Source: an uncultured Pseudomonadales bacterium (GTDB lineage: Bacteria > Pseudomonadota > Gammaproteobacteria > Pseudomonadales > Azotimanducaceae). Taken from it: 47,255 nucleotides of DNA. The position numbers were made by a program, and so were the translations under genes. Every line of letters begins with the position of its first letter. The stretch's first letter is position 1. The notes beneath the pieces were generated by a model, which made no database searches, was not told where the DNA came from, and worked only from the letters and a program-made list of their open reading frames with translations. The stretch is taken from the NCBI GenBank assembly GCA_905182095.1, contig CAJJAQ010000211.1, forward strand, positions 1 to 47,255, in the 5' to 3' direction. This document shows positions 1 through 47,255 of the stretch, piece after piece.

Positions 1-738
1 AAAGCCAGGTAGAACACTCATTAACGACTTACCAGCCGCTTGAAATGGTGCAGGATGCGCAGGGGTTAAAATGCCTTCACTGGCGCCTTTAACAGGTTCA
101 CGTAAGGTCCAAACCCATATGGCCATAAAAATGCCCGGAAGACCTACCGCAAGAAAGGCTGCCTGCCACGCTTTGATACCTAATGGTGCCAACGTGGGAT
201 CTGGATACCATCCATGCCAACTGTGCACAATTGCACCACCGAGAAACAAACCGATACCGGAACCGAGGTAAATGCCACTGGAGTAAATGGCCAATACCGT
301 TGCTCTGACTTTCGGCGAAAAATAATCCGAGAGCATGGAAAAAGCTGCCGGAGTGGCGCTGGCCTCACCGACACCCACACCAAATCTGCAGAATGCTAGG
401 CTGCTGAAGTTCTGGGCGAAACCAGACATCGCGGTCATCACACTCCAAAACGACAAACCCATGGAGATCAACTTTTTGCGGTTCCACATGTCTGCCAAAC
501 GACCTAAGGGAATACCGAACACGGCATAGAACACAGCGAAGGCGGTACCGTACAAAAAGCCAATCTCAGCGTCCCCAATGCCTAAGTCGGCCTTAATCTC
601 TTCGGCCAAAATCGACAAAATCTGGCGATCAATAAAGTTAAATATGTAAACTAGGATCAGTACGAACAGCACGTACTTCGCGTACCTAGCACTTGATGCT
701 TGTTCCTCTGCTGCCGAGGCTTGTTGCGCTTCAGACAT
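1..738 (-). CDS. MFS transporter, spinster-like, partial (C-terminus outside window)
   Basis: This is the N-terminal half of a major facilitator superfamily permease, about 246 codons, running off the left edge. The reading frame starts at the ATG at 738 (MSEAQQASAAEEQ) and is open to base 1. The first membrane helix carries the NFIDRQILSILAEEIKADLG signature of spinster-like MFS proteins, and the loop between helices 2 and 3 has GRLADMWNRKK, the MFS motif A. The start lies 25 bp after the stop of the nitroreductase gene upstream, so the two are probably co-transcribed. A TTG at 774 in the same frame is a less likely start. The substrate cannot be told; relatives carry organic anions or lipids. 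A second member of the same subfamily lies at 41105-42406. Confidence 0.85.
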   Translation of the reverse strand, partial: MSEAQQASAAEEQASSARYAKYVLFVLILVYIFNFIDRQILSILAEEIKADLGIGDAEIGFLYGTAFAVFYAVFGIPLGRLADMWNRKKLISMGLSFWSVMTAMSGFAQNFSSLAFCRFGVGVGEASATPAAFSMLSDYFSPKVRATVLAIYSSGIYLGSGIGLFLGGAIVHSWHGWYPDPTLAPLGIKAWQAAFLAVGLPGIFMAIWVWTLREPVKGASEGILTPAHPAPFQAAGKSLMSVLPGF

Positions 739-763
739 CACGTTGTCGGCCTCTTCATTCTCG

Positions 764-1432
764 TTACGATCCAACTATATTCTCCCCATCCCACTGTTCT
801 AATACGGTAAAACTTTGCACAGCGTTGCGCTTAAGTTTGGTTAATTGTTTAACCGGCTGACCCATTGGGATCATCGCGGCAAATGCCATGCCCTGGGGCA
901 CGCCAATAAGCTCAAAGAGCTTGTCTTCCTGTCCACCCGCAAAGGTTGTCAGCGTGCCGCCTAAACCCTCGCTTCGAGCAGCAAGCAAAATATTCCAAAC
1001 AAAAGGATAGATCGATGCGCCAGAAATCACTCCTACTCTATCAAGGCCGCTATCAAAAGAAGCGATTACCGAAAGATCTACAAAGACTAACAAGATAACC
1101 GGCGCTTGGGTCAAATTGTCGAGCATTTGTTGGGGAACTTCTGTATTTGCCACGCAAGCGTCACTGACTTGGCTAGGGTTTATAGTGTTGAACGGTGCTT
1201 CGCCAGCCTTAACCTGAGCCACATAACGCTGCATGCTAGGACGCATTATTTGAGCTAGTCCTTGGCGAGTTTCCTGGTTACGCACCACTACAACTTTCCA
1301 ACCTTGGCGGTTGCCACCACTGGGTGCAAATCGTGCGTTATCTAAAATTCGATGTAAGGTGGCATCGGTAACCGGCGCATCGGTAAACTCTCGCGCGGCA
1401 AACGTCGTGCGCATCACTTCGTAAAGTTCCAT
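764..1432 (-). CDS. nitroreductase family FMN oxidoreductase
   Basis: A 222-residue nitroreductase-fold flavoprotein, predicted cytosolic and using FMN with NAD(P)H. The N-terminus MELYEVMRTTFAAREF holds the family's FMN-phosphate arginine. It is followed by the flavin-contacting motif FAPSGGNRQGW, and near the C-terminus by GLGGTLTTFAGG, which lines the flavin site. The ATG at 1432 was chosen over an upstream in-frame start at 1507 because GGGAG lies 9 nt before it and homology to the family begins here. It is followed 25 bp later by the MFS permease gene, suggesting an operon of a flavin reductase and a transporter. The physiological substrate is unknown. Confidence 0.85.
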   Translation of the reverse strand: MELYEVMRTTFAAREFTDAPVTDATLHRILDNARFAPSGGNRQGWKVVVVRNQETRQGLAQIMRPSMQRYVAQVKAGEAPFNTINPSQVSDACVANTEVPQQMLDNLTQAPVILLVFVDLSVIASFDSGLDRVGVISGASIYPFVWNILLAARSEGLGGTLTTFAGGQEDKLFELIGVPQGMAFAAMIPMGQPVKQLTKLKRNAVQSFTVLEQWDGENIVGS

Positions 1433-1811
1433 TAGTTGTGTCTCCCAAAGATTGTTCTTTTGCTCTGCGCAATTGATTTCGTCGACTTTGACTAATGCGT
1501 GTGGCACCAGCCACTTGTGACTTGCACATATGCCATTTACTTTCGCCAGTTCTCTGAACTTTTTGCCTCAGTTTTTTCTAGGTCATTCACCCAGGCACTT
1601 TATCTACCCCATTTACCTCAAGAGCAAATTGCTGGCTAAATGCACCATAACGGTAAAATGAGTGGCCAAAAATCTCAGCCCGAACAATAGCCCATGAACC
1701 TAGCCGGGTGAATCATTTCCGTTCAAAACTGACGCCTAACACACATTCATAACGACTATTTATGCGACACTAACAACCGTTACAGAAGAACCTACAAGAA
1801 CATTCAAAAAC
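1433..1811. other. divergent intergenic region
   Basis: About 380 bp separate the leftward nitroreductase-MFS pair from the rightward rluE. It must hold both promoters, but I could not pick a convincing -35/-10 pair. Short open frames here extend only as antisense or out-of-frame parts of the nitroreductase gene. No RNA gene or repeat was seen. Confidence 0.5.
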
Positions 1812-2357
1812 ATGGCAACTACGCTTTTATTCAACAAGCCCTACAATGTTCTGTGCCAATTCACAGATGCTCAAGAACGCCAATGCCTTGCTGATTTTAT
1901 TAGTACGCCTGGGGTTTATGCTGCAGGACGATTAGATCGCGACAGCGAAGGCTTATTAGTCCTAACCGATGACGGTGCGTTGAATCAAAAGATCACCCAT
2001 CCCGGGCGCAAGATGAGTAAGAGCTATTGGGTGCAGGTAGAGGGTGCTCCGGAAGCTGCAGATCTTCAGCCGCTGCTAGACGGCATGTTATTGAAAGATG
2101 GGCCATGTTTACCGGTAAGTTGGGCATTTGGTCGACAGCCCAAGGCAACCACAGATATTTGGCCGCGCCAACCACCCATTCGCCAGCGCCAACAAATACC
2201 CACAACTTGGCTAACGCTAACTTTGAAAGAGGGTCGAAACAGGCAGGTACGACGTATGTGCGCAGGCTTAGGTTTTCCTGTTTTGCGTCTTATACGTTAT
2301 CGGGTTGGGTCTTGGACGATAGATGGTATTGCCCCAGGAGAATCTGCCGCGGTTTAA
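1812..2357 (+). CDS. rluE: 23S rRNA pseudouridine synthase RluE
   Basis: A 181-residue RsuA/RluB/E/F-type pseudouridine synthase without the N-terminal S4 domain, as expected for RluE, which modifies U2457 of 23S rRNA in E. coli. It opens with the family strand LLFNKPYNVLCQF, carries the catalytic motif GRLDRDSEGLLVL (catalytic aspartate at residue 42), and ends with LTLKEGRNRQVRRM, the RNA-facing motif close to the C-terminus. Length and motif order fit RluE better than RluB or RluF. It is convergent with a nitroreductase gene, whose stop lies 19 bp away. It appears to be a single-gene unit. Confidence 0.92.
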   Translation: MATTLLFNKPYNVLCQFTDAQERQCLADFISTPGVYAAGRLDRDSEGLLVLTDDGALNQKITHPGRKMSKSYWVQVEGAPEAADLQPLLDGMLLKDGPCLPVSWAFGRQPKATTDIWPRQPPIRQRQQIPTTWLTLTLKEGRNRQVRRMCAGLGFPVLRLIRYRVGSWTIDGIAPGESAAV

Positions 2358-2376
2358 GTCTTTAGTTCAACCTTCG

Positions 2377-2988
2377 CTACGATTGTGGCTCTGAGGGCAT
2401 CTGCCCAGCGAAGGCAAGCTCAGAGATGGCTTTGCGTGGACTAGGTGCTTCGCGATCTTGTAGCGGTTGAGGCAAGTCTTGTTTGTCGCCAGAACACCCT
2501 ACTGCGACCATTGCCTGGAGCTTATAAATCTCACCTAAATTCAGTACCGCAGGCGCCTGATCATGCTCTACACCCCACATTGCGTGAGTGACTAAGCCCA
2601 TGCTTTGGGCTTGCAGGGCAAAACTCATCCAAGCGCTGCCGGTATCAAAACTGTAAGTTGGTGCTGGCGCATCGTTATGTTCAAAGGTAGTACGCGCAAC
2701 AATGGCTACCAAAGCGCCGGCATCTTTAGCCCAAGCTTGGTTCATATCCATGATGAGATCAAACATCGGCTGCCATTGAGGCGTATCGCGCAGGGCATAC
2801 ACAAAGCGCCAAGGTTGTGAGTTAAAACAGGAGGGAGCCCATCGAGCAGCTTCAACCAGCTGCTCAATCTGGCCAAGGGTGAGCGCGTCGCCACTCATGG
2901 CTCGAGGCGACCAGCGGCGGATAAACTGACTATCCGCTTCGGCCTCGGGACTGCGGGTGAGTAAAACGTCTGTGTCTAAAGTTGACAT
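2377..2988 (-). CDS. nitroreductase family protein
   Basis: A 203-residue nitroreductase-fold protein distinct from the one at 764-1432. FIRRWSPRAMSG is the N-terminal FMN-binding arginine region, AARWAPSCFNSQPWRFV the flavin motif, and MVAVGCSGDKQDLP the C-terminal strand. AWAKDAGALVAIVA and FDTGSAWMSFALQAQSMGL match the helical core of the family. GAGGAAG lies just before the ATG at 2988. The gene lies 53 bp downstream of pntB on the same strand, so it could be read through from the transhydrogenase operon, which would place an NAD(P)H consumer after an NADPH generator. Substrate unknown. Confidence 0.85.
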   Translation of the reverse strand: MSTLDTDVLLTRSPEAEADSQFIRRWSPRAMSGDALTLGQIEQLVEAARWAPSCFNSQPWRFVYALRDTPQWQPMFDLIMDMNQAWAKDAGALVAIVARTTFEHNDAPAPTYSFDTGSAWMSFALQAQSMGLVTHAMWGVEHDQAPAVLNLGEIYKLQAMVAVGCSGDKQDLPQPLQDREAPSPRKAISELAFAGQMPSEPQS

Positions 2989-3041
2989 AAAGCTTCCTCA
3001 CCCACCTTTATTTAGAGATATTGCCTGACCCCAATTCTAAA

Positions 3042-4403
3042 CTAGGTCTTAAATTCGGCAACTACAGCAGCAAGAGACTGCTTGGCATCACCAAACAACA
3101 TCCGCGTATTGTCACCAAAGAACAATGGATTATCCACACCAGAGAAGCCTGAGGCCATAGACCGCTTAAGTACAAAGACAGTCTGAGCATAATCGACGTT
3201 AATGATCGGCATGCCGTAAATTGGGCTGTTCTCATCGTTACGTGCCGCAGGATTAACTACGTCATTGGCTCCAATGACTACCGCCACATCGACTTTGTCT
3301 ATGCGCGGGTTAATGTCTTCCATTTCAACCAATTGGTCATATGGCACGTTAGCTTCGGCCAACAGTACGTTCATATGTCCTGGCATACGACCTGCAACTG
3401 GGTGAATGGCGTAAGTCACTTCCGCGCCATTTTTCTCTAACAACTCACCCAACTCTCGCACTACGTGCTGAGCCTGGGCTACTGCCATGCCATATCCAGG
3501 TACAAATGTGACCGACTGAGCCGCTTCAAGGATAAGAAACGCATCTTCGCTGTTAATTGGCTTAACTTCGCCTTCAACCTTAGTCGCTTCCTTAACCGCG
3601 CCGAAGCCGGAAAACAGTACGTGGCCCAAAGAGCGATTCATCGCCTTACACATTATGTTTGTCAAGATAATGCCCGCTGCACCAACCATAGACCCCGCAA
3701 CAATCAAAATATTGTTATTGATTGCAAAACCAGCGGCACAAGCCGCTAAGCCGGAGTAACTATTAAGCAGTGAAATAACCACTGGCATATCCGCACCACC
3801 GATGGGTAGTACAGCCATAACACCAAAAACTAGGGCCAGAGTAATGACCGCGTAAAGATATGGCGAATCTATCGCAGGCTCTAAACAGAACATCACTGAA
3901 CAAACAACTAGCGCCACCAAAATCATGGCATTAACGAAACGCTGAGCACCAAAAACAACAGCCGCTGAGTTGATGACTTCCGACAATTTGCCCCAAGCCA
4001 AAATACTGCCACTGAAGGTCATGCCGCCGATTAAGATGGAGAGCAAAATCGTGATGTGCGTGAACGTAGTGTTGTCTAAATTATATAACGCGGCCCAACC
4101 CACCATTAAACTGGCGATACCACCAGAGCCGTTAAACAGCGCAACCATTTCGGGCATGCTAGTCATTTCAACTTTCTGAGCAGTAACAGCGCCCACCAGT
4201 GAGCCCACTAAAATGGCCCCAATAATCCATTCCCACGGTAGAATGTCTTTGTTGAACAGGGTGGCTACTACAGCGATTAACATGGCGATAGAGGAAAGCT
4301 TGTTGCCTCTAACTGCAGTCGCTGGAGAACCCAACTGCTTCAAGCCAAAGATAAATAAGGCAGCAGCAACCACATACCATAAGTTAATAATTTCTAAGCT
4401 CAT
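3042..4403 (-). CDS. pntB: NAD(P) transhydrogenase subunit beta
   Basis: A 453-residue beta subunit of the inner-membrane proton-translocating transhydrogenase, which drives NADPH formation from NADH with the proton gradient. The first about 260 residues are a string of hydrophobic helices (domain II). The C-terminal domain III binds NADP(H) and shows VTFVPGYGMAVAQAQ, then AGRMPGHMNVLLAEA and VVIGANDVVNPAA. Length is close to that of known PntB. Its ATG overlaps the stop of pntAB in an ATGA arrangement (4400-4403), indicating translational coupling. It is the last gene of the pntAA-pntAB-pntB operon. Confidence 0.96.
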   Translation of the reverse strand: MSLEIINLWYVVAAALFIFGLKQLGSPATAVRGNKLSSIAMLIAVVATLFNKDILPWEWIIGAILVGSLVGAVTAQKVEMTSMPEMVALFNGSGGIASLMVGWAALYNLDNTTFTHITILLSILIGGMTFSGSILAWGKLSEVINSAAVVFGAQRFVNAMILVALVVCSVMFCLEPAIDSPYLYAVITLALVFGVMAVLPIGGADMPVVISLLNSYSGLAACAAGFAINNNILIVAGSMVGAAGIILTNIMCKAMNRSLGHVLFSGFGAVKEATKVEGEVKPINSEDAFLILEAAQSVTFVPGYGMAVAQAQHVVRELGELLEKNGAEVTYAIHPVAGRMPGHMNVLLAEANVPYDQLVEMEDINPRIDKVDVAVVIGANDVVNPAARNDENSPIYGMPIINVDYAQTVFVLKRSMASGFSGVDNPLFFGDNTRMLFGDAKQSLAAVVAEFKT

Positions 4404-4702
4404 GATTTACCTCCGCTGGGATCAACATCTTTCTTCTTGAACATGCTCAACATTCTGTTGGTAACCATATAGCCACCGACCACATTAATAGTGGCAAACA
4501 TAACCGCCGCTGCACCCAAGATAGTCGCCAGCAAGTCAGTACCAGAACCAGCAGAGATCAGTGCACCGACAATGGTGATCCCTGAGATGGCGTTGGCGCC
4601 AGACATTAGGGGGGTGTGCAAGGTCGCAGGCACCTTAGAGATCAATTCGAAGCCCAAGAATATGGACAACATTAGTATCAACGCTAAAAAGACAGCATCC
4701 AT
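4400..4702 (-). CDS. pntAB: NAD(P) transhydrogenase subunit alpha part 2
   Basis: A 100-residue membrane subunit with three to four hydrophobic helices, the separate second half of the alpha subunit in organisms with a three-gene transhydrogenase such as Rhodospirillum rubrum. ELISKVPATLHTPLMSGAN is the family signature, followed by AISGITIVGALI and a short charged tail. With PntB it forms the proton channel. Its ATG is 2 bp after the pntAA stop and its stop overlaps the pntB start, so the three genes are a tight operon. Confidence 0.95.
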   Translation of the reverse strand: MDAVFLALILMLSIFLGFELISKVPATLHTPLMSGANAISGITIVGALISAGSGTDLLATILGAAAVMFATINVVGGYMVTNRMLSMFKKKDVDPSGGKS

Positions 4703-4704
4703 GA

Positions 4705-5841
4705 CTACGCTCCGCTATATATGTTTTTAATGGTCTCGTTAACCACAGCGCCATCACGAGTGATGACACAGCTTTGAACGATTTCGTCTTCAGGATCTAA
4801 AGTAAGCTGCTTGGCTTCTTCATCCCAAAATTCTTGCAAAAGGTTTACCAAATTATTGGAATACATTTCGCTGGCATTGCGTGCCACTTCACCAGGCAAG
4901 TTACCTTGACCAATAATTTTCACGCCATTGATTTCAACAACTTCGTTGAGCACTGAGCCTTCAACATTGCCACCGGTCTCTACAGCCATGTCGACAATAA
5001 CGCTGCCTGGCTGCATAGATTCGATCATATCGCGGTCAATCAACTGAGGCGCTGGACGACCAAATAACTGGGCAGTAGTGATCACAACATCTGATTGGCT
5101 GATAACTTGCTTCTGCCCTTCGCGCTGTATTGCCATTTGCTCAGGCGTCAGCGCTTTCGCGTATCCCTGTTCAGTTTGGCCTGTGTCACCTAAATCTATT
5201 TCTACAAATTTGGCACCTAAGGACTGTACTTGCTCGGCAACCACCGGGCGCGTATCGAATGCTTCAACTCGTGCGCCAAGGCGCTTTGCTGTCGCAATAG
5301 CCTGAAGGCCTGCAACACCCGCTCCAATAACAAAGACTCTTGCCGGTCTGATGGTGCCTGAAGGCGTCATCATCATGGGCATGATCTTTGGCGAGTGGAA
5401 AGCTGCTTGGATAACCGTCACATAACCCGCAAGGTTTGCTTGGGAAGACAGTGCATCCATTTTTTGCGCCCGCGTACTCCGAGGCACCATTTCCATTGAA
5501 ATAGCTGTAACACCCTGAGTTGCAAGAGACTCGACAAGTGCCTTTTCGTTAAAGGGGTCAAGGAAGCTAATGGTGATAGCCCCCGACTTCAGCATGGTTA
5601 CTTCTGTTGCATCCGGCTTGCGTACACAGATTAGCAAATCTGCTGCGGCAATTACGTCATTGCGAGAGACAATCGATACACCAGCGTCGACGAACAAATC
5701 GTCACTGAATCCAGATGCTGCGCCAGCACCACTTTCCATGCTTATGGAAAAACCGAGTTTGATTAATTTACTAGCATTGGCGGGTACCAGTGCACATCGC
5801 ACTTCACCAGGCCAAGTTTCCTTCGGCACTCCAATTTGCAT
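4705..5841 (-). CDS. pntAA: NAD(P) transhydrogenase subunit alpha part 1
   Basis: A 378-residue soluble NAD(H)-binding subunit (domain I). The start MQIGVPKETWPGEVRCALVP is the alanine dehydrogenase/PntAA signature. FVIGAGVAGLQAIATAKRLG is the NAD-binding glycine motif around residue 170, and the stretch GDTGQTEQGYAKALTPEQ matches the mobile loop that closes over the nucleotide. Length fits the split-alpha type rather than the about 510-residue fused PntA of E. coli. A purine-rich AGGGGG lies just before the ATG at 5841. The gene opens the pnt operon and is divergent from the TRAP transporter genes. Confidence 0.96.
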   Translation of the reverse strand: MQIGVPKETWPGEVRCALVPANASKLIKLGFSISMESGAGAASGFSDDLFVDAGVSIVSRNDVIAAADLLICVRKPDATEVTMLKSGAITISFLDPFNEKALVESLATQGVTAISMEMVPRSTRAQKMDALSSQANLAGYVTVIQAAFHSPKIMPMMMTPSGTIRPARVFVIGAGVAGLQAIATAKRLGARVEAFDTRPVVAEQVQSLGAKFVEIDLGDTGQTEQGYAKALTPEQMAIQREGQKQVISQSDVVITTAQLFGRPAPQLIDRDMIESMQPGSVIVDMAVETGGNVEGSVLNEVVEINGVKIIGQGNLPGEVARNASEMYSNNLVNLLQEFWDEEAKQLTLDPEDEIVQSCVITRDGAVVNETIKNIYSGA

Positions 5842-6278
5842 AAAGCCCCCTAAAATTTGTTTAATAACTGTGTGTCGAAGTACAACCTGCAGATGCTCTG
5901 CAATAATCTTTGACAGTCTCTTTGGACGAGTATTCTACTGAATAAGTAGAACCACCGACATCCTAGCGGCGGCAAGTTACCAGCACATCCCAGTGAAGAA
6001 AATGGAATAACTCACAAGCAATACATTCCGTTTAAGAATTTATCGCAAATGCCGGAAATGCATACAACAAGACCACCGCAAGCCGTTATTCTGCGAGGCA
6101 CCTGGGAAACAATCCGCCGCCGCAATGCAGGTAAGATAGCAACAGTGCAAAAAAGCCGAAGCAAAAACCCCTATAGATCCTTGCATATGGCGACTAGGGT
6201 TCCCACAATCTGCTTCACCAAAACAATTAGCCGCTCTACTAGACTCCAGTAGTCGGCGGCAACCGGTAGACGAAGGAT
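5842..6278. other. divergent intergenic region between pntAA and dctP
   Basis: This 437-bp stretch separates the leftward pnt operon from the rightward TRAP operon and must hold both promoters. Open frames on both strands between about 6040 and 6300 lack ribosome sites and resemble no protein I know. I could not define a promoter or operator with confidence. Confidence 0.45.
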
Positions 6279-7397
6279 ATGGCGCGTAAATCAATTACCA
6301 ATAAAGCTGCACTGATAGCCGTGACCAGCGCGTTTGTTATCGGCATGTTCGCCACCTTGGCTGTGCGGCCAATTAACCCACCCGCCGTTAACTCTGCGGA
6401 GCCGGACAATGCAGCCCAAGTAAGGCTAAACTGGCGGGTGCCCATTGTCTTCCCAAGGACCATGCCAGTGCTGGGCGAAAACCCAGTTTATGTGGCAAAG
6501 ATGATCGACCAAGCAAGTAATGGCGGCATCAAGTTCAACCTATTCGACCCTGGTGAGATAGCTCCAGCTTTTGCCATCACCGACGCGGTCAGGGATGGCA
6601 AAGTCCCTGCAGGTTACACCTGGCTAGGTTACGACCAGGGCAAAATTCCGTCGTCACCTTTAATTTCAGCAGTGCCCTTTGGCATGGAACCTTGGGAATA
6701 CAGCGCTTGGTGGTATGAGGCGGGAGGGCGTGAACTGACTGAAAACCTCTATGTAGAGCATAATTTGATGCCCCTCTACTGCGGCATGACCGGACCTGAA
6801 ACCGCTGGTTGGTTTAGGCAAAAGATCGAGACATTGGAAGATGTTAAGGGGTTAAAAATTCGCTTTGCCGGCCTCGGTGGTAAAGTTATAGAACGCCTTG
6901 GAGCCAGCGTCACCATGATCCCTGGTGGTGAGATATTTCAGGCGCTAGAAAAAGGCGCAATTGATGCAACAGAGTTCGCCCTCCCCATAGTCGATCAGTC
7001 TTTGGGCTTTAATCGGGTCGCAAAATTTAATTACTACCCTGGCTGGCACCAACCTTTTACTGCCTCTCACTTGGTGGTTAACCTGAAAGTCTGGGAACAA
7101 CTTTCTCAAGCAGACCAAGCACTCATTGAACTGGCATGTACCGCAGCTGTGACCCGCAACTTAGCTCAAGCTGAAGCACTCCAAGGTGATGTGATTGCAG
7201 GGTTTGCTGATATAGGCGTATCTGCCGAAATACTGCCCGAAGAGTTGTTACGAGAATTAAACCGAGTGGCCGATGACATCCTTAACGAAGAAGCGGCTAA
7301 AGACGAAGATTTCGCCGAGATTCTCGCCTCGCAAAGGGCTTTCCGTAAAAGCTATGCCCAATGGAAATCTCGCGCCTACCTTCCCAGAGACTTTTAA
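6279..7397 (+). CDS. dctP: TRAP transporter substrate-binding subunit DctP
   Basis: A 372-residue periplasmic solute-binding protein of a tripartite ATP-independent transporter. Residues 10-30 (AALIAVTSAFVIGMFATLAV) form a signal peptide or uncleaved anchor. KGLKIRFAGLGGKVIERLG contains the arginine that binds the substrate carboxylate in DctP proteins. IPGGEIFQALEKGAIDATEF is the family signature seen in the 2-oxoacid/mannitol-chloroaromatic branch. The TAA stop overlaps the dctQ start (TAATG). AAGGA lies only 1 nt from the ATG at 6279, an unusually short spacing, but no better start exists. The ligand is probably an organic acid; its identity cannot be read. Confidence 0.9.
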   Translation: MARKSITNKAALIAVTSAFVIGMFATLAVRPINPPAVNSAEPDNAAQVRLNWRVPIVFPRTMPVLGENPVYVAKMIDQASNGGIKFNLFDPGEIAPAFAITDAVRDGKVPAGYTWLGYDQGKIPSSPLISAVPFGMEPWEYSAWWYEAGGRELTENLYVEHNLMPLYCGMTGPETAGWFRQKIETLEDVKGLKIRFAGLGGKVIERLGASVTMIPGGEIFQALEKGAIDATEFALPIVDQSLGFNRVAKFNYYPGWHQPFTASHLVVNLKVWEQLSQADQALIELACTAAVTRNLAQAEALQGDVIAGFADIGVSAEILPEELLRELNRVADDILNEEAAKDEDFAEILASQRAFRKSYAQWKSRAYLPRDF

Positions 7398-7978
7398 TGG
7401 CTCTGGATACTCTGCCTCATACGCCGCTGTCTAGACAGCTAGACAATTTTGTTCAGTGGATAGGTCGTGGGCTTTCCTATATTTGGTTAGTCCTGCTATT
7501 TGTCATAGTCATTAATGTCTTGTTGCGCTATTTGTTCAGCGAGGGTCGAATCGAGTTAGAAGAACTACAGTGGCATCTGTACTGCATTGGTTTTTTGCTT
7601 GGCATGAGCTACGCCTATCAGGCAGATGTGCATATTCGCGTGGACGTGTTGCACGAACGCTTTAGCCCGCAACTGCGAGCATGGATTGAACTGTATGGTA
7701 TTTTATTGTTTCTTATACCCTTTATTGCCTTAATCCTAATTTTCAGTGTGCAATTCGTCTCGTCGTCTTTTCTCGTCAGTGAGGTTTCACCTTCCCCTGG
7801 CGGTTTACCCTTCCGCTGGGCAATTAAGGCAATACTCCCACTGGGCTTTGCTTTACTGCTTTTGACAGTTTTCGCCCGACTTATCAGAGTTTGGTATTTT
7901 CTCTTTATCGCAGATGAAGAAACTACCGACTGCCTAACAGCCAACGATGAACAAACTGAGGAAACCCATGGCCGCTAA
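7397..7978 (+). CDS. dctQ: TRAP transporter small permease DctQ
   Basis: A 193-residue four-helix membrane subunit. Hydrophobic segments lie near residues 28-50, 65-80, 100-125 and 145-170. The motif LQWHLYCIGFLLGMSYAYQ, followed by VHIRVDVLHERFSP, is characteristic of DctQ. The start at 7397 was chosen because its ATG shares one base with the dctP stop (TAATG) and agrees with family length; an in-frame ATG at 7361 would overlap dctP by 37 bp. It overlaps dctM by 11 bp, so all three subunits are translationally coupled. Confidence 0.9.
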   Translation: MALDTLPHTPLSRQLDNFVQWIGRGLSYIWLVLLFVIVINVLLRYLFSEGRIELEELQWHLYCIGFLLGMSYAYQADVHIRVDVLHERFSPQLRAWIELYGILLFLIPFIALILIFSVQFVSSSFLVSEVSPSPGGLPFRWAIKAILPLGFALLLLTVFARLIRVWYFLFIADEETTDCLTANDEQTEETHGR

Positions 7979-9317
7979 TGAAGTTCTGGCAGTGATGATG
8001 TTTGTGAGTTTCATTGCCTTGGTATTCACAGGCTTCCCAGTGGCATGGCTACTCGGCGGTTTGGCCATCCTCTTTAGTGCACTAGCCGTGGTTTTAGAAG
8101 CAGACTTCAATCTGGCCATTGGCATGGATTGGAATTACACATCGCTGACCGTTGAGCGGATATGGAACGTGATGGAAAACTGGGTCATGGTGGCCCTGCC
8201 CATGTTCATTTTAATGGGCCTGTTACTTGACCGTTCTGGTATTGCTAACCAACTGATGATTAGTTTTGCTCGTTTATTTGGCGGCTTGCGCGGAGGCCTA
8301 GCCATAGCAGTGACTGTGATCGGTCTTTTGCTCGCAGCCACTACCGGCATTATTGGCGCGTCAGTTGTCTTGCTAGCATTACTCGGCCTGCCGGTGATGA
8401 TGCAACAGGGTTACGATAAATCTCTCGCCGCCGGAACCGTTTGCGCGGTGGGCACCCTTGGCATTCTTATTCCACCCAGCATCATGCTGGTACTTATGGC
8501 AGACCGTATGTCTATGAGTGTGGGTGACCTCTTCCTTGGCGCAGTATTTCCGGGCGCACTGTTAGGCGGACTTTACATAGCCTATATATTGTTGGTGGGT
8601 TGGTTATCCCCTGAAAAGGCCCCTGCAGCACCAACCCAGCCCTTTGATTGGCAGGCGGTAAAAGATTTATTCCTCGCCATACTGCCCCCGGCATTTCTTA
8701 TTTTAGCTGTACTAGGCAGCATTTTCTTTGGTCTAGCCACACCAACAGAAGCCGCAGGCGTAGGTGCTGCGGGCGCGCTTTTATTAGCGGTGGTGAAGGG
8801 CCAAATGTCGAAAGCCGTCATTCGTGAAGTACTTCAAGAGACAACAAAAACCACCGCCTATATCTTTGCTGTCCTACTTGGCGCCACGGCCTTCTCTTTG
8901 GTATTGCGCGGCCTCGGCGGAGACGAGTTGATAGAAGGTGTGCTGCTAAACCTACCATTCGAACCGACTGGCATCATGATTTGTATATTGCTAGCTACCT
9001 TTTTGCTCGGCTTTTTTCTTGACTGGATTGAACTGACGCTAATTGTTCTGCCATTGGTTTCTCCCGTAGTCACAGGCTTGGGCTTCGACCCCATTTGGTT
9101 CACTATTCTTTTCGCCGTGTGCCTACAAACAAGTTTTCTAACGCCACCCGTAGGGTTCGCCATTTTTTATCTGAAAGGTGTAGCGCCGGAAGGTATAGAT
9201 GTAACCACCATCTATAAGGGCGTGGTGCCGTTCATTGCATTGCAGGTGTTAGGTATGTTGATCATCTTCAATTGGCAGGCTGTAGTGACCTGGTTACCTG
9301 CACAAGCCTATGGGTAG
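7968..9317 (+). CDS. dctM: TRAP transporter large permease DctM
   Basis: A 449-residue, 11-12 helix membrane protein that forms the substrate channel of the TRAP system and couples uptake to the sodium gradient. The motifs TTGIIGASVVLLALLGLPVM, GTLGILIPPSIMLVLMADRM and FLTPPVGFAIFYLKGVAP are family hallmarks. The ATG at 7968 was chosen over one at 7947 because GAGG stands 6 nt upstream of it and MAANEVLAV starts the first helix. It ends the operon. No substrate-metabolising gene lies next to it, so the transported acid stays unknown. Confidence 0.92.
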   Translation: MAANEVLAVMMFVSFIALVFTGFPVAWLLGGLAILFSALAVVLEADFNLAIGMDWNYTSLTVERIWNVMENWVMVALPMFILMGLLLDRSGIANQLMISFARLFGGLRGGLAIAVTVIGLLLAATTGIIGASVVLLALLGLPVMMQQGYDKSLAAGTVCAVGTLGILIPPSIMLVLMADRMSMSVGDLFLGAVFPGALLGGLYIAYILLVGWLSPEKAPAAPTQPFDWQAVKDLFLAILPPAFLILAVLGSIFFGLATPTEAAGVGAAGALLLAVVKGQMSKAVIREVLQETTKTTAYIFAVLLGATAFSLVLRGLGGDELIEGVLLNLPFEPTGIMICILLATFLLGFFLDWIELTLIVLPLVSPVVTGLGFDPIWFTILFAVCLQTSFLTPPVGFAIFYLKGVAPEGIDVTTIYKGVVPFIALQVLGMLIIFNWQAVVTWLPAQAYG

Positions 9318-9320
9318 GAA

Positions 9321-9350
9321 TAGATAGGCATAGATAGGCATAGATAGGCA
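9321..9350 (+). repeat. 10-bp tandem repeat, three perfect copies
   Basis: The unit TAGATAGGCA is repeated three times without a mismatch, starting 3 bp after the dctM stop codon; a partial further copy (TAGGAA) precedes it. It lies in the 220-bp gap before the hotdog gene. No function is evident; simple slippage expansion is the plainest reading. Confidence 0.85.
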
Positions 9351-9538
9351 GCGTAAATTATCATTAGGCTGCCCTGGCAGACCCAAAAGAGGGGCAAAAT
9401 TTCAGGTCCATTACCCTTCAGTTAGAGCAAATTTTTTGCAGTAAATTTCTCCTAATTTTCTCTAGAGCATAGGCAGCGCTGCAAATTACAGCGACAATGC
9501 GCCCTTAACCCCTGGCGCCTAGCATTAAGGAATTCAAT

Positions 9539-10306
9539 ATGTCCGCTTATCAAGTCACAGCACGCAACTTCAGCACGGCCAGCGAAAACCGCATGCACAG
9601 TAATGCCGTCGCCCAAAGCCACGGCTTCAAAGGCGCGCTGGTTCCTGGTGTTGCTGTATACGGCCACCTAGTTCAGCCACTGGTGGCTAAATTCGGTAGT
9701 CAGTGGTTAGATCAAAGCAAAATGGCGCTGCGTCTGATCAAACCTGCCTACGACGGTGACGAACTTAGCATTGTCCTAACCGAAGTAGCTGCTGATCAAT
9801 ATAGAGTCACTTGCCACAATCAAGACGACGAGCTACTGGCTGAAATTAATGCTGAATCTATGCAACCAATGGATGTCGACATCGGCTTAGACGGCCCAGC
9901 TAAAGCAACGCCAAAGGTCGAAATTGAATGGGAAAATGTAGTATCTGGTGACGTATTTGTTAAGAAAACTTGGTTACTCAGCGAATCTGAGAACAATCGC
10001 TATAGCGAAGAAATAAGCGACAACGATCCAATTTACAAAAATCACATCCACCCCCACTACCTACTATCGTTGGCTAACGCCTGTCTGATGGAAGAATACA
10101 TAATGCCTGCGTGGATACATGCCAGCTCAATCACCAACCACAGAGCTGCATTAATGGTGGGCGACGAGATAACCAGCAAGAGTGTGGTGAAAGAAAAGTT
10201 TGAACGTAAGGGACATCAATTCATAACCCTCCATATCACCTATTGGCGAGGCCAAGAGCTCACTACCGACATTCTGCATACCGCCATATTCAGGATCGCA
10301 GAATAA
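9539..10306 (+). CDS. MaoC-like hotdog-fold protein
   Basis: A 255-residue cytosolic protein that looks like a double hotdog of the MaoC/R-hydratase group. Residues 20-44 contain HSNAVAQSHGFKGALVPG and VAVYGHL, resembling the hydratase motif in which an Asp/Asn and a His sit before an A..G(F)xGxxxPG helix. The second half has SDNDPIYKNHIHPHYLLSLAN, a second acidic-His region (residues 161-181). Whether both halves keep catalytic residues is uncertain, so this could be a hydratase, a thioesterase or a non-enzymatic relative. It is separated by 2 bp from a PurN-like gene, implying a shared job. Confidence 0.6.
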   Translation: MSAYQVTARNFSTASENRMHSNAVAQSHGFKGALVPGVAVYGHLVQPLVAKFGSQWLDQSKMALRLIKPAYDGDELSIVLTEVAADQYRVTCHNQDDELLAEINAESMQPMDVDIGLDGPAKATPKVEIEWENVVSGDVFVKKTWLLSESENNRYSEEISDNDPIYKNHIHPHYLLSLANACLMEEYIMPAWIHASSITNHRAALMVGDEITSKSVVKEKFERKGHQFITLHITYWRGQELTTDILHTAIFRIAE

Positions 10307-10308
10307 TT

Positions 10309-10899
10309 ATGCGGATAGCGGTTTTAGCATCTCATGAAGGCAGCACTATGCAGGCGGTCATCGACGCCTGTAGTGCAGAAGAAATTGCTGCCAAGGTAGC
10401 GATAGTGATCAGTAACAACAGTGCCTCTGGCGCTCTGCGCAGAGCTAGCTTGGCAAATGTGTATAGCCAACATATTAGCTCAAAAACTCATGGCGACGAC
10501 CACGGCGCTGACAGTGCAATGCTCAAAGCATGCCAGGCTCAACGGGTTGATTTGATTTTGTTACTCGGCTACATGAAAAAACTTGGCCCGCAAACTCTGG
10601 CGGCATACGCCGGCAAAATACTTAATACCCACCCTGCTTTATTACCGAAATTTGGCGGCAAGGGATTTTTTGGGCGGAAGGTTCATGAAGCTGTTATTGC
10701 AGCAGGTGAGGTGGAGAGCGGCGCCAGCATTCACTTTGTTGATACCGATTACGATACCGGGCCGATTCTGGCTCAGGTGAAAGTAGCCGTTAAGCCAGCA
10801 GATGATGCACAAGCACTAGAAGAGAGAGTGAAAACTGCCGAACAAAAGCTGTTAGTTGATACTCTGAGAAAATTATCTGAACAACAGGCCAAGCAATAG
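10309..10899 (+). CDS. phosphoribosylglycinamide formyltransferase-like protein (PurN family)
   Basis: A 196-residue formyltransferase of the PurN fold. MRIAVLASHEGSTMQAVIDA is the N-terminal strand and phosphate loop. KILNTHPALLPKF carries the catalytic pair Asn106 and His108, at the same numbers as E. coli PurN. IHFVDTDYDTGPILAQ carries the third catalytic residue, Asp149. All three are intact. The start is the ATG at 10309, 2 bp after the hotdog stop. PurN normally pairs with purM; here its partner is a hotdog protein, and no other purine gene is in view. It may be the cell's only PurN or a paralogue with another formyl acceptor. Confidence 0.8.
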   Translation: MRIAVLASHEGSTMQAVIDACSAEEIAAKVAIVISNNSASGALRRASLANVYSQHISSKTHGDDHGADSAMLKACQAQRVDLILLLGYMKKLGPQTLAAYAGKILNTHPALLPKFGGKGFFGRKVHEAVIAAGEVESGASIHFVDTDYDTGPILAQVKVAVKPADDAQALEERVKTAEQKLLVDTLRKLSEQQAKQ

Positions 10900-10942
10900 T
10901 ATTGCCCCTGTCCAGGCCCACCAAATAGCAAGCCCAAGCCAA

Positions 10943-10964
10943 GTTTGCGCGGCAAACATTTTAG
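10943..10964 (+). terminator. weak intrinsic terminator after the purN-like gene
   Basis: GTTTGC (10943-10948) and GCAAAC (10952-10957) form a 6-bp stem with a 3-nt loop, followed by ATTTTAG. It lies 43 bp after the purN-like stop and just before the convergent phosphatase gene ends. The short stem and broken T run make it modest evidence. Confidence 0.4.
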
Positions 10965-11785
10965 CTGGCTAACATAGCCAACGCTTGCTCATGTAAGTGA
11001 ATATTCGCAGACGCGAGAATGTCGCCGCCCATACTGGGATTATCCCCATCCCAAGTGGTGACCACCCCACCAGCGCCTCTGACAATGGGTATTAAGGCCT
11101 GAATGTCATAGGCGTTAAGACGACCCTCAACACCAAGATCAATCTGACCCATTGCAACCATTCCGAAGAGATAGCAATCGCCGCCGACCTTATGAAGACG
11201 CACACTTTCGCGCAGCTGGCCGTAACCGAATAATTGTTGGGGCGAGAACCATGAGGTTCCAGTAGTAGTCATAATTGCTTCGGCAACATCACTACAGTGG
11301 CTGGTGTGCAATTGCTGCAGTACATCTCCGCGTTGCATCCACGCAGTATCACCGTCACCAAAAAACAACTCGTCGGTATAAGGTTGATACATCACTCCAA
11401 CTATCGGAGTTTCGCCATCAAATAACGCCAGCAGTATGCCCCAATGCAACATGCCACTCATAAAAGCGCGGGTGCCATCAATAGGGTCTATTACCCAGGT
11501 TAAGCCATTCCCCGGCTTAAATCCGAATTCCTCGCCGTAAATGCCATGCTCAGGGTAAGTACCTTCAATGGCCTTGCGAATGGCCTTTTCAGCACCCTGA
11601 TCGGCCACCGTGACAGGGTCAAAACCTTTACCTACAACTTTGTTTTGCGCGCTGATCGTGGTGCGAAAATGGGGCAGCACAACCGCACCCGCTAAACGCG
11701 CAGCCTGTTGCGCAAATTGTAAAAACTCATGACGTTGCTCCGTAGAAACGAAAACGGCTGGCGTGTAGCCAAATGGGCTTGTCAT
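10961..11785 (-). CDS. hisN: inositol monophosphatase family phosphatase, histidinol-phosphatase-like
   Basis: A 274-residue Mg-dependent phosphatase of the IMPase superfamily. Visible metal ligands are GEEFG (Glu85/86), WVIDPIDGTRAF (Asp100 and Asp103) and the late NAYDIQALIPIVRGAGG aspartate; DPVTVADQGAEKAIR is the N-terminal family motif. The phrase DPIDGTRAFMSGMLHWG, with a Thr-Arg-Ala after the metal motif, is more typical of HisN-type histidinol phosphatases than of SuhB, so histidinol phosphate is the best guess for the substrate. No his genes adjoin it. It is transcribed alone, convergent with the purN-like gene. The symbol is tentative. Confidence 0.75.
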   Translation of the reverse strand: MTSPFGYTPAVFVSTEQRHEFLQFAQQAARLAGAVVLPHFRTTISAQNKVVGKGFDPVTVADQGAEKAIRKAIEGTYPEHGIYGEEFGFKPGNGLTWVIDPIDGTRAFMSGMLHWGILLALFDGETPIVGVMYQPYTDELFFGDGDTAWMQRGDVLQQLHTSHCSDVAEAIMTTTGTSWFSPQQLFGYGQLRESVRLHKVGGDCYLFGMVAMGQIDLGVEGRLNAYDIQALIPIVRGAGGVVTTWDGDNPSMGGDILASANIHLHEQALAMLAS

Positions 11786-11933
11786 AGGGTGGTCCGAGAG
11801 ATTTAGCGAGGCTTAATGTTACGCGGAATAAACCTAGTTAGTAACACTAACTCCGCGCCAACGGAAAAAAATCGGCAACAATTTTTGCCTATTTCACCCC
11901 TCTTGCACACCCAGCCGTGAGATACTTAACTTA

Positions 11934-13325
11934 ATGTCAAAACAAGATCTCACCCAAGGCCGCGTCTCTACTTCCCTAGCTAGGTTAACTGCGCCTATGA
12001 TGATGGGCGTGTCGTCGAGTATTTTGGTGCAAACCCTTGAAATGGGTTTTATCGGGCAGCTTGGCACAGCTTACGTAGCCGCTATTACATTTACTTTTCC
12101 ACTGGTCATGATCTTGACCAGTATTGCCCTTGGCATAAGTATTGGCACCTCTTCAGTGATCGCTCGAAGTGTCGGCAGCAAGCAATACTCCACCACAAGC
12201 GGCACCAACCCAGGTGATGCTCAGGACGTTCCGCGTCTGGGTACCCACAGCCTTATTTTGGTCTTTATCGCCATGGTGATCATCGCCGCCCTGTGCTGGC
12301 TTGCCATAGATCCTCTGTTTCTGGCCATGGGGGCAGAGCCAGAAATGCTGCCGCTCATCCATAGCTACTTAGACATTTACCTACCTGGTAGCGTGCTCTT
12401 CACCACCAGTATGATTTGCGGAAGTATTATGCGTGCCAATGGCAGCGCTGCCATTCCTGGCATCATAATGACGGTTGGTTCTGTCATTAACCTGATTCTC
12501 GATCCGTTTCTTATCTTTGGCTGGTTTGGCTTGCCTGCAATGGAACTTGCCGGCGCAGCGACAGCTATGACGCTGACTCGTTTCTTGACCTTAGCGGTGA
12601 CTCTTTGGTATGTCTACCACGGTTCGATGGTGCTAACTAAAGACGTTTTCAAAGGCTGGTTCGCCTCTACTAAACGCATCCTACATATTGGTATACCCGC
12701 CATTGCGACCAATCTCATCGGCCCATTTACTGCAGCCTATATCACCTTTTTGATTGCGGACTACGGCCTTGACGCTGTAGCAGGCTTTGGTGTGGCTGGC
12801 AGACTCGAAGCGCTCGCAGCCATGCTACTGTTTGCTCTATCTGGATCTATTGGACCCTTTGTCGGACAAAACTGGGGCGCCCATGAATTTAATCGTGTTC
12901 GACACGGCGTCAATGTCAGTTATATCTTTAGTTTGAGTTGGGGCTTCTTAGTCGCCATCCCACTGTTTTTCTTCGGCGAAGACATCGCCAGACTAATCGA
13001 TGCAAAGCCAGAGGTGGTAAAAGTTGCGGGCATTTACCTTGCACTGGTACCTTGGAGCTATGGCCTATGGGGCGTACTTATGATGTCTAGCGCATCCTTT
13101 AATGCTTTAGGCAAACCGCTACCGAGCACCGCACTATCATTCGCACGAATGATAGTAGTCTACGTACCCCTAGCTACAGTGCTTAACAATACTATGGGTT
13201 ATGTAGGGATTTTTGTCGCCACTCTAATCAGCAACGCCCTATTCGGAATCGTCAGTTGGAAATGGTTTAGCCTACGATTGGCTAGTATGACGAAAATGAC
13301 AAGGACGCAAACCAAACAAGCATAA
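11934..13325 (+). CDS. MATE family efflux transporter
   Basis: A 463-residue, twelve-helix multidrug and toxic compound extrusion protein in the inner membrane, exporting organic cations or metabolites by sodium or proton antiport. The two halves show the usual internal repeat: SLARLTAPMMMGVSSSILVQ in the first and STKRILHIGIPAIATNLIGP in the second. GSIMRANGSAAIPGIIMTVG and NLILDPFLIFGW are conserved in the family. Length is standard. It is followed 95 bp later by an acyltransferase gene on the same strand, possibly one transcript. The substrate cannot be inferred. Confidence 0.9.
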   Translation: MSKQDLTQGRVSTSLARLTAPMMMGVSSSILVQTLEMGFIGQLGTAYVAAITFTFPLVMILTSIALGISIGTSSVIARSVGSKQYSTTSGTNPGDAQDVPRLGTHSLILVFIAMVIIAALCWLAIDPLFLAMGAEPEMLPLIHSYLDIYLPGSVLFTTSMICGSIMRANGSAAIPGIIMTVGSVINLILDPFLIFGWFGLPAMELAGAATAMTLTRFLTLAVTLWYVYHGSMVLTKDVFKGWFASTKRILHIGIPAIATNLIGPFTAAYITFLIADYGLDAVAGFGVAGRLEALAAMLLFALSGSIGPFVGQNWGAHEFNRVRHGVNVSYIFSLSWGFLVAIPLFFFGEDIARLIDAKPEVVKVAGIYLALVPWSYGLWGVLMMSSASFNALGKPLPSTALSFARMIVVYVPLATVLNNTMGYVGIFVATLISNALFGIVSWKWFSLRLASMTKMTRTQTKQA

Positions 13326-13420
13326 GAATAGATCATGACGCGCATCACGACACCCAAATCTAATCAAAACTTTCAAGTTGCGCCTTCGCATATAAACTTG
13401 AATAGCCCTCTAGCAGCCCT

Positions 13421-14413
13421 ATGCTCCAAGCAAGGCTATGCCCCATGTATTTAAGACGCTTGTTCACTATATCGACCCTAACTCTTGCAACCATCTTAGC
13501 TGCCGTCTTAGCACCACTGGTTTTCACCTCAGCATTCGTTATGAGTTTTTTTCCAAAATTCAAAACTACGCCCCAAGCAATGTGTTTTATCTACGGATTT
13601 ATCGGCTATGAATGGATTGGTCTGGGTAAATTTGCATGGGTTTGGTTGCGCTATCACGAAATAGAAGAGCGCATGCGCCAAGATCGCAACGTCCAGTTTT
13701 GGTGGGGACGATCACTGTTTGAAATGGGCAAACGTCTGTTCAAACTAAAAATAGAGGTCACTGGCGAAGATGCACTATTGGGCAATTGTGCCTTGGTCTT
13801 ATGTCGGCACACCAGTATGGCCGACACAGTTTTACCGCTGCTATTTTTTGGCCAAGCCAGAGCAGAAGGCTTACGCTACGTGTTAAAACAAGAGCTACGC
13901 TATCTACCCTGCCTTGACATAGGTGGACACCGACTACCGAATGTATTCGTTGACCGCTCTGGAAGCGATTCCGCCAAAGCCATCAAAAATGTAACACGGC
14001 TCATGCAAGAGGCTCCAGATGACCAGTCGGTATTGATTTATCCAGAAGGAACTCGCTTCACCAGAAAGAAACATCAGCAATTAGCAGTTAAGCATCCAAA
14101 CCTAAAAGAACAACTAGAACGTTGGCCAGATCTTCTGCCACCCAGGCTTGGTGGCGTGCGCGGTATGCTCGACGCTAATCCAGGCAAAGACTTGGTATTT
14201 CTCGCCCACGCTGGATTTGAAGGCTCTGCAGACATAAATGATCTTCTCAGTGGTGGTTGGTTGAACCAACATGTGCGCATTCATTTCTGGCGCGTTCCTT
14301 TCGCTGAGCTGCCAACACAAGAGCACACGGATTTTCTCTTTAACCAGTGGGATATTATGCAAGCTACGGCAAAAAAGTTAGAACAAGAGATAGCGGCGGG
14401 CAACCCAAAATAG
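13421..14413 (+). CDS. PlsC-type 1-acyl-glycerol-3-phosphate acyltransferase family protein
   Basis: A 330-residue membrane-associated acyltransferase. One hydrophobic helix (residues 14-43) is followed by the catalytic HX4D motif CRHTSMADT (His130, Asp135) and the glycerophosphate-binding motif YPEGTRFT (208-214). FVDRSGSDSAKAIKN is the intermediate motif. Length and the large C-terminal part resemble the longer lysophosphatidate acyltransferase-like proteins rather than short PlsC. An ATG at 13445 is an alternative start (MYLRRLF) that leaves the helix intact. It may remodel membrane phospholipids. It is convergent with the hybrid kinase gene, 49 bp away. Confidence 0.83.
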   Translation: MLQARLCPMYLRRLFTISTLTLATILAAVLAPLVFTSAFVMSFFPKFKTTPQAMCFIYGFIGYEWIGLGKFAWVWLRYHEIEERMRQDRNVQFWWGRSLFEMGKRLFKLKIEVTGEDALLGNCALVLCRHTSMADTVLPLLFFGQARAEGLRYVLKQELRYLPCLDIGGHRLPNVFVDRSGSDSAKAIKNVTRLMQEAPDDQSVLIYPEGTRFTRKKHQQLAVKHPNLKEQLERWPDLLPPRLGGVRGMLDANPGKDLVFLAHAGFEGSADINDLLSGGWLNQHVRIHFWRVPFAELPTQEHTDFLFNQWDIMQATAKKLEQEIAAGNPK

Positions 14414-14462
14414 CTCCGCAACGCTGTGACAACAAGCCTAGGCTAAAATAATGCGTGCCGTC

Positions 14463-17000
14463 CTACGCAGATGGCTGTGAGGAATAGGTCCTAACTTTGC
14501 TCAACAACTCGTTGGCTAACTCATCTAATCTTACAACGGTTTTAGACACTGGTTTGATCTGGGCTACGCAAGACTCTTGTATGGCCGTACAAATGTGGTG
14601 CAACTCGTCAAAACCATAGCCTGAGAAAACACCGGACAAGGTGTGACAGGCCCGATCAACTTTTGCATAATCATTTACTTGCAGTCCACCATGAACTTCC
14701 GCAAGCCGCGCTTCAACTTCTATAACGAAGACTGCCAAAGCCTCGCGAAAGGCGGTATCGCCCATTAACTCTCTAATCTCTTGTATTCGTGTGCCGCTTA
14801 AACTGATATTGCCATCTTCTTGATCCAACCACATAGAAATACGGCTACTGAGCAGGTCGTAATCAATTGGCTTAGTCAAAAAGTCATCCATGCCTGCCTC
14901 CAAACATGCCCTTTCATCTTCCTTATAGGCTTTAGCGGTTAACGCAATGATTGGTTGCTGGAAATTTTGCTGACGCATCCAACGCGTTGCTTCCAGACCA
15001 TCCATGCCCGGCATTTGTACATCCATCAATACCAACCCAAACTGCTCTTGCACAGGTCGTTCCTTGGTGATCAATTCGCAAGCGGCGAGCCCGCTGTCCA
15101 CCACCTCAACAGTGTAGCCACGGCGCTCTAGTGCGGCCTTAACAACCAACTGATTCGGAGCACTGTCTTCCACTAGCAGGATCCGTTTTGTTGCATTAGT
15201 CGGCCCGCTACGACGTTGCACTTGAGGCGCTGCCACTGCACCAGGAACAAGCCGCAGAGGCAGCTCTAAAGTAAAGCAACTGCCTTCGCCCTTCTTCGAT
15301 ACAACGCTTATATCGCCACCCATTAAATGGGCCAAGTGTCGACTAATCGACAAGCCAAGACCGGTACCCAAGTATTTCCGTGTATCTGAATCATCGGCCT
15401 GCACAAATGCCGTAAAGACATCTTCAATTTGTCTACGCGAAATACCAATACCGGTATCTCGAACATGTATTTTATAAACCGGGGTGTCCTCATCAACCCC
15501 AACTTTTGCACCAAGCTCCTCTGCCACTCTCGGCGAACTGGCTATTAAAGCTTTTTCAACGCTGACTTCAATTTCCCCTACTTCGGTAAACTTAATGGCA
15601 TTACTCAACAGGTTTGAGATGATTTGTGTGACCTTATGATCATCACCCAAGGTGAAATATTCGTGGCTATCGCTTTCGCGAACGCGCAGTTTGACGCCCT
15701 GGGCTAACGCCGAAGGTTTGTACAGCGCGACCAAATCATTAGCGATTGCTGTAGGTGAAAACGTGCTCTCTTCCACATCCATTTCACCGGCTTCAATTTT
15801 TGAATAATCAAGCACGTTCTTCAACAAACTCATCAAGCGCAGACCTGAATTTTCAGCAGTGGTTAGCAAGCTCACCTGGTGCGGGTCCTGCAAATCTGCT
15901 CTAACTAAATTGACAATACCTAACAGGGCATTCAAAGGCGTGCGTATCTCGTGACTCATCGTTGCCAAAAAACGACTCTTTGCCTCATTCGCAAATTCGG
16001 CTGCGGACTGAGCCTCGCGCATTTTTTCTTGACGCGAATGATCCTCACGCATATCCCGCATCTCTGCACCAAAGTAGACATCACCAGTCAAATTAACCGA
16101 ACTTACTGCCAGCTCAAGAGGTATTTCCTCACCAGACTTATGTAAGCCGTTAATCTCAACTCGCTGACCTACTATCTTTTTTTCGCCGCTCTGAAGGTAC
16201 CTTGCCAAGCCGGTATAGTGAGCATCACGTAACGCTGGCGGGATTATAAAATCCGCCATCGACTTACCTGCAAGTTCCTTCAATGAATAACCAAACATAT
16301 CTTCTGAAGCTTGGTTCATATCAACCACCAAGCCCTCCCCATCTATCACCACTCGGGCGCTCAGACTGCCTTCCATCAACAATTGCTTAATTGCCTCATG
16401 GTCTTGCCGCGGCATAGGAATCCATGTATCTGACAATGATGTGATTGCCACCAATACAATTTTTGTCTCACTATGACCTACCAATGACAACTCAAGCTCC
16501 ATTGCATGATCAGTGTTTCGATTTACTGTAAAAGCCCTTCGATACATGTCTTTGAGCGAGCCTGACATTAGTTTTGCGTGGGAATCAAAAAGTGCATCTA
16601 GGTTGGCATGTATACTTTCAACGTCTTTAGGGTTATCCCATATAGAGGCAATACTTTGGCCCACCAACGAAACCCTTGGTAATAAATTATGCGCGCCATC
16701 GTTGGCCAGCAAAATATTACCCTGTGAGTCGACCCACAAATGGCCCTTGCCGCGTTCAAAGAGTGCGTCATCAAGCTGCTGTTGATTACGTTTTTGCACA
16801 AGGGAAATGTGCCTAAATTGCGCCGATGCCAGTAAAAACAAAGCAATCGCTAGGAGTAGCGTTGGAGCGGTTAATCTCTGATCGCCTGCACTAAATACAG
16901 TTATGGATTGATCAACAAGAAATCCTAGAATACTCAAATAGAGCCCTACAAAGAGCAACATAGAAGTCTTACCGCGTTGCCAAAATTGGATTCTAGACAT
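14463..17000 (-). CDS. membrane-bound hybrid sensor histidine kinase (PAS-HK-REC-Hpt)
   Basis: An 845-residue BarA-like hybrid kinase. Two membrane helices (about 14-32 and 45-60) with a very short periplasmic loop are followed by a PAS-like domain (80-190), a clear PAS domain (205-320), HisKA with ATMSHEIRTPLNALLG (His350), HATPase with NLLSNAIKFT, DTGIGI and GTGLGLSISRH (455-582), a receiver with VLMDVQMPGMDG (Asp660), and a C-terminal Hpt domain with RACHTLSGVFSGYG (His786). All phosphotransfer residues are present, so a full His-Asp-His relay can run in cis. The small loop suggests sensing in the membrane or cytoplasm through PAS. Its start overlaps the upstream degenerate kinase gene by 8 bp. 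No output regulator adjoins it. Confidence 0.93.
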   Translation of the reverse strand: MSRIQFWQRGKTSMLLFVGLYLSILGFLVDQSITVFSAGDQRLTAPTLLLAIALFLLASAQFRHISLVQKRNQQQLDDALFERGKGHLWVDSQGNILLANDGAHNLLPRVSLVGQSIASIWDNPKDVESIHANLDALFDSHAKLMSGSLKDMYRRAFTVNRNTDHAMELELSLVGHSETKIVLVAITSLSDTWIPMPRQDHEAIKQLLMEGSLSARVVIDGEGLVVDMNQASEDMFGYSLKELAGKSMADFIIPPALRDAHYTGLARYLQSGEKKIVGQRVEINGLHKSGEEIPLELAVSSVNLTGDVYFGAEMRDMREDHSRQEKMREAQSAAEFANEAKSRFLATMSHEIRTPLNALLGIVNLVRADLQDPHQVSLLTTAENSGLRLMSLLKNVLDYSKIEAGEMDVEESTFSPTAIANDLVALYKPSALAQGVKLRVRESDSHEYFTLGDDHKVTQIISNLLSNAIKFTEVGEIEVSVEKALIASSPRVAEELGAKVGVDEDTPVYKIHVRDTGIGISRRQIEDVFTAFVQADDSDTRKYLGTGLGLSISRHLAHLMGGDISVVSKKGEGSCFTLELPLRLVPGAVAAPQVQRRSGPTNATKRILLVEDSAPNQLVVKAALERRGYTVEVVDSGLAACELITKERPVQEQFGLVLMDVQMPGMDGLEATRWMRQQNFQQPIIALTAKAYKEDERACLEAGMDDFLTKPIDYDLLSSRISMWLDQEDGNISLSGTRIQEIRELMGDTAFREALAVFVIEVEARLAEVHGGLQVNDYAKVDRACHTLSGVFSGYGFDELHHICTAIQESCVAQIKPVSKTVVRLDELANELLSKVRTYSSQPSA

Positions 17001-18684
17001 GGTTCACTCCAGGCGTATCTTGATCATTTTTAAAACCAGCCTTTGCTGCAGCAAAAGGTTCTATTTCTATGCTTTCTCCTACGTATTTAGACAAAAACGT
17101 AAGCGCGTGCGAAATCTCAATATCTAAGTCCATCAATTCATTAGCCCAAAATCCACCTTCACTCGCCTCTACTTCTCGTGACGCTAAATTGGAAAAAAAC
17201 TGCAATTGATTTTCCGACAGCTTTGTACTCAAATTTTTCGCTGCCAAAGCCAATCGAGAAAAGCCGAAATTGTCAGCCGAGCAAACCAACATATACAAAT
17301 TGTGTCGAACCTCGGCAAGATTGCCTAAATGAATATTCTCTAAGAGACGTGACCGACTGCGTAATTCTGTAGAGAACCGTTCAAGCAATTTGAAAACTTC
17401 AACAACGCCAATGATTTTTGAAAACTCGGTTAAGCGCTCAACTGGCATAGTTGCTTCTAGAGTTGCTTCTAGAGTTGCTTCTGCGCGGCCCCCTCCTAAC
17501 ACTCGTTTTAACGCAACGGTGAGGTCTTTATCTTTCACCGGCTTAGATAGAAAATCGTTAAAACCTGCGTCTAAGCAAGCTTGCTGGTCGGCATCTGAAA
17601 CATAGGCTGTTAGTGCAATTAGGGGCACACGAGCGAGCATACCTGGCAGGTTACGAATTTCTTTAGCCGCGGTAATTCCGTCCATATTTGGCATCGCTAA
17701 ATCCATCAAGATCGCTGCGTAGGACTTTTGACGGACGGCAGAAAGAGCCTCTAATCCGTCGGCAGCCAAATCTACCGCATAACCTGCGGCGGTAAGAATA
17801 GACTTTAGAACTAAACGGTTAGACGGCGAGTCATCTACCAATAAAACATTCGTGATTTCTGGCTCAGCTATTGCCGCACTAGTGGCGTAAGCGTGTAATG
17901 CGTCCGAGGCAGCTTGGTCAGAGAGGGTGTTTAGGGTAACGCCACGGTTTGGTATTAAGTCAAATTGCTCTGCTACTTTTGCATCTAACGGCAATTCAAT
18001 AAGCCATCTGATACCACTGCCAATTTCGCTAGTGGCGTGTATCTCTCCTCCTATGAGGCGCATCAAGGCCCTAGCCAAACAAATATTCAGATTCAATTCG
18101 ACGCCATTAGACATACTCCAATTTAGTGCGCCACTAGACCATTGATTAAAGCTGAATAAATTATCCAGTTCAGATTGCGCCAGACCTAGGCTTGTATCCA
18201 AAATTTGAATCCCAAGGCGGCCTTGACGGTTTTTACTGACCTGTATATCGACGCGATCGCGGCGACTGAATAACACGGCATACTGCAAAACGTGTGTGAA
18301 ACTTTGGGAAAATTTTTCTTCATCAACAACAAACTCTGCTATTGATGCAACGTCTAAATCGTCGTCGTAGCTGACAAGAACAGAAACCCCGCTAGAGCGC
18401 GGGTCGAGGACAACACTATCCACTACAGATTCGATCAATCGACCAAGATCTACTGGTAAATTAGACACCTGCATCAACTGATTTTCTATTGAGTCTAGGT
18501 CACCAACGGTCTGCAACAACGAAATAAGGTGTTGTGTTGATAGATTTGCATGTTGCACTAGGGTCTGCTCTTCGGTTCCACTGAGCTGATCGCCAACAAT
18601 GGACAAAGTGCCTTGAATTGTATTTAGCGTAGTGCGGATATCCGGCGCAGCCAAAGACAACAATTGAGATAGCATAGATTTCAT
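16993..18684 (-). CDS. degenerate histidine kinase fused to REC and Hpt domains (soluble pseudokinase relay protein)
   Basis: A 563-residue soluble protein whose domain order copies the kinase encoded downstream. Residues 6-70 align with HisKA, but the phosphoacceptor position reads AAPDIRTTLN, with Pro14 where SHEIRTPLN has His. The ATPase region (75-235) has lost its N box (HVLQYAVLFS in place of NLLSNAIKFT) and the G2 loop, and G1 reads DTSLGL. The receiver (278-395) is intact: LLVDDSPSNR, Asp328 in ILMDLAMPNMDG, Lys381 in FLSKPV. A C-terminal Hpt-like domain has EVRHNLYMLVCSADNFG (His461). It probably cannot autophosphorylate but can receive and pass on phosphate. It precedes and overlaps the active kinase gene by 8 bp, so the two are likely partners. 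Confidence 0.85.
   Translation of the reverse strand: MKSMLSQLLSLAAPDIRTTLNTIQGTLSIVGDQLSGTEEQTLVQHANLSTQHLISLLQTVGDLDSIENQLMQVSNLPVDLGRLIESVVDSVVLDPRSSGVSVLVSYDDDLDVASIAEFVVDEEKFSQSFTHVLQYAVLFSRRDRVDIQVSKNRQGRLGIQILDTSLGLAQSELDNLFSFNQWSSGALNWSMSNGVELNLNICLARALMRLIGGEIHATSEIGSGIRWLIELPLDAKVAEQFDLIPNRGVTLNTLSDQAASDALHAYATSAAIAEPEITNVLLVDDSPSNRLVLKSILTAAGYAVDLAADGLEALSAVRQKSYAAILMDLAMPNMDGITAAKEIRNLPGMLARVPLIALTAYVSDADQQACLDAGFNDFLSKPVKDKDLTVALKRVLGGGRAEATLEATLEATMPVERLTEFSKIIGVVEVFKLLERFSTELRSRSRLLENIHLGNLAEVRHNLYMLVCSADNFGFSRLALAAKNLSTKLSENQLQFFSNLASREVEASEGGFWANELMDLDIEISHALTFLSKYVGESIEIEPFAAAKAGFKNDQDTPGVNHV
17449..17484 (-). repeat. 12-bp in-frame tandem repeat in the pseudokinase gene
   Basis: The plus-strand unit AGTTGCTTCTAG occurs at 17449-17460 and 17461-17472, with a third copy at 17473-17484 that differs in its last two bases. 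It encodes the linker repeat EATLEATLEAT between the receiver and Hpt domains. A change in copy number would alter linker length by four residues without breaking the frame. Confidence 0.9.
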
Positions 18685-18694
18685 AATTTGATGC

Positions 18695-18937
18695 TCAAAA
18701 TTTTGGCCCAGACGTGGACAAATCTACTTCTGCAGGGTTTTGCAAACGCTCCACCGCAATTTTTTTATCCTGTGTACCGGCACCTGGAGACAGTGCTTGC
18801 ACTATGCATGTGAAAAGCTCTTCAACAATAATTTCGATTTTGTTAAAGGAATTTAGAATGTTGAGGTGCCAGCGGGCAGGAAGCCACGGCAAGCTACCAC
18901 CGTTGAGTACACTATATTTACTTTCGTTTATGAGCAT
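18695..18937 (-). CDS. small hypothetical protein upstream of the pseudokinase
   Basis: A possible 80-residue protein (a 90-residue version starts at 18967). It ends 10 bp before the pseudokinase ATG, on the same strand. GGTGGA sits 6 nt before the ATG at 18937, a fair ribosome site. The middle, NILNSFNKIEIIVEELFTCI, looks helical and amphipathic; there is no signal peptide or recognisable domain. It is in a different frame from the pseudokinase, and an in-frame TAG blocks extension of that protein, so it is not a missed N-terminus without a frameshift. It could be a small partner of the relay or only leader sequence. Confidence 0.35.
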   Translation of the reverse strand: MLINESKYSVLNGGSLPWLPARWHLNILNSFNKIEIIVEELFTCIVQALSPGAGTQDKKIAVERLQNPAEVDLSTSGPKF

Positions 18938-19194
18938 TGACCATCCACCAATCAACCGGCGCCACATAGCGCGCTAAGGGGGAAGATAGTGTCCGATCAA
19001 AGAGTTGAAGGTGCTAGGCGAGTTCCATGAGGTATTGTTTAGTCGACGGTCGGTATATTTATCGACAAGAAAAACCACTTAACCCGACCCGCCTGTAACC
19101 TTTTTAGTAACAAACATAAAACATTAGGTGTAATTTTGCCGACAAGCGGCTCGAACGCACAACATTTGTTAACCACAAGTTCGGTTATGGGCAA

Positions 19195-20052
19195 TTATTC
19201 CACCTTCAACCAATAACCCCCATCGGGGTGATGCTTAACATGCCCCGCGGTGGGCGTGGCAAAATGCGTTCCAATAATCAAAATGTCCTCATCAACATAG
19301 CGCTCTAGGAGTGATTCTCGAGTTTTTTGCCCTTGTGCTTGATCAAAATCTGCGGAAGAGCACCAGTGGGTTTTAGTCATTTGAACGGGGTGATGAATGC
19401 AATCGCCGGTGATCAACCCTTCACTACCATTTGAACTGATATGTACGCTGACATGACCTGGGGTGTGCCCGGGCGTTGATTGGAGTTGCACCTCAAGACA
19501 AAGTTTATGGTCCTCTTCAACCAGGTCAACCAAGCCAGCCTCAACTACCGGTCGCACCGAGTCTGCAAGTACCGGCCCATAACTCGCTTCATCTTCATGA
19601 GCATCCCAATAAGCCCATTCGTTCGCCGCAATCAAATAGCGCGCGTTAGGAAATGTTGGCACCCACTGTCCTTCCACCAACATGGTATTCCAGCCCACGT
19701 GATCTACATGCAGGTGGGTACACAAAACCGTATCAATACTTTCACGCGGATAGCCCGCATCAGCTAGATCCTGCAAAAAGGTAGTTTGTAAGTGGGACCA
19801 ACTGGCGATGTTGCGTTCTTTATCGTTGCCTATGCAGGTATCAACTAAGATACGGCGAGTGCCCGTATCTATGATGAGTGCGTGCACACTCATAATCAAA
19901 TTACCCTGTTTGTCCATAAAGTGCGGTTGCATCCACTCGATAGCCTGACAGGCGTCACGAGTAGCGTCAGGCAAGATAAAGCGCGACCCGCCGGTCGTTT
20001 CCATTTCGATAACCCGGGTGACTTTTACCTCACCTATTTGCCATTGATGCAT
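19195..20052 (-). CDS. metallo-beta-lactamase-fold hydrolase
   Basis: A 285-residue binuclear-metal hydrolase. The ligand set is complete: THLHVDHVG (His113, His115, Asp117, His118), STPGHTPGH (His196), TGDCIHH (Asp217) and GTHFATP (His263). The length and the LVDTCIGNDKER segment before the first motif resemble the AHL-lactonase-like and alkylsulfatase-free branch of MBL hydrolases often annotated only by fold. There is no signal peptide, so it is cytosolic. It is divergent from the acyl-CoA ligase gene with 148 bp between them. A lactone or thioester substrate is plausible, not proven. Confidence 0.85.
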   Translation of the reverse strand: MHQWQIGEVKVTRVIEMETTGGSRFILPDATRDACQAIEWMQPHFMDKQGNLIMSVHALIIDTGTRRILVDTCIGNDKERNIASWSHLQTTFLQDLADAGYPRESIDTVLCTHLHVDHVGWNTMLVEGQWVPTFPNARYLIAANEWAYWDAHEDEASYGPVLADSVRPVVEAGLVDLVEEDHKLCLEVQLQSTPGHTPGHVSVHISSNGSEGLITGDCIHHPVQMTKTHWCSSADFDQAQGQKTRESLLERYVDEDILIIGTHFATPTAGHVKHHPDGGYWLKVE

Positions 20053-20161
20053 AACTCTCTCCTACCTATTTAGACCCATAAATTCGTCAACTCTACGATC
20101 AGAATTGACCGCATAAATCACAACACGACACCCCAAGAGACTACTATTTTTGTTATCGTTC

Positions 20162-20195
20162 TTACATTAGTAAAAAATATAATATGCCTGGAGAG
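20162..20195 (+). promoter_or_regulatory. candidate promoter and operator of the acyl-CoA ligase gene
   Basis: A perfect -10 hexamer TATAAT lies at 20178-20183. Just upstream, TTACATTAGTAA (20162-20173) is a TTAC-N4-GTAA inverted repeat of the kind bound by TetR or MarR dimers. No good -35 stands at 17 bp, which fits an activator-dependent or repressed promoter. The ribosome site GGAGAG is at 20190-20195, 5 nt before the ATG; the gap between the -10 and the ribosome site is very short, implying a short leader. Confidence 0.4.
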
Positions 20196-20200
20196 ACAAC

Positions 20201-22009
20201 ATGCAGTTAATAAAAGATATTTCAACGCTGGCTCACATACCAGCACTGCTAAAGCTTAAGAAGGGCATGAAGCCTCGCCCATTTGAGGTCATAGATTGCC
20301 CAGGCGGTCGACTCGAAACAAATGCCAAGCGCTTTGGCCAGCAATCGGCCCTAGTTTTTGAAGATCAAGTACTAAACTGGTCAGAGCTCAATGCTGCGGC
20401 GAATCGTTACGCCTGGGCAATGAAAACCGAAGGTTTGAATCGCGGCGACTGCGTCAGCGTTATGATGGAAAATCGGGTTGAGTTCCTAGCCTTACTTATG
20501 GGCTTGAACAAGATTGGCGTCACAGCAGGTCTACTCAACACTAATTTGACCGGTAAATCGTTGATTCATTGCATTACCGTGACCCAGTCAAAGAAATGCA
20601 TCTTCGGCGAAGAAGTCATCGCTTCAGTGCAAGAGATTTACGCCGAGTTACCAATGCAGCAAGGCCAAGATTTTTTGTTTATCGCCGACGCGGGAAAGCA
20701 AACAGCACCTGGGTGGAGCAAGGATCTAAAGCCGCTGGCCGCTTCCGCCAGTGCAGAGAACCCCGCCGAAACAGCGTCCACCACGCTCGGTGAGACCGCC
20801 TTCTACATTTACACCTCTGGCACCACAGGACTTCCCAAGGCCGCCGTGATATCCAATAGACGCTACTTGATTAGCGCAGATATGGCTGGCACCGGTGGAC
20901 TCAAGTGCAAAACCCAAGACAGAATTTACCTCTGTCTGCCCCTTTATCATGCAACAGGTTTATTGCTTGGCGTTGGCTCTGCACTGGCCACTGGCGCCAG
21001 TATGTTCGTAAGACGCAAATTTTCAGCGAGTAATTTCCTCAAAGAAGTGCGCCAACACCACTGCACCCACATGATTTATATTGGCGAGCTATGCCGATAC
21101 TTAGTCAACTCTGAAGCCCAGGCGGATGATGCGAAAAATCCCCTACGCAGCATCATGGGCAATGGTCTGCGCCCCGATATTTGGATGCAGTTCAAACAAC
21201 GCTATGGCATCTCGCGGATTTGCGAATTTTATGGCGCGTCCGAAGGCAACGTCGCCTTTGCCAACCTAATGAACAAAGACCTCACCGTGGGCATGACCTC
21301 GGCGGAAGTGAGCTTGGTGCAATATGACGTTGATAACGATGAAATCGTCAAAGACAACCAAGGTTTTTGCATTCCCGCCGTAAGAGGCGAGGCTGGGCTG
21401 CTGCTGGGCAAAATAACCCCAGATACGGTTTTTGAAGGTTATACGGACGAGGCCGCTACAGAAAGTAAGGTCCTGCGCGGCGCCCTAGAAAAGGATGACG
21501 CCTGGTTCAATACAGGCGACCTGATGCGGGTTGTAGAAGTAGGTTATTCACTTGGCTATGATCATTACCAGTTTGTTGACCGTGTGGGCGATACATTTCG
21601 CTGGAAAGCCGAAAACGTTTCGACTAATGAAGTAGGCGAAATAATTAATGCTTTCCCTCAAGTCAAATTCTGTAATGTCTACGGCGTGGAAGTACCTGGT
21701 GCAGACGGCAGAGCTGGCATGGTTTCTATTACGCTTAACGATGATGTCAAAGAGCTAGATTTAAAGGCATTTGCTCAGTTTGCGCAAAATGCATTGCCCA
21801 ACTATGCCGTACCGGTTTTCATCCGGGTAGACCCAGAGATTGACGTCACTGGTACCTTTAAAATGCTCAAAGGCGAGCTACGACAACAAGGGTTCAATAT
21901 TGACCGTATTGAGGGCCCTGTCTTCGTTATGAAAAGCGACGAAAAAACTTACAGCGCCTTAGATCAAGCGTACTTAGAAAAGATCGGTAATGCGCAAGCA
22001 GGTTACTAG
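20201..22009 (+). CDS. long-chain fatty acyl-CoA ligase, FATP/VLACS type
   Basis: A 602-residue ANL-superfamily enzyme that activates long-chain acids to acyl-CoA with ATP. The P-loop YIYTSGTTGLPKAAV lies at 202-216, the A-motif core CEFYGASEGNVAFANL near 345, and the C-terminal hinge RVGDTFRWKAENVSTNEV near 470. The RWKGENVSTxEV-like hinge and YGxxEGN are diagnostic of fatty-acid transport proteins (FadD6-like) rather than FadD. An N-terminal hydrophobic stretch is absent, so it is probably peripheral. GGAGAG precedes the ATG. It may act on fatty or isoprenoid/steroid side-chain acids; the LLM oxidoreductases nearby make a catabolic role plausible. Confidence 0.92.
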   Translation: MQLIKDISTLAHIPALLKLKKGMKPRPFEVIDCPGGRLETNAKRFGQQSALVFEDQVLNWSELNAAANRYAWAMKTEGLNRGDCVSVMMENRVEFLALLMGLNKIGVTAGLLNTNLTGKSLIHCITVTQSKKCIFGEEVIASVQEIYAELPMQQGQDFLFIADAGKQTAPGWSKDLKPLAASASAENPAETASTTLGETAFYIYTSGTTGLPKAAVISNRRYLISADMAGTGGLKCKTQDRIYLCLPLYHATGLLLGVGSALATGASMFVRRKFSASNFLKEVRQHHCTHMIYIGELCRYLVNSEAQADDAKNPLRSIMGNGLRPDIWMQFKQRYGISRICEFYGASEGNVAFANLMNKDLTVGMTSAEVSLVQYDVDNDEIVKDNQGFCIPAVRGEAGLLLGKITPDTVFEGYTDEAATESKVLRGALEKDDAWFNTGDLMRVVEVGYSLGYDHYQFVDRVGDTFRWKAENVSTNEVGEIINAFPQVKFCNVYGVEVPGADGRAGMVSITLNDDVKELDLKAFAQFAQNALPNYAVPVFIRVDPEIDVTGTFKMLKGELRQQGFNIDRIEGPVFVMKSDEKTYSALDQAYLEKIGNAQAGY

Positions 22010-22119
22010 ATCATCTATGCTGCAGCGCTTAAACGGCGGCAAGTACAACCAACTTAGCCGAAGTTTTTGCTCGGCACCGGACTAACGTCCTCCAGCTCTA
22101 TTAGGTAACCAAGTTAAGA

Positions 22120-22725
22120 ATGGATAAAGCAGTACTACTAGACCTAGGCGGTGTTGTCTTAGATATAGATTTTCATCGAGTATTTGCCTCGTGGGCAACG
22201 GACAGCGGAGTTGATAAATCCTTATTCTACGAAAAGTGGACACTGGATGATGCGTATAAGAGCCACGAAATAGGCGGAATTTCTTTTCAGGAATACAGCG
22301 CGCATCTTTCCAAGACACTAAATATAAGCATGTCTGACTCAAACTGGCAGAAAGGGTGGAACACTTTGTGGGTAGGCGCCTATGCATCAGTCGTTGAACT
22401 ATTGCCGCAATTGGCCCAACAATACAAGCTGTGTGCCTTTAGCAACACCAACGCCACCCACGCAGCTTCCTTCAATCAGCATTTCAAAGCGGAGCTTGGC
22501 CATTTCGAAACACTGTATCTATCTCAAGAAATTGGCTGCCGCAAACCAAATACACAGGCATTTTTGACAGTGTGTGAAAGCATGGGTTACGCGCCTCAAG
22601 ACGTGGTGTTCTTAGACGACACGCTAGAAAACGTCAGGGGGGCAAAAGACGCTGGGTTAGAGGCGTACCACACTCGATCCGAGGCAAAAGTGGCGGATCA
22701 ACTCAGCGCTTTGTTAGGCCGCTAG
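22120..22725 (+). CDS. HAD-IA phosphatase, YihX-like
   Basis: A 201-residue haloacid-dehalogenase-type phosphatase. Motif I is LLDLGGVVLDIDFHRVF (nucleophile Asp8), motif II FSNTNATHAASFNQHF, motif III with GCRKPNTQAF, and motif IV VVFLDDTLENVRGAKDAG. The DLGxVxxDIDFxRVxxxW opening and SNTNxxH match E. coli YihX, an alpha-D-glucose-1-phosphate phosphatase, so a sugar phosphate is a likely substrate. It follows the acyl-CoA ligase gene by 110 bp on the same strand. The helical cap spans about residues 17-85. Confidence 0.85.
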   Translation: MDKAVLLDLGGVVLDIDFHRVFASWATDSGVDKSLFYEKWTLDDAYKSHEIGGISFQEYSAHLSKTLNISMSDSNWQKGWNTLWVGAYASVVELLPQLAQQYKLCAFSNTNATHAASFNQHFKAELGHFETLYLSQEIGCRKPNTQAFLTVCESMGYAPQDVVFLDDTLENVRGAKDAGLEAYHTRSEAKVADQLSALLGR

Positions 22726-22748
22726 GTTAAGCAACTAGGTTAAGCAAC
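22723..22748 (+). repeat. 13-bp tandem duplication at the end of the HAD gene
   Basis: TAGGTTAAGCAAC is repeated twice head to tail. The first copy supplies the TAG stop codon of the HAD phosphatase gene. No effect on the protein. Confidence 0.8.
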
Positions 22749-22760
22749 TAACGCCTAATG

Positions 22761-23012
22761 CTAGTCCACATCTAACTCTACTGCCGCAATTAGTTCCAAG
22801 GCCTGCTGCCGAGACGTACCACAAAATAGTACTTCCGCCCTAAACTGCGCACAAAAGGCCGGGCGTTCTGGCCTGCCGAAAAGCCCACAAGCAAAATCTT
22901 CCGAGAGGTGAACACAAGCTACGCCTGCGGGTTTACCATCTGGCATCCCAGGCAGTGGTGCGGATATCGACGGAGCTATACAACAGGCGCCACAGGCAGG
23001 CCTGCATTGCAT
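22761..23012 (-). CDS. YkgJ-family cysteine cluster protein
   Basis: An 83-residue protein of the YkgJ (zinc/iron-chelating cysteine cluster) family. Cysteines are grouped as CRPACGACC at the N-terminus, then GVACVHLSEDFACGLFGRPERPAFC and LFCGTSRQQALELI. The pattern CxxxCGxCCxxPSIS and the GRPxRPxxC segment identify the family, whose members bind a metal but have no assigned reaction. GAGGGG lies before the ATG at 23012. It is convergent with the HAD phosphatase gene. Confidence 0.85.
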   Translation of the reverse strand: MQCRPACGACCIAPSISAPLPGMPDGKPAGVACVHLSEDFACGLFGRPERPAFCAQFRAEVLFCGTSRQQALELIAAVELDVD

Positions 23013-23066
23013 TTAACCGCCCCTCATGACAACCACTGCACGCACATATGCGTCAGCACTTTTTGT

Positions 23067-23939
23067 CTAGACATTAAATTTATGGGCAATAGCCGCATAG
23101 TTTTCAAGCATAGGAAGCACTACTTCAGACTCAGCTGACGGCAACGCAAAAATAATGCGGTCGAAACCCATCTCCAACAAAGATTCAACAGCCTGGGCAT
23201 CTGGACCTACACCAAAAATACTGAACTGGGGTTCACCACTGCGTCCTGCTTCATGCCAAGCCTCACGAGTACGGCCAATACCCTCAGCATAATCTACCGG
23301 CCCATTGGCACCTTTGCGGCTATCGTTTTGATAAATTGGGAACCAACCATCACCATACTCTGCAATGCGCTTATAAACATATTTGGAAGATGCACCCAAC
23401 AATACCGGTGGGCCGCCAGCTTGAACTGGTTTGGGATAGGCCCAAATCTTGTCAAAATCAACAAAATCACCGTGGTACTCGGCTTCTTCTTGAGTCCATA
23501 TTTCGCGCATGGCTAACATACGTTCTCGCAAAATTTTCCATCTATGTTCAAACGGCGTGCCGTGGTTCTCCATTTCTTCGGCGTTCCAACCCGCGCCAAT
23601 ACCTAATACGACTCGGCCTTTGGACAAAAAATCTAAACTCGCCACCTGCTTGGCCATTAATATAGGGTCGCGCTCAGTAATGAGTGAAATACCTGTACCC
23701 AGCTTCAAAGTCTCGGTCACAGCTGCCGCCATGGAGAGTGCCACAAACGGATCATAAGTATGCCAATACTCCTGCGGAAGCTCCGCGCCACCGGGCCAAG
23801 GAGATTTGCGACTCGCAGGAATATGCGTGTGTTCCGGCAAAAATAGAGATTCAAATCCGTGGGCTTCGGCTTCTTTGGCCAGTAAATCAGGCGCTATAGC
23901 GTAATCTGTAGCAAACATCAGTAGTCCGAAATCGATCAT
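23067..23939 (-). CDS. LLM-class flavin/F420-dependent oxidoreductase (1 of 4)
   Basis: A 290-residue TIM-barrel luciferase-like monooxygenase. LFLPEHTHIPASRKSPWPGG, then TYDPFVALSMAAAVTETL and RVVLGIGAGWNAEEMENHG, are hallmarks of the actinobacterial F420-dependent LLM branch. PPVLLGASSKYVYKRIAEYGDGW is the C-terminal phosphate-binding strand and loop. It may use F420H2 or FMN; the sequence alone does not decide. It has about 54 bp between its stop and the YkgJ start and could share a transcript. Substrate unknown; related enzymes work on steroids, lipids or xenobiotics. Confidence 0.88.
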   Translation of the reverse strand: MIDFGLLMFATDYAIAPDLLAKEAEAHGFESLFLPEHTHIPASRKSPWPGGAELPQEYWHTYDPFVALSMAAAVTETLKLGTGISLITERDPILMAKQVASLDFLSKGRVVLGIGAGWNAEEMENHGTPFEHRWKILRERMLAMREIWTQEEAEYHGDFVDFDKIWAYPKPVQAGGPPVLLGASSKYVYKRIAEYGDGWFPIYQNDSRKGANGPVDYAEGIGRTREAWHEAGRSGEPQFSIFGVGPDAQAVESLLEMGFDRIIFALPSAESEVVLPMLENYAAIAHKFNV

Positions 23940-24117
23940 AGTAAATCCTCGCTAAATCTCAGTTGGTTTGGTTTGTTTGTATAGAATTGCACAATGGGGC
24001 GTATTAACGCTAGAACGAGATGCAAGAGAGAGCGAAATGGGAGTGGGATTACGCCAAGCAGCGTCACTGAAATTTAATTCTACACCCTGCATTCATTGAC
24101 CTGATTCATGCACCAAC

Positions 24118-24849
24118 TTACAGCGCGTTTTCTAACCAATCCATATGCAGATCAATTTTGGCAATATAACGAGCAGCAGCTGGTCCCGGAGTGGTATTGA
24201 AGCCAACATTATAAGCTGAAAGCGCGCAATTATAATTACCCGTACACCGATCTACCAAGTGGCGTAATACCTGGGCACCGCAATATACGTTTTGTTCTGG
24301 GTCCTTGAGGTTGCTGACGCCACAGAAACTAGCCCAATAATCCGGTCTAACTTGAGTCGGCCCAACAGCGCCCACGTGTGACACAACATACTTGCGAAAC
24401 GAACTCTCGGTGAGCACTAGGCTCGCAATCAGTTCAGGGCTCAGCTTTTGCCTCTCGGCCGCCTCTAATATCCAAGCCGAAAATTCATTTGCTAAGCCTT
24501 GGTCGATACCGAAACCAAGACTCATGCGCTGACCAAACAAACTGACTTGCGCAGGGAATGGGGTTCGCCCCTGAACGGGCTTAGCAATGGAAATAGTTTT
24601 GCTCGCTAAGCTGCCTTGCTGAGCATTCAAAACAACCGAACCTGCATTAAACATTACCAATACGGCGGTCAATGCAGCTAAGAAAAGAGAAGGGAATGAT
24701 ACTTTTCGGAATGCGCTCAGGCTATTCCAACGCAGTGAATTTTTTCGGCAAAATTGTTGGCCCATAGCGAACAGCATGACGGCCAAAAAACACAACACAA
24801 CCGCTAAGGAGGTCACACAATCAAAAATTTTGCCTGCAAATTTCCGCAT
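24118..24849 (-). CDS. membrane-anchored lytic transglycosylase (SLT domain)
   Basis: A 243-residue protein with an SLT-type lysozyme-like domain. The catalytic glutamate is Glu148 in LVLTESSFRK; SHVGAVGPTQVRPDYW replaces the usual GAMGLMQL, and NYNCALSAYNVGFNTTPGP is the late family motif. Cys176, Cys190, Cys202 and Cys208 could form disulfides, as expected for a periplasmic enzyme. Two hydrophobic segments (11-30 and 52-70) precede the domain, so it is probably tethered to the inner membrane, unlike soluble Slt70. The ATG at 24849 has GGAGGG 9 nt upstream; a TTG at 24870 also begins the frame but covers that site. Confidence 0.85.
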   Translation of the reverse strand: MRKFAGKIFDCVTSLAVVLCFLAVMLFAMGQQFCRKNSLRWNSLSAFRKVSFPSLFLAALTAVLVMFNAGSVVLNAQQGSLASKTISIAKPVQGRTPFPAQVSLFGQRMSLGFGIDQGLANEFSAWILEAAERQKLSPELIASLVLTESSFRKYVVSHVGAVGPTQVRPDYWASFCGVSNLKDPEQNVYCGAQVLRHLVDRCTGNYNCALSAYNVGFNTTPGPAAARYIAKIDLHMDWLENAL

Positions 24850-25046
24850 TTTTGCCGTCCCTCCCCACAAAGTAGAATTCTGATTTAGTCTAACTGCCCG
24901 CCATCTGCAGGTAACAATTCACGCTAGACCGATTCATTGTAGGGCCATACGGTAACTTGCCAACAACCGGATGTATACAAATAATGGAAGAAAAATTGAG
25001 ACGGAATTAGGGGTGAATTAAAGAAGGCAGGGGCGTAGCTTAAGAC

Positions 25047-25080
25047 GAAGACTTTTGGCCGATTTAGGCCAAAAGTCTTC
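25047..25080 (-). terminator. long perfect hairpin after the second LLM gene
   Basis: GAAGACTTTTGGCC (25047-25060) and its exact reverse complement (25067-25080) form a 14-bp stem with a 6-nt loop, 13 bp after the stop of the LLM gene at 25094. There is no strong T run on the minus strand, so it may act as an mRNA 3' end stabiliser or a terminator with an atypical tail. On the plus strand it is followed by TCTTTAAT, but no plus-strand gene leads into it. Confidence 0.6.
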
Positions 25081-25093
25081 TCTTTAATGGCTC

Positions 25094-26101
25094 TTATCCA
25101 GCCCGTAGAGTTTCAATAATCGCTTTACGCTGAACTTCATCAGAAACTGGAAAAGATGTAGATGTACGATCGACGAAACTGCCATACCGCTCAAGCATAG
25201 CCGGCGCTATCTCGTGGGGCTCACCCATAACACCGAACTTATCTAACATGTCATCACTGATAAGCGTACCCATTTCTTTCCAACGCCCCTGCTTGGACAT
25301 AGTATTTAGCTCACCTTGCAACTCGCCGCAACCGATGGAGTCTAAAACACCTTTGTATGCCGGGGTGGAGCCATAAAAGGCAATACGTTCTTGAGTCGCC
25401 TTTTTACTCTTCGCATATTCCTCTTCGTCTCTGCCGGTTACAACAAAACAGGAGTATGACAATTCAAATCCGTCCCTAGATTTACCCGCCTTGGCCAAGC
25501 CACGCTCAATAGCAGGCATAGTCACTTCATTGATATAGGCCATGGTACTGAACGGATGAATAATCATGCCGTCTGCCACTTCCCCGGCGACCTCTGTCAT
25601 CTTCGGACCCACTGCGGCCAAAACGACTTTGGGCGCGCCAAAGTCTTTATCTTCTGGCGTGAACGCTGGCGTCATAAGCGTATGTTTGTAGTACTCACCA
25701 ACAAACTCTAGCGGGTCGCCATTGTACCAATTACCCCAAATAGCGCGCATGGCTAAAACTAACTCACGCATCTGTGCTGCCGGAGCACCCCACTGCATGC
25801 TGAAACGCTTGGTAATATGAGGCTTAATTTGCGACCCCAACCCCATAGTGAATCGGCCTTTCGAGTATGCGTTCAGGTCGTGACCTATATTCGCCAAATT
25901 CATCGGGCTGCGCGCAAAGGCTACAGCGATAGAGCTGGCGATCTCCAGCTTTTCACTGTGCTCTGCCGCCAACAACAAAGGGAAAAAGGGGTCGTGATTC
26001 ATTTCCGCTGTGCGCACGCCGTCATATCCCGCCGCCTCTAATTTTTTCACGGTAGCCGGAATTTCACTAAGGTGATGGCCAATGCCTGCGTCTACTTTCA
26101 T
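25094..26101 (-). CDS. LLM-class flavin/F420-dependent oxidoreductase (2 of 4)
   Basis: A 335-residue luciferase-like TIM-barrel oxidoreductase. VKKLEAAGYDGVRTAEMNHD, IASSIAVAFARSPMNLANIG and GRFTMGLGSQIKPHITKRF are the core motifs; APKVVLAAVGPKMTEVAGEV begins the conserved cofactor strand. The pattern is that of the mycobacterial F420-dependent LLM branch. GGAGAGAG stands before the ATG at 26101. An intrinsic terminator for the upstream phosphatase lies in its leader, so this gene likely has its own promoter between 26103 and 26126 or depends on read-through. Substrate unknown. Confidence 0.88.
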   Translation of the reverse strand: MKVDAGIGHHLSEIPATVKKLEAAGYDGVRTAEMNHDPFFPLLLAAEHSEKLEIASSIAVAFARSPMNLANIGHDLNAYSKGRFTMGLGSQIKPHITKRFSMQWGAPAAQMRELVLAMRAIWGNWYNGDPLEFVGEYYKHTLMTPAFTPEDKDFGAPKVVLAAVGPKMTEVAGEVADGMIIHPFSTMAYINEVTMPAIERGLAKAGKSRDGFELSYSCFVVTGRDEEEYAKSKKATQERIAFYGSTPAYKGVLDSIGCGELQGELNTMSKQGRWKEMGTLISDDMLDKFGVMGEPHEIAPAMLERYGSFVDRTSTSFPVSDEVQRKAIIETLRAG

Positions 26102-26121
26102 ATTCTCTCTCCAATAATAAA

Positions 26122-26150
26122 TCTGTAAAAAGGCCTAGATTACCTAGGCC
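26122..26150 (-). terminator. intrinsic terminator between the histidine phosphatase and LLM-2 genes
   Basis: On the minus strand GGCCTAG (26150-26144), a 5-nt loop and CTAGGCC (26138-26132) are followed at once by TTTTT. It is 128 bp past the phosphatase stop and about 25 bp upstream of the next ATG on the same strand, so it could also act as an attenuator in the leader of LLM-2. Confidence 0.65.
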
Positions 26151-26277
26151 GCGAAAAGACCGGTTGCATAAACAACCAACAATCTGTTTTATCTAAGCTC
26201 TTCTAGAACCATTCAATACCATTGCTAGAAAAGCCCTTTGAACCACCCCCGTTAAAAAACACACGAACAAAGAACGG

Positions 26278-26991
26278 TTACTCCGACTGCATGGCTGCAG
26301 CAGTCGCCTGATGCCTAATATCTGTTCCAGTATGGCCAAGAAACCCTTCAATAGGCTGAGCCGTATGGCGTAGCTCTAGCGCGGCTAAAGTGTCGTTCTT
26401 CTGAGCAACAAAATGCGTAACTTGTACTTCACCAGCCCTCATAACTAGGCGGTAAAGCAAATTGTTTGGGTGCTTAACAGCAATTGTTTGGGCTTCATCC
26501 AAACCCAAAAAGTGCTGCAAAATCGCCTTCGATACAACGCCATGGGCCACAATAGCCAAATTTTCTACTGACTCAAAGTCATCCAATAGATGGCGAAAAC
26601 GCTGCCCCAAATCTAACAAATTTTCACCGCCGCCAGGTTGATGATGATATGGGTCGCTCTTTCTGGCAGACCAATTATCCGGCTCGCTAGCTGCCACCTC
26701 CTCCAGAGTTTTGCCTGACCAAGTACCGCAATCCCGCTCTAACAAATGATCAGAAAAACGCACAGGTGCAGCCAAATGTTTGTTCACCAGCGCAGCAGTT
26801 GCCTTAGTCCGGCCAGCAGATGACACCCAGAGCTCGTCAACACCACCTAAGGTTTTTAGCAACGCTCCATGCGCGCTCGCTTGGGCTTCACCTAATGCCG
26901 TTAAGGGCGAATCCATTCGCCCTTGCATACGACCAGCCAAATTCCACTCAGTTTGCCCATGACGCAGCACATACAAGACCTTAAGTGTCAT
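26278..26991 (-). CDS. histidine phosphatase family protein
   Basis: A 237-residue phosphoglycerate-mutase-like phosphatase. YVLRHGQTEWNLAGRMQG carries the catalytic RHG (His11). LLERDCGTWSGKTLEEV supplies the acid residue. NLAIVAHGVVSKAILQ holds the second histidine. The C-terminal 40 residues extend past the usual domain and show no known motif. It is cytosolic and may act on a phosphorylated metabolite; relatives include cobC-type and broad-specificity phosphatases. It is transcribed in the same direction as the LLM genes on both sides, but is followed by a terminator. Confidence 0.88.
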   Translation of the reverse strand: MTLKVLYVLRHGQTEWNLAGRMQGRMDSPLTALGEAQASAHGALLKTLGGVDELWVSSAGRTKATAALVNKHLAAPVRFSDHLLERDCGTWSGKTLEEVAASEPDNWSARKSDPYHHQPGGGENLLDLGQRFRHLLDDFESVENLAIVAHGVVSKAILQHFLGLDEAQTIAVKHPNNLLYRLVMRAGEVQVTHFVAQKNDTLAALELRHTAQPIEGFLGHTGTDIRHQATAAAMQSE

Positions 26992-27131
26992 TAGACATGT
27001 TCCCTCTTGTTTCGATTTGCGTTTGTATTTTTATTTTCATTGTCTCTTGAAAGCCGTCACACCTATCCGGAGGGCTACCTCCGCCAAAGGCCATGGAACA
27101 AAATGCACAGGCTTGTCACAGGCCAGGTTAC

Positions 27132-27155
27132 TGCCGCTACAATCTTGTAGCGGCA
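27132..27155 (-). terminator. hairpin after the third LLM gene
   Basis: TGCCGCTACAA (27132-27142) and TTGTAGCGGCA (27145-27155) form an 11-bp perfect inverted repeat 12 bp after the stop of the LLM gene at 27167. There is no T run, so either a Rho-assisted end or an mRNA-stabilising stem is possible. Confidence 0.55.
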
Positions 27156-27166
27156 ATTTGCGCGCT

Positions 27167-28168
27167 TTACGCGAATTGGAAATTATCACCTGTGAACGCA
27201 GCAAATGTGCGCTCCATATCTTCTTTACCACCGCCCAATGGTGCAATGATATGAGTATCTACGCCACCATCTGCGTCTTCCTGAATACGCGCGCGTATTT
27301 CATCTTCATTGCCAATAATGGCAATTTCATCAATCATTGCATCAGTCATCGCGCTGGCGGTCATCTCCCTATCCTTAGCCGCCCAGCCTTTGGAGATAGT
27401 TTCAGCCGCATCGTTATAGCCAGCCCAGGCTAAGAATTTGTTATATACCGGGGTGGCATAGTAGGGGCCAAAGGCTGCACGAAAGAGATTACGACCATAT
27501 TCTTTATCGTCGGTGCACAAGACCATAGCGCGGTTAACAATTTCGATATCAGCCGGGTCTTTGCCAGCGATTTTTGCGCCAATCGCCACGTGTTCCATCA
27601 TTTTAGCCAATGCACCCTTAGGCCAGAGGTTAAAAATGACCCCATCACCGACTTCTGCAGCCATCTCGATCATCTTCGGACGCAGAGCTGCCAAATAGAC
27701 CGGTGGAGCATTTTCCATCGGCGCTTGGCGATAACCACGGCTAAAAACAGTCTCACCGTCATAGTCAGTTTTAGCACCAGACAACATGATTTTCACCAGT
27801 TCGGCGGTTTCACGTACACGCGTCAACGGTTTATCCAGAGGAATGCCATTAAATTGACCCATGATAGTTTGGCTAGATGAACCCAAACCCATGACAAAGC
27901 GCCCGGGCAATAACTGGCCGATAACATTTGCTGAAGCAGCCAACACAGATGGCGAACGGGTGTAAACCGGCGTCACAGCGGTACCTATACGGATAGTCGA
28001 TGTGGCATGAGCAATGCCGGCAACCTGCGTCAACGTATCTGGTGCGCCCGAATCACTAAACCAAGCATCGGCAATGCCATTGTCTTCGGCCCACTTAATG
28101 CGCGCCACGGTATCCGCTACTCTTGGCCCGGCAGGCAAGGTCACAGCAATTCTTTTTGTCATCGACAT
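27167..28168 (-). CDS. LLM-class flavin/F420-dependent oxidoreductase (3 of 4)
   Basis: A 333-residue luciferase-like oxidoreductase. KWAEDNGIADAWFSDSG, TSTIRIGTAVTPVYTRSPS and GRFVMGLGSSSQTIMGQF are the barrel motifs; PPVYLAALRPKMIEMAAEVG is the cofactor-phosphate strand, and the C-terminus carries the family's GVDTHIIAPLGG. The AVTPVYTRSP segment resembles methylenetetrahydromethanopterin-reductase-type F420 enzymes. It is divergent from the phosphotransferase gene with 117 bp between the two starts, and could share control with it. Substrate unknown. Confidence 0.87.
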   Translation of the reverse strand: MSMTKRIAVTLPAGPRVADTVARIKWAEDNGIADAWFSDSGAPDTLTQVAGIAHATSTIRIGTAVTPVYTRSPSVLAASANVIGQLLPGRFVMGLGSSSQTIMGQFNGIPLDKPLTRVRETAELVKIMLSGAKTDYDGETVFSRGYRQAPMENAPPVYLAALRPKMIEMAAEVGDGVIFNLWPKGALAKMMEHVAIGAKIAGKDPADIEIVNRAMVLCTDDKEYGRNLFRAAFGPYYATPVYNKFLAWAGYNDAAETISKGWAAKDREMTASAMTDAMIDEIAIIGNEDEIRARIQEDADGGVDTHIIAPLGGGKEDMERTFAAFTGDNFQFA

Positions 28169-28285
28169 AAGGTCCCCTTCATACTTTATAGTTCAAATAA
28201 GTAGATTCGCATTTTGCCCTCTATGAGATCAAGCCGTATCCTTAGTAGCAGCAAAATAATTTTCATAAAAGCAATCGAGGAAAAC

Positions 28286-29329
28286 ATGAGCGACGTAGAA
28301 CTCACCCCAGTGCGGGAGGCACACAAATTCGATGTGGCGGCACTAGAGAACTATCTAAACCAGCATGTGGAAGGCTACGCCGGTCCGCTGACCCTTAAGC
28401 AGTTTGAGGGTGGCCAGTCTAATCCTACCTTTCAGCTGATAACGCCATCTCGACGCTATGTCTTGCGTAAGCAACCACCAGGCGAACTGCTGCCCTCTGC
28501 ACACCAGGTTGATCGCGAGTACAAGGTCATGGACGGTCTCTGGCAAACCGATGTACCGGTACCGAAAATGTATTGCCTGTGCGAAGACACTTCAGTTATC
28601 GGCACCAAGTTTTATGTGATGGAAATGGTTGAAGGCCGGTTGTTTAACGAAACCACCATGCCAACCGAGAGTAGTGCAACACGCAAAGCCGTCTACTTAG
28701 ATTTAGCTAGAGTACTGGCGTTATTACATAAAGTTGACCCAAGTGCAGTGGGCTTAGGCGAATTTGGTCGACCAGGCAATTATTATGAACGCCAAATCGG
28801 ACGCTGGAGCAAGCAGTACATCGCTTCACAAACGGAAGATATTCCTGCCATGCACAGTCTGATGGAATGGTTGCCCGAAAACATTCCATCCAATGTTGGC
28901 TCGGTTATCGTACACGGCGACTACCGTTTAGGTAATGTTCTCATTCACCCAACAGAAGCAAAAATTGTTGCGGTATTAGACTGGGAACTTTCAACCCTGG
29001 GTGATGGCTTGGCGGATTTGGGTTACTTATGTCAGGACTATCATGGCGATGCCTATAATGACGAAGGCTTAGCTAGCGCAGACCTAGAAAGTCTAGGCAT
29101 TCCTACGGAAGATGAATTCGTCGCTGAATATTGCAAACATGCTGGCCTAGACGGTATCGACAATTGGTCCTTTTATCTGATCTACAACATGTTTAGATCA
29201 GCGGGAATTATCCAAGGTGTGTACAAGCGTGGGCTCGACGGTAACGCCAGTTCAGAAAAAGCCTTGGAATATGTTGACGCTGCAAGATTAAGATCAGAGC
29301 GCGGCTGGGCCTTAGTAAACGCCAAATAG
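28286..29329 (+). CDS. APH-family phosphotransferase, ACAD10-like
   Basis: A 347-residue kinase-fold protein of the aminoglycoside phosphotransferase family. RRYVLRKQPPGELLPSAH carries the ATP-binding lysine region, VIVHGDYRLGNVLIHP (207-222) the Brenner catalytic motif, and VLDWELSTLGDGLADLGYL the metal-binding aspartate (232). VLRKxPPGxLLxSAHxVxREY is the mark of the branch linked to acyl-CoA dehydrogenases (ACAD10/11 in animals), which phosphorylate hydroxyacyl-CoA intermediates, so a role in fatty or steroid acid breakdown is more likely than drug resistance. GAGGA lies 5 nt before the ATG at 28286; a TTG 72 bp upstream is unlikely. Confidence 0.88.
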   Translation: MSDVELTPVREAHKFDVAALENYLNQHVEGYAGPLTLKQFEGGQSNPTFQLITPSRRYVLRKQPPGELLPSAHQVDREYKVMDGLWQTDVPVPKMYCLCEDTSVIGTKFYVMEMVEGRLFNETTMPTESSATRKAVYLDLARVLALLHKVDPSAVGLGEFGRPGNYYERQIGRWSKQYIASQTEDIPAMHSLMEWLPENIPSNVGSVIVHGDYRLGNVLIHPTEAKIVAVLDWELSTLGDGLADLGYLCQDYHGDAYNDEGLASADLESLGIPTEDEFVAEYCKHAGLDGIDNWSFYLIYNMFRSAGIIQGVYKRGLDGNASSEKALEYVDAARLRSERGWALVNAK

Positions 29330-29444
29330 TCCATAGCGAATGCAATAAAGCAGCTAGGTTGCCGACCCCGGTTTTCACACAAAGAGACCGGGCTGAGGCG
29401 CAATGTCGCCGCATACAGGACAATAATAGCTGAAGAAAGATGAT

Positions 29445-29657
29445 GTGGAATTGATGCGGGTGGCTTATCTGGACTTCGAAGTGAACTTGAGAGAGCAATC
29501 AATGAAGATGGGGCTGTTGAGGGGTGTCACTACGGGGCAAGGCAATTCCACTACCTTGACCCAAGAACAATTGGAAGAAGGCTGCCTAGACGGACTCTCA
29601 GTGAGAGCGATATGGCAAATTGACCGGAACCTTAAAGAAAAATCGTCGCAGAAGTAA
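29445..29657 (+). CDS. small hypothetical ORF
   Basis: A possible 70-residue acidic/basic mixed protein starting with GTG at 29445 (or ATG at 29454). LTQEQLEEGCLDGLSVRAIW looks helical; no signal peptide or known domain. A GAAGAAAG lies shortly upstream, and a 10-bp perfect hairpin follows its stop by 13 bp, which supports it weakly. It sits in the 475-bp gap between the phosphotransferase and the fourth LLM gene; that gap also holds an imperfect CCCGGT/ACCGGG inverted repeat (29367-29392) after the phosphotransferase. Existence is uncertain. Confidence 0.3.
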   Translation: MELMRVAYLDFEVNLREQSMKMGLLRGVTTGQGNSTTLTQEQLEEGCLDGLSVRAIWQIDRNLKEKSSQK

Positions 29658-29670
29658 GTTGCAAGTGCAA

Positions 29671-29693
29671 AGACCAAGAGCGCCTCTTGGTCT
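29671..29693 (+). terminator. hairpin after the small ORF
   Basis: AGACCAAGAG (29671-29680) and CTCTTGGTCT (29684-29693) form a 10-bp perfect stem with a 3-nt loop. It is not followed by a T run on either strand, so it is at best a non-canonical terminator. Confidence 0.45.
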
Positions 29694-29741
29694 AATCTAA
29701 ACGGGTATCATTAACCCTGAATGCTTACTCTTCAATCACCA

Positions 29742-29774
29742 ACTGAGAAAAGGTTACCTATTTACCAGTAACCT
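29742..29774 (-). terminator. intrinsic terminator after the fourth LLM gene
   Basis: On the minus strand AGGTTAC (29774-29768), a 10-nt loop and GTAACCT (29757-29751) are followed by TTTTCTC. It is 31 bp after the stop codon at 29805, the expected place for the end of this transcript. Confidence 0.6.
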
Positions 29775-29804
29775 AAACCCACTACCTGCCCTAAAGCACA
29801 CGTG

Positions 29805-30842
29805 TTAAAGCATTTCCTCTGCAATAACCTGAAGAGCAGCTGGATCTTGGCAACCCAACAACATGCTCGACACATGACCATGGTTGCCCGCTGTCTTCCA
29901 ACGCTGCAGTCGTTCACGAATACGTTCCGCAGGACCAACAAGAGCACATGCGTCAATCAACTCTTCTGGCACTGCAGCCATGGCCTCATCTTTCTTACCT
30001 GCCAAATACAGATCTTGAATCTTCACAGCTGCATCTTCAAACCCTAAACGCTTGCAATAATCGTTGTAGAAGTTCTTGTCGCGAGCGCCCATACCACCGA
30101 TATAAAGCGCCATCATGCCGCGTACTGGCATCATGCATTGGGCCAAGTCATCGCCCATTGAAACAGTTACAAATGGCGCTATTTCGAATTGCGTGAGGTT
30201 CTTATCGCCTGCTTTGTCGAAGCCTTTTTGAATTGGCCCTTCAAATACTGAGTATTGCTCAGGGTCCATCCATACAGGGAAGAAACCATCAGCCACTTCC
30301 GCGGCAGCTGCAACTCCATTGTTGGTAATGGTCGCAGCAAAAATCGGAATATCTTCTTCACAGTGCAAAATACTCTTCAGTGGCTTGCCTAGTCCTGTTG
30401 CACCTTGACCGGTATAAGGCATTTGGTACATGTCACCTTCAAATTCCAATGCACCTTCACGCGCAAAGATGTTCTTCATGATCTGAATATATTCACGCAG
30501 ACGGGTAACCGGCTTGCCGTAGGGTACGCCGTGCCATCCCTCAACCACTTGTGGCCCAGAAGCGCCTAATCCAACGATAAATCGCCCACCTGACAACTCC
30601 GCCAAACTCATAGCTGTCATAGCAGCCATAGCAGGAGAACGTGCTGGCATTTGCATAATTGCAGTGCCCACTTTAATACGATCCGTCTGGGCCAAAATCC
30701 ATGCAGCAGGCGTCACGGCATCGGAACCATATGCTTCTGCTGTCCAAATTGAGTCGTAACCTAAATTCTCAGCATGCTTGATTGCATCCATGGAGATACT
30801 GAATTTGCGTCCGGAGTAACCGGCAATGATTCCCAGTTTCAT
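29805..30842 (-). CDS. LLM-class flavin/F420-dependent oxidoreductase (4 of 4)
   Basis: A 345-residue luciferase-like oxidoreductase. MKLGIIAGYSGRKFSISMD, AENLGYDSIWTAEAYGSDAV and VGTAIMQMPARSPAMAAM are very like mycobacterial F420-dependent LLM enzymes; GRFIVGLGASGPQVVEGWHG and PIFAATITNNGVAAAAEVADG complete the cofactor site. It ends with the usual GPAERIRERLQRWKTAG helix. It stands alone between an intrinsic terminator and a 134-bp gap before the glutaredoxin gene. Of the four LLM proteins here this one shows the clearest actinobacterial-type pattern. Substrate unknown. Confidence 0.9.
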   Translation of the reverse strand: MKLGIIAGYSGRKFSISMDAIKHAENLGYDSIWTAEAYGSDAVTPAAWILAQTDRIKVGTAIMQMPARSPAMAAMTAMSLAELSGGRFIVGLGASGPQVVEGWHGVPYGKPVTRLREYIQIMKNIFAREGALEFEGDMYQMPYTGQGATGLGKPLKSILHCEEDIPIFAATITNNGVAAAAEVADGFFPVWMDPEQYSVFEGPIQKGFDKAGDKNLTQFEIAPFVTVSMGDDLAQCMMPVRGMMALYIGGMGARDKNFYNDYCKRLGFEDAAVKIQDLYLAGKKDEAMAAVPEELIDACALVGPAERIRERLQRWKTAGNHGHVSSMLLGCQDPAALQVIAEEML

Positions 30843-30976
30843 ATCTTTGTCTTTCCTAATAGTGTATTTCGATTGTGCAGATAAAAATTTCTGACCAAAT
30901 ATAGGTCATGGCATGTGAAAACCATGTTCAGGCGTTACAGCTGCTTCAAGGCATATAGCTGCAACAATTACGGCCG

Positions 30977-31240
30977 TTAAGGCTGCTGCTTGCTGGCTAG
31001 GTAACGCATAATGTCCATTGACTCATACATCCAACTGATAACGCCGTCACCCGCCTCAATACGCAGACAAGGCACCATACTTCTGCCGCCGCCTGCCAAT
31101 AGCTCACGAAAAGCCACCTGATCCTGATTAATATCACGCAAAGGCACTTCTATATTGTTTTGTTGCAAAAAACTCCTGACTCGATGGCAAAAGCCACAGG
31201 TGTCTGATTTAAAAAGTTGATATCGTTCTGCAGTAGCCAT
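30977..31240 (-). CDS. glutaredoxin-family protein
   Basis: An 87-residue thioredoxin-fold protein with the redox motif SDTCGFCHRV (Cys15 and Cys18) and the late MVPCLRIEAGDGVISWMYES, where the cis-proline of the fold is expected (VPCL). DIMRYL closes the last helix. The CGFC pair, rather than CPYC, and the YESMDIMRYL ending resemble the glutaredoxin-like/GST-N-terminal type found in gammaproteobacteria. It is cytosolic. It is divergent from the dsbA gene. Confidence 0.85.
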   Translation of the reverse strand: MATAERYQLFKSDTCGFCHRVRSFLQQNNIEVPLRDINQDQVAFRELLAGGGRSMVPCLRIEAGDGVISWMYESMDIMRYLASKQQP

Positions 31241-31511
31241 TTCTTTATATCCTAGTGACGCGTCGTTAACCCTTTAAGCATATTACAATTAACGAAGCCC
31301 ATGTATTTTTGCTCATCGACGAGCAGATTAAAGCCTGTGGATCAGTGGGGTCAATCAAGTATACCTCCCTAATCTCTCCTTCATATTGCACCGGTAAAGC
31401 CTATAGTCCTTTACCTTGCGACTCCTTAGCTTGCAGAATAGACAAGTCCTAGCAAAGGGTTTACCAACCAGATGCGCAAAACCGACGGCAACACACAAAT
31501 AGGAAATTGAT

Positions 31512-32219
31512 ATGGCTAAAAAACCCAGCACAGACAAAGTTGAAACCACGCGCAATCTGATCTTTGCGGTGATTGTTGCCTTCGGCGTAGCCTTGGTTGT
31601 CGCGGGAATCTATTTCTCTACCGGGCTTGCACAAAATTCGACCCCCACCGAGGGCGAAGATTATTCATTAATCGAAAATTCCGACAGAATACGCAAAGGC
31701 GACCCAATTAATGTTTATGAGTTTTTCTCATATGGTTGTATCCACTGCCGCAACTTCGACCCAGAACTAGATGAGTGGTTAATCTCAACCGCTGACGACG
31801 TTGCGTTCTCTCGCAAGCCGGCGGCCTTCTCGCGTACCTGGACCCTGCTCGGTCAGGGCTATCTTGCACTGGAACAATTAGACGCTCTCGAACGAAACCA
31901 TAAGAAGCTATTCAGCGCGGTTCACGATTTCGGCAAAAATTTTCGTAACAGCCAAGAAATGGCGGACTATTTGGACAGCGAAGAGCTGCCCGCAGCAGAA
32001 TTCTTGCGCGCGTTCAACAGCCCAAAAGTACGCCGTAAACTAGCCCAGGCAGAGACCGAAGGCAGTCGCTATAACATAAAATCCGTACCCACTATGGTCG
32101 TTGCCGGGAAGTACACAGTAGATATGGCGAACGGCATGCAGCGCGCATTGGAAGTAGTAGATTATTTGATCGCACAGGAGCGAGCCGCGCGCGCCGGTAA
32201 GCTGGCAACCGCTCAATAA
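31512..32219 (+). CDS. dsbA: thiol:disulfide interchange protein DsbA, membrane-anchored
   Basis: A 235-residue periplasmic oxidoreductase that puts disulfides into exported proteins. Residues 15-35 form a single hydrophobic helix without a clear cleavage site, so it is probably an uncleaved anchor. The active site is FFSYGCIHCRNFDPEL (Cys76, Cys79), with the cis-proline in IKSVPTMVV (Pro193). The helical insertion lies between. The dipeptide between the cysteines is Ile-His, not the Pro-His of E. coli DsbA. Length is slightly above average because of the anchor and an extended basic C-terminus. It is alone between two divergent or convergent neighbours. Confidence 0.88.
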   Translation: MAKKPSTDKVETTRNLIFAVIVAFGVALVVAGIYFSTGLAQNSTPTEGEDYSLIENSDRIRKGDPINVYEFFSYGCIHCRNFDPELDEWLISTADDVAFSRKPAAFSRTWTLLGQGYLALEQLDALERNHKKLFSAVHDFGKNFRNSQEMADYLDSEELPAAEFLRAFNSPKVRRKLAQAETEGSRYNIKSVPTMVVAGKYTVDMANGMQRALEVVDYLIAQERAARAGKLATAQ

Positions 32220-32235
32220 GCCGCAACTAAGTAGA

Positions 32236-32301
32236 GTGGCTGCATCGCAAGTGTCCACTGCACAAGAAAACGAGCGAAAACCTCACAGGCCGACGCTCGT
32301 T
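32236..32301. other. two inverted repeats between dsbA and the TonB receptor gene
   Basis: The 203-bp convergent gap holds AGTGG/CCACT (32236-32240 with 32255-32259) and AACGAGCG/CGCTCGTT (32269-32276 with 32294-32301). Either could help end transcription of dsbA or of the receptor gene coming from the other side. Neither has a T run, so both are low-grade calls. Confidence 0.3.
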
Positions 32302-32422
32302 GCCCTCTTGCAAGATAATGCCAGCTCGGCTCTAACCCTTTTCCTTTGTACTTAACTCTCCAAACACAAAGTGTGCGAGGAGCGAAAAGGGCACAATGCC
32401 AGCATGGCTAGATTTCACCCAG

Positions 32423-34573
32423 CTAAAAATTAGCTGAAGCGCTGACACCAAATTGCCTCGGCGCGCCTAACTGAGTAAACCCCCGCGCTGTATAACCATC
32501 TCTAGGATCATTGCCAAAGAAGAAGCCACGGACAAAGTAATCTGTATCGGCTAAATTGCGTCCCCATAAACTAAAGTCCCAGCGCTCAGTTGAATAACCA
32601 ATGGATGCGTTAAGCAATTCATAGCTAGACGATCTCTCGGCATGGCTATCAGAGAAATAGTAGTCATCCTTGCCCTCAACATTAATGTTCAACGCCCAGT
32701 CTTGGGCAATTTGATAATCGCCACTGAGATAAAATTGGTAGCTAGGGGCTTGGGCCTGATCCCGACCATCAAGGTTCTGACCGCTACCATCTATGTAGTC
32801 CTCAAACTGAGTATCCAGCAAACCTAGACTGGCAGAAAGTTGCAGTCGATCTGAGGCTTGAAAAGCCAGCTCAAACTCGAAACCTTGGTTAATGCCTTCC
32901 GCAGCATTACCGACATAGTCGATAAATTCAGATGACCCATTAGGCCTAACCCGAGTAATAGAAGTGGCGGTTTGCACATCACGACGCTGCATACGAAACA
33001 CAGCAGCGCGAAGACTCAGACGGTCCTCTAACAATGAACCTTTATACCCCAACTCCAAGTTCCATAAGGTTTCCGGATCATACAAACGTAAATCAGCGTC
33101 TAAACTGCCAGAGGTATTAAACCCACCGGACTTGTAGCCCCGGGTCAAACTGGCATACAGCAAGTTTTCATCAGCCAAAACCTTCTCCAACAAAATACGT
33201 CCACCGAGCAAATTATCATCTGGGGCAAAGCTGACACTTTCGCTATCAGAATAATTAGCACTATGCTCCTCAGCACGCAGCCCCACACTTATGCGCAAGC
33301 CAGCTGCCAATTCACTGCTCACTTCGCCATACAACGCCAACCGATCAACATCAAAGTCGCTGGTGAAATTATCCTCTAAGTAGGTGTACTGGCGAGTTAA
33401 GTCAACCTGGCGATCAAAGGCGTAGAAACCTACGACCCAGTCCACTTTGCCAGCGCCTAGACCTTCACCAGCACGTGAAAGCAAGCGCAGATCTAAGGTC
33501 GCCGTATCGACATCGCGACTATATAAATCAGTAGCGGTATAGCCGTCGACATCAAACCCGGCGAAGGTCCAATCCTCATCGTAGCCATAATCAATATTGC
33601 TGCTGACATAGGCAATTGAGGCGTCTAGGGCAACTTTCTCATTAAGATTATGGTCCAATTTGAACCCTAGGTATTTGCTCTCTTGGGTATCCGAACCGGG
33701 TTCGTCAGAACGGGTGTTGCGATCGTTGTCGAGCGAGAATGCGTCGTAGCCGTTATCAACATTTATAGAACCAAAGACTACCTGCCAGCCACCTTGATCT
33801 AGATCACCGGCAACTTTGCCGCGCACAGTGGTCTCATCATGGTTGTCGGTATTGTCTCGACCAAGGCGGGTATTGTCGATAAAACCATCATCTTTATATT
33901 GGTGCGCGCTAATGCGGAAACCAACTCGATCATTGATTGGCCCGGACAAAACACCGCCCAAGTCTATCGCCGAGTAATTGCCTAAACCAAAATCAACTGA
34001 ACCTGAAAGCTCATCGGCGACATCAGGGGTGACAACATTAATCAGCCCTGCAAGCGCATTAGCACCAAACACAGTGCCTTGAGGTCCGCGAAAAACCTCT
34101 ACTTGCGAGACATCAGCAAGCGTAGCAGCAGTGCCAATACCACTAAGGTCTACACCATCTACCAACAAACCTACAGAGGCGTTCAGCGGTTCAGAGAACT
34201 GGCCTCGTTCGCCAATCCCACGAACTTGGAAAAACCGCGCACGCGAACCGCCGCTGGAAAAATTCACATTAGGCGCACGACCCAAAATTTCTTCAAGGTG
34301 ACTCACCGATTCGCCATTTTGCTCAGGCAGCAAAACTGAAACGCTTGCAGCCAACTGGGATACTGAAGTGTCACGGAACTCGCCGGTAACAATGACTTCT
34401 TCGATGACATCATCCACGTCATCGGCGAAAACAGGGCTGGATAATAAACAGGCCGCGAAACTCAATATGCTCAATTGCAATAACTGGGCAGCACGAGGCA
34501 ACTTCGCCGCAAATGAGGACAGGCGAACCGAAAAGCAAACCGAAAGGCAAACCGAAAGACACAACTTAGACAC
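32423..34573 (-). CDS. TonB-dependent outer-membrane receptor under TPP-riboswitch control
   Basis: A 716-residue TonB-dependent receptor. A long signal peptide (ending near SSPVFADD, residue 50) is followed by a TonB-box-like EEVIVTG, a plug domain with VSQVEVFRGPQGTVFGANAL and AGLINVVT, and a 22-strand barrel ending in the terminal phenylalanine (GVSASANF). GTG at 34573 is the start: AAGGAG stands 6 nt upstream. A TPP riboswitch lies about 100 nt upstream on the same strand. Genomic work on thiamine regulons described TonB receptors behind THI elements, so thiamine or a precursor is the predicted cargo. No thi genes are adjacent; an inner-membrane transporter must lie elsewhere. Confidence 0.92.
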   Translation of the reverse strand: MSKLCLSVCLSVCFSVRLSSFAAKLPRAAQLLQLSILSFAACLLSSPVFADDVDDVIEEVIVTGEFRDTSVSQLAASVSVLLPEQNGESVSHLEEILGRAPNVNFSSGGSRARFFQVRGIGERGQFSEPLNASVGLLVDGVDLSGIGTAATLADVSQVEVFRGPQGTVFGANALAGLINVVTPDVADELSGSVDFGLGNYSAIDLGGVLSGPINDRVGFRISAHQYKDDGFIDNTRLGRDNTDNHDETTVRGKVAGDLDQGGWQVVFGSINVDNGYDAFSLDNDRNTRSDEPGSDTQESKYLGFKLDHNLNEKVALDASIAYVSSNIDYGYDEDWTFAGFDVDGYTATDLYSRDVDTATLDLRLLSRAGEGLGAGKVDWVVGFYAFDRQVDLTRQYTYLEDNFTSDFDVDRLALYGEVSSELAAGLRISVGLRAEEHSANYSDSESVSFAPDDNLLGGRILLEKVLADENLLYASLTRGYKSGGFNTSGSLDADLRLYDPETLWNLELGYKGSLLEDRLSLRAAVFRMQRRDVQTATSITRVRPNGSSEFIDYVGNAAEGINQGFEFELAFQASDRLQLSASLGLLDTQFEDYIDGSGQNLDGRDQAQAPSYQFYLSGDYQIAQDWALNINVEGKDDYYFSDSHAERSSSYELLNASIGYSTERWDFSLWGRNLADTDYFVRGFFFGNDPRDGYTARGFTQLGAPRQFGVSASANF
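34523..34558 (-). repeat. 12-bp in-frame tandem repeat in the receptor's signal peptide
   Basis: Three 12-bp units on the plus strand, GCGAACCGAAAA, GCAAACCGAAAG and GCAAACCGAAAG, lie within 45 bp of the start. They encode the recurring Ser-Val-(Cys/Arg)-Leu/Phe stretch of the n-region. It lengthens the signal peptide without breaking the frame. Confidence 0.85.
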
Positions 34574-34579
34574 TATTTA

Positions 34580-34631
34580 CTCCTTAGACTAATATGCCTA
34601 AGGTCTGGGGTTGTTATCCGCCCTAAGGAGG
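34580..34631 (-). promoter_or_regulatory. Shine-Dalgarno and anti-Shine-Dalgarno expression platform
   Basis: On the minus strand the ribosome site CTAAGGAG (34587-34580) has an exact 8-bp complement CTCCTTAG (34630-34623) upstream. Between them ACCTTAG offers a second, shorter partner. The anti-SD segment CCTCCTTAGG (34631-34622) can instead pair over 10 bp with CCTAAGGGGG (34811-34802) at the 5' edge of the TPP aptamer. This gives two exclusive folds, one with the ribosome site free and one with it hidden. Confidence 0.7.
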
Positions 34632-34674
34632 CAGTTGGCGTAACACCGATGCTTCCAGAGCAGTAATAACTCCT

Positions 34675-34812
34675 ATCCCTACGCCGGCATTAACCGGATC
34701 AGGTTCAAAGGGTTCACTGTCTTATTGCTTATTTTAGAAAATGGTTCGTACATGATGTTTGCACAAACATAAGCAACAAGGAGAATCTCAGGCGTAACGC
34801 CCCCCCTTAGGC
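34675..34812 (-). ncRNA. TPP riboswitch (THI element)
   Basis: The minus strand contains the two conserved cores of the thiamine pyrophosphate aptamer in order: GCCTGAGATTC (34793-34783) and ACCCTTTGAACCTGATCC (34715-34698), then GCCGGCGTAGGGATAGG (34691-34675). Between the cores is a P3a-like insertion with TTGCTTAT/ATAAGCAA (34776-34769 with 34732-34725) around GTTTGTGCAAAC. The GGGG run at the 5' side and the ACCC form P2; CCTA and TAGG close P1. It precedes the TonB receptor gene and should repress it when TPP is abundant. Confidence 0.93.
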
Positions 34813-34871
34813 AGCGGTATCATATAATCATCTTAGGGAAAGAGTCCAGCCGAAAAACGACCTCATAAAAT

Positions 34872-34910
34872 TCAAAAAAAAAGGCGGAGAATAAATTCTC
34901 CGCCTTTTCT
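34872..34910 (-). terminator. strong bidirectional intrinsic terminator
   Basis: GGCGGAGAAT (34883-34892), a 2-nt gap and ATTCTCCGCC (34895-34904) form a 10-bp perfect stem, flanked by a run of nine A on the left and TTTTCT on the right. On the minus strand the A run reads as T, ending the transcript of the beta-barrel gene (stop at 34985) before the riboswitch starts. Confidence 0.85.
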
Positions 34911-34984
34911 ATATTAATATTCTACCTTCTCATTCAAGTTACCAACCTTTTCAACAACGAATTGTTGTTAGGCTGGAAAAGAAA

Positions 34985-35569
34985 TTAAAAATCGTAACGA
35001 ACATCAACGCCCCAATAGTCGAAGTCATCATTATTTCTGTATCTAACTCCGGCTGATATGGGTGCAGAAAAGTGATAGCGAGCTTCGCCCAACAGTTGAA
35101 AATCGCTATTGAAGTCGCCGCCATTGTAATAGGTAACAAAAACGCCATATTCGAACTGATCAACAGGTTTACCGCGCACCCCAAAATTCAGGTCGTATCC
35201 ACTAGCGCTGCCTGACAAGAATTGTAGATTGTTAACATCTACGTCAAGTTCAATTCTACTATAGCCAATAGATGCAACTAGATCAGTTTTTGCACCTATC
35301 CCCCAGTGATAGCCAATATCCAACGCAATTTCGTCTAGATCAAGATCTACACCCTCTAACTCACCAGCATTATATTCAAGGCTAGCGAACCAAGAGCTGG
35401 CAAACCCAATACTACCGCGAATGCCGAAACCATCGGCGCCAACATCGAGAATATCGCCATCATAGTAGCTGACAGCCACATTACTGTATGACAGCTCCGA
35501 CTCTTCAGCGGCAACGGTGCCGACAAAGAAAAAGCTCAAAAATCCCACTAATGCACTTAGTTTTTTCAT
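34985..35569 (-). CDS. small outer-membrane beta-barrel protein
   Basis: A 194-residue secreted protein with a signal peptide (MKKLSALVGFLSFFFVGTVAA) cut near residue 21. The mature part is a run of about eight alternating strands with aromatic ends (SYSNVAVSYYDG, FASLEYNAGE, DIGYHWGIG) and closes with VDVRYDF, the terminal phenylalanine needed for BAM insertion. It fits the OmpA-barrel/OmpW-like porin-type fold, but I do not recognise a specific family. GGAGG precedes the ATG. It is rich in Asp, suited to a surface-exposed role. It is monocistronic and ends at the strong terminator. Confidence 0.75.
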   Translation of the reverse strand: MKKLSALVGFLSFFFVGTVAAEESELSYSNVAVSYYDGDILDVGADGFGIRGSIGFASSWFASLEYNAGELEGVDLDLDEIALDIGYHWGIGAKTDLVASIGYSRIELDVDVNNLQFLSGSASGYDLNFGVRGKPVDQFEYGVFVTYYNGGDFNSDFQLLGEARYHFSAPISAGVRYRNNDDFDYWGVDVRYDF

Positions 35570-35914
35570 AAAACCTCCAAAATTTGGTTTAAAAATTTAT
35601 AAGAAGAATTGCGCATGACAGAGTATTACCACCACAAAACTTCTGTTGCGTTTTTAAGTTCGCTTCAAGTTATGACAGATAACGGATAAATCACAGAAAA
35701 CCTGCCGAAAAAATGAACTATAGAAAACCGTTGTAATCTATCAGTAAAAATAGGACCTTCTACCCCTGAGTAACAAACGGCATTATTTTTACGACCAATG
35801 GGACAAGCCCATTAACCGACGGTCTATCACTCAAAGTGAAAAAACTGCGCCTGACGGTACTTTCAGCAAAAATATAGGCAGTTTTACTTCACCATTGACT
35901 TAAGCCAAGGCAAA
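35570..35914. other. divergent intergenic region between the barrel gene and mrcB
   Basis: An AT-rich 345-bp stretch that must hold two promoters reading outward. The ribosome site GGAGGT of the barrel gene is at its left edge. I see no open frame with a ribosome site, no RNA family and no clear operator. Confidence 0.5.
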
Positions 35915-38323
35915 ATGGTGACACTCACAGATCGCAAAGTCACAAGCACATTAAAAGGCACCTACTTGGTCAAAAAAACGCCAACTTCCCGCAACACCAA
36001 AGTTTCTGGTCGCCGGAAAAACAGCAAGTCTTCAAAAAAAACTGGCTCTTGGCTAAAACGTCTTGGTAAGTGGGTTTTACGTGGGCTGCTGAGGCTGATT
36101 CTGTGGACGTTACTTTTTGCGACCCTAGCGGGTGCTGGATTTGGCTATTATCTAGACCGGACCATTACCAAAACTTTTGAGGGCAGGCGTTGGTCAGTGC
36201 CTGCCCAAGTTTTTGCCCAACCGCTGGAAATCTATGCAGGCCAGCGAATCGACAAACCCCAGCTCATCGAAGAACTTGAACGATTGGGCTATCGCTCTGA
36301 TGCAAACCTCACCGCGCCGGGAACCTACAGCGCCAGCGGTATCACACTGTCCACCTATCTGCGCAGCTTCGAATTTATGGAGGGCAGCAGACCCTCGCAA
36401 CAGGTGAAAATCACTTTTCAGAACGCCATCATTAGTCGAGTTCAAGCCAAAGATAAATCAGCGATACCCCTGATCCGACTGGACCCAGCCACAATAGGTA
36501 GCTTCTTTCCCTCACATGGCGAAGACCGGCTTATTTTAACCCCCGAACAAGTCCCGCCTTTGTTGGCAGAAGGTTTGAAAGCAATAGAGGATCGAAATTT
36601 CGACGAGCACCGGGGCTTTAGTGTCACCGGCATTTTGCGCGCAGCCTGGGTGAATTTACGCAGCGGTACGCGCTCTCAAGGCGGTAGCACACTCACGCAA
36701 CAGCTCGTTAAGAGCTACTTCCTCTCCAACGAGCGCACGTACACTCGCAAGCTTCGTGAAGTAGCCATGGCGATTATTTTAGAGCTACGGTTTTCCAAAG
36801 AAGATCTGCTAACGGCTTACATTAACGAGATATTTCTTGGTCAGAATGGCGCAAGGGCCATTCATGGTTTTGGTCTAGGGGCGCAATTTTACTTCAACAA
36901 ACCCATTAACGAACTAGCGGTACATGAAATTGCCACCATGATCAGCATCATTCGCGGGCCTTCTTATTACAATCCTTTCAGGCACCCTGAGCGCGCGCTT
37001 GCCAGACGCAACCGCATTCTCGATACGTTTTTGGCTGACGGGCTGATTTCTAACCCAAAACACCAAGACGCCATTGGCTCAGCCCTTGGTGTAGTTGCTA
37101 GCCCTAACAGTGGTGGCGCTTACTACCCTGCCTTCATGGATATTGTTAGAGCGGAACTTAGCGAACGCTACTCAGCATCGGATTTAAGATCTCAAGGGCT
37201 AAGAATATTCACAACACTGAAACCCAGAGAGCAGGAGAACGCGCAAAAAGCGGTGACCTCCACACTGCAGTTGATCGAAAAGGAACGCAAACTAGAAGCG
37301 GGTAGCTTGCAAGCAGCCAGTGTTGTTACAGATACCCAAACTGGTGAAATTATAGGCTTAGTGGGTGGGCGTAGGGGTCGGGTTGATGGGTTCAACCGCG
37401 CTTTGAATGCAAAAAGAACAGTGGGTTCCGTCATAAAACCGGTCATTGTGTTAGCAGCGCTGGAATCTGGCCTTGAATGGTCAACCTTGGTCAACGACAC
37501 CGCAATCACCATGACATCAGACTCTGGCGAGCTTTGGACCCCGAGAAATTATGATGGCAAAACTCGTGGCGAATTGCCCATGATTCGTGCGTTAGCCATG
37601 TCACTGAACCTAGCCATGGTAGATTTGGGCAACACTGTCAGTCTTGGCGAGGTGCAGCGCCGCTTTACAGACCTCACAGGGTACGCACCTAGAAATCGCT
37701 ACCCATCGTTCTTTTTGGGCGCTGAGTCTATGTCACCACTACAACTCACAGAGCTTTACGGTAACTTCGCAAGCGGCGGCTTTCACACCACCCCCAAATC
37801 GGTTATTGCAGTGCTTAATGAACGCGGGCAACCATTGTCCCACCACCCCTTCGATTTAACTCAAAGCATCCGGCCAGAAACCGTAGCCAGCCTCAACAGA
37901 GGACTGGAAATAGTGATGAGCCATGGCACTGGTCGTTCATCACCTTTCGCCAAACAGGGTGTTGCAGGAAAAACCGGCACTTCTAACGACAACAGAGACA
38001 GCTGGTATGCGGGTTTCGACAACAGCAAGTTATCAGTAGTTTGGGTGGGGCGCGATGACAATAAATCTACTGGCCTCACTGGCACTTCAGGGGCACTGCG
38101 TATTTGGAATAACATGCAGGTATCCAAAGGCGTGGACCCCATCGTCCACAGCCCAGCAGACAACCTAGTGGAAATCGAATTTACCACGGGAATGCGGGCA
38201 GCAAAATCTTGCGCTGATGTGGTTGTTATCCCCATTCGACAGCCTGATACTTTACCCATTAAGCCCGGTTGCGGTGTCCGTAAGACTTTCGGCCAACGGC
38301 TACGTTCAATCTTTAATAATTAA
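35915..38323 (+). CDS. mrcB: bifunctional penicillin-binding protein 1B
   Basis: An 802-residue class A PBP that polymerises and cross-links peptidoglycan. A basic cytoplasmic tail (1-50) and one helix (55-78) lead to a UB2H-like domain (90-190), the GT51 transglycosylase with AIEDRNFDEHRGF (Glu225), QGGSTLTQQLVKS and LREVAMAIILE, and the transpeptidase with the nucleophile motif SVIK (Ser505, Lys508), SLN (563-565) and KTG (686-688). All catalytic residues are intact. The UB2H domain marks it as PBP1B rather than 1A and docks the lipoprotein activator, here probably the product of the next gene. ATG at 35915 has AAGG 6 nt upstream. Confidence 0.95.
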   Translation: MVTLTDRKVTSTLKGTYLVKKTPTSRNTKVSGRRKNSKSSKKTGSWLKRLGKWVLRGLLRLILWTLLFATLAGAGFGYYLDRTITKTFEGRRWSVPAQVFAQPLEIYAGQRIDKPQLIEELERLGYRSDANLTAPGTYSASGITLSTYLRSFEFMEGSRPSQQVKITFQNAIISRVQAKDKSAIPLIRLDPATIGSFFPSHGEDRLILTPEQVPPLLAEGLKAIEDRNFDEHRGFSVTGILRAAWVNLRSGTRSQGGSTLTQQLVKSYFLSNERTYTRKLREVAMAIILELRFSKEDLLTAYINEIFLGQNGARAIHGFGLGAQFYFNKPINELAVHEIATMISIIRGPSYYNPFRHPERALARRNRILDTFLADGLISNPKHQDAIGSALGVVASPNSGGAYYPAFMDIVRAELSERYSASDLRSQGLRIFTTLKPREQENAQKAVTSTLQLIEKERKLEAGSLQAASVVTDTQTGEIIGLVGGRRGRVDGFNRALNAKRTVGSVIKPVIVLAALESGLEWSTLVNDTAITMTSDSGELWTPRNYDGKTRGELPMIRALAMSLNLAMVDLGNTVSLGEVQRRFTDLTGYAPRNRYPSFFLGAESMSPLQLTELYGNFASGGFHTTPKSVIAVLNERGQPLSHHPFDLTQSIRPETVASLNRGLEIVMSHGTGRSSPFAKQGVAGKTGTSNDNRDSWYAGFDNSKLSVVWVGRDDNKSTGLTGTSGALRIWNNMQVSKGVDPIVHSPADNLVEIEFTTGMRAAKSCADVVVIPIRQPDTLPIKPGCGVRKTFGQRLRSIFNN

Positions 38324-38346
38324 CTCATCTAACTGTGTGGGCACTT

Positions 38347-38856
38347 GTGAACATAAAACTTTGTATTTCTCTACTCTGCGTAATTTTTATCGGTGGATGC
38401 GCTGGCAACCAAAGACCTGGTGTCTCAGACAGTCGCGCCAGTTCAGGGCAAAGTTCGGGACAAAGTTCAGGAAGCAGCAACAGACCACAAGCCCAACCTA
38501 AACCGGCAAAAGTCACACCAACGCCACCCAAAAATTCAGCGGCAAAATTACTCTTGGCCCAAGCAGACACAGCTATAACACGACAAGCGCCAGACCAAGC
38601 CATCGTTTTACTTGAACGAGCCATACGCATTGACCCCAGAGAAGCCTTATTGTGGATGCGCCTAAGTCGCGCGCATTTAATGCAGGGGCATACCACCGCG
38701 GCGTCTCAGCATGCGCGCAAGGCTATTGCCTTAGCCGGCAGTGACAGCGTCAAAACTGGTCAAGCTTGGCTACAAATGGCAGAAGTATTAGAAGCCCAAG
38801 GTGAGCGGCAACAGGCCGCATCACTACGCAGAAGATACGCGCCTTATCGGGGCTAA
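38347..38856 (+). CDS. lpoP: TPR lipoprotein, LpoP-like PBP1B activator
   Basis: A 169-residue lipoprotein with signal peptide and lipobox FIGGC (Cys18 if the GTG at 38347 is used; GTG at 38335 is the alternative). A low-complexity Ser/Gly/Pro linker (25-60) is followed by two to three TPR-like helices pairs: DQAIVLLERAIRIDP, ALLWMRLSRAHLMQG and AWLQMAEVLEAQGERQQAA. In Pseudomonas the PBP1B activator LpoP is a TPR lipoprotein encoded with the ponB gene, and this gene starts 23 bp after mrcB, so the same role is likely: reaching from the outer membrane to stimulate PBP1B. The name rests on position and domain, not alignment. Confidence 0.7.
   Translation: MNIKLCISLLCVIFIGGCAGNQRPGVSDSRASSGQSSGQSSGSSNRPQAQPKPAKVTPTPPKNSAAKLLLAQADTAITRQAPDQAIVLLERAIRIDPREALLWMRLSRAHLMQGHTTAASQHARKAIALAGSDSVKTGQAWLQMAEVLEAQGERQQAASLRRRYAPYRG
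38440..38475 (+). repeat. 12-bp in-frame tandem repeat in the lipoprotein linker
   Basis: Three near-identical units, AGTTCAGGGCAA, AGTTCGGGACAA and AGTTCAGGAAGC, encode SSGQ-SSGQ-SSGS in the flexible linker that follows the lipidated cysteine. Copy number would set the reach of the linker. Confidence 0.9.
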
Positions 38857-38928
38857 CGCGCCCCTTGATTTAAGACTTAGCGTAACGCTGAGTATATCTT
38901 TGAACAATTTTACGCCACGGAGGCACCT

Positions 38929-40509
38929 GTGAAACCTATCTTGAAAAGTTCGTCAAAAAGAGCTTCAAATCACTCAAACAGCAAATTAGTGCTTCTACCG
39001 TTATTCCTAGCTGCCACAGTGTTAGGTGGATGCGCCACCAATCCAGTCACCGGCAAAAGTGAAATCAGTATTATTTCAGAAGCATGGGAATTGAAAACCG
39101 GCAAACAACAATATGCCCCGGCACGTCAATCACAGGGCGGCGACTACCTAGCTGACGAAGGCGTACAAGCTTATGTCAACGAGGTGGGGCAGAAAATAGC
39201 AGCCGTGAGCGATCGAAGTTTGCCCTACGAATTCTCAGTGATTAATAACAGCGTACCCAATGCTTGGGCATTGCCCGGCGGCAAAATCTCTATCAATAGA
39301 GGCTTGCTAACTGAGTTGGGTAGCGAAGCGGAGCTGGCGGCAGTACTTGGGCACGAGGTAGTCCACTCGGCCGCCAGACACGGCGCCAAAGGGGTAGAAC
39401 GCGGCACCATACTGCAAGCAACGGTAGCTGTTACCGGCATTGCCACTGCAAGTACAGACTACGGCAAATACGTCGCAATGGGCGCAGGTCTGGGATCCCA
39501 GTTAATCAATTCAAAATATGGGCGTAATGCTGAGCTTGAATCAGACCAATACGGCATGGATTACATGAGCCGCGCCGGCTATAACCCCCAAGGCGCTGTG
39601 GATTTACAGCAAACATTTTTGCAACTCTCGGGGCAAAAAGACTCTAGCTTTTTTAAAGGTTTATTCGCCAGCCACCCGCCGTCGGCTTCGCGTCTTGCGG
39701 CGAACAAAACCTATGCGCAAACCCTACCCAAGGGTGGCGTAACAGGTAAAGCTCGCTACAAAACAGTCATGGCGCGGCTAAACGAAACCAAACCCGCCTA
39801 CGAGGCTTATGAAAAAGCCAAGCAAATGGCCAAAGACAACCGGCCTAAAGAGGCAAAAAAGTTAATCAATCAGGCCATCAAAGTGGAACCTAATGAAGGG
39901 CACTTCCGTTCATTTTTAGGTGACATTGAGTTAGACGCCAAGCGTTACACCGCTGCACAGAACGCCTACGCTGAAGCTATCAAGTTAAACCCCGGCTTCT
40001 TTTACCCGCACCTACAAAGCGGCATTACCAGCGAAAAACAAGGTGCATTAAGCCAAGCAAAATCGCGCCTCAATCGCAGCATAGAGTTACTGCCAACCTC
40101 ACAAGCTTATAACGCTTTAGGTAACATAGCGCAGCGCCAAGGCAATACTGAGGAGGCGAGAGAATACTTTGCAGCGGCGTCCAGCGACTCAGGCGCATCC
40201 GGACAGGCAGCCCTCAACTCATTAATTAAGATGGATTTGAATGGCAACCCAGGCGCATATATTGGCTTTCGTTATGGCGCAAACGAAGCTGGCGAGTTAC
40301 AAATTGAAGTCTCTAACAAGGCACCCCGCGCATTCAAAAATATCTCGCTGTCTATCAATTATGTTGATCAACGCGGCAAGCTGCGCAATAGCCGACGCCA
40401 ACTCTCATTACTCTCAGCAAACGAAGCAAAGTTAATCAACACCGGCCTTATAAGCCCTCAGGGAGAAGCGCAAATCTCAGTAATCAGCGCAACTTTGATT
40501 GAAGGTTAA
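38929..40509 (+). CDS. M48-family zinc metalloprotease lipoprotein with TPR repeats
   Basis: A 526-residue lipoprotein protease. The lipobox VLGGC puts the lipidated cysteine at 35. The zinc site is HEVVHSAARH (His142, Glu143, His146) with the third ligand in NAELESDQYG (Glu202). TPR-like helices follow at 290-420 (AKKLINQAIKVEPNEGHF, NAYAEAIKLNPGFFYPHL), then a beta-rich tail. The layout resembles BepA (YfgC), which checks LptD and BAM assembly, and LoiP, but the tail is longer. GTG at 38929 has CGGAGG 5 nt upstream. It follows the LpoP-like gene by 72 bp and completes an envelope-maintenance block. Confidence 0.88.
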   Translation: MKPILKSSSKRASNHSNSKLVLLPLFLAATVLGGCATNPVTGKSEISIISEAWELKTGKQQYAPARQSQGGDYLADEGVQAYVNEVGQKIAAVSDRSLPYEFSVINNSVPNAWALPGGKISINRGLLTELGSEAELAAVLGHEVVHSAARHGAKGVERGTILQATVAVTGIATASTDYGKYVAMGAGLGSQLINSKYGRNAELESDQYGMDYMSRAGYNPQGAVDLQQTFLQLSGQKDSSFFKGLFASHPPSASRLAANKTYAQTLPKGGVTGKARYKTVMARLNETKPAYEAYEKAKQMAKDNRPKEAKKLINQAIKVEPNEGHFRSFLGDIELDAKRYTAAQNAYAEAIKLNPGFFYPHLQSGITSEKQGALSQAKSRLNRSIELLPTSQAYNALGNIAQRQGNTEEAREYFAAASSDSGASGQAALNSLIKMDLNGNPGAYIGFRYGANEAGELQIEVSNKAPRAFKNISLSINYVDQRGKLRNSRRQLSLLSANEAKLINTGLISPQGEAQISVISATLIEG

Positions 40510-40620
40510 CGGTCACAAAGGCTGAAAAGGGCTAGTGAGCTACGAGCTAACCCTGACTTTCAATTGAGGTGTTAAACACGCTCTTGGCGCAGAAGAATTG
40601 GGGTAACTAGGGCAAAGCAA

Positions 40621-41124
40621 CTAGAGACGTAACCGGTAGATATAAGACTCTTTGAACTGGTTCTTAGGGTTGGCAAATACATCCGTTCGCTGCATACCTA
40701 CAGCTTCGGCCAAAGACCAAGACGGCACATTATCCACAGCCATGTTTGCCACCAACTCACTAATCCCTTGCTGCTTGGCCCAGGCAATAGCACCACAAAC
40801 CGCCTCGCGCCCATAACCTTGCCGCCAAAAATTTTTGTCAATGATATAGCCCAAATCAAAAACGCTTTCTTCGAGTATTTGCGTGTGCACAATACCTACA
40901 TCTCCAATCAGCACGCCATCAGTCGTGCGACTACAGCGCCAGCGGGCACAGCCATGTATTGACGGAGCGCGCGCGCGTTGTAGCCAATCTTGAGCGTCTT
41001 GGGGGGTAAAAGGCTTGGGCCAATGACTCATGGTGGCCCCATCAGTCAATAAAGCGAAAAGCGCTGGCAGATCATCTTGCTGCCAGCGCGATAGGCTTAG
41101 TCGATCAGTCTGCCACACTGTCAT
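40621..41124 (-). CDS. GNAT-family N-acetyltransferase (RimJ/RimL type)
   Basis: A 167-residue acetyltransferase. TDRLSLSRWQQDDLPALFAL is the RimJ/L-type N-terminus; NFWRQGYGREAVCGAIAWAK has the acetyl-CoA pyrophosphate loop (Q/RxxGxG), and NVPSWSLAEAVGMQR the conserved Asn-Ser-Leu helix. The target may be a protein N-terminus, an amino acid or a drug; no clue here. ATG at 41124 overlaps the end of the MFS gene by 20 bp, so it is probably the last gene of the glcDEF-MFS operon. A longer frame from 41208 overlaps even more and is unlikely. Confidence 0.85.
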   Translation of the reverse strand: MTVWQTDRLSLSRWQQDDLPALFALLTDGATMSHWPKPFTPQDAQDWLQRARAPSIHGCARWRCSRTTDGVLIGDVGIVHTQILEESVFDLGYIIDKNFWRQGYGREAVCGAIAWAKQQGISELVANMAVDNVPSWSLAEAVGMQRTDVFANPKNQFKESYIYRLRL

Positions 41125-42406
41125 AGAGGGCCTGACGATCTCTTTCAAAACGCTTGCCCGCCATATAGAACATAGGGATGGCGAGCATTGAAATGGCAGT
41201 AAAGACAATCAACGTGATGGTATAAGGCTCTGGATGACCTTGCGAAATCATCCAATCTATAAAGTAACCGCCGCCGGTTACACCCAAACCTAAACCAACA
41301 AAGTTCAGCGAAAGAATATAGAAAGCTACTACCGTACCGCGAATTTGTGGCGGCACCAGTTCTTGTACCGTGGAGAAAGTTGGTCCATAAAAACAACCCA
41401 ACTGGAAATAGCCAGCAAATATACCCACCATAAAGAATATGGAGGTTGGGTCAGCAACTCGATAAGCCAAACCAATTGGGGTCAACACCAACATGATCCA
41501 GAACAAGAACATGGGTCTGCCCATGCCGGTTTTGCGCAAGAACATGTCACCACCAATGCCACCAAATAAATTGCCCAAAATGCCGCCAGTAAAAGCCAGC
41601 CAACCGCTGAGTTCAGCAATTTCTGTACGGTCAAAGCCGCGTTCCTGAACAAACCACAATTGTTCAAATACCGCTGCGCCAAGGATAAAGTGGAAGGCTA
41701 CGCCGCCAGCAACCGTCATGGCCAATGCAGGAGAGCGTACTAGCGCCTCCTTTAAGGTTGCCAAAATTTCTTTGACGCTGAGTTTTTCAACAGGAGAGGT
41801 GGCTTCCACTTCGTGGCGGCGCGGCGTTTCTTTCATAAAGTACATGACGATAGCCAGCAACAGTCCAATTCCACCCAGCGCATAAAAACAGCCACGCCAG
41901 CCGAGTATTGGCTCTAGATAGGCCACAACAAAGAGGCTTGTTGCCACCCCAATAGGTACGCCCATGTAGTACACGCCACTGGCAAAGCCCAGTCGCGAAG
42001 ATGGAAAGCGGTCTGCTAATAAGGACATGGAAGTTGGTGTCATAATAGATTCGCCGACACCAATAAAGAGCCGTGGAATAGCCAAACTAACAAAGCCTTT
42101 GGCCATGCCGGATATAGCGGTCAAAACGCTCCAAAGCGCAAGACCAACGGCAATAAGGCGGGTGCGGTTGACGCGGTCGGCTAACACGCCCATTGCCAAA
42201 CCTGCGACTGAATAGAAAACAATAAAGATCATGCCGGTAAGCCAACCAAACTGGGTATTGGTTAACCCCAGATCAGGCACGATCCAGTTGGCAAAGCTAG
42301 CCAACAATTGACGATCTACAAAGTTCATCACGTTGAGCAACGTGAGGAACATTAAAAAACCATAATCGCGTGCGGATGCACCTTCATTCTCTTCAGTCAC
42401 TTCCAT
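41105..42406 (-). CDS. MFS transporter, spinster-like, in the glycolate oxidase operon
   Basis: A 433-residue, twelve-helix MFS permease. NFVDRQLLASFANWIVPDLG in the first helix and GVLADRVNRTRLI (motif A) place it in the same branch as the partial gene at the left edge. ESIMTPTSMSLLADRFPSS and SGVYYMGVPIGVATS follow. GAGGGG sits just before ATG 42406; GTG at 42400 has better spacing and is an alternative. A far upstream start at 42523 would run back through glcF and is rejected. It follows glcF by 31 bp, so glycolate or a similar hydroxy acid is the natural guess, in place of the unrelated GlcA permease of E. coli. Confidence 0.88.
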   Translation of the reverse strand: MEVTEENEGASARDYGFLMFLTLLNVMNFVDRQLLASFANWIVPDLGLTNTQFGWLTGMIFIVFYSVAGLAMGVLADRVNRTRLIAVGLALWSVLTAISGMAKGFVSLAIPRLFIGVGESIMTPTSMSLLADRFPSSRLGFASGVYYMGVPIGVATSLFVVAYLEPILGWRGCFYALGGIGLLLAIVMYFMKETPRRHEVEATSPVEKLSVKEILATLKEALVRSPALAMTVAGGVAFHFILGAAVFEQLWFVQERGFDRTEIAELSGWLAFTGGILGNLFGGIGGDMFLRKTGMGRPMFLFWIMLVLTPIGLAYRVADPTSIFFMVGIFAGYFQLGCFYGPTFSTVQELVPPQIRGTVVAFYILSLNFVGLGLGVTGGGYFIDWMISQGHPEPYTITLIVFTAISMLAIPMFYMAGKRFERDRQALYDSVAD

Positions 42407-42437
42407 CCCCTCAGATGTTTCGAACCTAGAGATTAAA

Positions 42438-43667
42438 TTACTTGAGCATTTCGATCCAGTGTAATACTGGGCGAGACGTACCCGTAGCCAGATGGCTTTG
42501 ACAGCCAACATTGGCGGTAACAATGACCTGCGGATCTGCCGCCAACAGGTTCCCCAGTTTCAACTGTTTCAACGCTTCGCCGCGCGCATATTGCAACACC
42601 GAGTAGGTTCCTGCAGATCCGCAGCACAAATGACTGTCCGCAACAGGCACCAATGTATAGCCGGCATTTTCCAACAAGCCTTCAACCACACCGGTGATCT
42701 TTTGCCCGTGCTGCAAACTACAGGGCGGGTGCCATGCTATGGCCTGGCCCGGCTGCTTGGCCGCTAACGGTAAATTGGCCTGACTTAAATATTCGCTAAT
42801 GTCATAGGTCTTGGCAGAGAGCGCGTGCGCCCGATCAGCGTACTCAGGATCGTCCGCCAATATCCGAGCGTAATCCTTCACTGTGACACCACAGCCAGAG
42901 GCGGTGGAAATAATGCCTTCCACTCCTCCTTCCACTCCTTCTCCCACTCCTCCTTCCAAAAAGGGAAACAAAGCATCCACATTTCGCCGAATAGCAGCGT
43001 TCGCTTTTGTTGAATCACCCAGGTGTAGGTCAAGGGAACCACAGCAACCTTCTTCAGGAGTCGTGACAACGCCAATTCCGTGACCATCTAACAGCGTGAC
43101 CAAACCTTTATTCACTTCGCCGGTAGTGACTTGTTGCGCACAACCTTGCAGCAACAAAATCTTACGTGCATGGTTAGTCTGGCTGGGCTGGCTACTCAGC
43201 GTCTTACTGATCTGGGTCGGTACTTGGCTGGCTAAAGGTTTGGGCAGCAGCCACTTAAAGTAACGGCCAACATAGGACAGGGTGCGCAATATGCGGTGAT
43301 CAGGAATAAGCCACTGCAAAAATAGACGCGTCAAACCCGCAACGCCAGGACGTGTTGGGCCTAATTCTTCTCGAGCAATTTCAACCAATTCGCCGTAGGC
43401 CACACCGGAAGGACAAGTGGTTTCACAGGCCCGGCAGGTTAAACAACGATCTAAATGTTGGGTGGCTCTGGCTATATTCGTACCCTCTTCCAACAATTCT
43501 TTAATGAGATATATACGCCCTCGTGGCCCGTCTAACTCATCACCAGACAGTTGATAGGTTGGGCAGGTGGCATTACAAAAACCGCAATGCACACAGCTGC
43601 GTAAAATTTCGTCGGCGCGCTGACCCCGACTGGTGGCAATAAACTCTGGGGGAAAATTAGTCTGCAT
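42438..43667 (-). CDS. glcF: glycolate oxidase iron-sulfur subunit GlcF
   Basis: A 409-residue subunit that passes electrons from glycolate to the quinone pool. It carries two 4Fe-4S motifs, CVHCGFCNATCPTY (Cys25, 28, 31, 35) and CLTCRACETTCPSGV (Cys75, 78, 81, 85), followed by two CCG-type domains with GCAQQVTTGEV, EEGCCGSLDLHLG and DSHLCCGSAGTYSV. An unusual EGGVGEGVEGGVEG run, from a 12-bp DNA repeat, lies between the CCG domains. Its start overlaps the end of glcE by 11 bp. All expected cysteines are intact. Confidence 0.95.
   Translation of the reverse strand: MQTNFPPEFIATSRGQRADEILRSCVHCGFCNATCPTYQLSGDELDGPRGRIYLIKELLEEGTNIARATQHLDRCLTCRACETTCPSGVAYGELVEIAREELGPTRPGVAGLTRLFLQWLIPDHRILRTLSYVGRYFKWLLPKPLASQVPTQISKTLSSQPSQTNHARKILLLQGCAQQVTTGEVNKGLVTLLDGHGIGVVTTPEEGCCGSLDLHLGDSTKANAAIRRNVDALFPFLEGGVGEGVEGGVEGIISTASGCGVTVKDYARILADDPEYADRAHALSAKTYDISEYLSQANLPLAAKQPGQAIAWHPPCSLQHGQKITGVVEGLLENAGYTLVPVADSHLCCGSAGTYSVLQYARGEALKQLKLGNLLAADPQVIVTANVGCQSHLATGTSRPVLHWIEMLK
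42921..42956 (-). repeat. 12-bp in-frame tandem repeat in glcF
   Basis: Three units on the plus strand, CACTCCTCCTTC, CACTCCTTCTCC and CACTCCTCCTTC, encode EGGV-GEGV-EGGV in GlcF. In related proteins this loop, before ISTASGCG, is short, so the repeat appears to be an insertion. Confidence 0.9.
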
Positions 43668-44763
43668 GTTGCAGACTCATAGCGCTGCGGAAAATATTCT
43701 TGGGGTCAAAGGCGCGTTTCAGCTCATTCATATAGCGGCCCTGAACTGCATCAATTGGCATTTGCTCTCCCTTTGCCCAACACCACCCGCCAACACTTTT
43801 CGCATGCGCCTTAACTGCCGCTTCATCGGCATGCCGCAGCCAGCGCAAGCCACCCCCCCACTCAATAAGCAAATCTTCTGAGCTAAGCCAAGCACCAGGC
43901 AATGGCGCTGCACTTGGGACTACTAAGCGCCAAATCTTCTGAACGTCATCTTTTGGTTGAAAAAAGTCTACTCTGTGGTCACGAAGATCGGACCAAAAAG
44001 ATCCATCAACTGTCTGTTGCATGGTCTCACCGCCAAGGGCAAGTTTTGCCCCAGCTACACCACTGGCGTGACCAGCTAACCGGAGATACAAAACCCCGCC
44101 TTGCCAACAAGTGCCCTGCAAGGGCAAATTTTGCTGCGCCAAGCGCAAACATTTTTTTTGTGCTTGCTCGGCGGACATTTGAAAAACCAGCGTAACTTGT
44201 TCTTGCCAACGAGGGTGGACGCGAATACTAATGCTGGCCAATACGCCAAGGTTGCCCCAAGCGCCGGCCTGTAAACGAGACACATCGTAACCCGCCACAT
44301 TCTTCATCACCTGGCCGCCAAACTTTAAGTATTCGCCTTTGCCATTAACCAGTTCAACGCCCAAAATAGCATCGCGCACAGCGCCACTCCACGGGCGACC
44401 TGGGCCACTTAAGCCGGTAGCAACAACTCCGCCCAAGGTACCGCCAGCGTTATCGCCGACCATTACATCCGCTTTAACCGATTGGAATCTGGGGGGGTCG
44501 CAGGCAAGCATTTGATCTTCCGCTGCAAGCACACGATTAATTTCATCTAATGCTGTACCGGCTCGCGCGGTGATGACTAACTCTTCTGGCTGATAGGCCT
44601 GAATACCACTATGCCGCGTCACATCTAAGCGCTGAGTGTTATTCAAGTCGATCTCAGGAAGCCATGCACCTTTACTACCATGACCACAAATCACTAGACC
44701 CTGCTCAGCGGCGTAAGCGTTCTTAACAACTTCGGTGAATTGCGAACTTAAATCCCCAGACAT
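43657..44763 (-). CDS. glcE: glycolate oxidase FAD-binding subunit GlcE
   Basis: A 368-residue FAD-binding subunit of glycolate oxidase. VICGHGSKGAWLP is the first FAD motif, DPPRFQSVKADVMVGDNAGG, TLGGVVATGLSGPGRPWSGA and RDAILGVELVNGKG are the second half of the PCMH-type FAD domain, and VMKNVAGYDVSRLQAGAWG is typical of GlcE. The C-terminus is shorter than in GlcD, as in E. coli. The stop overlaps glcF by 11 bp, and its ATG shares one base with the glcD stop (TGATG), so the three subunits are tightly coupled. Confidence 0.94.
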   Translation of the reverse strand: MSGDLSSQFTEVVKNAYAAEQGLVICGHGSKGAWLPEIDLNNTQRLDVTRHSGIQAYQPEELVITARAGTALDEINRVLAAEDQMLACDPPRFQSVKADVMVGDNAGGTLGGVVATGLSGPGRPWSGAVRDAILGVELVNGKGEYLKFGGQVMKNVAGYDVSRLQAGAWGNLGVLASISIRVHPRWQEQVTLVFQMSAEQAQKKCLRLAQQNLPLQGTCWQGGVLYLRLAGHASGVAGAKLALGGETMQQTVDGSFWSDLRDHRVDFFQPKDDVQKIWRLVVPSAAPLPGAWLSSEDLLIEWGGGLRWLRHADEAAVKAHAKSVGGWCWAKGEQMPIDAVQGRYMNELKRAFDPKNIFRSAMSLQHAD

Positions 44764-46232
44764 CAGAAACGCTCCAGTTCAGGAAACGGCAAACGACCTT
44801 TGTGCACATGCATTCCACCCAACTCACCGCAGCGGGTCAGTGTTGGAATGCCCTTACCCGGATTTAAAATTCCGCTGGGGTCCATAGCATCTTTGATGCG
44901 AAAAAATTGATCCAACTCTTCTGCGGTGAATTGCACACACATGGTGTCTAGCTTCTCAACACCCACACCATGCTCACCAGTAACGGTGCCACCAGCAGCA
45001 ACACAACACCGCAAAATTTCACTACCCATAGCCATGGCGTGGTCAGTTTGCCCTGGCACATTGGCATCAAACAAAATAAGCGGGTGCAAATTACCATCAG
45101 CGGCATGAAAGACATTAGCCACAGCCAAATCATAGGCCTTAGATAAGGTGTCGATTTGGGTGAGCACTTGGGCCAGCTTATGCCGAGGAATAGTGCCATC
45201 CATACAAATATAGTCTGGTGACAATCGCCCTACCGCCGGGAACGCAGATTTCCGCCCCTTCCATAATCTAGCTTGAGTTTGCGCATCATCGGCCTGATCT
45301 ATTTGGTATGCGCCACAGGCTTGTAAATGACCTATCACTTGATGGGTCACCGCATCTAACTCAGCCGCAGCGCCGTCTAATTCAATAATCAAAATAGCGG
45401 CAGCATCTAGAGGATAGCCCGCGTGGGCAAACTGCTCGGCCGCTTCTACGGCTAGTTTGTCCATCATCTCCATGCCTGCGGGAATAATGCCCGCACCGAT
45501 AATACTGGCAACCGCATTTCCGGCATCCGTCACTTGTCTAAAACCAGCCAGAATCACAGACTTTTTCTCAGGCTCGGGTAACAGAGCAACCGTGACTTCC
45601 GTAACTATACCCAGCATGCCTTCAGAGCCGCAAAGCAACGCAAGCATATCTAAACCGGGGTTATCGTACAGTGCACCACCAATTTCCATTACATCGCCGT
45701 CACTTGTCAGCACTCGCACACCCAATACATTGTGCACTGTAAGGCCGTATTTTAAGCAATGTACTCCGCCGGCGTTCTCAGCGACGTTACCGCCAATGCT
45801 ACAAGCTATTTGCGAAGATGGGTCAGGCGCGTAATACATGCCATGGGGTTGAGCGGCTTGCGAGATAGCCAGGTTACGCACCCCGGGTTGCACCCGAGCG
45901 ACTCGATTGTCTACATCAATGTGGAGAATTTTGTTCATTTTCGACAGGCCCAATACTACGCCGTCGTTGTGAGGACGCGCGCCACCAGATAAGCCTGTAC
46001 CCGCACCTCGGGCAATAACCGATACTCCTTGTTCGCGGCAAATACGCATAATTGCCACCACCTGAGATTCTGTCTCGGGTAACACCACCACCCAAGGCAT
46101 TTCACGAATGACCGTAAGACCATCTGTTTCATAGGGTCTAAGGCCAGGGCCGTCAGTGATTAAACATTCAGAAGGCAGCAAGGATTGCAGTTGTTGCAAA
46201 ACCATCGCGTGATTTTTTGTATTTGAATTCAT
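44763..46232 (-). CDS. glcD: glycolate oxidase subunit GlcD
   Basis: A 489-residue FAD-dependent catalytic subunit that oxidises glycolate to glyoxylate. PWVVVLPETESQVVAIMRIC, ARGAGTGLSGGARPHNDGVV, YYAPDPSSQIACSIGGNVAE and NAGGVHCLKYGLTVHNVLGV make up the FAD domain. The cap ends with HAADGNLHPLILFD and GTVTGEHGVGVEK, the metal/active-site region. Length agrees with E. coli GlcD (499). ATG at 46232 is the probable start; a TTG at 46250 is also in frame. It is the first gene of glcD-glcE-glcF, with the promoter expected in 46233-46487. Confidence 0.95.
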   Translation of the reverse strand: MNSNTKNHAMVLQQLQSLLPSECLITDGPGLRPYETDGLTVIREMPWVVVLPETESQVVAIMRICREQGVSVIARGAGTGLSGGARPHNDGVVLGLSKMNKILHIDVDNRVARVQPGVRNLAISQAAQPHGMYYAPDPSSQIACSIGGNVAENAGGVHCLKYGLTVHNVLGVRVLTSDGDVMEIGGALYDNPGLDMLALLCGSEGMLGIVTEVTVALLPEPEKKSVILAGFRQVTDAGNAVASIIGAGIIPAGMEMMDKLAVEAAEQFAHAGYPLDAAAILIIELDGAAAELDAVTHQVIGHLQACGAYQIDQADDAQTQARLWKGRKSAFPAVGRLSPDYICMDGTIPRHKLAQVLTQIDTLSKAYDLAVANVFHAADGNLHPLILFDANVPGQTDHAMAMGSEILRCCVAAGGTVTGEHGVGVEKLDTMCVQFTAEELDQFFRIKDAMDPSGILNPGKGIPTLTRCGELGGMHVHKGRLPFPELERF

Positions 46233-46487
46233 GCTGGGATTATGCAGCAAATCAACCTTCGGACTAAGCTCAATTAAGCGCTTTCTCTAGACAATCCATG
46301 ACCAAAAATGCCGCCAAACCAATAAATAGGTCCCAATAGCTGGGCCAATTGGGTAAACCCTTGGCACAGAATAACGGACCGATCTCACTGGCTATAATAG
46401 CGCTAGCCAATTAATCTACCCCTAAGGTGCCACCCATCTTGGGGCTAGGGCGGTCGCTGCACATTGACCAAAACACGAGAGAAATGC

Positions 46488-46961
46488 ATGAGTATTGAAC
46501 AACGCATTAAAGATTTAGGCTTGATCTTGCCCAAACCCATGGATACAGCACACCTACCCTTTGACTTGGTCAGAATAGATGGCACGCACCTCTACCTATC
46601 CGGTCATGTACCCACCGACGCCGAAGGTAGAATGAGTAAAGTACTTGGTAAAGTGGGCGCAGAAATAGACCCCGAACAAGCCAAGCAAATTGCCAGACAG
46701 GTGGCACTAGGACTTATCGCCAGCATCAAGGCGAGTATTGGTAATTTGGATCGTGTTGCCAGTTGGCTGCGGGTTTTTGGTATGGTCAACACCGCACCCG
46801 GCTTCAATCAATTGCCGGGGGTCATCAATGGCTGCTCCGAGCTTATTTTGGAGGTCTTTGGCCCCGAGGTTGGCGCGCATAGTCGCTCAGCAGTGGGCAT
46901 GGCGGAACTACCCTTTAACGTACCTGTAGAAATAGAAGCAGAGGTCAGAATTAAATTATGA
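46488..46961 (+). CDS. RidA-family protein (YjgF/YER057c/UK114)
   Basis: A 157-residue member of the RidA superfamily, longer than classical RidA (about 128), and close to the type that starts [28 protein letters not shown] and the late [22 protein letters not shown] are the family signature; Arg133 stands where the imine-hydrolysing arginine of RidA lies, so deaminase activity toward reactive enamine/imine intermediates is possible. GAGAGAA precedes the ATG at 46488. It overlaps the dihydroorotase-like gene by 4 bp (ATGA), so both proteins are made together. Confidence 0.88.
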
Positions 46962-47255
46962 ATTATCAAATCGTCAATGCACGCATCGTTAATGAAGGCA
47001 CCATTACTGAAGGCAATGTTGTCATAGAAGGCGAACGCATAAAGGGCATTAATATCCCTGCACCTGAGAATTGCGAAACCATAGATGCCAAAGGCGCCTA
47101 CTTAATGCCGGGTATGATCGATGACCAAGTGCATTTTCGCGAGCCAGGCCTAGAACACAAAGGCACCATTGCCACAGAATCTGCTGCGGCAGTGGCGGGC
47201 GGCATTACCAGTTATATGGAGATGCCCAACTGTAATCCGCTGACTATTTCTCAAG
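46958..47255 (+). CDS. dihydroorotase-like amidohydrolase, partial (C-terminus outside window)
   Basis: The first 99 codons of an amidohydrolase, cut by the right edge. [20 protein letters not shown] and the beta-sandwich start are followed by [20 protein letters not shown] and [33 protein letters not shown] and MPN are dihydroorotase hallmarks. The first metal-binding His of the usual HxHxR is replaced by Gln (QVHFR); this [10 protein letters not shown] form occurs in a known class I dihydroorotase branch, as I recall in Bacteroidetes, so it is probably still functional. A short ATGA overlap couples it to the RidA gene. Confidence 0.85.

Follow-up and report, generated by a model that had tools for sequence, protein, structure and literature searches.

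The window analysed here, a 47,255-nucleotide stretch of a single contig from the draft genome of a marine bacterium (97.75% complete, 216 contigs), carries the gene of a hybrid histidine kinase together with that of an apparent paralogue whose own kinase core looks dead. We refer to these genes as hk (the neighbouring membrane hybrid kinase) and pk (the pseudo-hybrid-kinase). On balance, the pk product appears to be a paralogue that lacks ATP binding and autophosphorylation, has kept its receiver and acts on hk in the manner of RetS, most likely as a phosphate sink or an allosteric partner. This reading draws on a degenerate core and intact receiver residues in all 12 members of the family, the pairing with hk, the sister relationship of the two clades, sequence constraint, a fold match to RetS, joint loss that leaves scars and the failure to find an orphan regulator in the draft genome. 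Few pseudo-histidine-kinases are well studied. In this case, an ancient kinase has stayed beside its dead paralogue in an overlapping operon, and the draft genome encodes only nine receiver domains, none of them in an evident orphan regulator.

A pseudo-hybrid-kinase gene overlaps that of an intact hybrid kinase

The pk frame (16993–18684, minus strand) is open over 563 codons and encodes a protein of 563 residues with the domain order DHp-like hairpin, CA-like domain, receiver and helical Hpt-like domain. Its final 8 nt overlap the start of hk (14463–17000, minus strand; 845 residues), which comprises two hydrophobic stretches, a PAS domain, DHp (H350), CA, receiver (D660) and Hpt (H786). Pfam finds HisKA (2.1e-16) and HATPase_c (1e-25) in hk, and the catalytic motifs are intact in the three copies that we tabulated. 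Hydropathy reveals no membrane helix in pk (highest 19-residue mean 1.21, against 1.87 in hk) and the Pfam scan no sensor domain. The initial annotation described a soluble protein encoded in one operon with an active kinase; the lack of a membrane helix and the shared operon are borne out, with a partner whose kinase motifs are intact.

A metallo-β-lactamase-fold gene (19195–20052, minus strand; matched in 35 of 40 genus genomes) adjoins the locus or its empty site in all 20 spans that we read, and a convergent acyltransferase gene (13421–14413, plus strand; 33 of 40) closes the other side. Searches of the pk locus with Rfam and ARAGORN returned no matches. Elsewhere in the window, a TPP riboswitch (34659–34817, minus strand; 65.1 bits, gathering threshold 54.3) stands upstream of a 716-residue frame at 32423–34573. 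Among three relatives, the hk receiver is 95–96% identical and its CA domain 76–83%; the DHp (15786–15983) is 100% identical in all three, although the whole protein reaches only 74–81%.

The kinase core of pk is degenerate throughout its family

We assigned pk residues by alignment to hk, and audited the family by aligning 12 pk-family proteins with hk. In the DHp-like hairpin (18484–18681, minus strand), Pro14 (18643–18645) occupies the place of the phospho-accepting His, and the Thr at +4 is kept. In the degenerate, ATPase-like CA domain (17983–18447, minus strand), the N box is replaced (18280–18294; its Asn pair by H131 and Y135), the G2 box is lost (about 18085–18108) and the G1 box reads D163-T-S-L-G, with one of its glycines gone. 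Thus pk has neither the DHp His nor the intact N, G1 and G2 boxes that mark an active hybrid histidine kinase, and the loss of the phosphoacceptor, N box and G2 loop noted at first holds in the alignment. The same erosion recurs across the family. Pro fills the DHp His column in all ten intact members with a readable N-terminus, pk of this genome included (the N-terminus is cut in the other two of the 12), and the pk remnants of genomes G195 and G198 likewise read Pro. None of the 12 members has the second N-box Asn or the first two G2 glycines; 3 of them keep the first N-box Asn. Erosion of G1 is uneven, with the box surviving in a few members.

We made the comparison with Pfam profiles that the initial annotation had proposed as a check. 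HisKA scores only 0.019 and 15.4 bits in pk, under its cut-off of 26.9; HATPase_c still passes (5.1e-7, 30.5 bits, cut-off 26.4). The pk kinase core looks dead and its autophosphorylation is probably lost, as is, judging from the missing boxes, ATP binding. Weak nucleotide binding may persist somewhere in the family, given that HATPase_c passes and that some N-box Asn and G1 residues survive. The segment corresponding to the HExxT motif, the phosphatase motif of RetS, reads P-D-I-R-T in pk and has no His. Across the family, the Thr or Ser at +4 is kept in all ten readable members, and the acid varies (D, E, G, S or A).

Coding sequence comparisons point to constraint on pk. Among this genome, G050 and G162, pN is 0.19 against a pS of 0.68–0.74, values for which synonymous sites are near saturation and dN to dS ratios rough. 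Identity between the three pk proteins is 83–85% in the DHp, 70–72% in the CA domain, 80–87% in the receiver, 77–83% in the Hpt-like domain, 35–49% in the linker and 39–41% in the tail, so that the degenerate CA domain of pk is only slightly less conserved than that of hk (70–72% vs 76–83%). Many family members are just about 30% identical overall. The initial annotation had allowed that this copy might merely be decaying, a view with which remnants of pk or of the pair in G177, G195 and G198 would agree. Against it stand open frames in 12 genomes (two of them cut by contig ends), the Pro shared by ten of ten readable members, the intact receiver and the low pN relative to pS. With conservation across 12 genomes and constraint counting so heavily, a functionless duplicate is very improbable, and we rejected it.

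The receiver is intact, whereas the Hpt-like domain has lost its canonical His

The pk receiver (17509–17850, minus strand; Pfam Response_reg, PF00072, 7.6e-28) has the full set of residues of a phospho-accepting receiver: the acid pair with D284, the phospho-Asp D328 (17701–17703), T359 and K381 (17542–17544). It was reported as intact on the strength of Asp328 and Lys381, and all four residues are present. All 12 family members retain the phospho-Asp, the Thr, the Lys and the second residue of the acid pair; the first residue of that pair is Asp in 11 of them and Glu in the twelfth. The receiver is thus probably working and would accept phosphate at D328. Its preservation bears on the idea that pk works without phosphate, as an allosteric or docking partner through its DHp/CA fold in the way of DivL, with the receiver a leftover. 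In the three close relatives, the DHp ranks with the most conserved segments of pk, and the modelled fold resembles DivL, as such a role would have it; a leftover, however, would not be expected to hold its residues in all 12 members when many are about 30% identical. We consider this phosphate-free role improbable.

The helical Hpt-like domain (17215–17448, minus strand) was originally credited with an Hpt-type His at position 461 (17302–17304). Two profile alignments correct this assignment, placing Tyr464 (17293–17295) at the canonical site and His461 three residues before it. An hhalign comparison of the pk and hk Hpt families (probability 92%) sets Tyr464 on the His column. The pk Hpt-family profile also matches LuxU (1y6d, E = 1.3e-4), in an alignment that puts the pk Tyr on a LuxU His, which we take to be the phosphorylated one, and the His461 column on a Glu. 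The Pfam Hpt profile (PF01627) has no match in pk of this genome; it scores in four of nine family slices scanned, all four with the canonical His, and exceeds its curated cut-off in one of the nine. At the canonical position, six of the 12 members have His, four Tyr, one Ser and one Pro. The His461 column holds His in 10 of 12 (in G126 it is Arg, with Tyr at the Hpt site), although as the canonical site His461 is ruled out by the two alignments. The view that pk retains its phosphotransfer parts therefore stands for the receiver and fails for the Hpt, the canonical site being other than His here and in five further members (6 of 12). An RcsD-type arrangement, with an Hpt His and no kinase His, is accordingly absent here, where the residue is Tyr464, and the canonical His is found in the other half of the family. 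Supposing that the ancestor, like hk, had a His at this site, the kinase core was lost first and the Hpt His disappeared later, in some lineages only, this one included.

A further alternative is that pk cycles phosphate through unusual sites, either His461 or a phosphatase activity on the hk receiver that uses the kept HExxT Thr. The His461 column is indeed more often His than the canonical column (10 vs 6 of 12), and Thr or Ser at +4 is universal among readable members; RetS uses the Thr of this motif against GacS in the passages cited (PMC5992135). His461, however, falls on a LuxU Glu three residues before the site, the motif His is Pro and the acid of the motif varies, which makes such cycling more improbable still than a phosphate-free role.

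The modelled fold and known pseudokinases point to a probable RetS-like action on hk

The AlphaFold model of pk, built from 9 alignment rows, is of modest quality (mean pLDDT 63.6, pTM 0.40), with pLDDT mostly 68–86 in the DHp/CA blocks, 60–76 in the receiver blocks and below 50 in the lid (residues 181–192). Full-length ShkA is its first Foldseek match. Among the best 50 of 1210 matches, the highest target-normalised TM-scores belong to RetS cores (0.74–0.82), including the structure of RetS with the GacS DHp (7n0e), and DivL scores 0.65–0.70. The resemblance to RetS may partly reflect a short ATP lid. By sequence, pk has the RetS-type combination of a degenerate CA domain and a receiver.

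To our knowledge, RetS has no Hpt domain. In the parts of the published account cited, RetS of P. aeruginosa resembles pk in having a degenerate CA domain and receivers and in acting on a separate hybrid kinase with a receiver and an Hpt domain; its CA domain has no G boxes and it does not autophosphorylate (PMC5992135). RetS acts on GacS in three ways: it accepts GacS phosphate on its own receiver, removes phosphate from the GacS receiver and prevents GacS from autophosphorylating (PMC5992135). RetS differs from pk in its periplasmic sensor, its kept DHp His and HExxT motif and a drain that runs through REC2 (PMC5992135, in the sections cited). For its part, pk has no sensor, Pro in place of His, a single receiver and an Hpt domain without its His, and its gene shares an overlapping operon with that of its likely target, a paralogue of pk.

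By analogy, pk could act like RetS both by taking phosphate and by blocking autophosphorylation. The dead DHp/CA core would pair with or dock on live hk, a contact that we infer, and D328 would accept phosphate from H350 or H786 of hk; phosphate on D328 would then drain or gate the hk relay. With Tyr464 at the canonical place, the Hpt-like domain could not pass phosphate on in this species, and D328 would thus be a dead end. Dephosphorylation of the hk receiver in RetS fashion is less likely because the HExxT motif has Pro for His. The Pro could also disturb pairing of the DHp helices, which counts against a RetS-like action.

We know of no receiver or Hpt domain in DivL. Like pk, DivL (which works with CckA and DivK) is a pseudo-histidine-kinase conserved for a non-catalytic role; unlike pk, it has Tyr for His, keeps its N, G1 and G2 boxes and carries PAS domains, as the cited excerpts describe it (PMC4211667). 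RcsD is likewise kinase-like without the conserved kinase His and partners a hybrid kinase, RcsC, but it retains an Hpt domain from which phosphate moves on to RcsB, and its cytoplasmic part is reported to autophosphorylate although the His is missing (PMC3762810). Having kept its receiver and lost its Hpt His, pk is roughly the mirror image of RcsD. CC_3162 of Caulobacter is a hybrid kinase that lacks the conserved His and keeps its receiver Asp; the cited passages offer an alternative His or a lack of kinase activity as possibilities and describe no paired kinase (PMC11481889). FasC and FasB, a kinase and a proposed pseudokinase that heterodimerise, recall pk and hk, but FasC keeps the His held to be the phosphorylation site, and the cited portion of the account mentions no receiver for either protein (PMC12675982). 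Pseudokinases acting on kinases are therefore known from what these sources describe (RetS, RcsD, DivL and FasC, with CC_3162 a bare description), and the initial statement that no well-described example exists is too strong in view of RetS/GacS and RcsD/RcsC (PMC5992135 and PMC3762810, as excerpted). We found no exact counterpart of the pk/hk pairing in our searches of open-access papers. What sets pk apart is the combination of no sensor, no membrane anchor, receiver-only competence in this species and a tandem paralogue in an overlapping operon.

pk and hk probably descend from an old duplication and have been lost in some relatives

A profile search found pk in 12 of 40 genus genomes (608 bits or more; next best 255 bits), and, when 390 genomes sampled from the order were searched with the Hpt profile, 4 were positive, all in this genus. 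For a tree, we combined 12 pk and 11 hk sequences with 41 rows from other hybrid kinases; the 41 represent 37 distinct genes, four pairs being the same gene twice, after one of 42 comparison loci was dropped by the coverage or stop filter. Neither this tree nor the hk alignment includes the G188 hk, which a contig end truncates. In the tree pk is monophyletic (UFBoot 100), as is hk (98), and together they form a clade (95). The tree supports pk as an ancient tandem paralogue of hk, with the qualification that the pk branch is long and long-branch effects are possible; it suggests that the duplication is old and that pk changed fast afterwards. The pk and hk clades appear to branch in much the same order, consistent with joint inheritance.

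The search for the same gene pair in related genomes, suggested at the outset, succeeded: 10 of the 12 pk genomes also have hk. A contig break separates the two genes in G162 and G115, and hk is cut by a contig end in G188 and G021. Both flanking genes share a contig with the locus in this window, G050, G193, G126, G200 and G205; in G070, the search that found the metallo-β-lactamase gene elsewhere did not find it beside pk. Two genomes weaken strict pairing. G126 has pk, no hk at the locus and no match to hk at 1e-60, so pk can persist without hk. In G200, the open frame that comes after an open pk is an hk remnant; it encodes hydrophobic stretches and an Hpt that retains its His, but no PAS, DHp, CA or receiver. 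This remnant (L115:7275-7958) is an in-frame reduction, either a natural membrane-anchored Hpt or a recent deletion. Conversely, G192 carries between the same flanking genes a lone hk orthologue (L121:2410-3921) that ends after the receiver. It has no Hpt, its genome has no pk, and it is the one uncut hk found lacking pk. G200 and G192 are each a single case, with 7% and 6% contamination, respectively.

Elsewhere the pair has been lost, leaving scars. The two flanking genes of G177 share 89% and 79% identity with those of this genome, and the 188-nt gap between them still contains 23 codons from the end of hk (61% identity; E = 1.7e-4 when the hk tail served as query). In G195, a stop separates what is left of the two genes, the beginning of pk and the end of hk; G198 has a truncated pk start with a stop (56% identical to pk of G188, E = 4e-44). 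Of the 20 spans read, 11 showed no remnant and have the flanking genes within about 430 nt of each other; in G167, G152 and G187, the flanking genes enclose other long frames. Near a contig end of G147 (L067:2700-3395), unrelated coding sequence runs straight into the kinase, which starts only at its DHp, through either a chimeric contig or a true truncation. Relatives thus provide natural variants (pk alone in G126, pk with a membrane Hpt in G200, a kinase alone without Hpt in G192, and an Hpt His kept or lost) that make the role of the dead kinase for the live one directly testable.

Other receivers in the genome and the possible fate of hk phosphate

Nine receiver domains occur in this genome: those of hk, pk and seven regulators. 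A kinase directly adjoins five of the regulators (OmpR-like, PhoP-like, LytTR-type, NtrC and sortase-type-like), a heavy-metal-like regulator has a kinase about 1.7 kb off on the other strand, and PhoB and PhoR pass their family cut-offs on different contigs. Each regulator then has a likely kinase, assigned from gene neighbourhood or from its family. If these pairings are right, the seven other receiver proteins of the draft genome include no orphan response regulator for the hk Hpt. G050 (99% complete) has 11 other receiver proteins, of which seven are orthologous to the seven here; of the remaining four, three have an adjoining kinase and one is a GacA-like gene beside uvrC (237 bits, under the NCBIfam cut-off of 280) with Glu for the phospho-Asp.

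These counts raise the possibility that pk is the terminal receiver of a relay running H350–D660–H786–D328, in which the dead core would be the output, directed at hk or at another effector. Since hk has a receiver and an Hpt of its own, a terminal Asp acceptor would be expected for it, and both the seven regulators here and the 11 in G050 leave none in plain view; G200, moreover, retains pk with only the membrane-anchored Hpt of hk, and the hk of G192, which lacks pk, has no Hpt. On the other hand, the absence of an orphan comes from draft genomes, partners are assigned by neighbourhood or name, the G050 count places seven of its regulators by orthology, G200 and G192 are the single, partly contaminated cases described above, and Hpt domains are able to serve regulators of other systems. 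We regard a terminal receiver as possible but doubtful. A specific form of it, in which hk and pk make up a closed two-protein phosphorelay without a conventional response regulator, seems slightly less likely again; phosphate would pass from hk to its own receiver, its own Hpt and then D328 of the dead paralogue, whose core would be the output and feed back on hk. Sequence cannot tell a terminal acceptor from the drain envisaged in a RetS-like action on hk.

A GacA-type regulator as the output of the relay was considered and rejected. A GacA-like gene occurs in 29 of 40 genus genomes at 1e-25 and none was found in this genome. Where pk genomes have one (n = 10), the phospho-Asp position is Glu in 7, Asp in 2 (G188 and G126) and unreadable in 1 (G205); in genomes without pk it is Glu in 8 and Asp in 11. 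The 8 Glu genomes without pk and the two pk genomes with Asp also count against reading the substitution as a sign of pk as terminal receiver, and its link to pk is weak. As an observation in its own right, the GacA-like genes (L203:2503-3219 and L208-L236) have Glu for the phospho-Asp in 15 of 28 readable genus genomes, a pseudo-receiver GacA.

Four further HATPase_c frames in this genome resemble, by eye, gyrase/ParE, MutL and HtpG. Between this genome and G050, the LytTR-type regulator (L162:4498-5223 and L201; G050) is 100% identical over 242 residues; of the other orthologous regulators, five are 88–94% identical and one is 97% identical.
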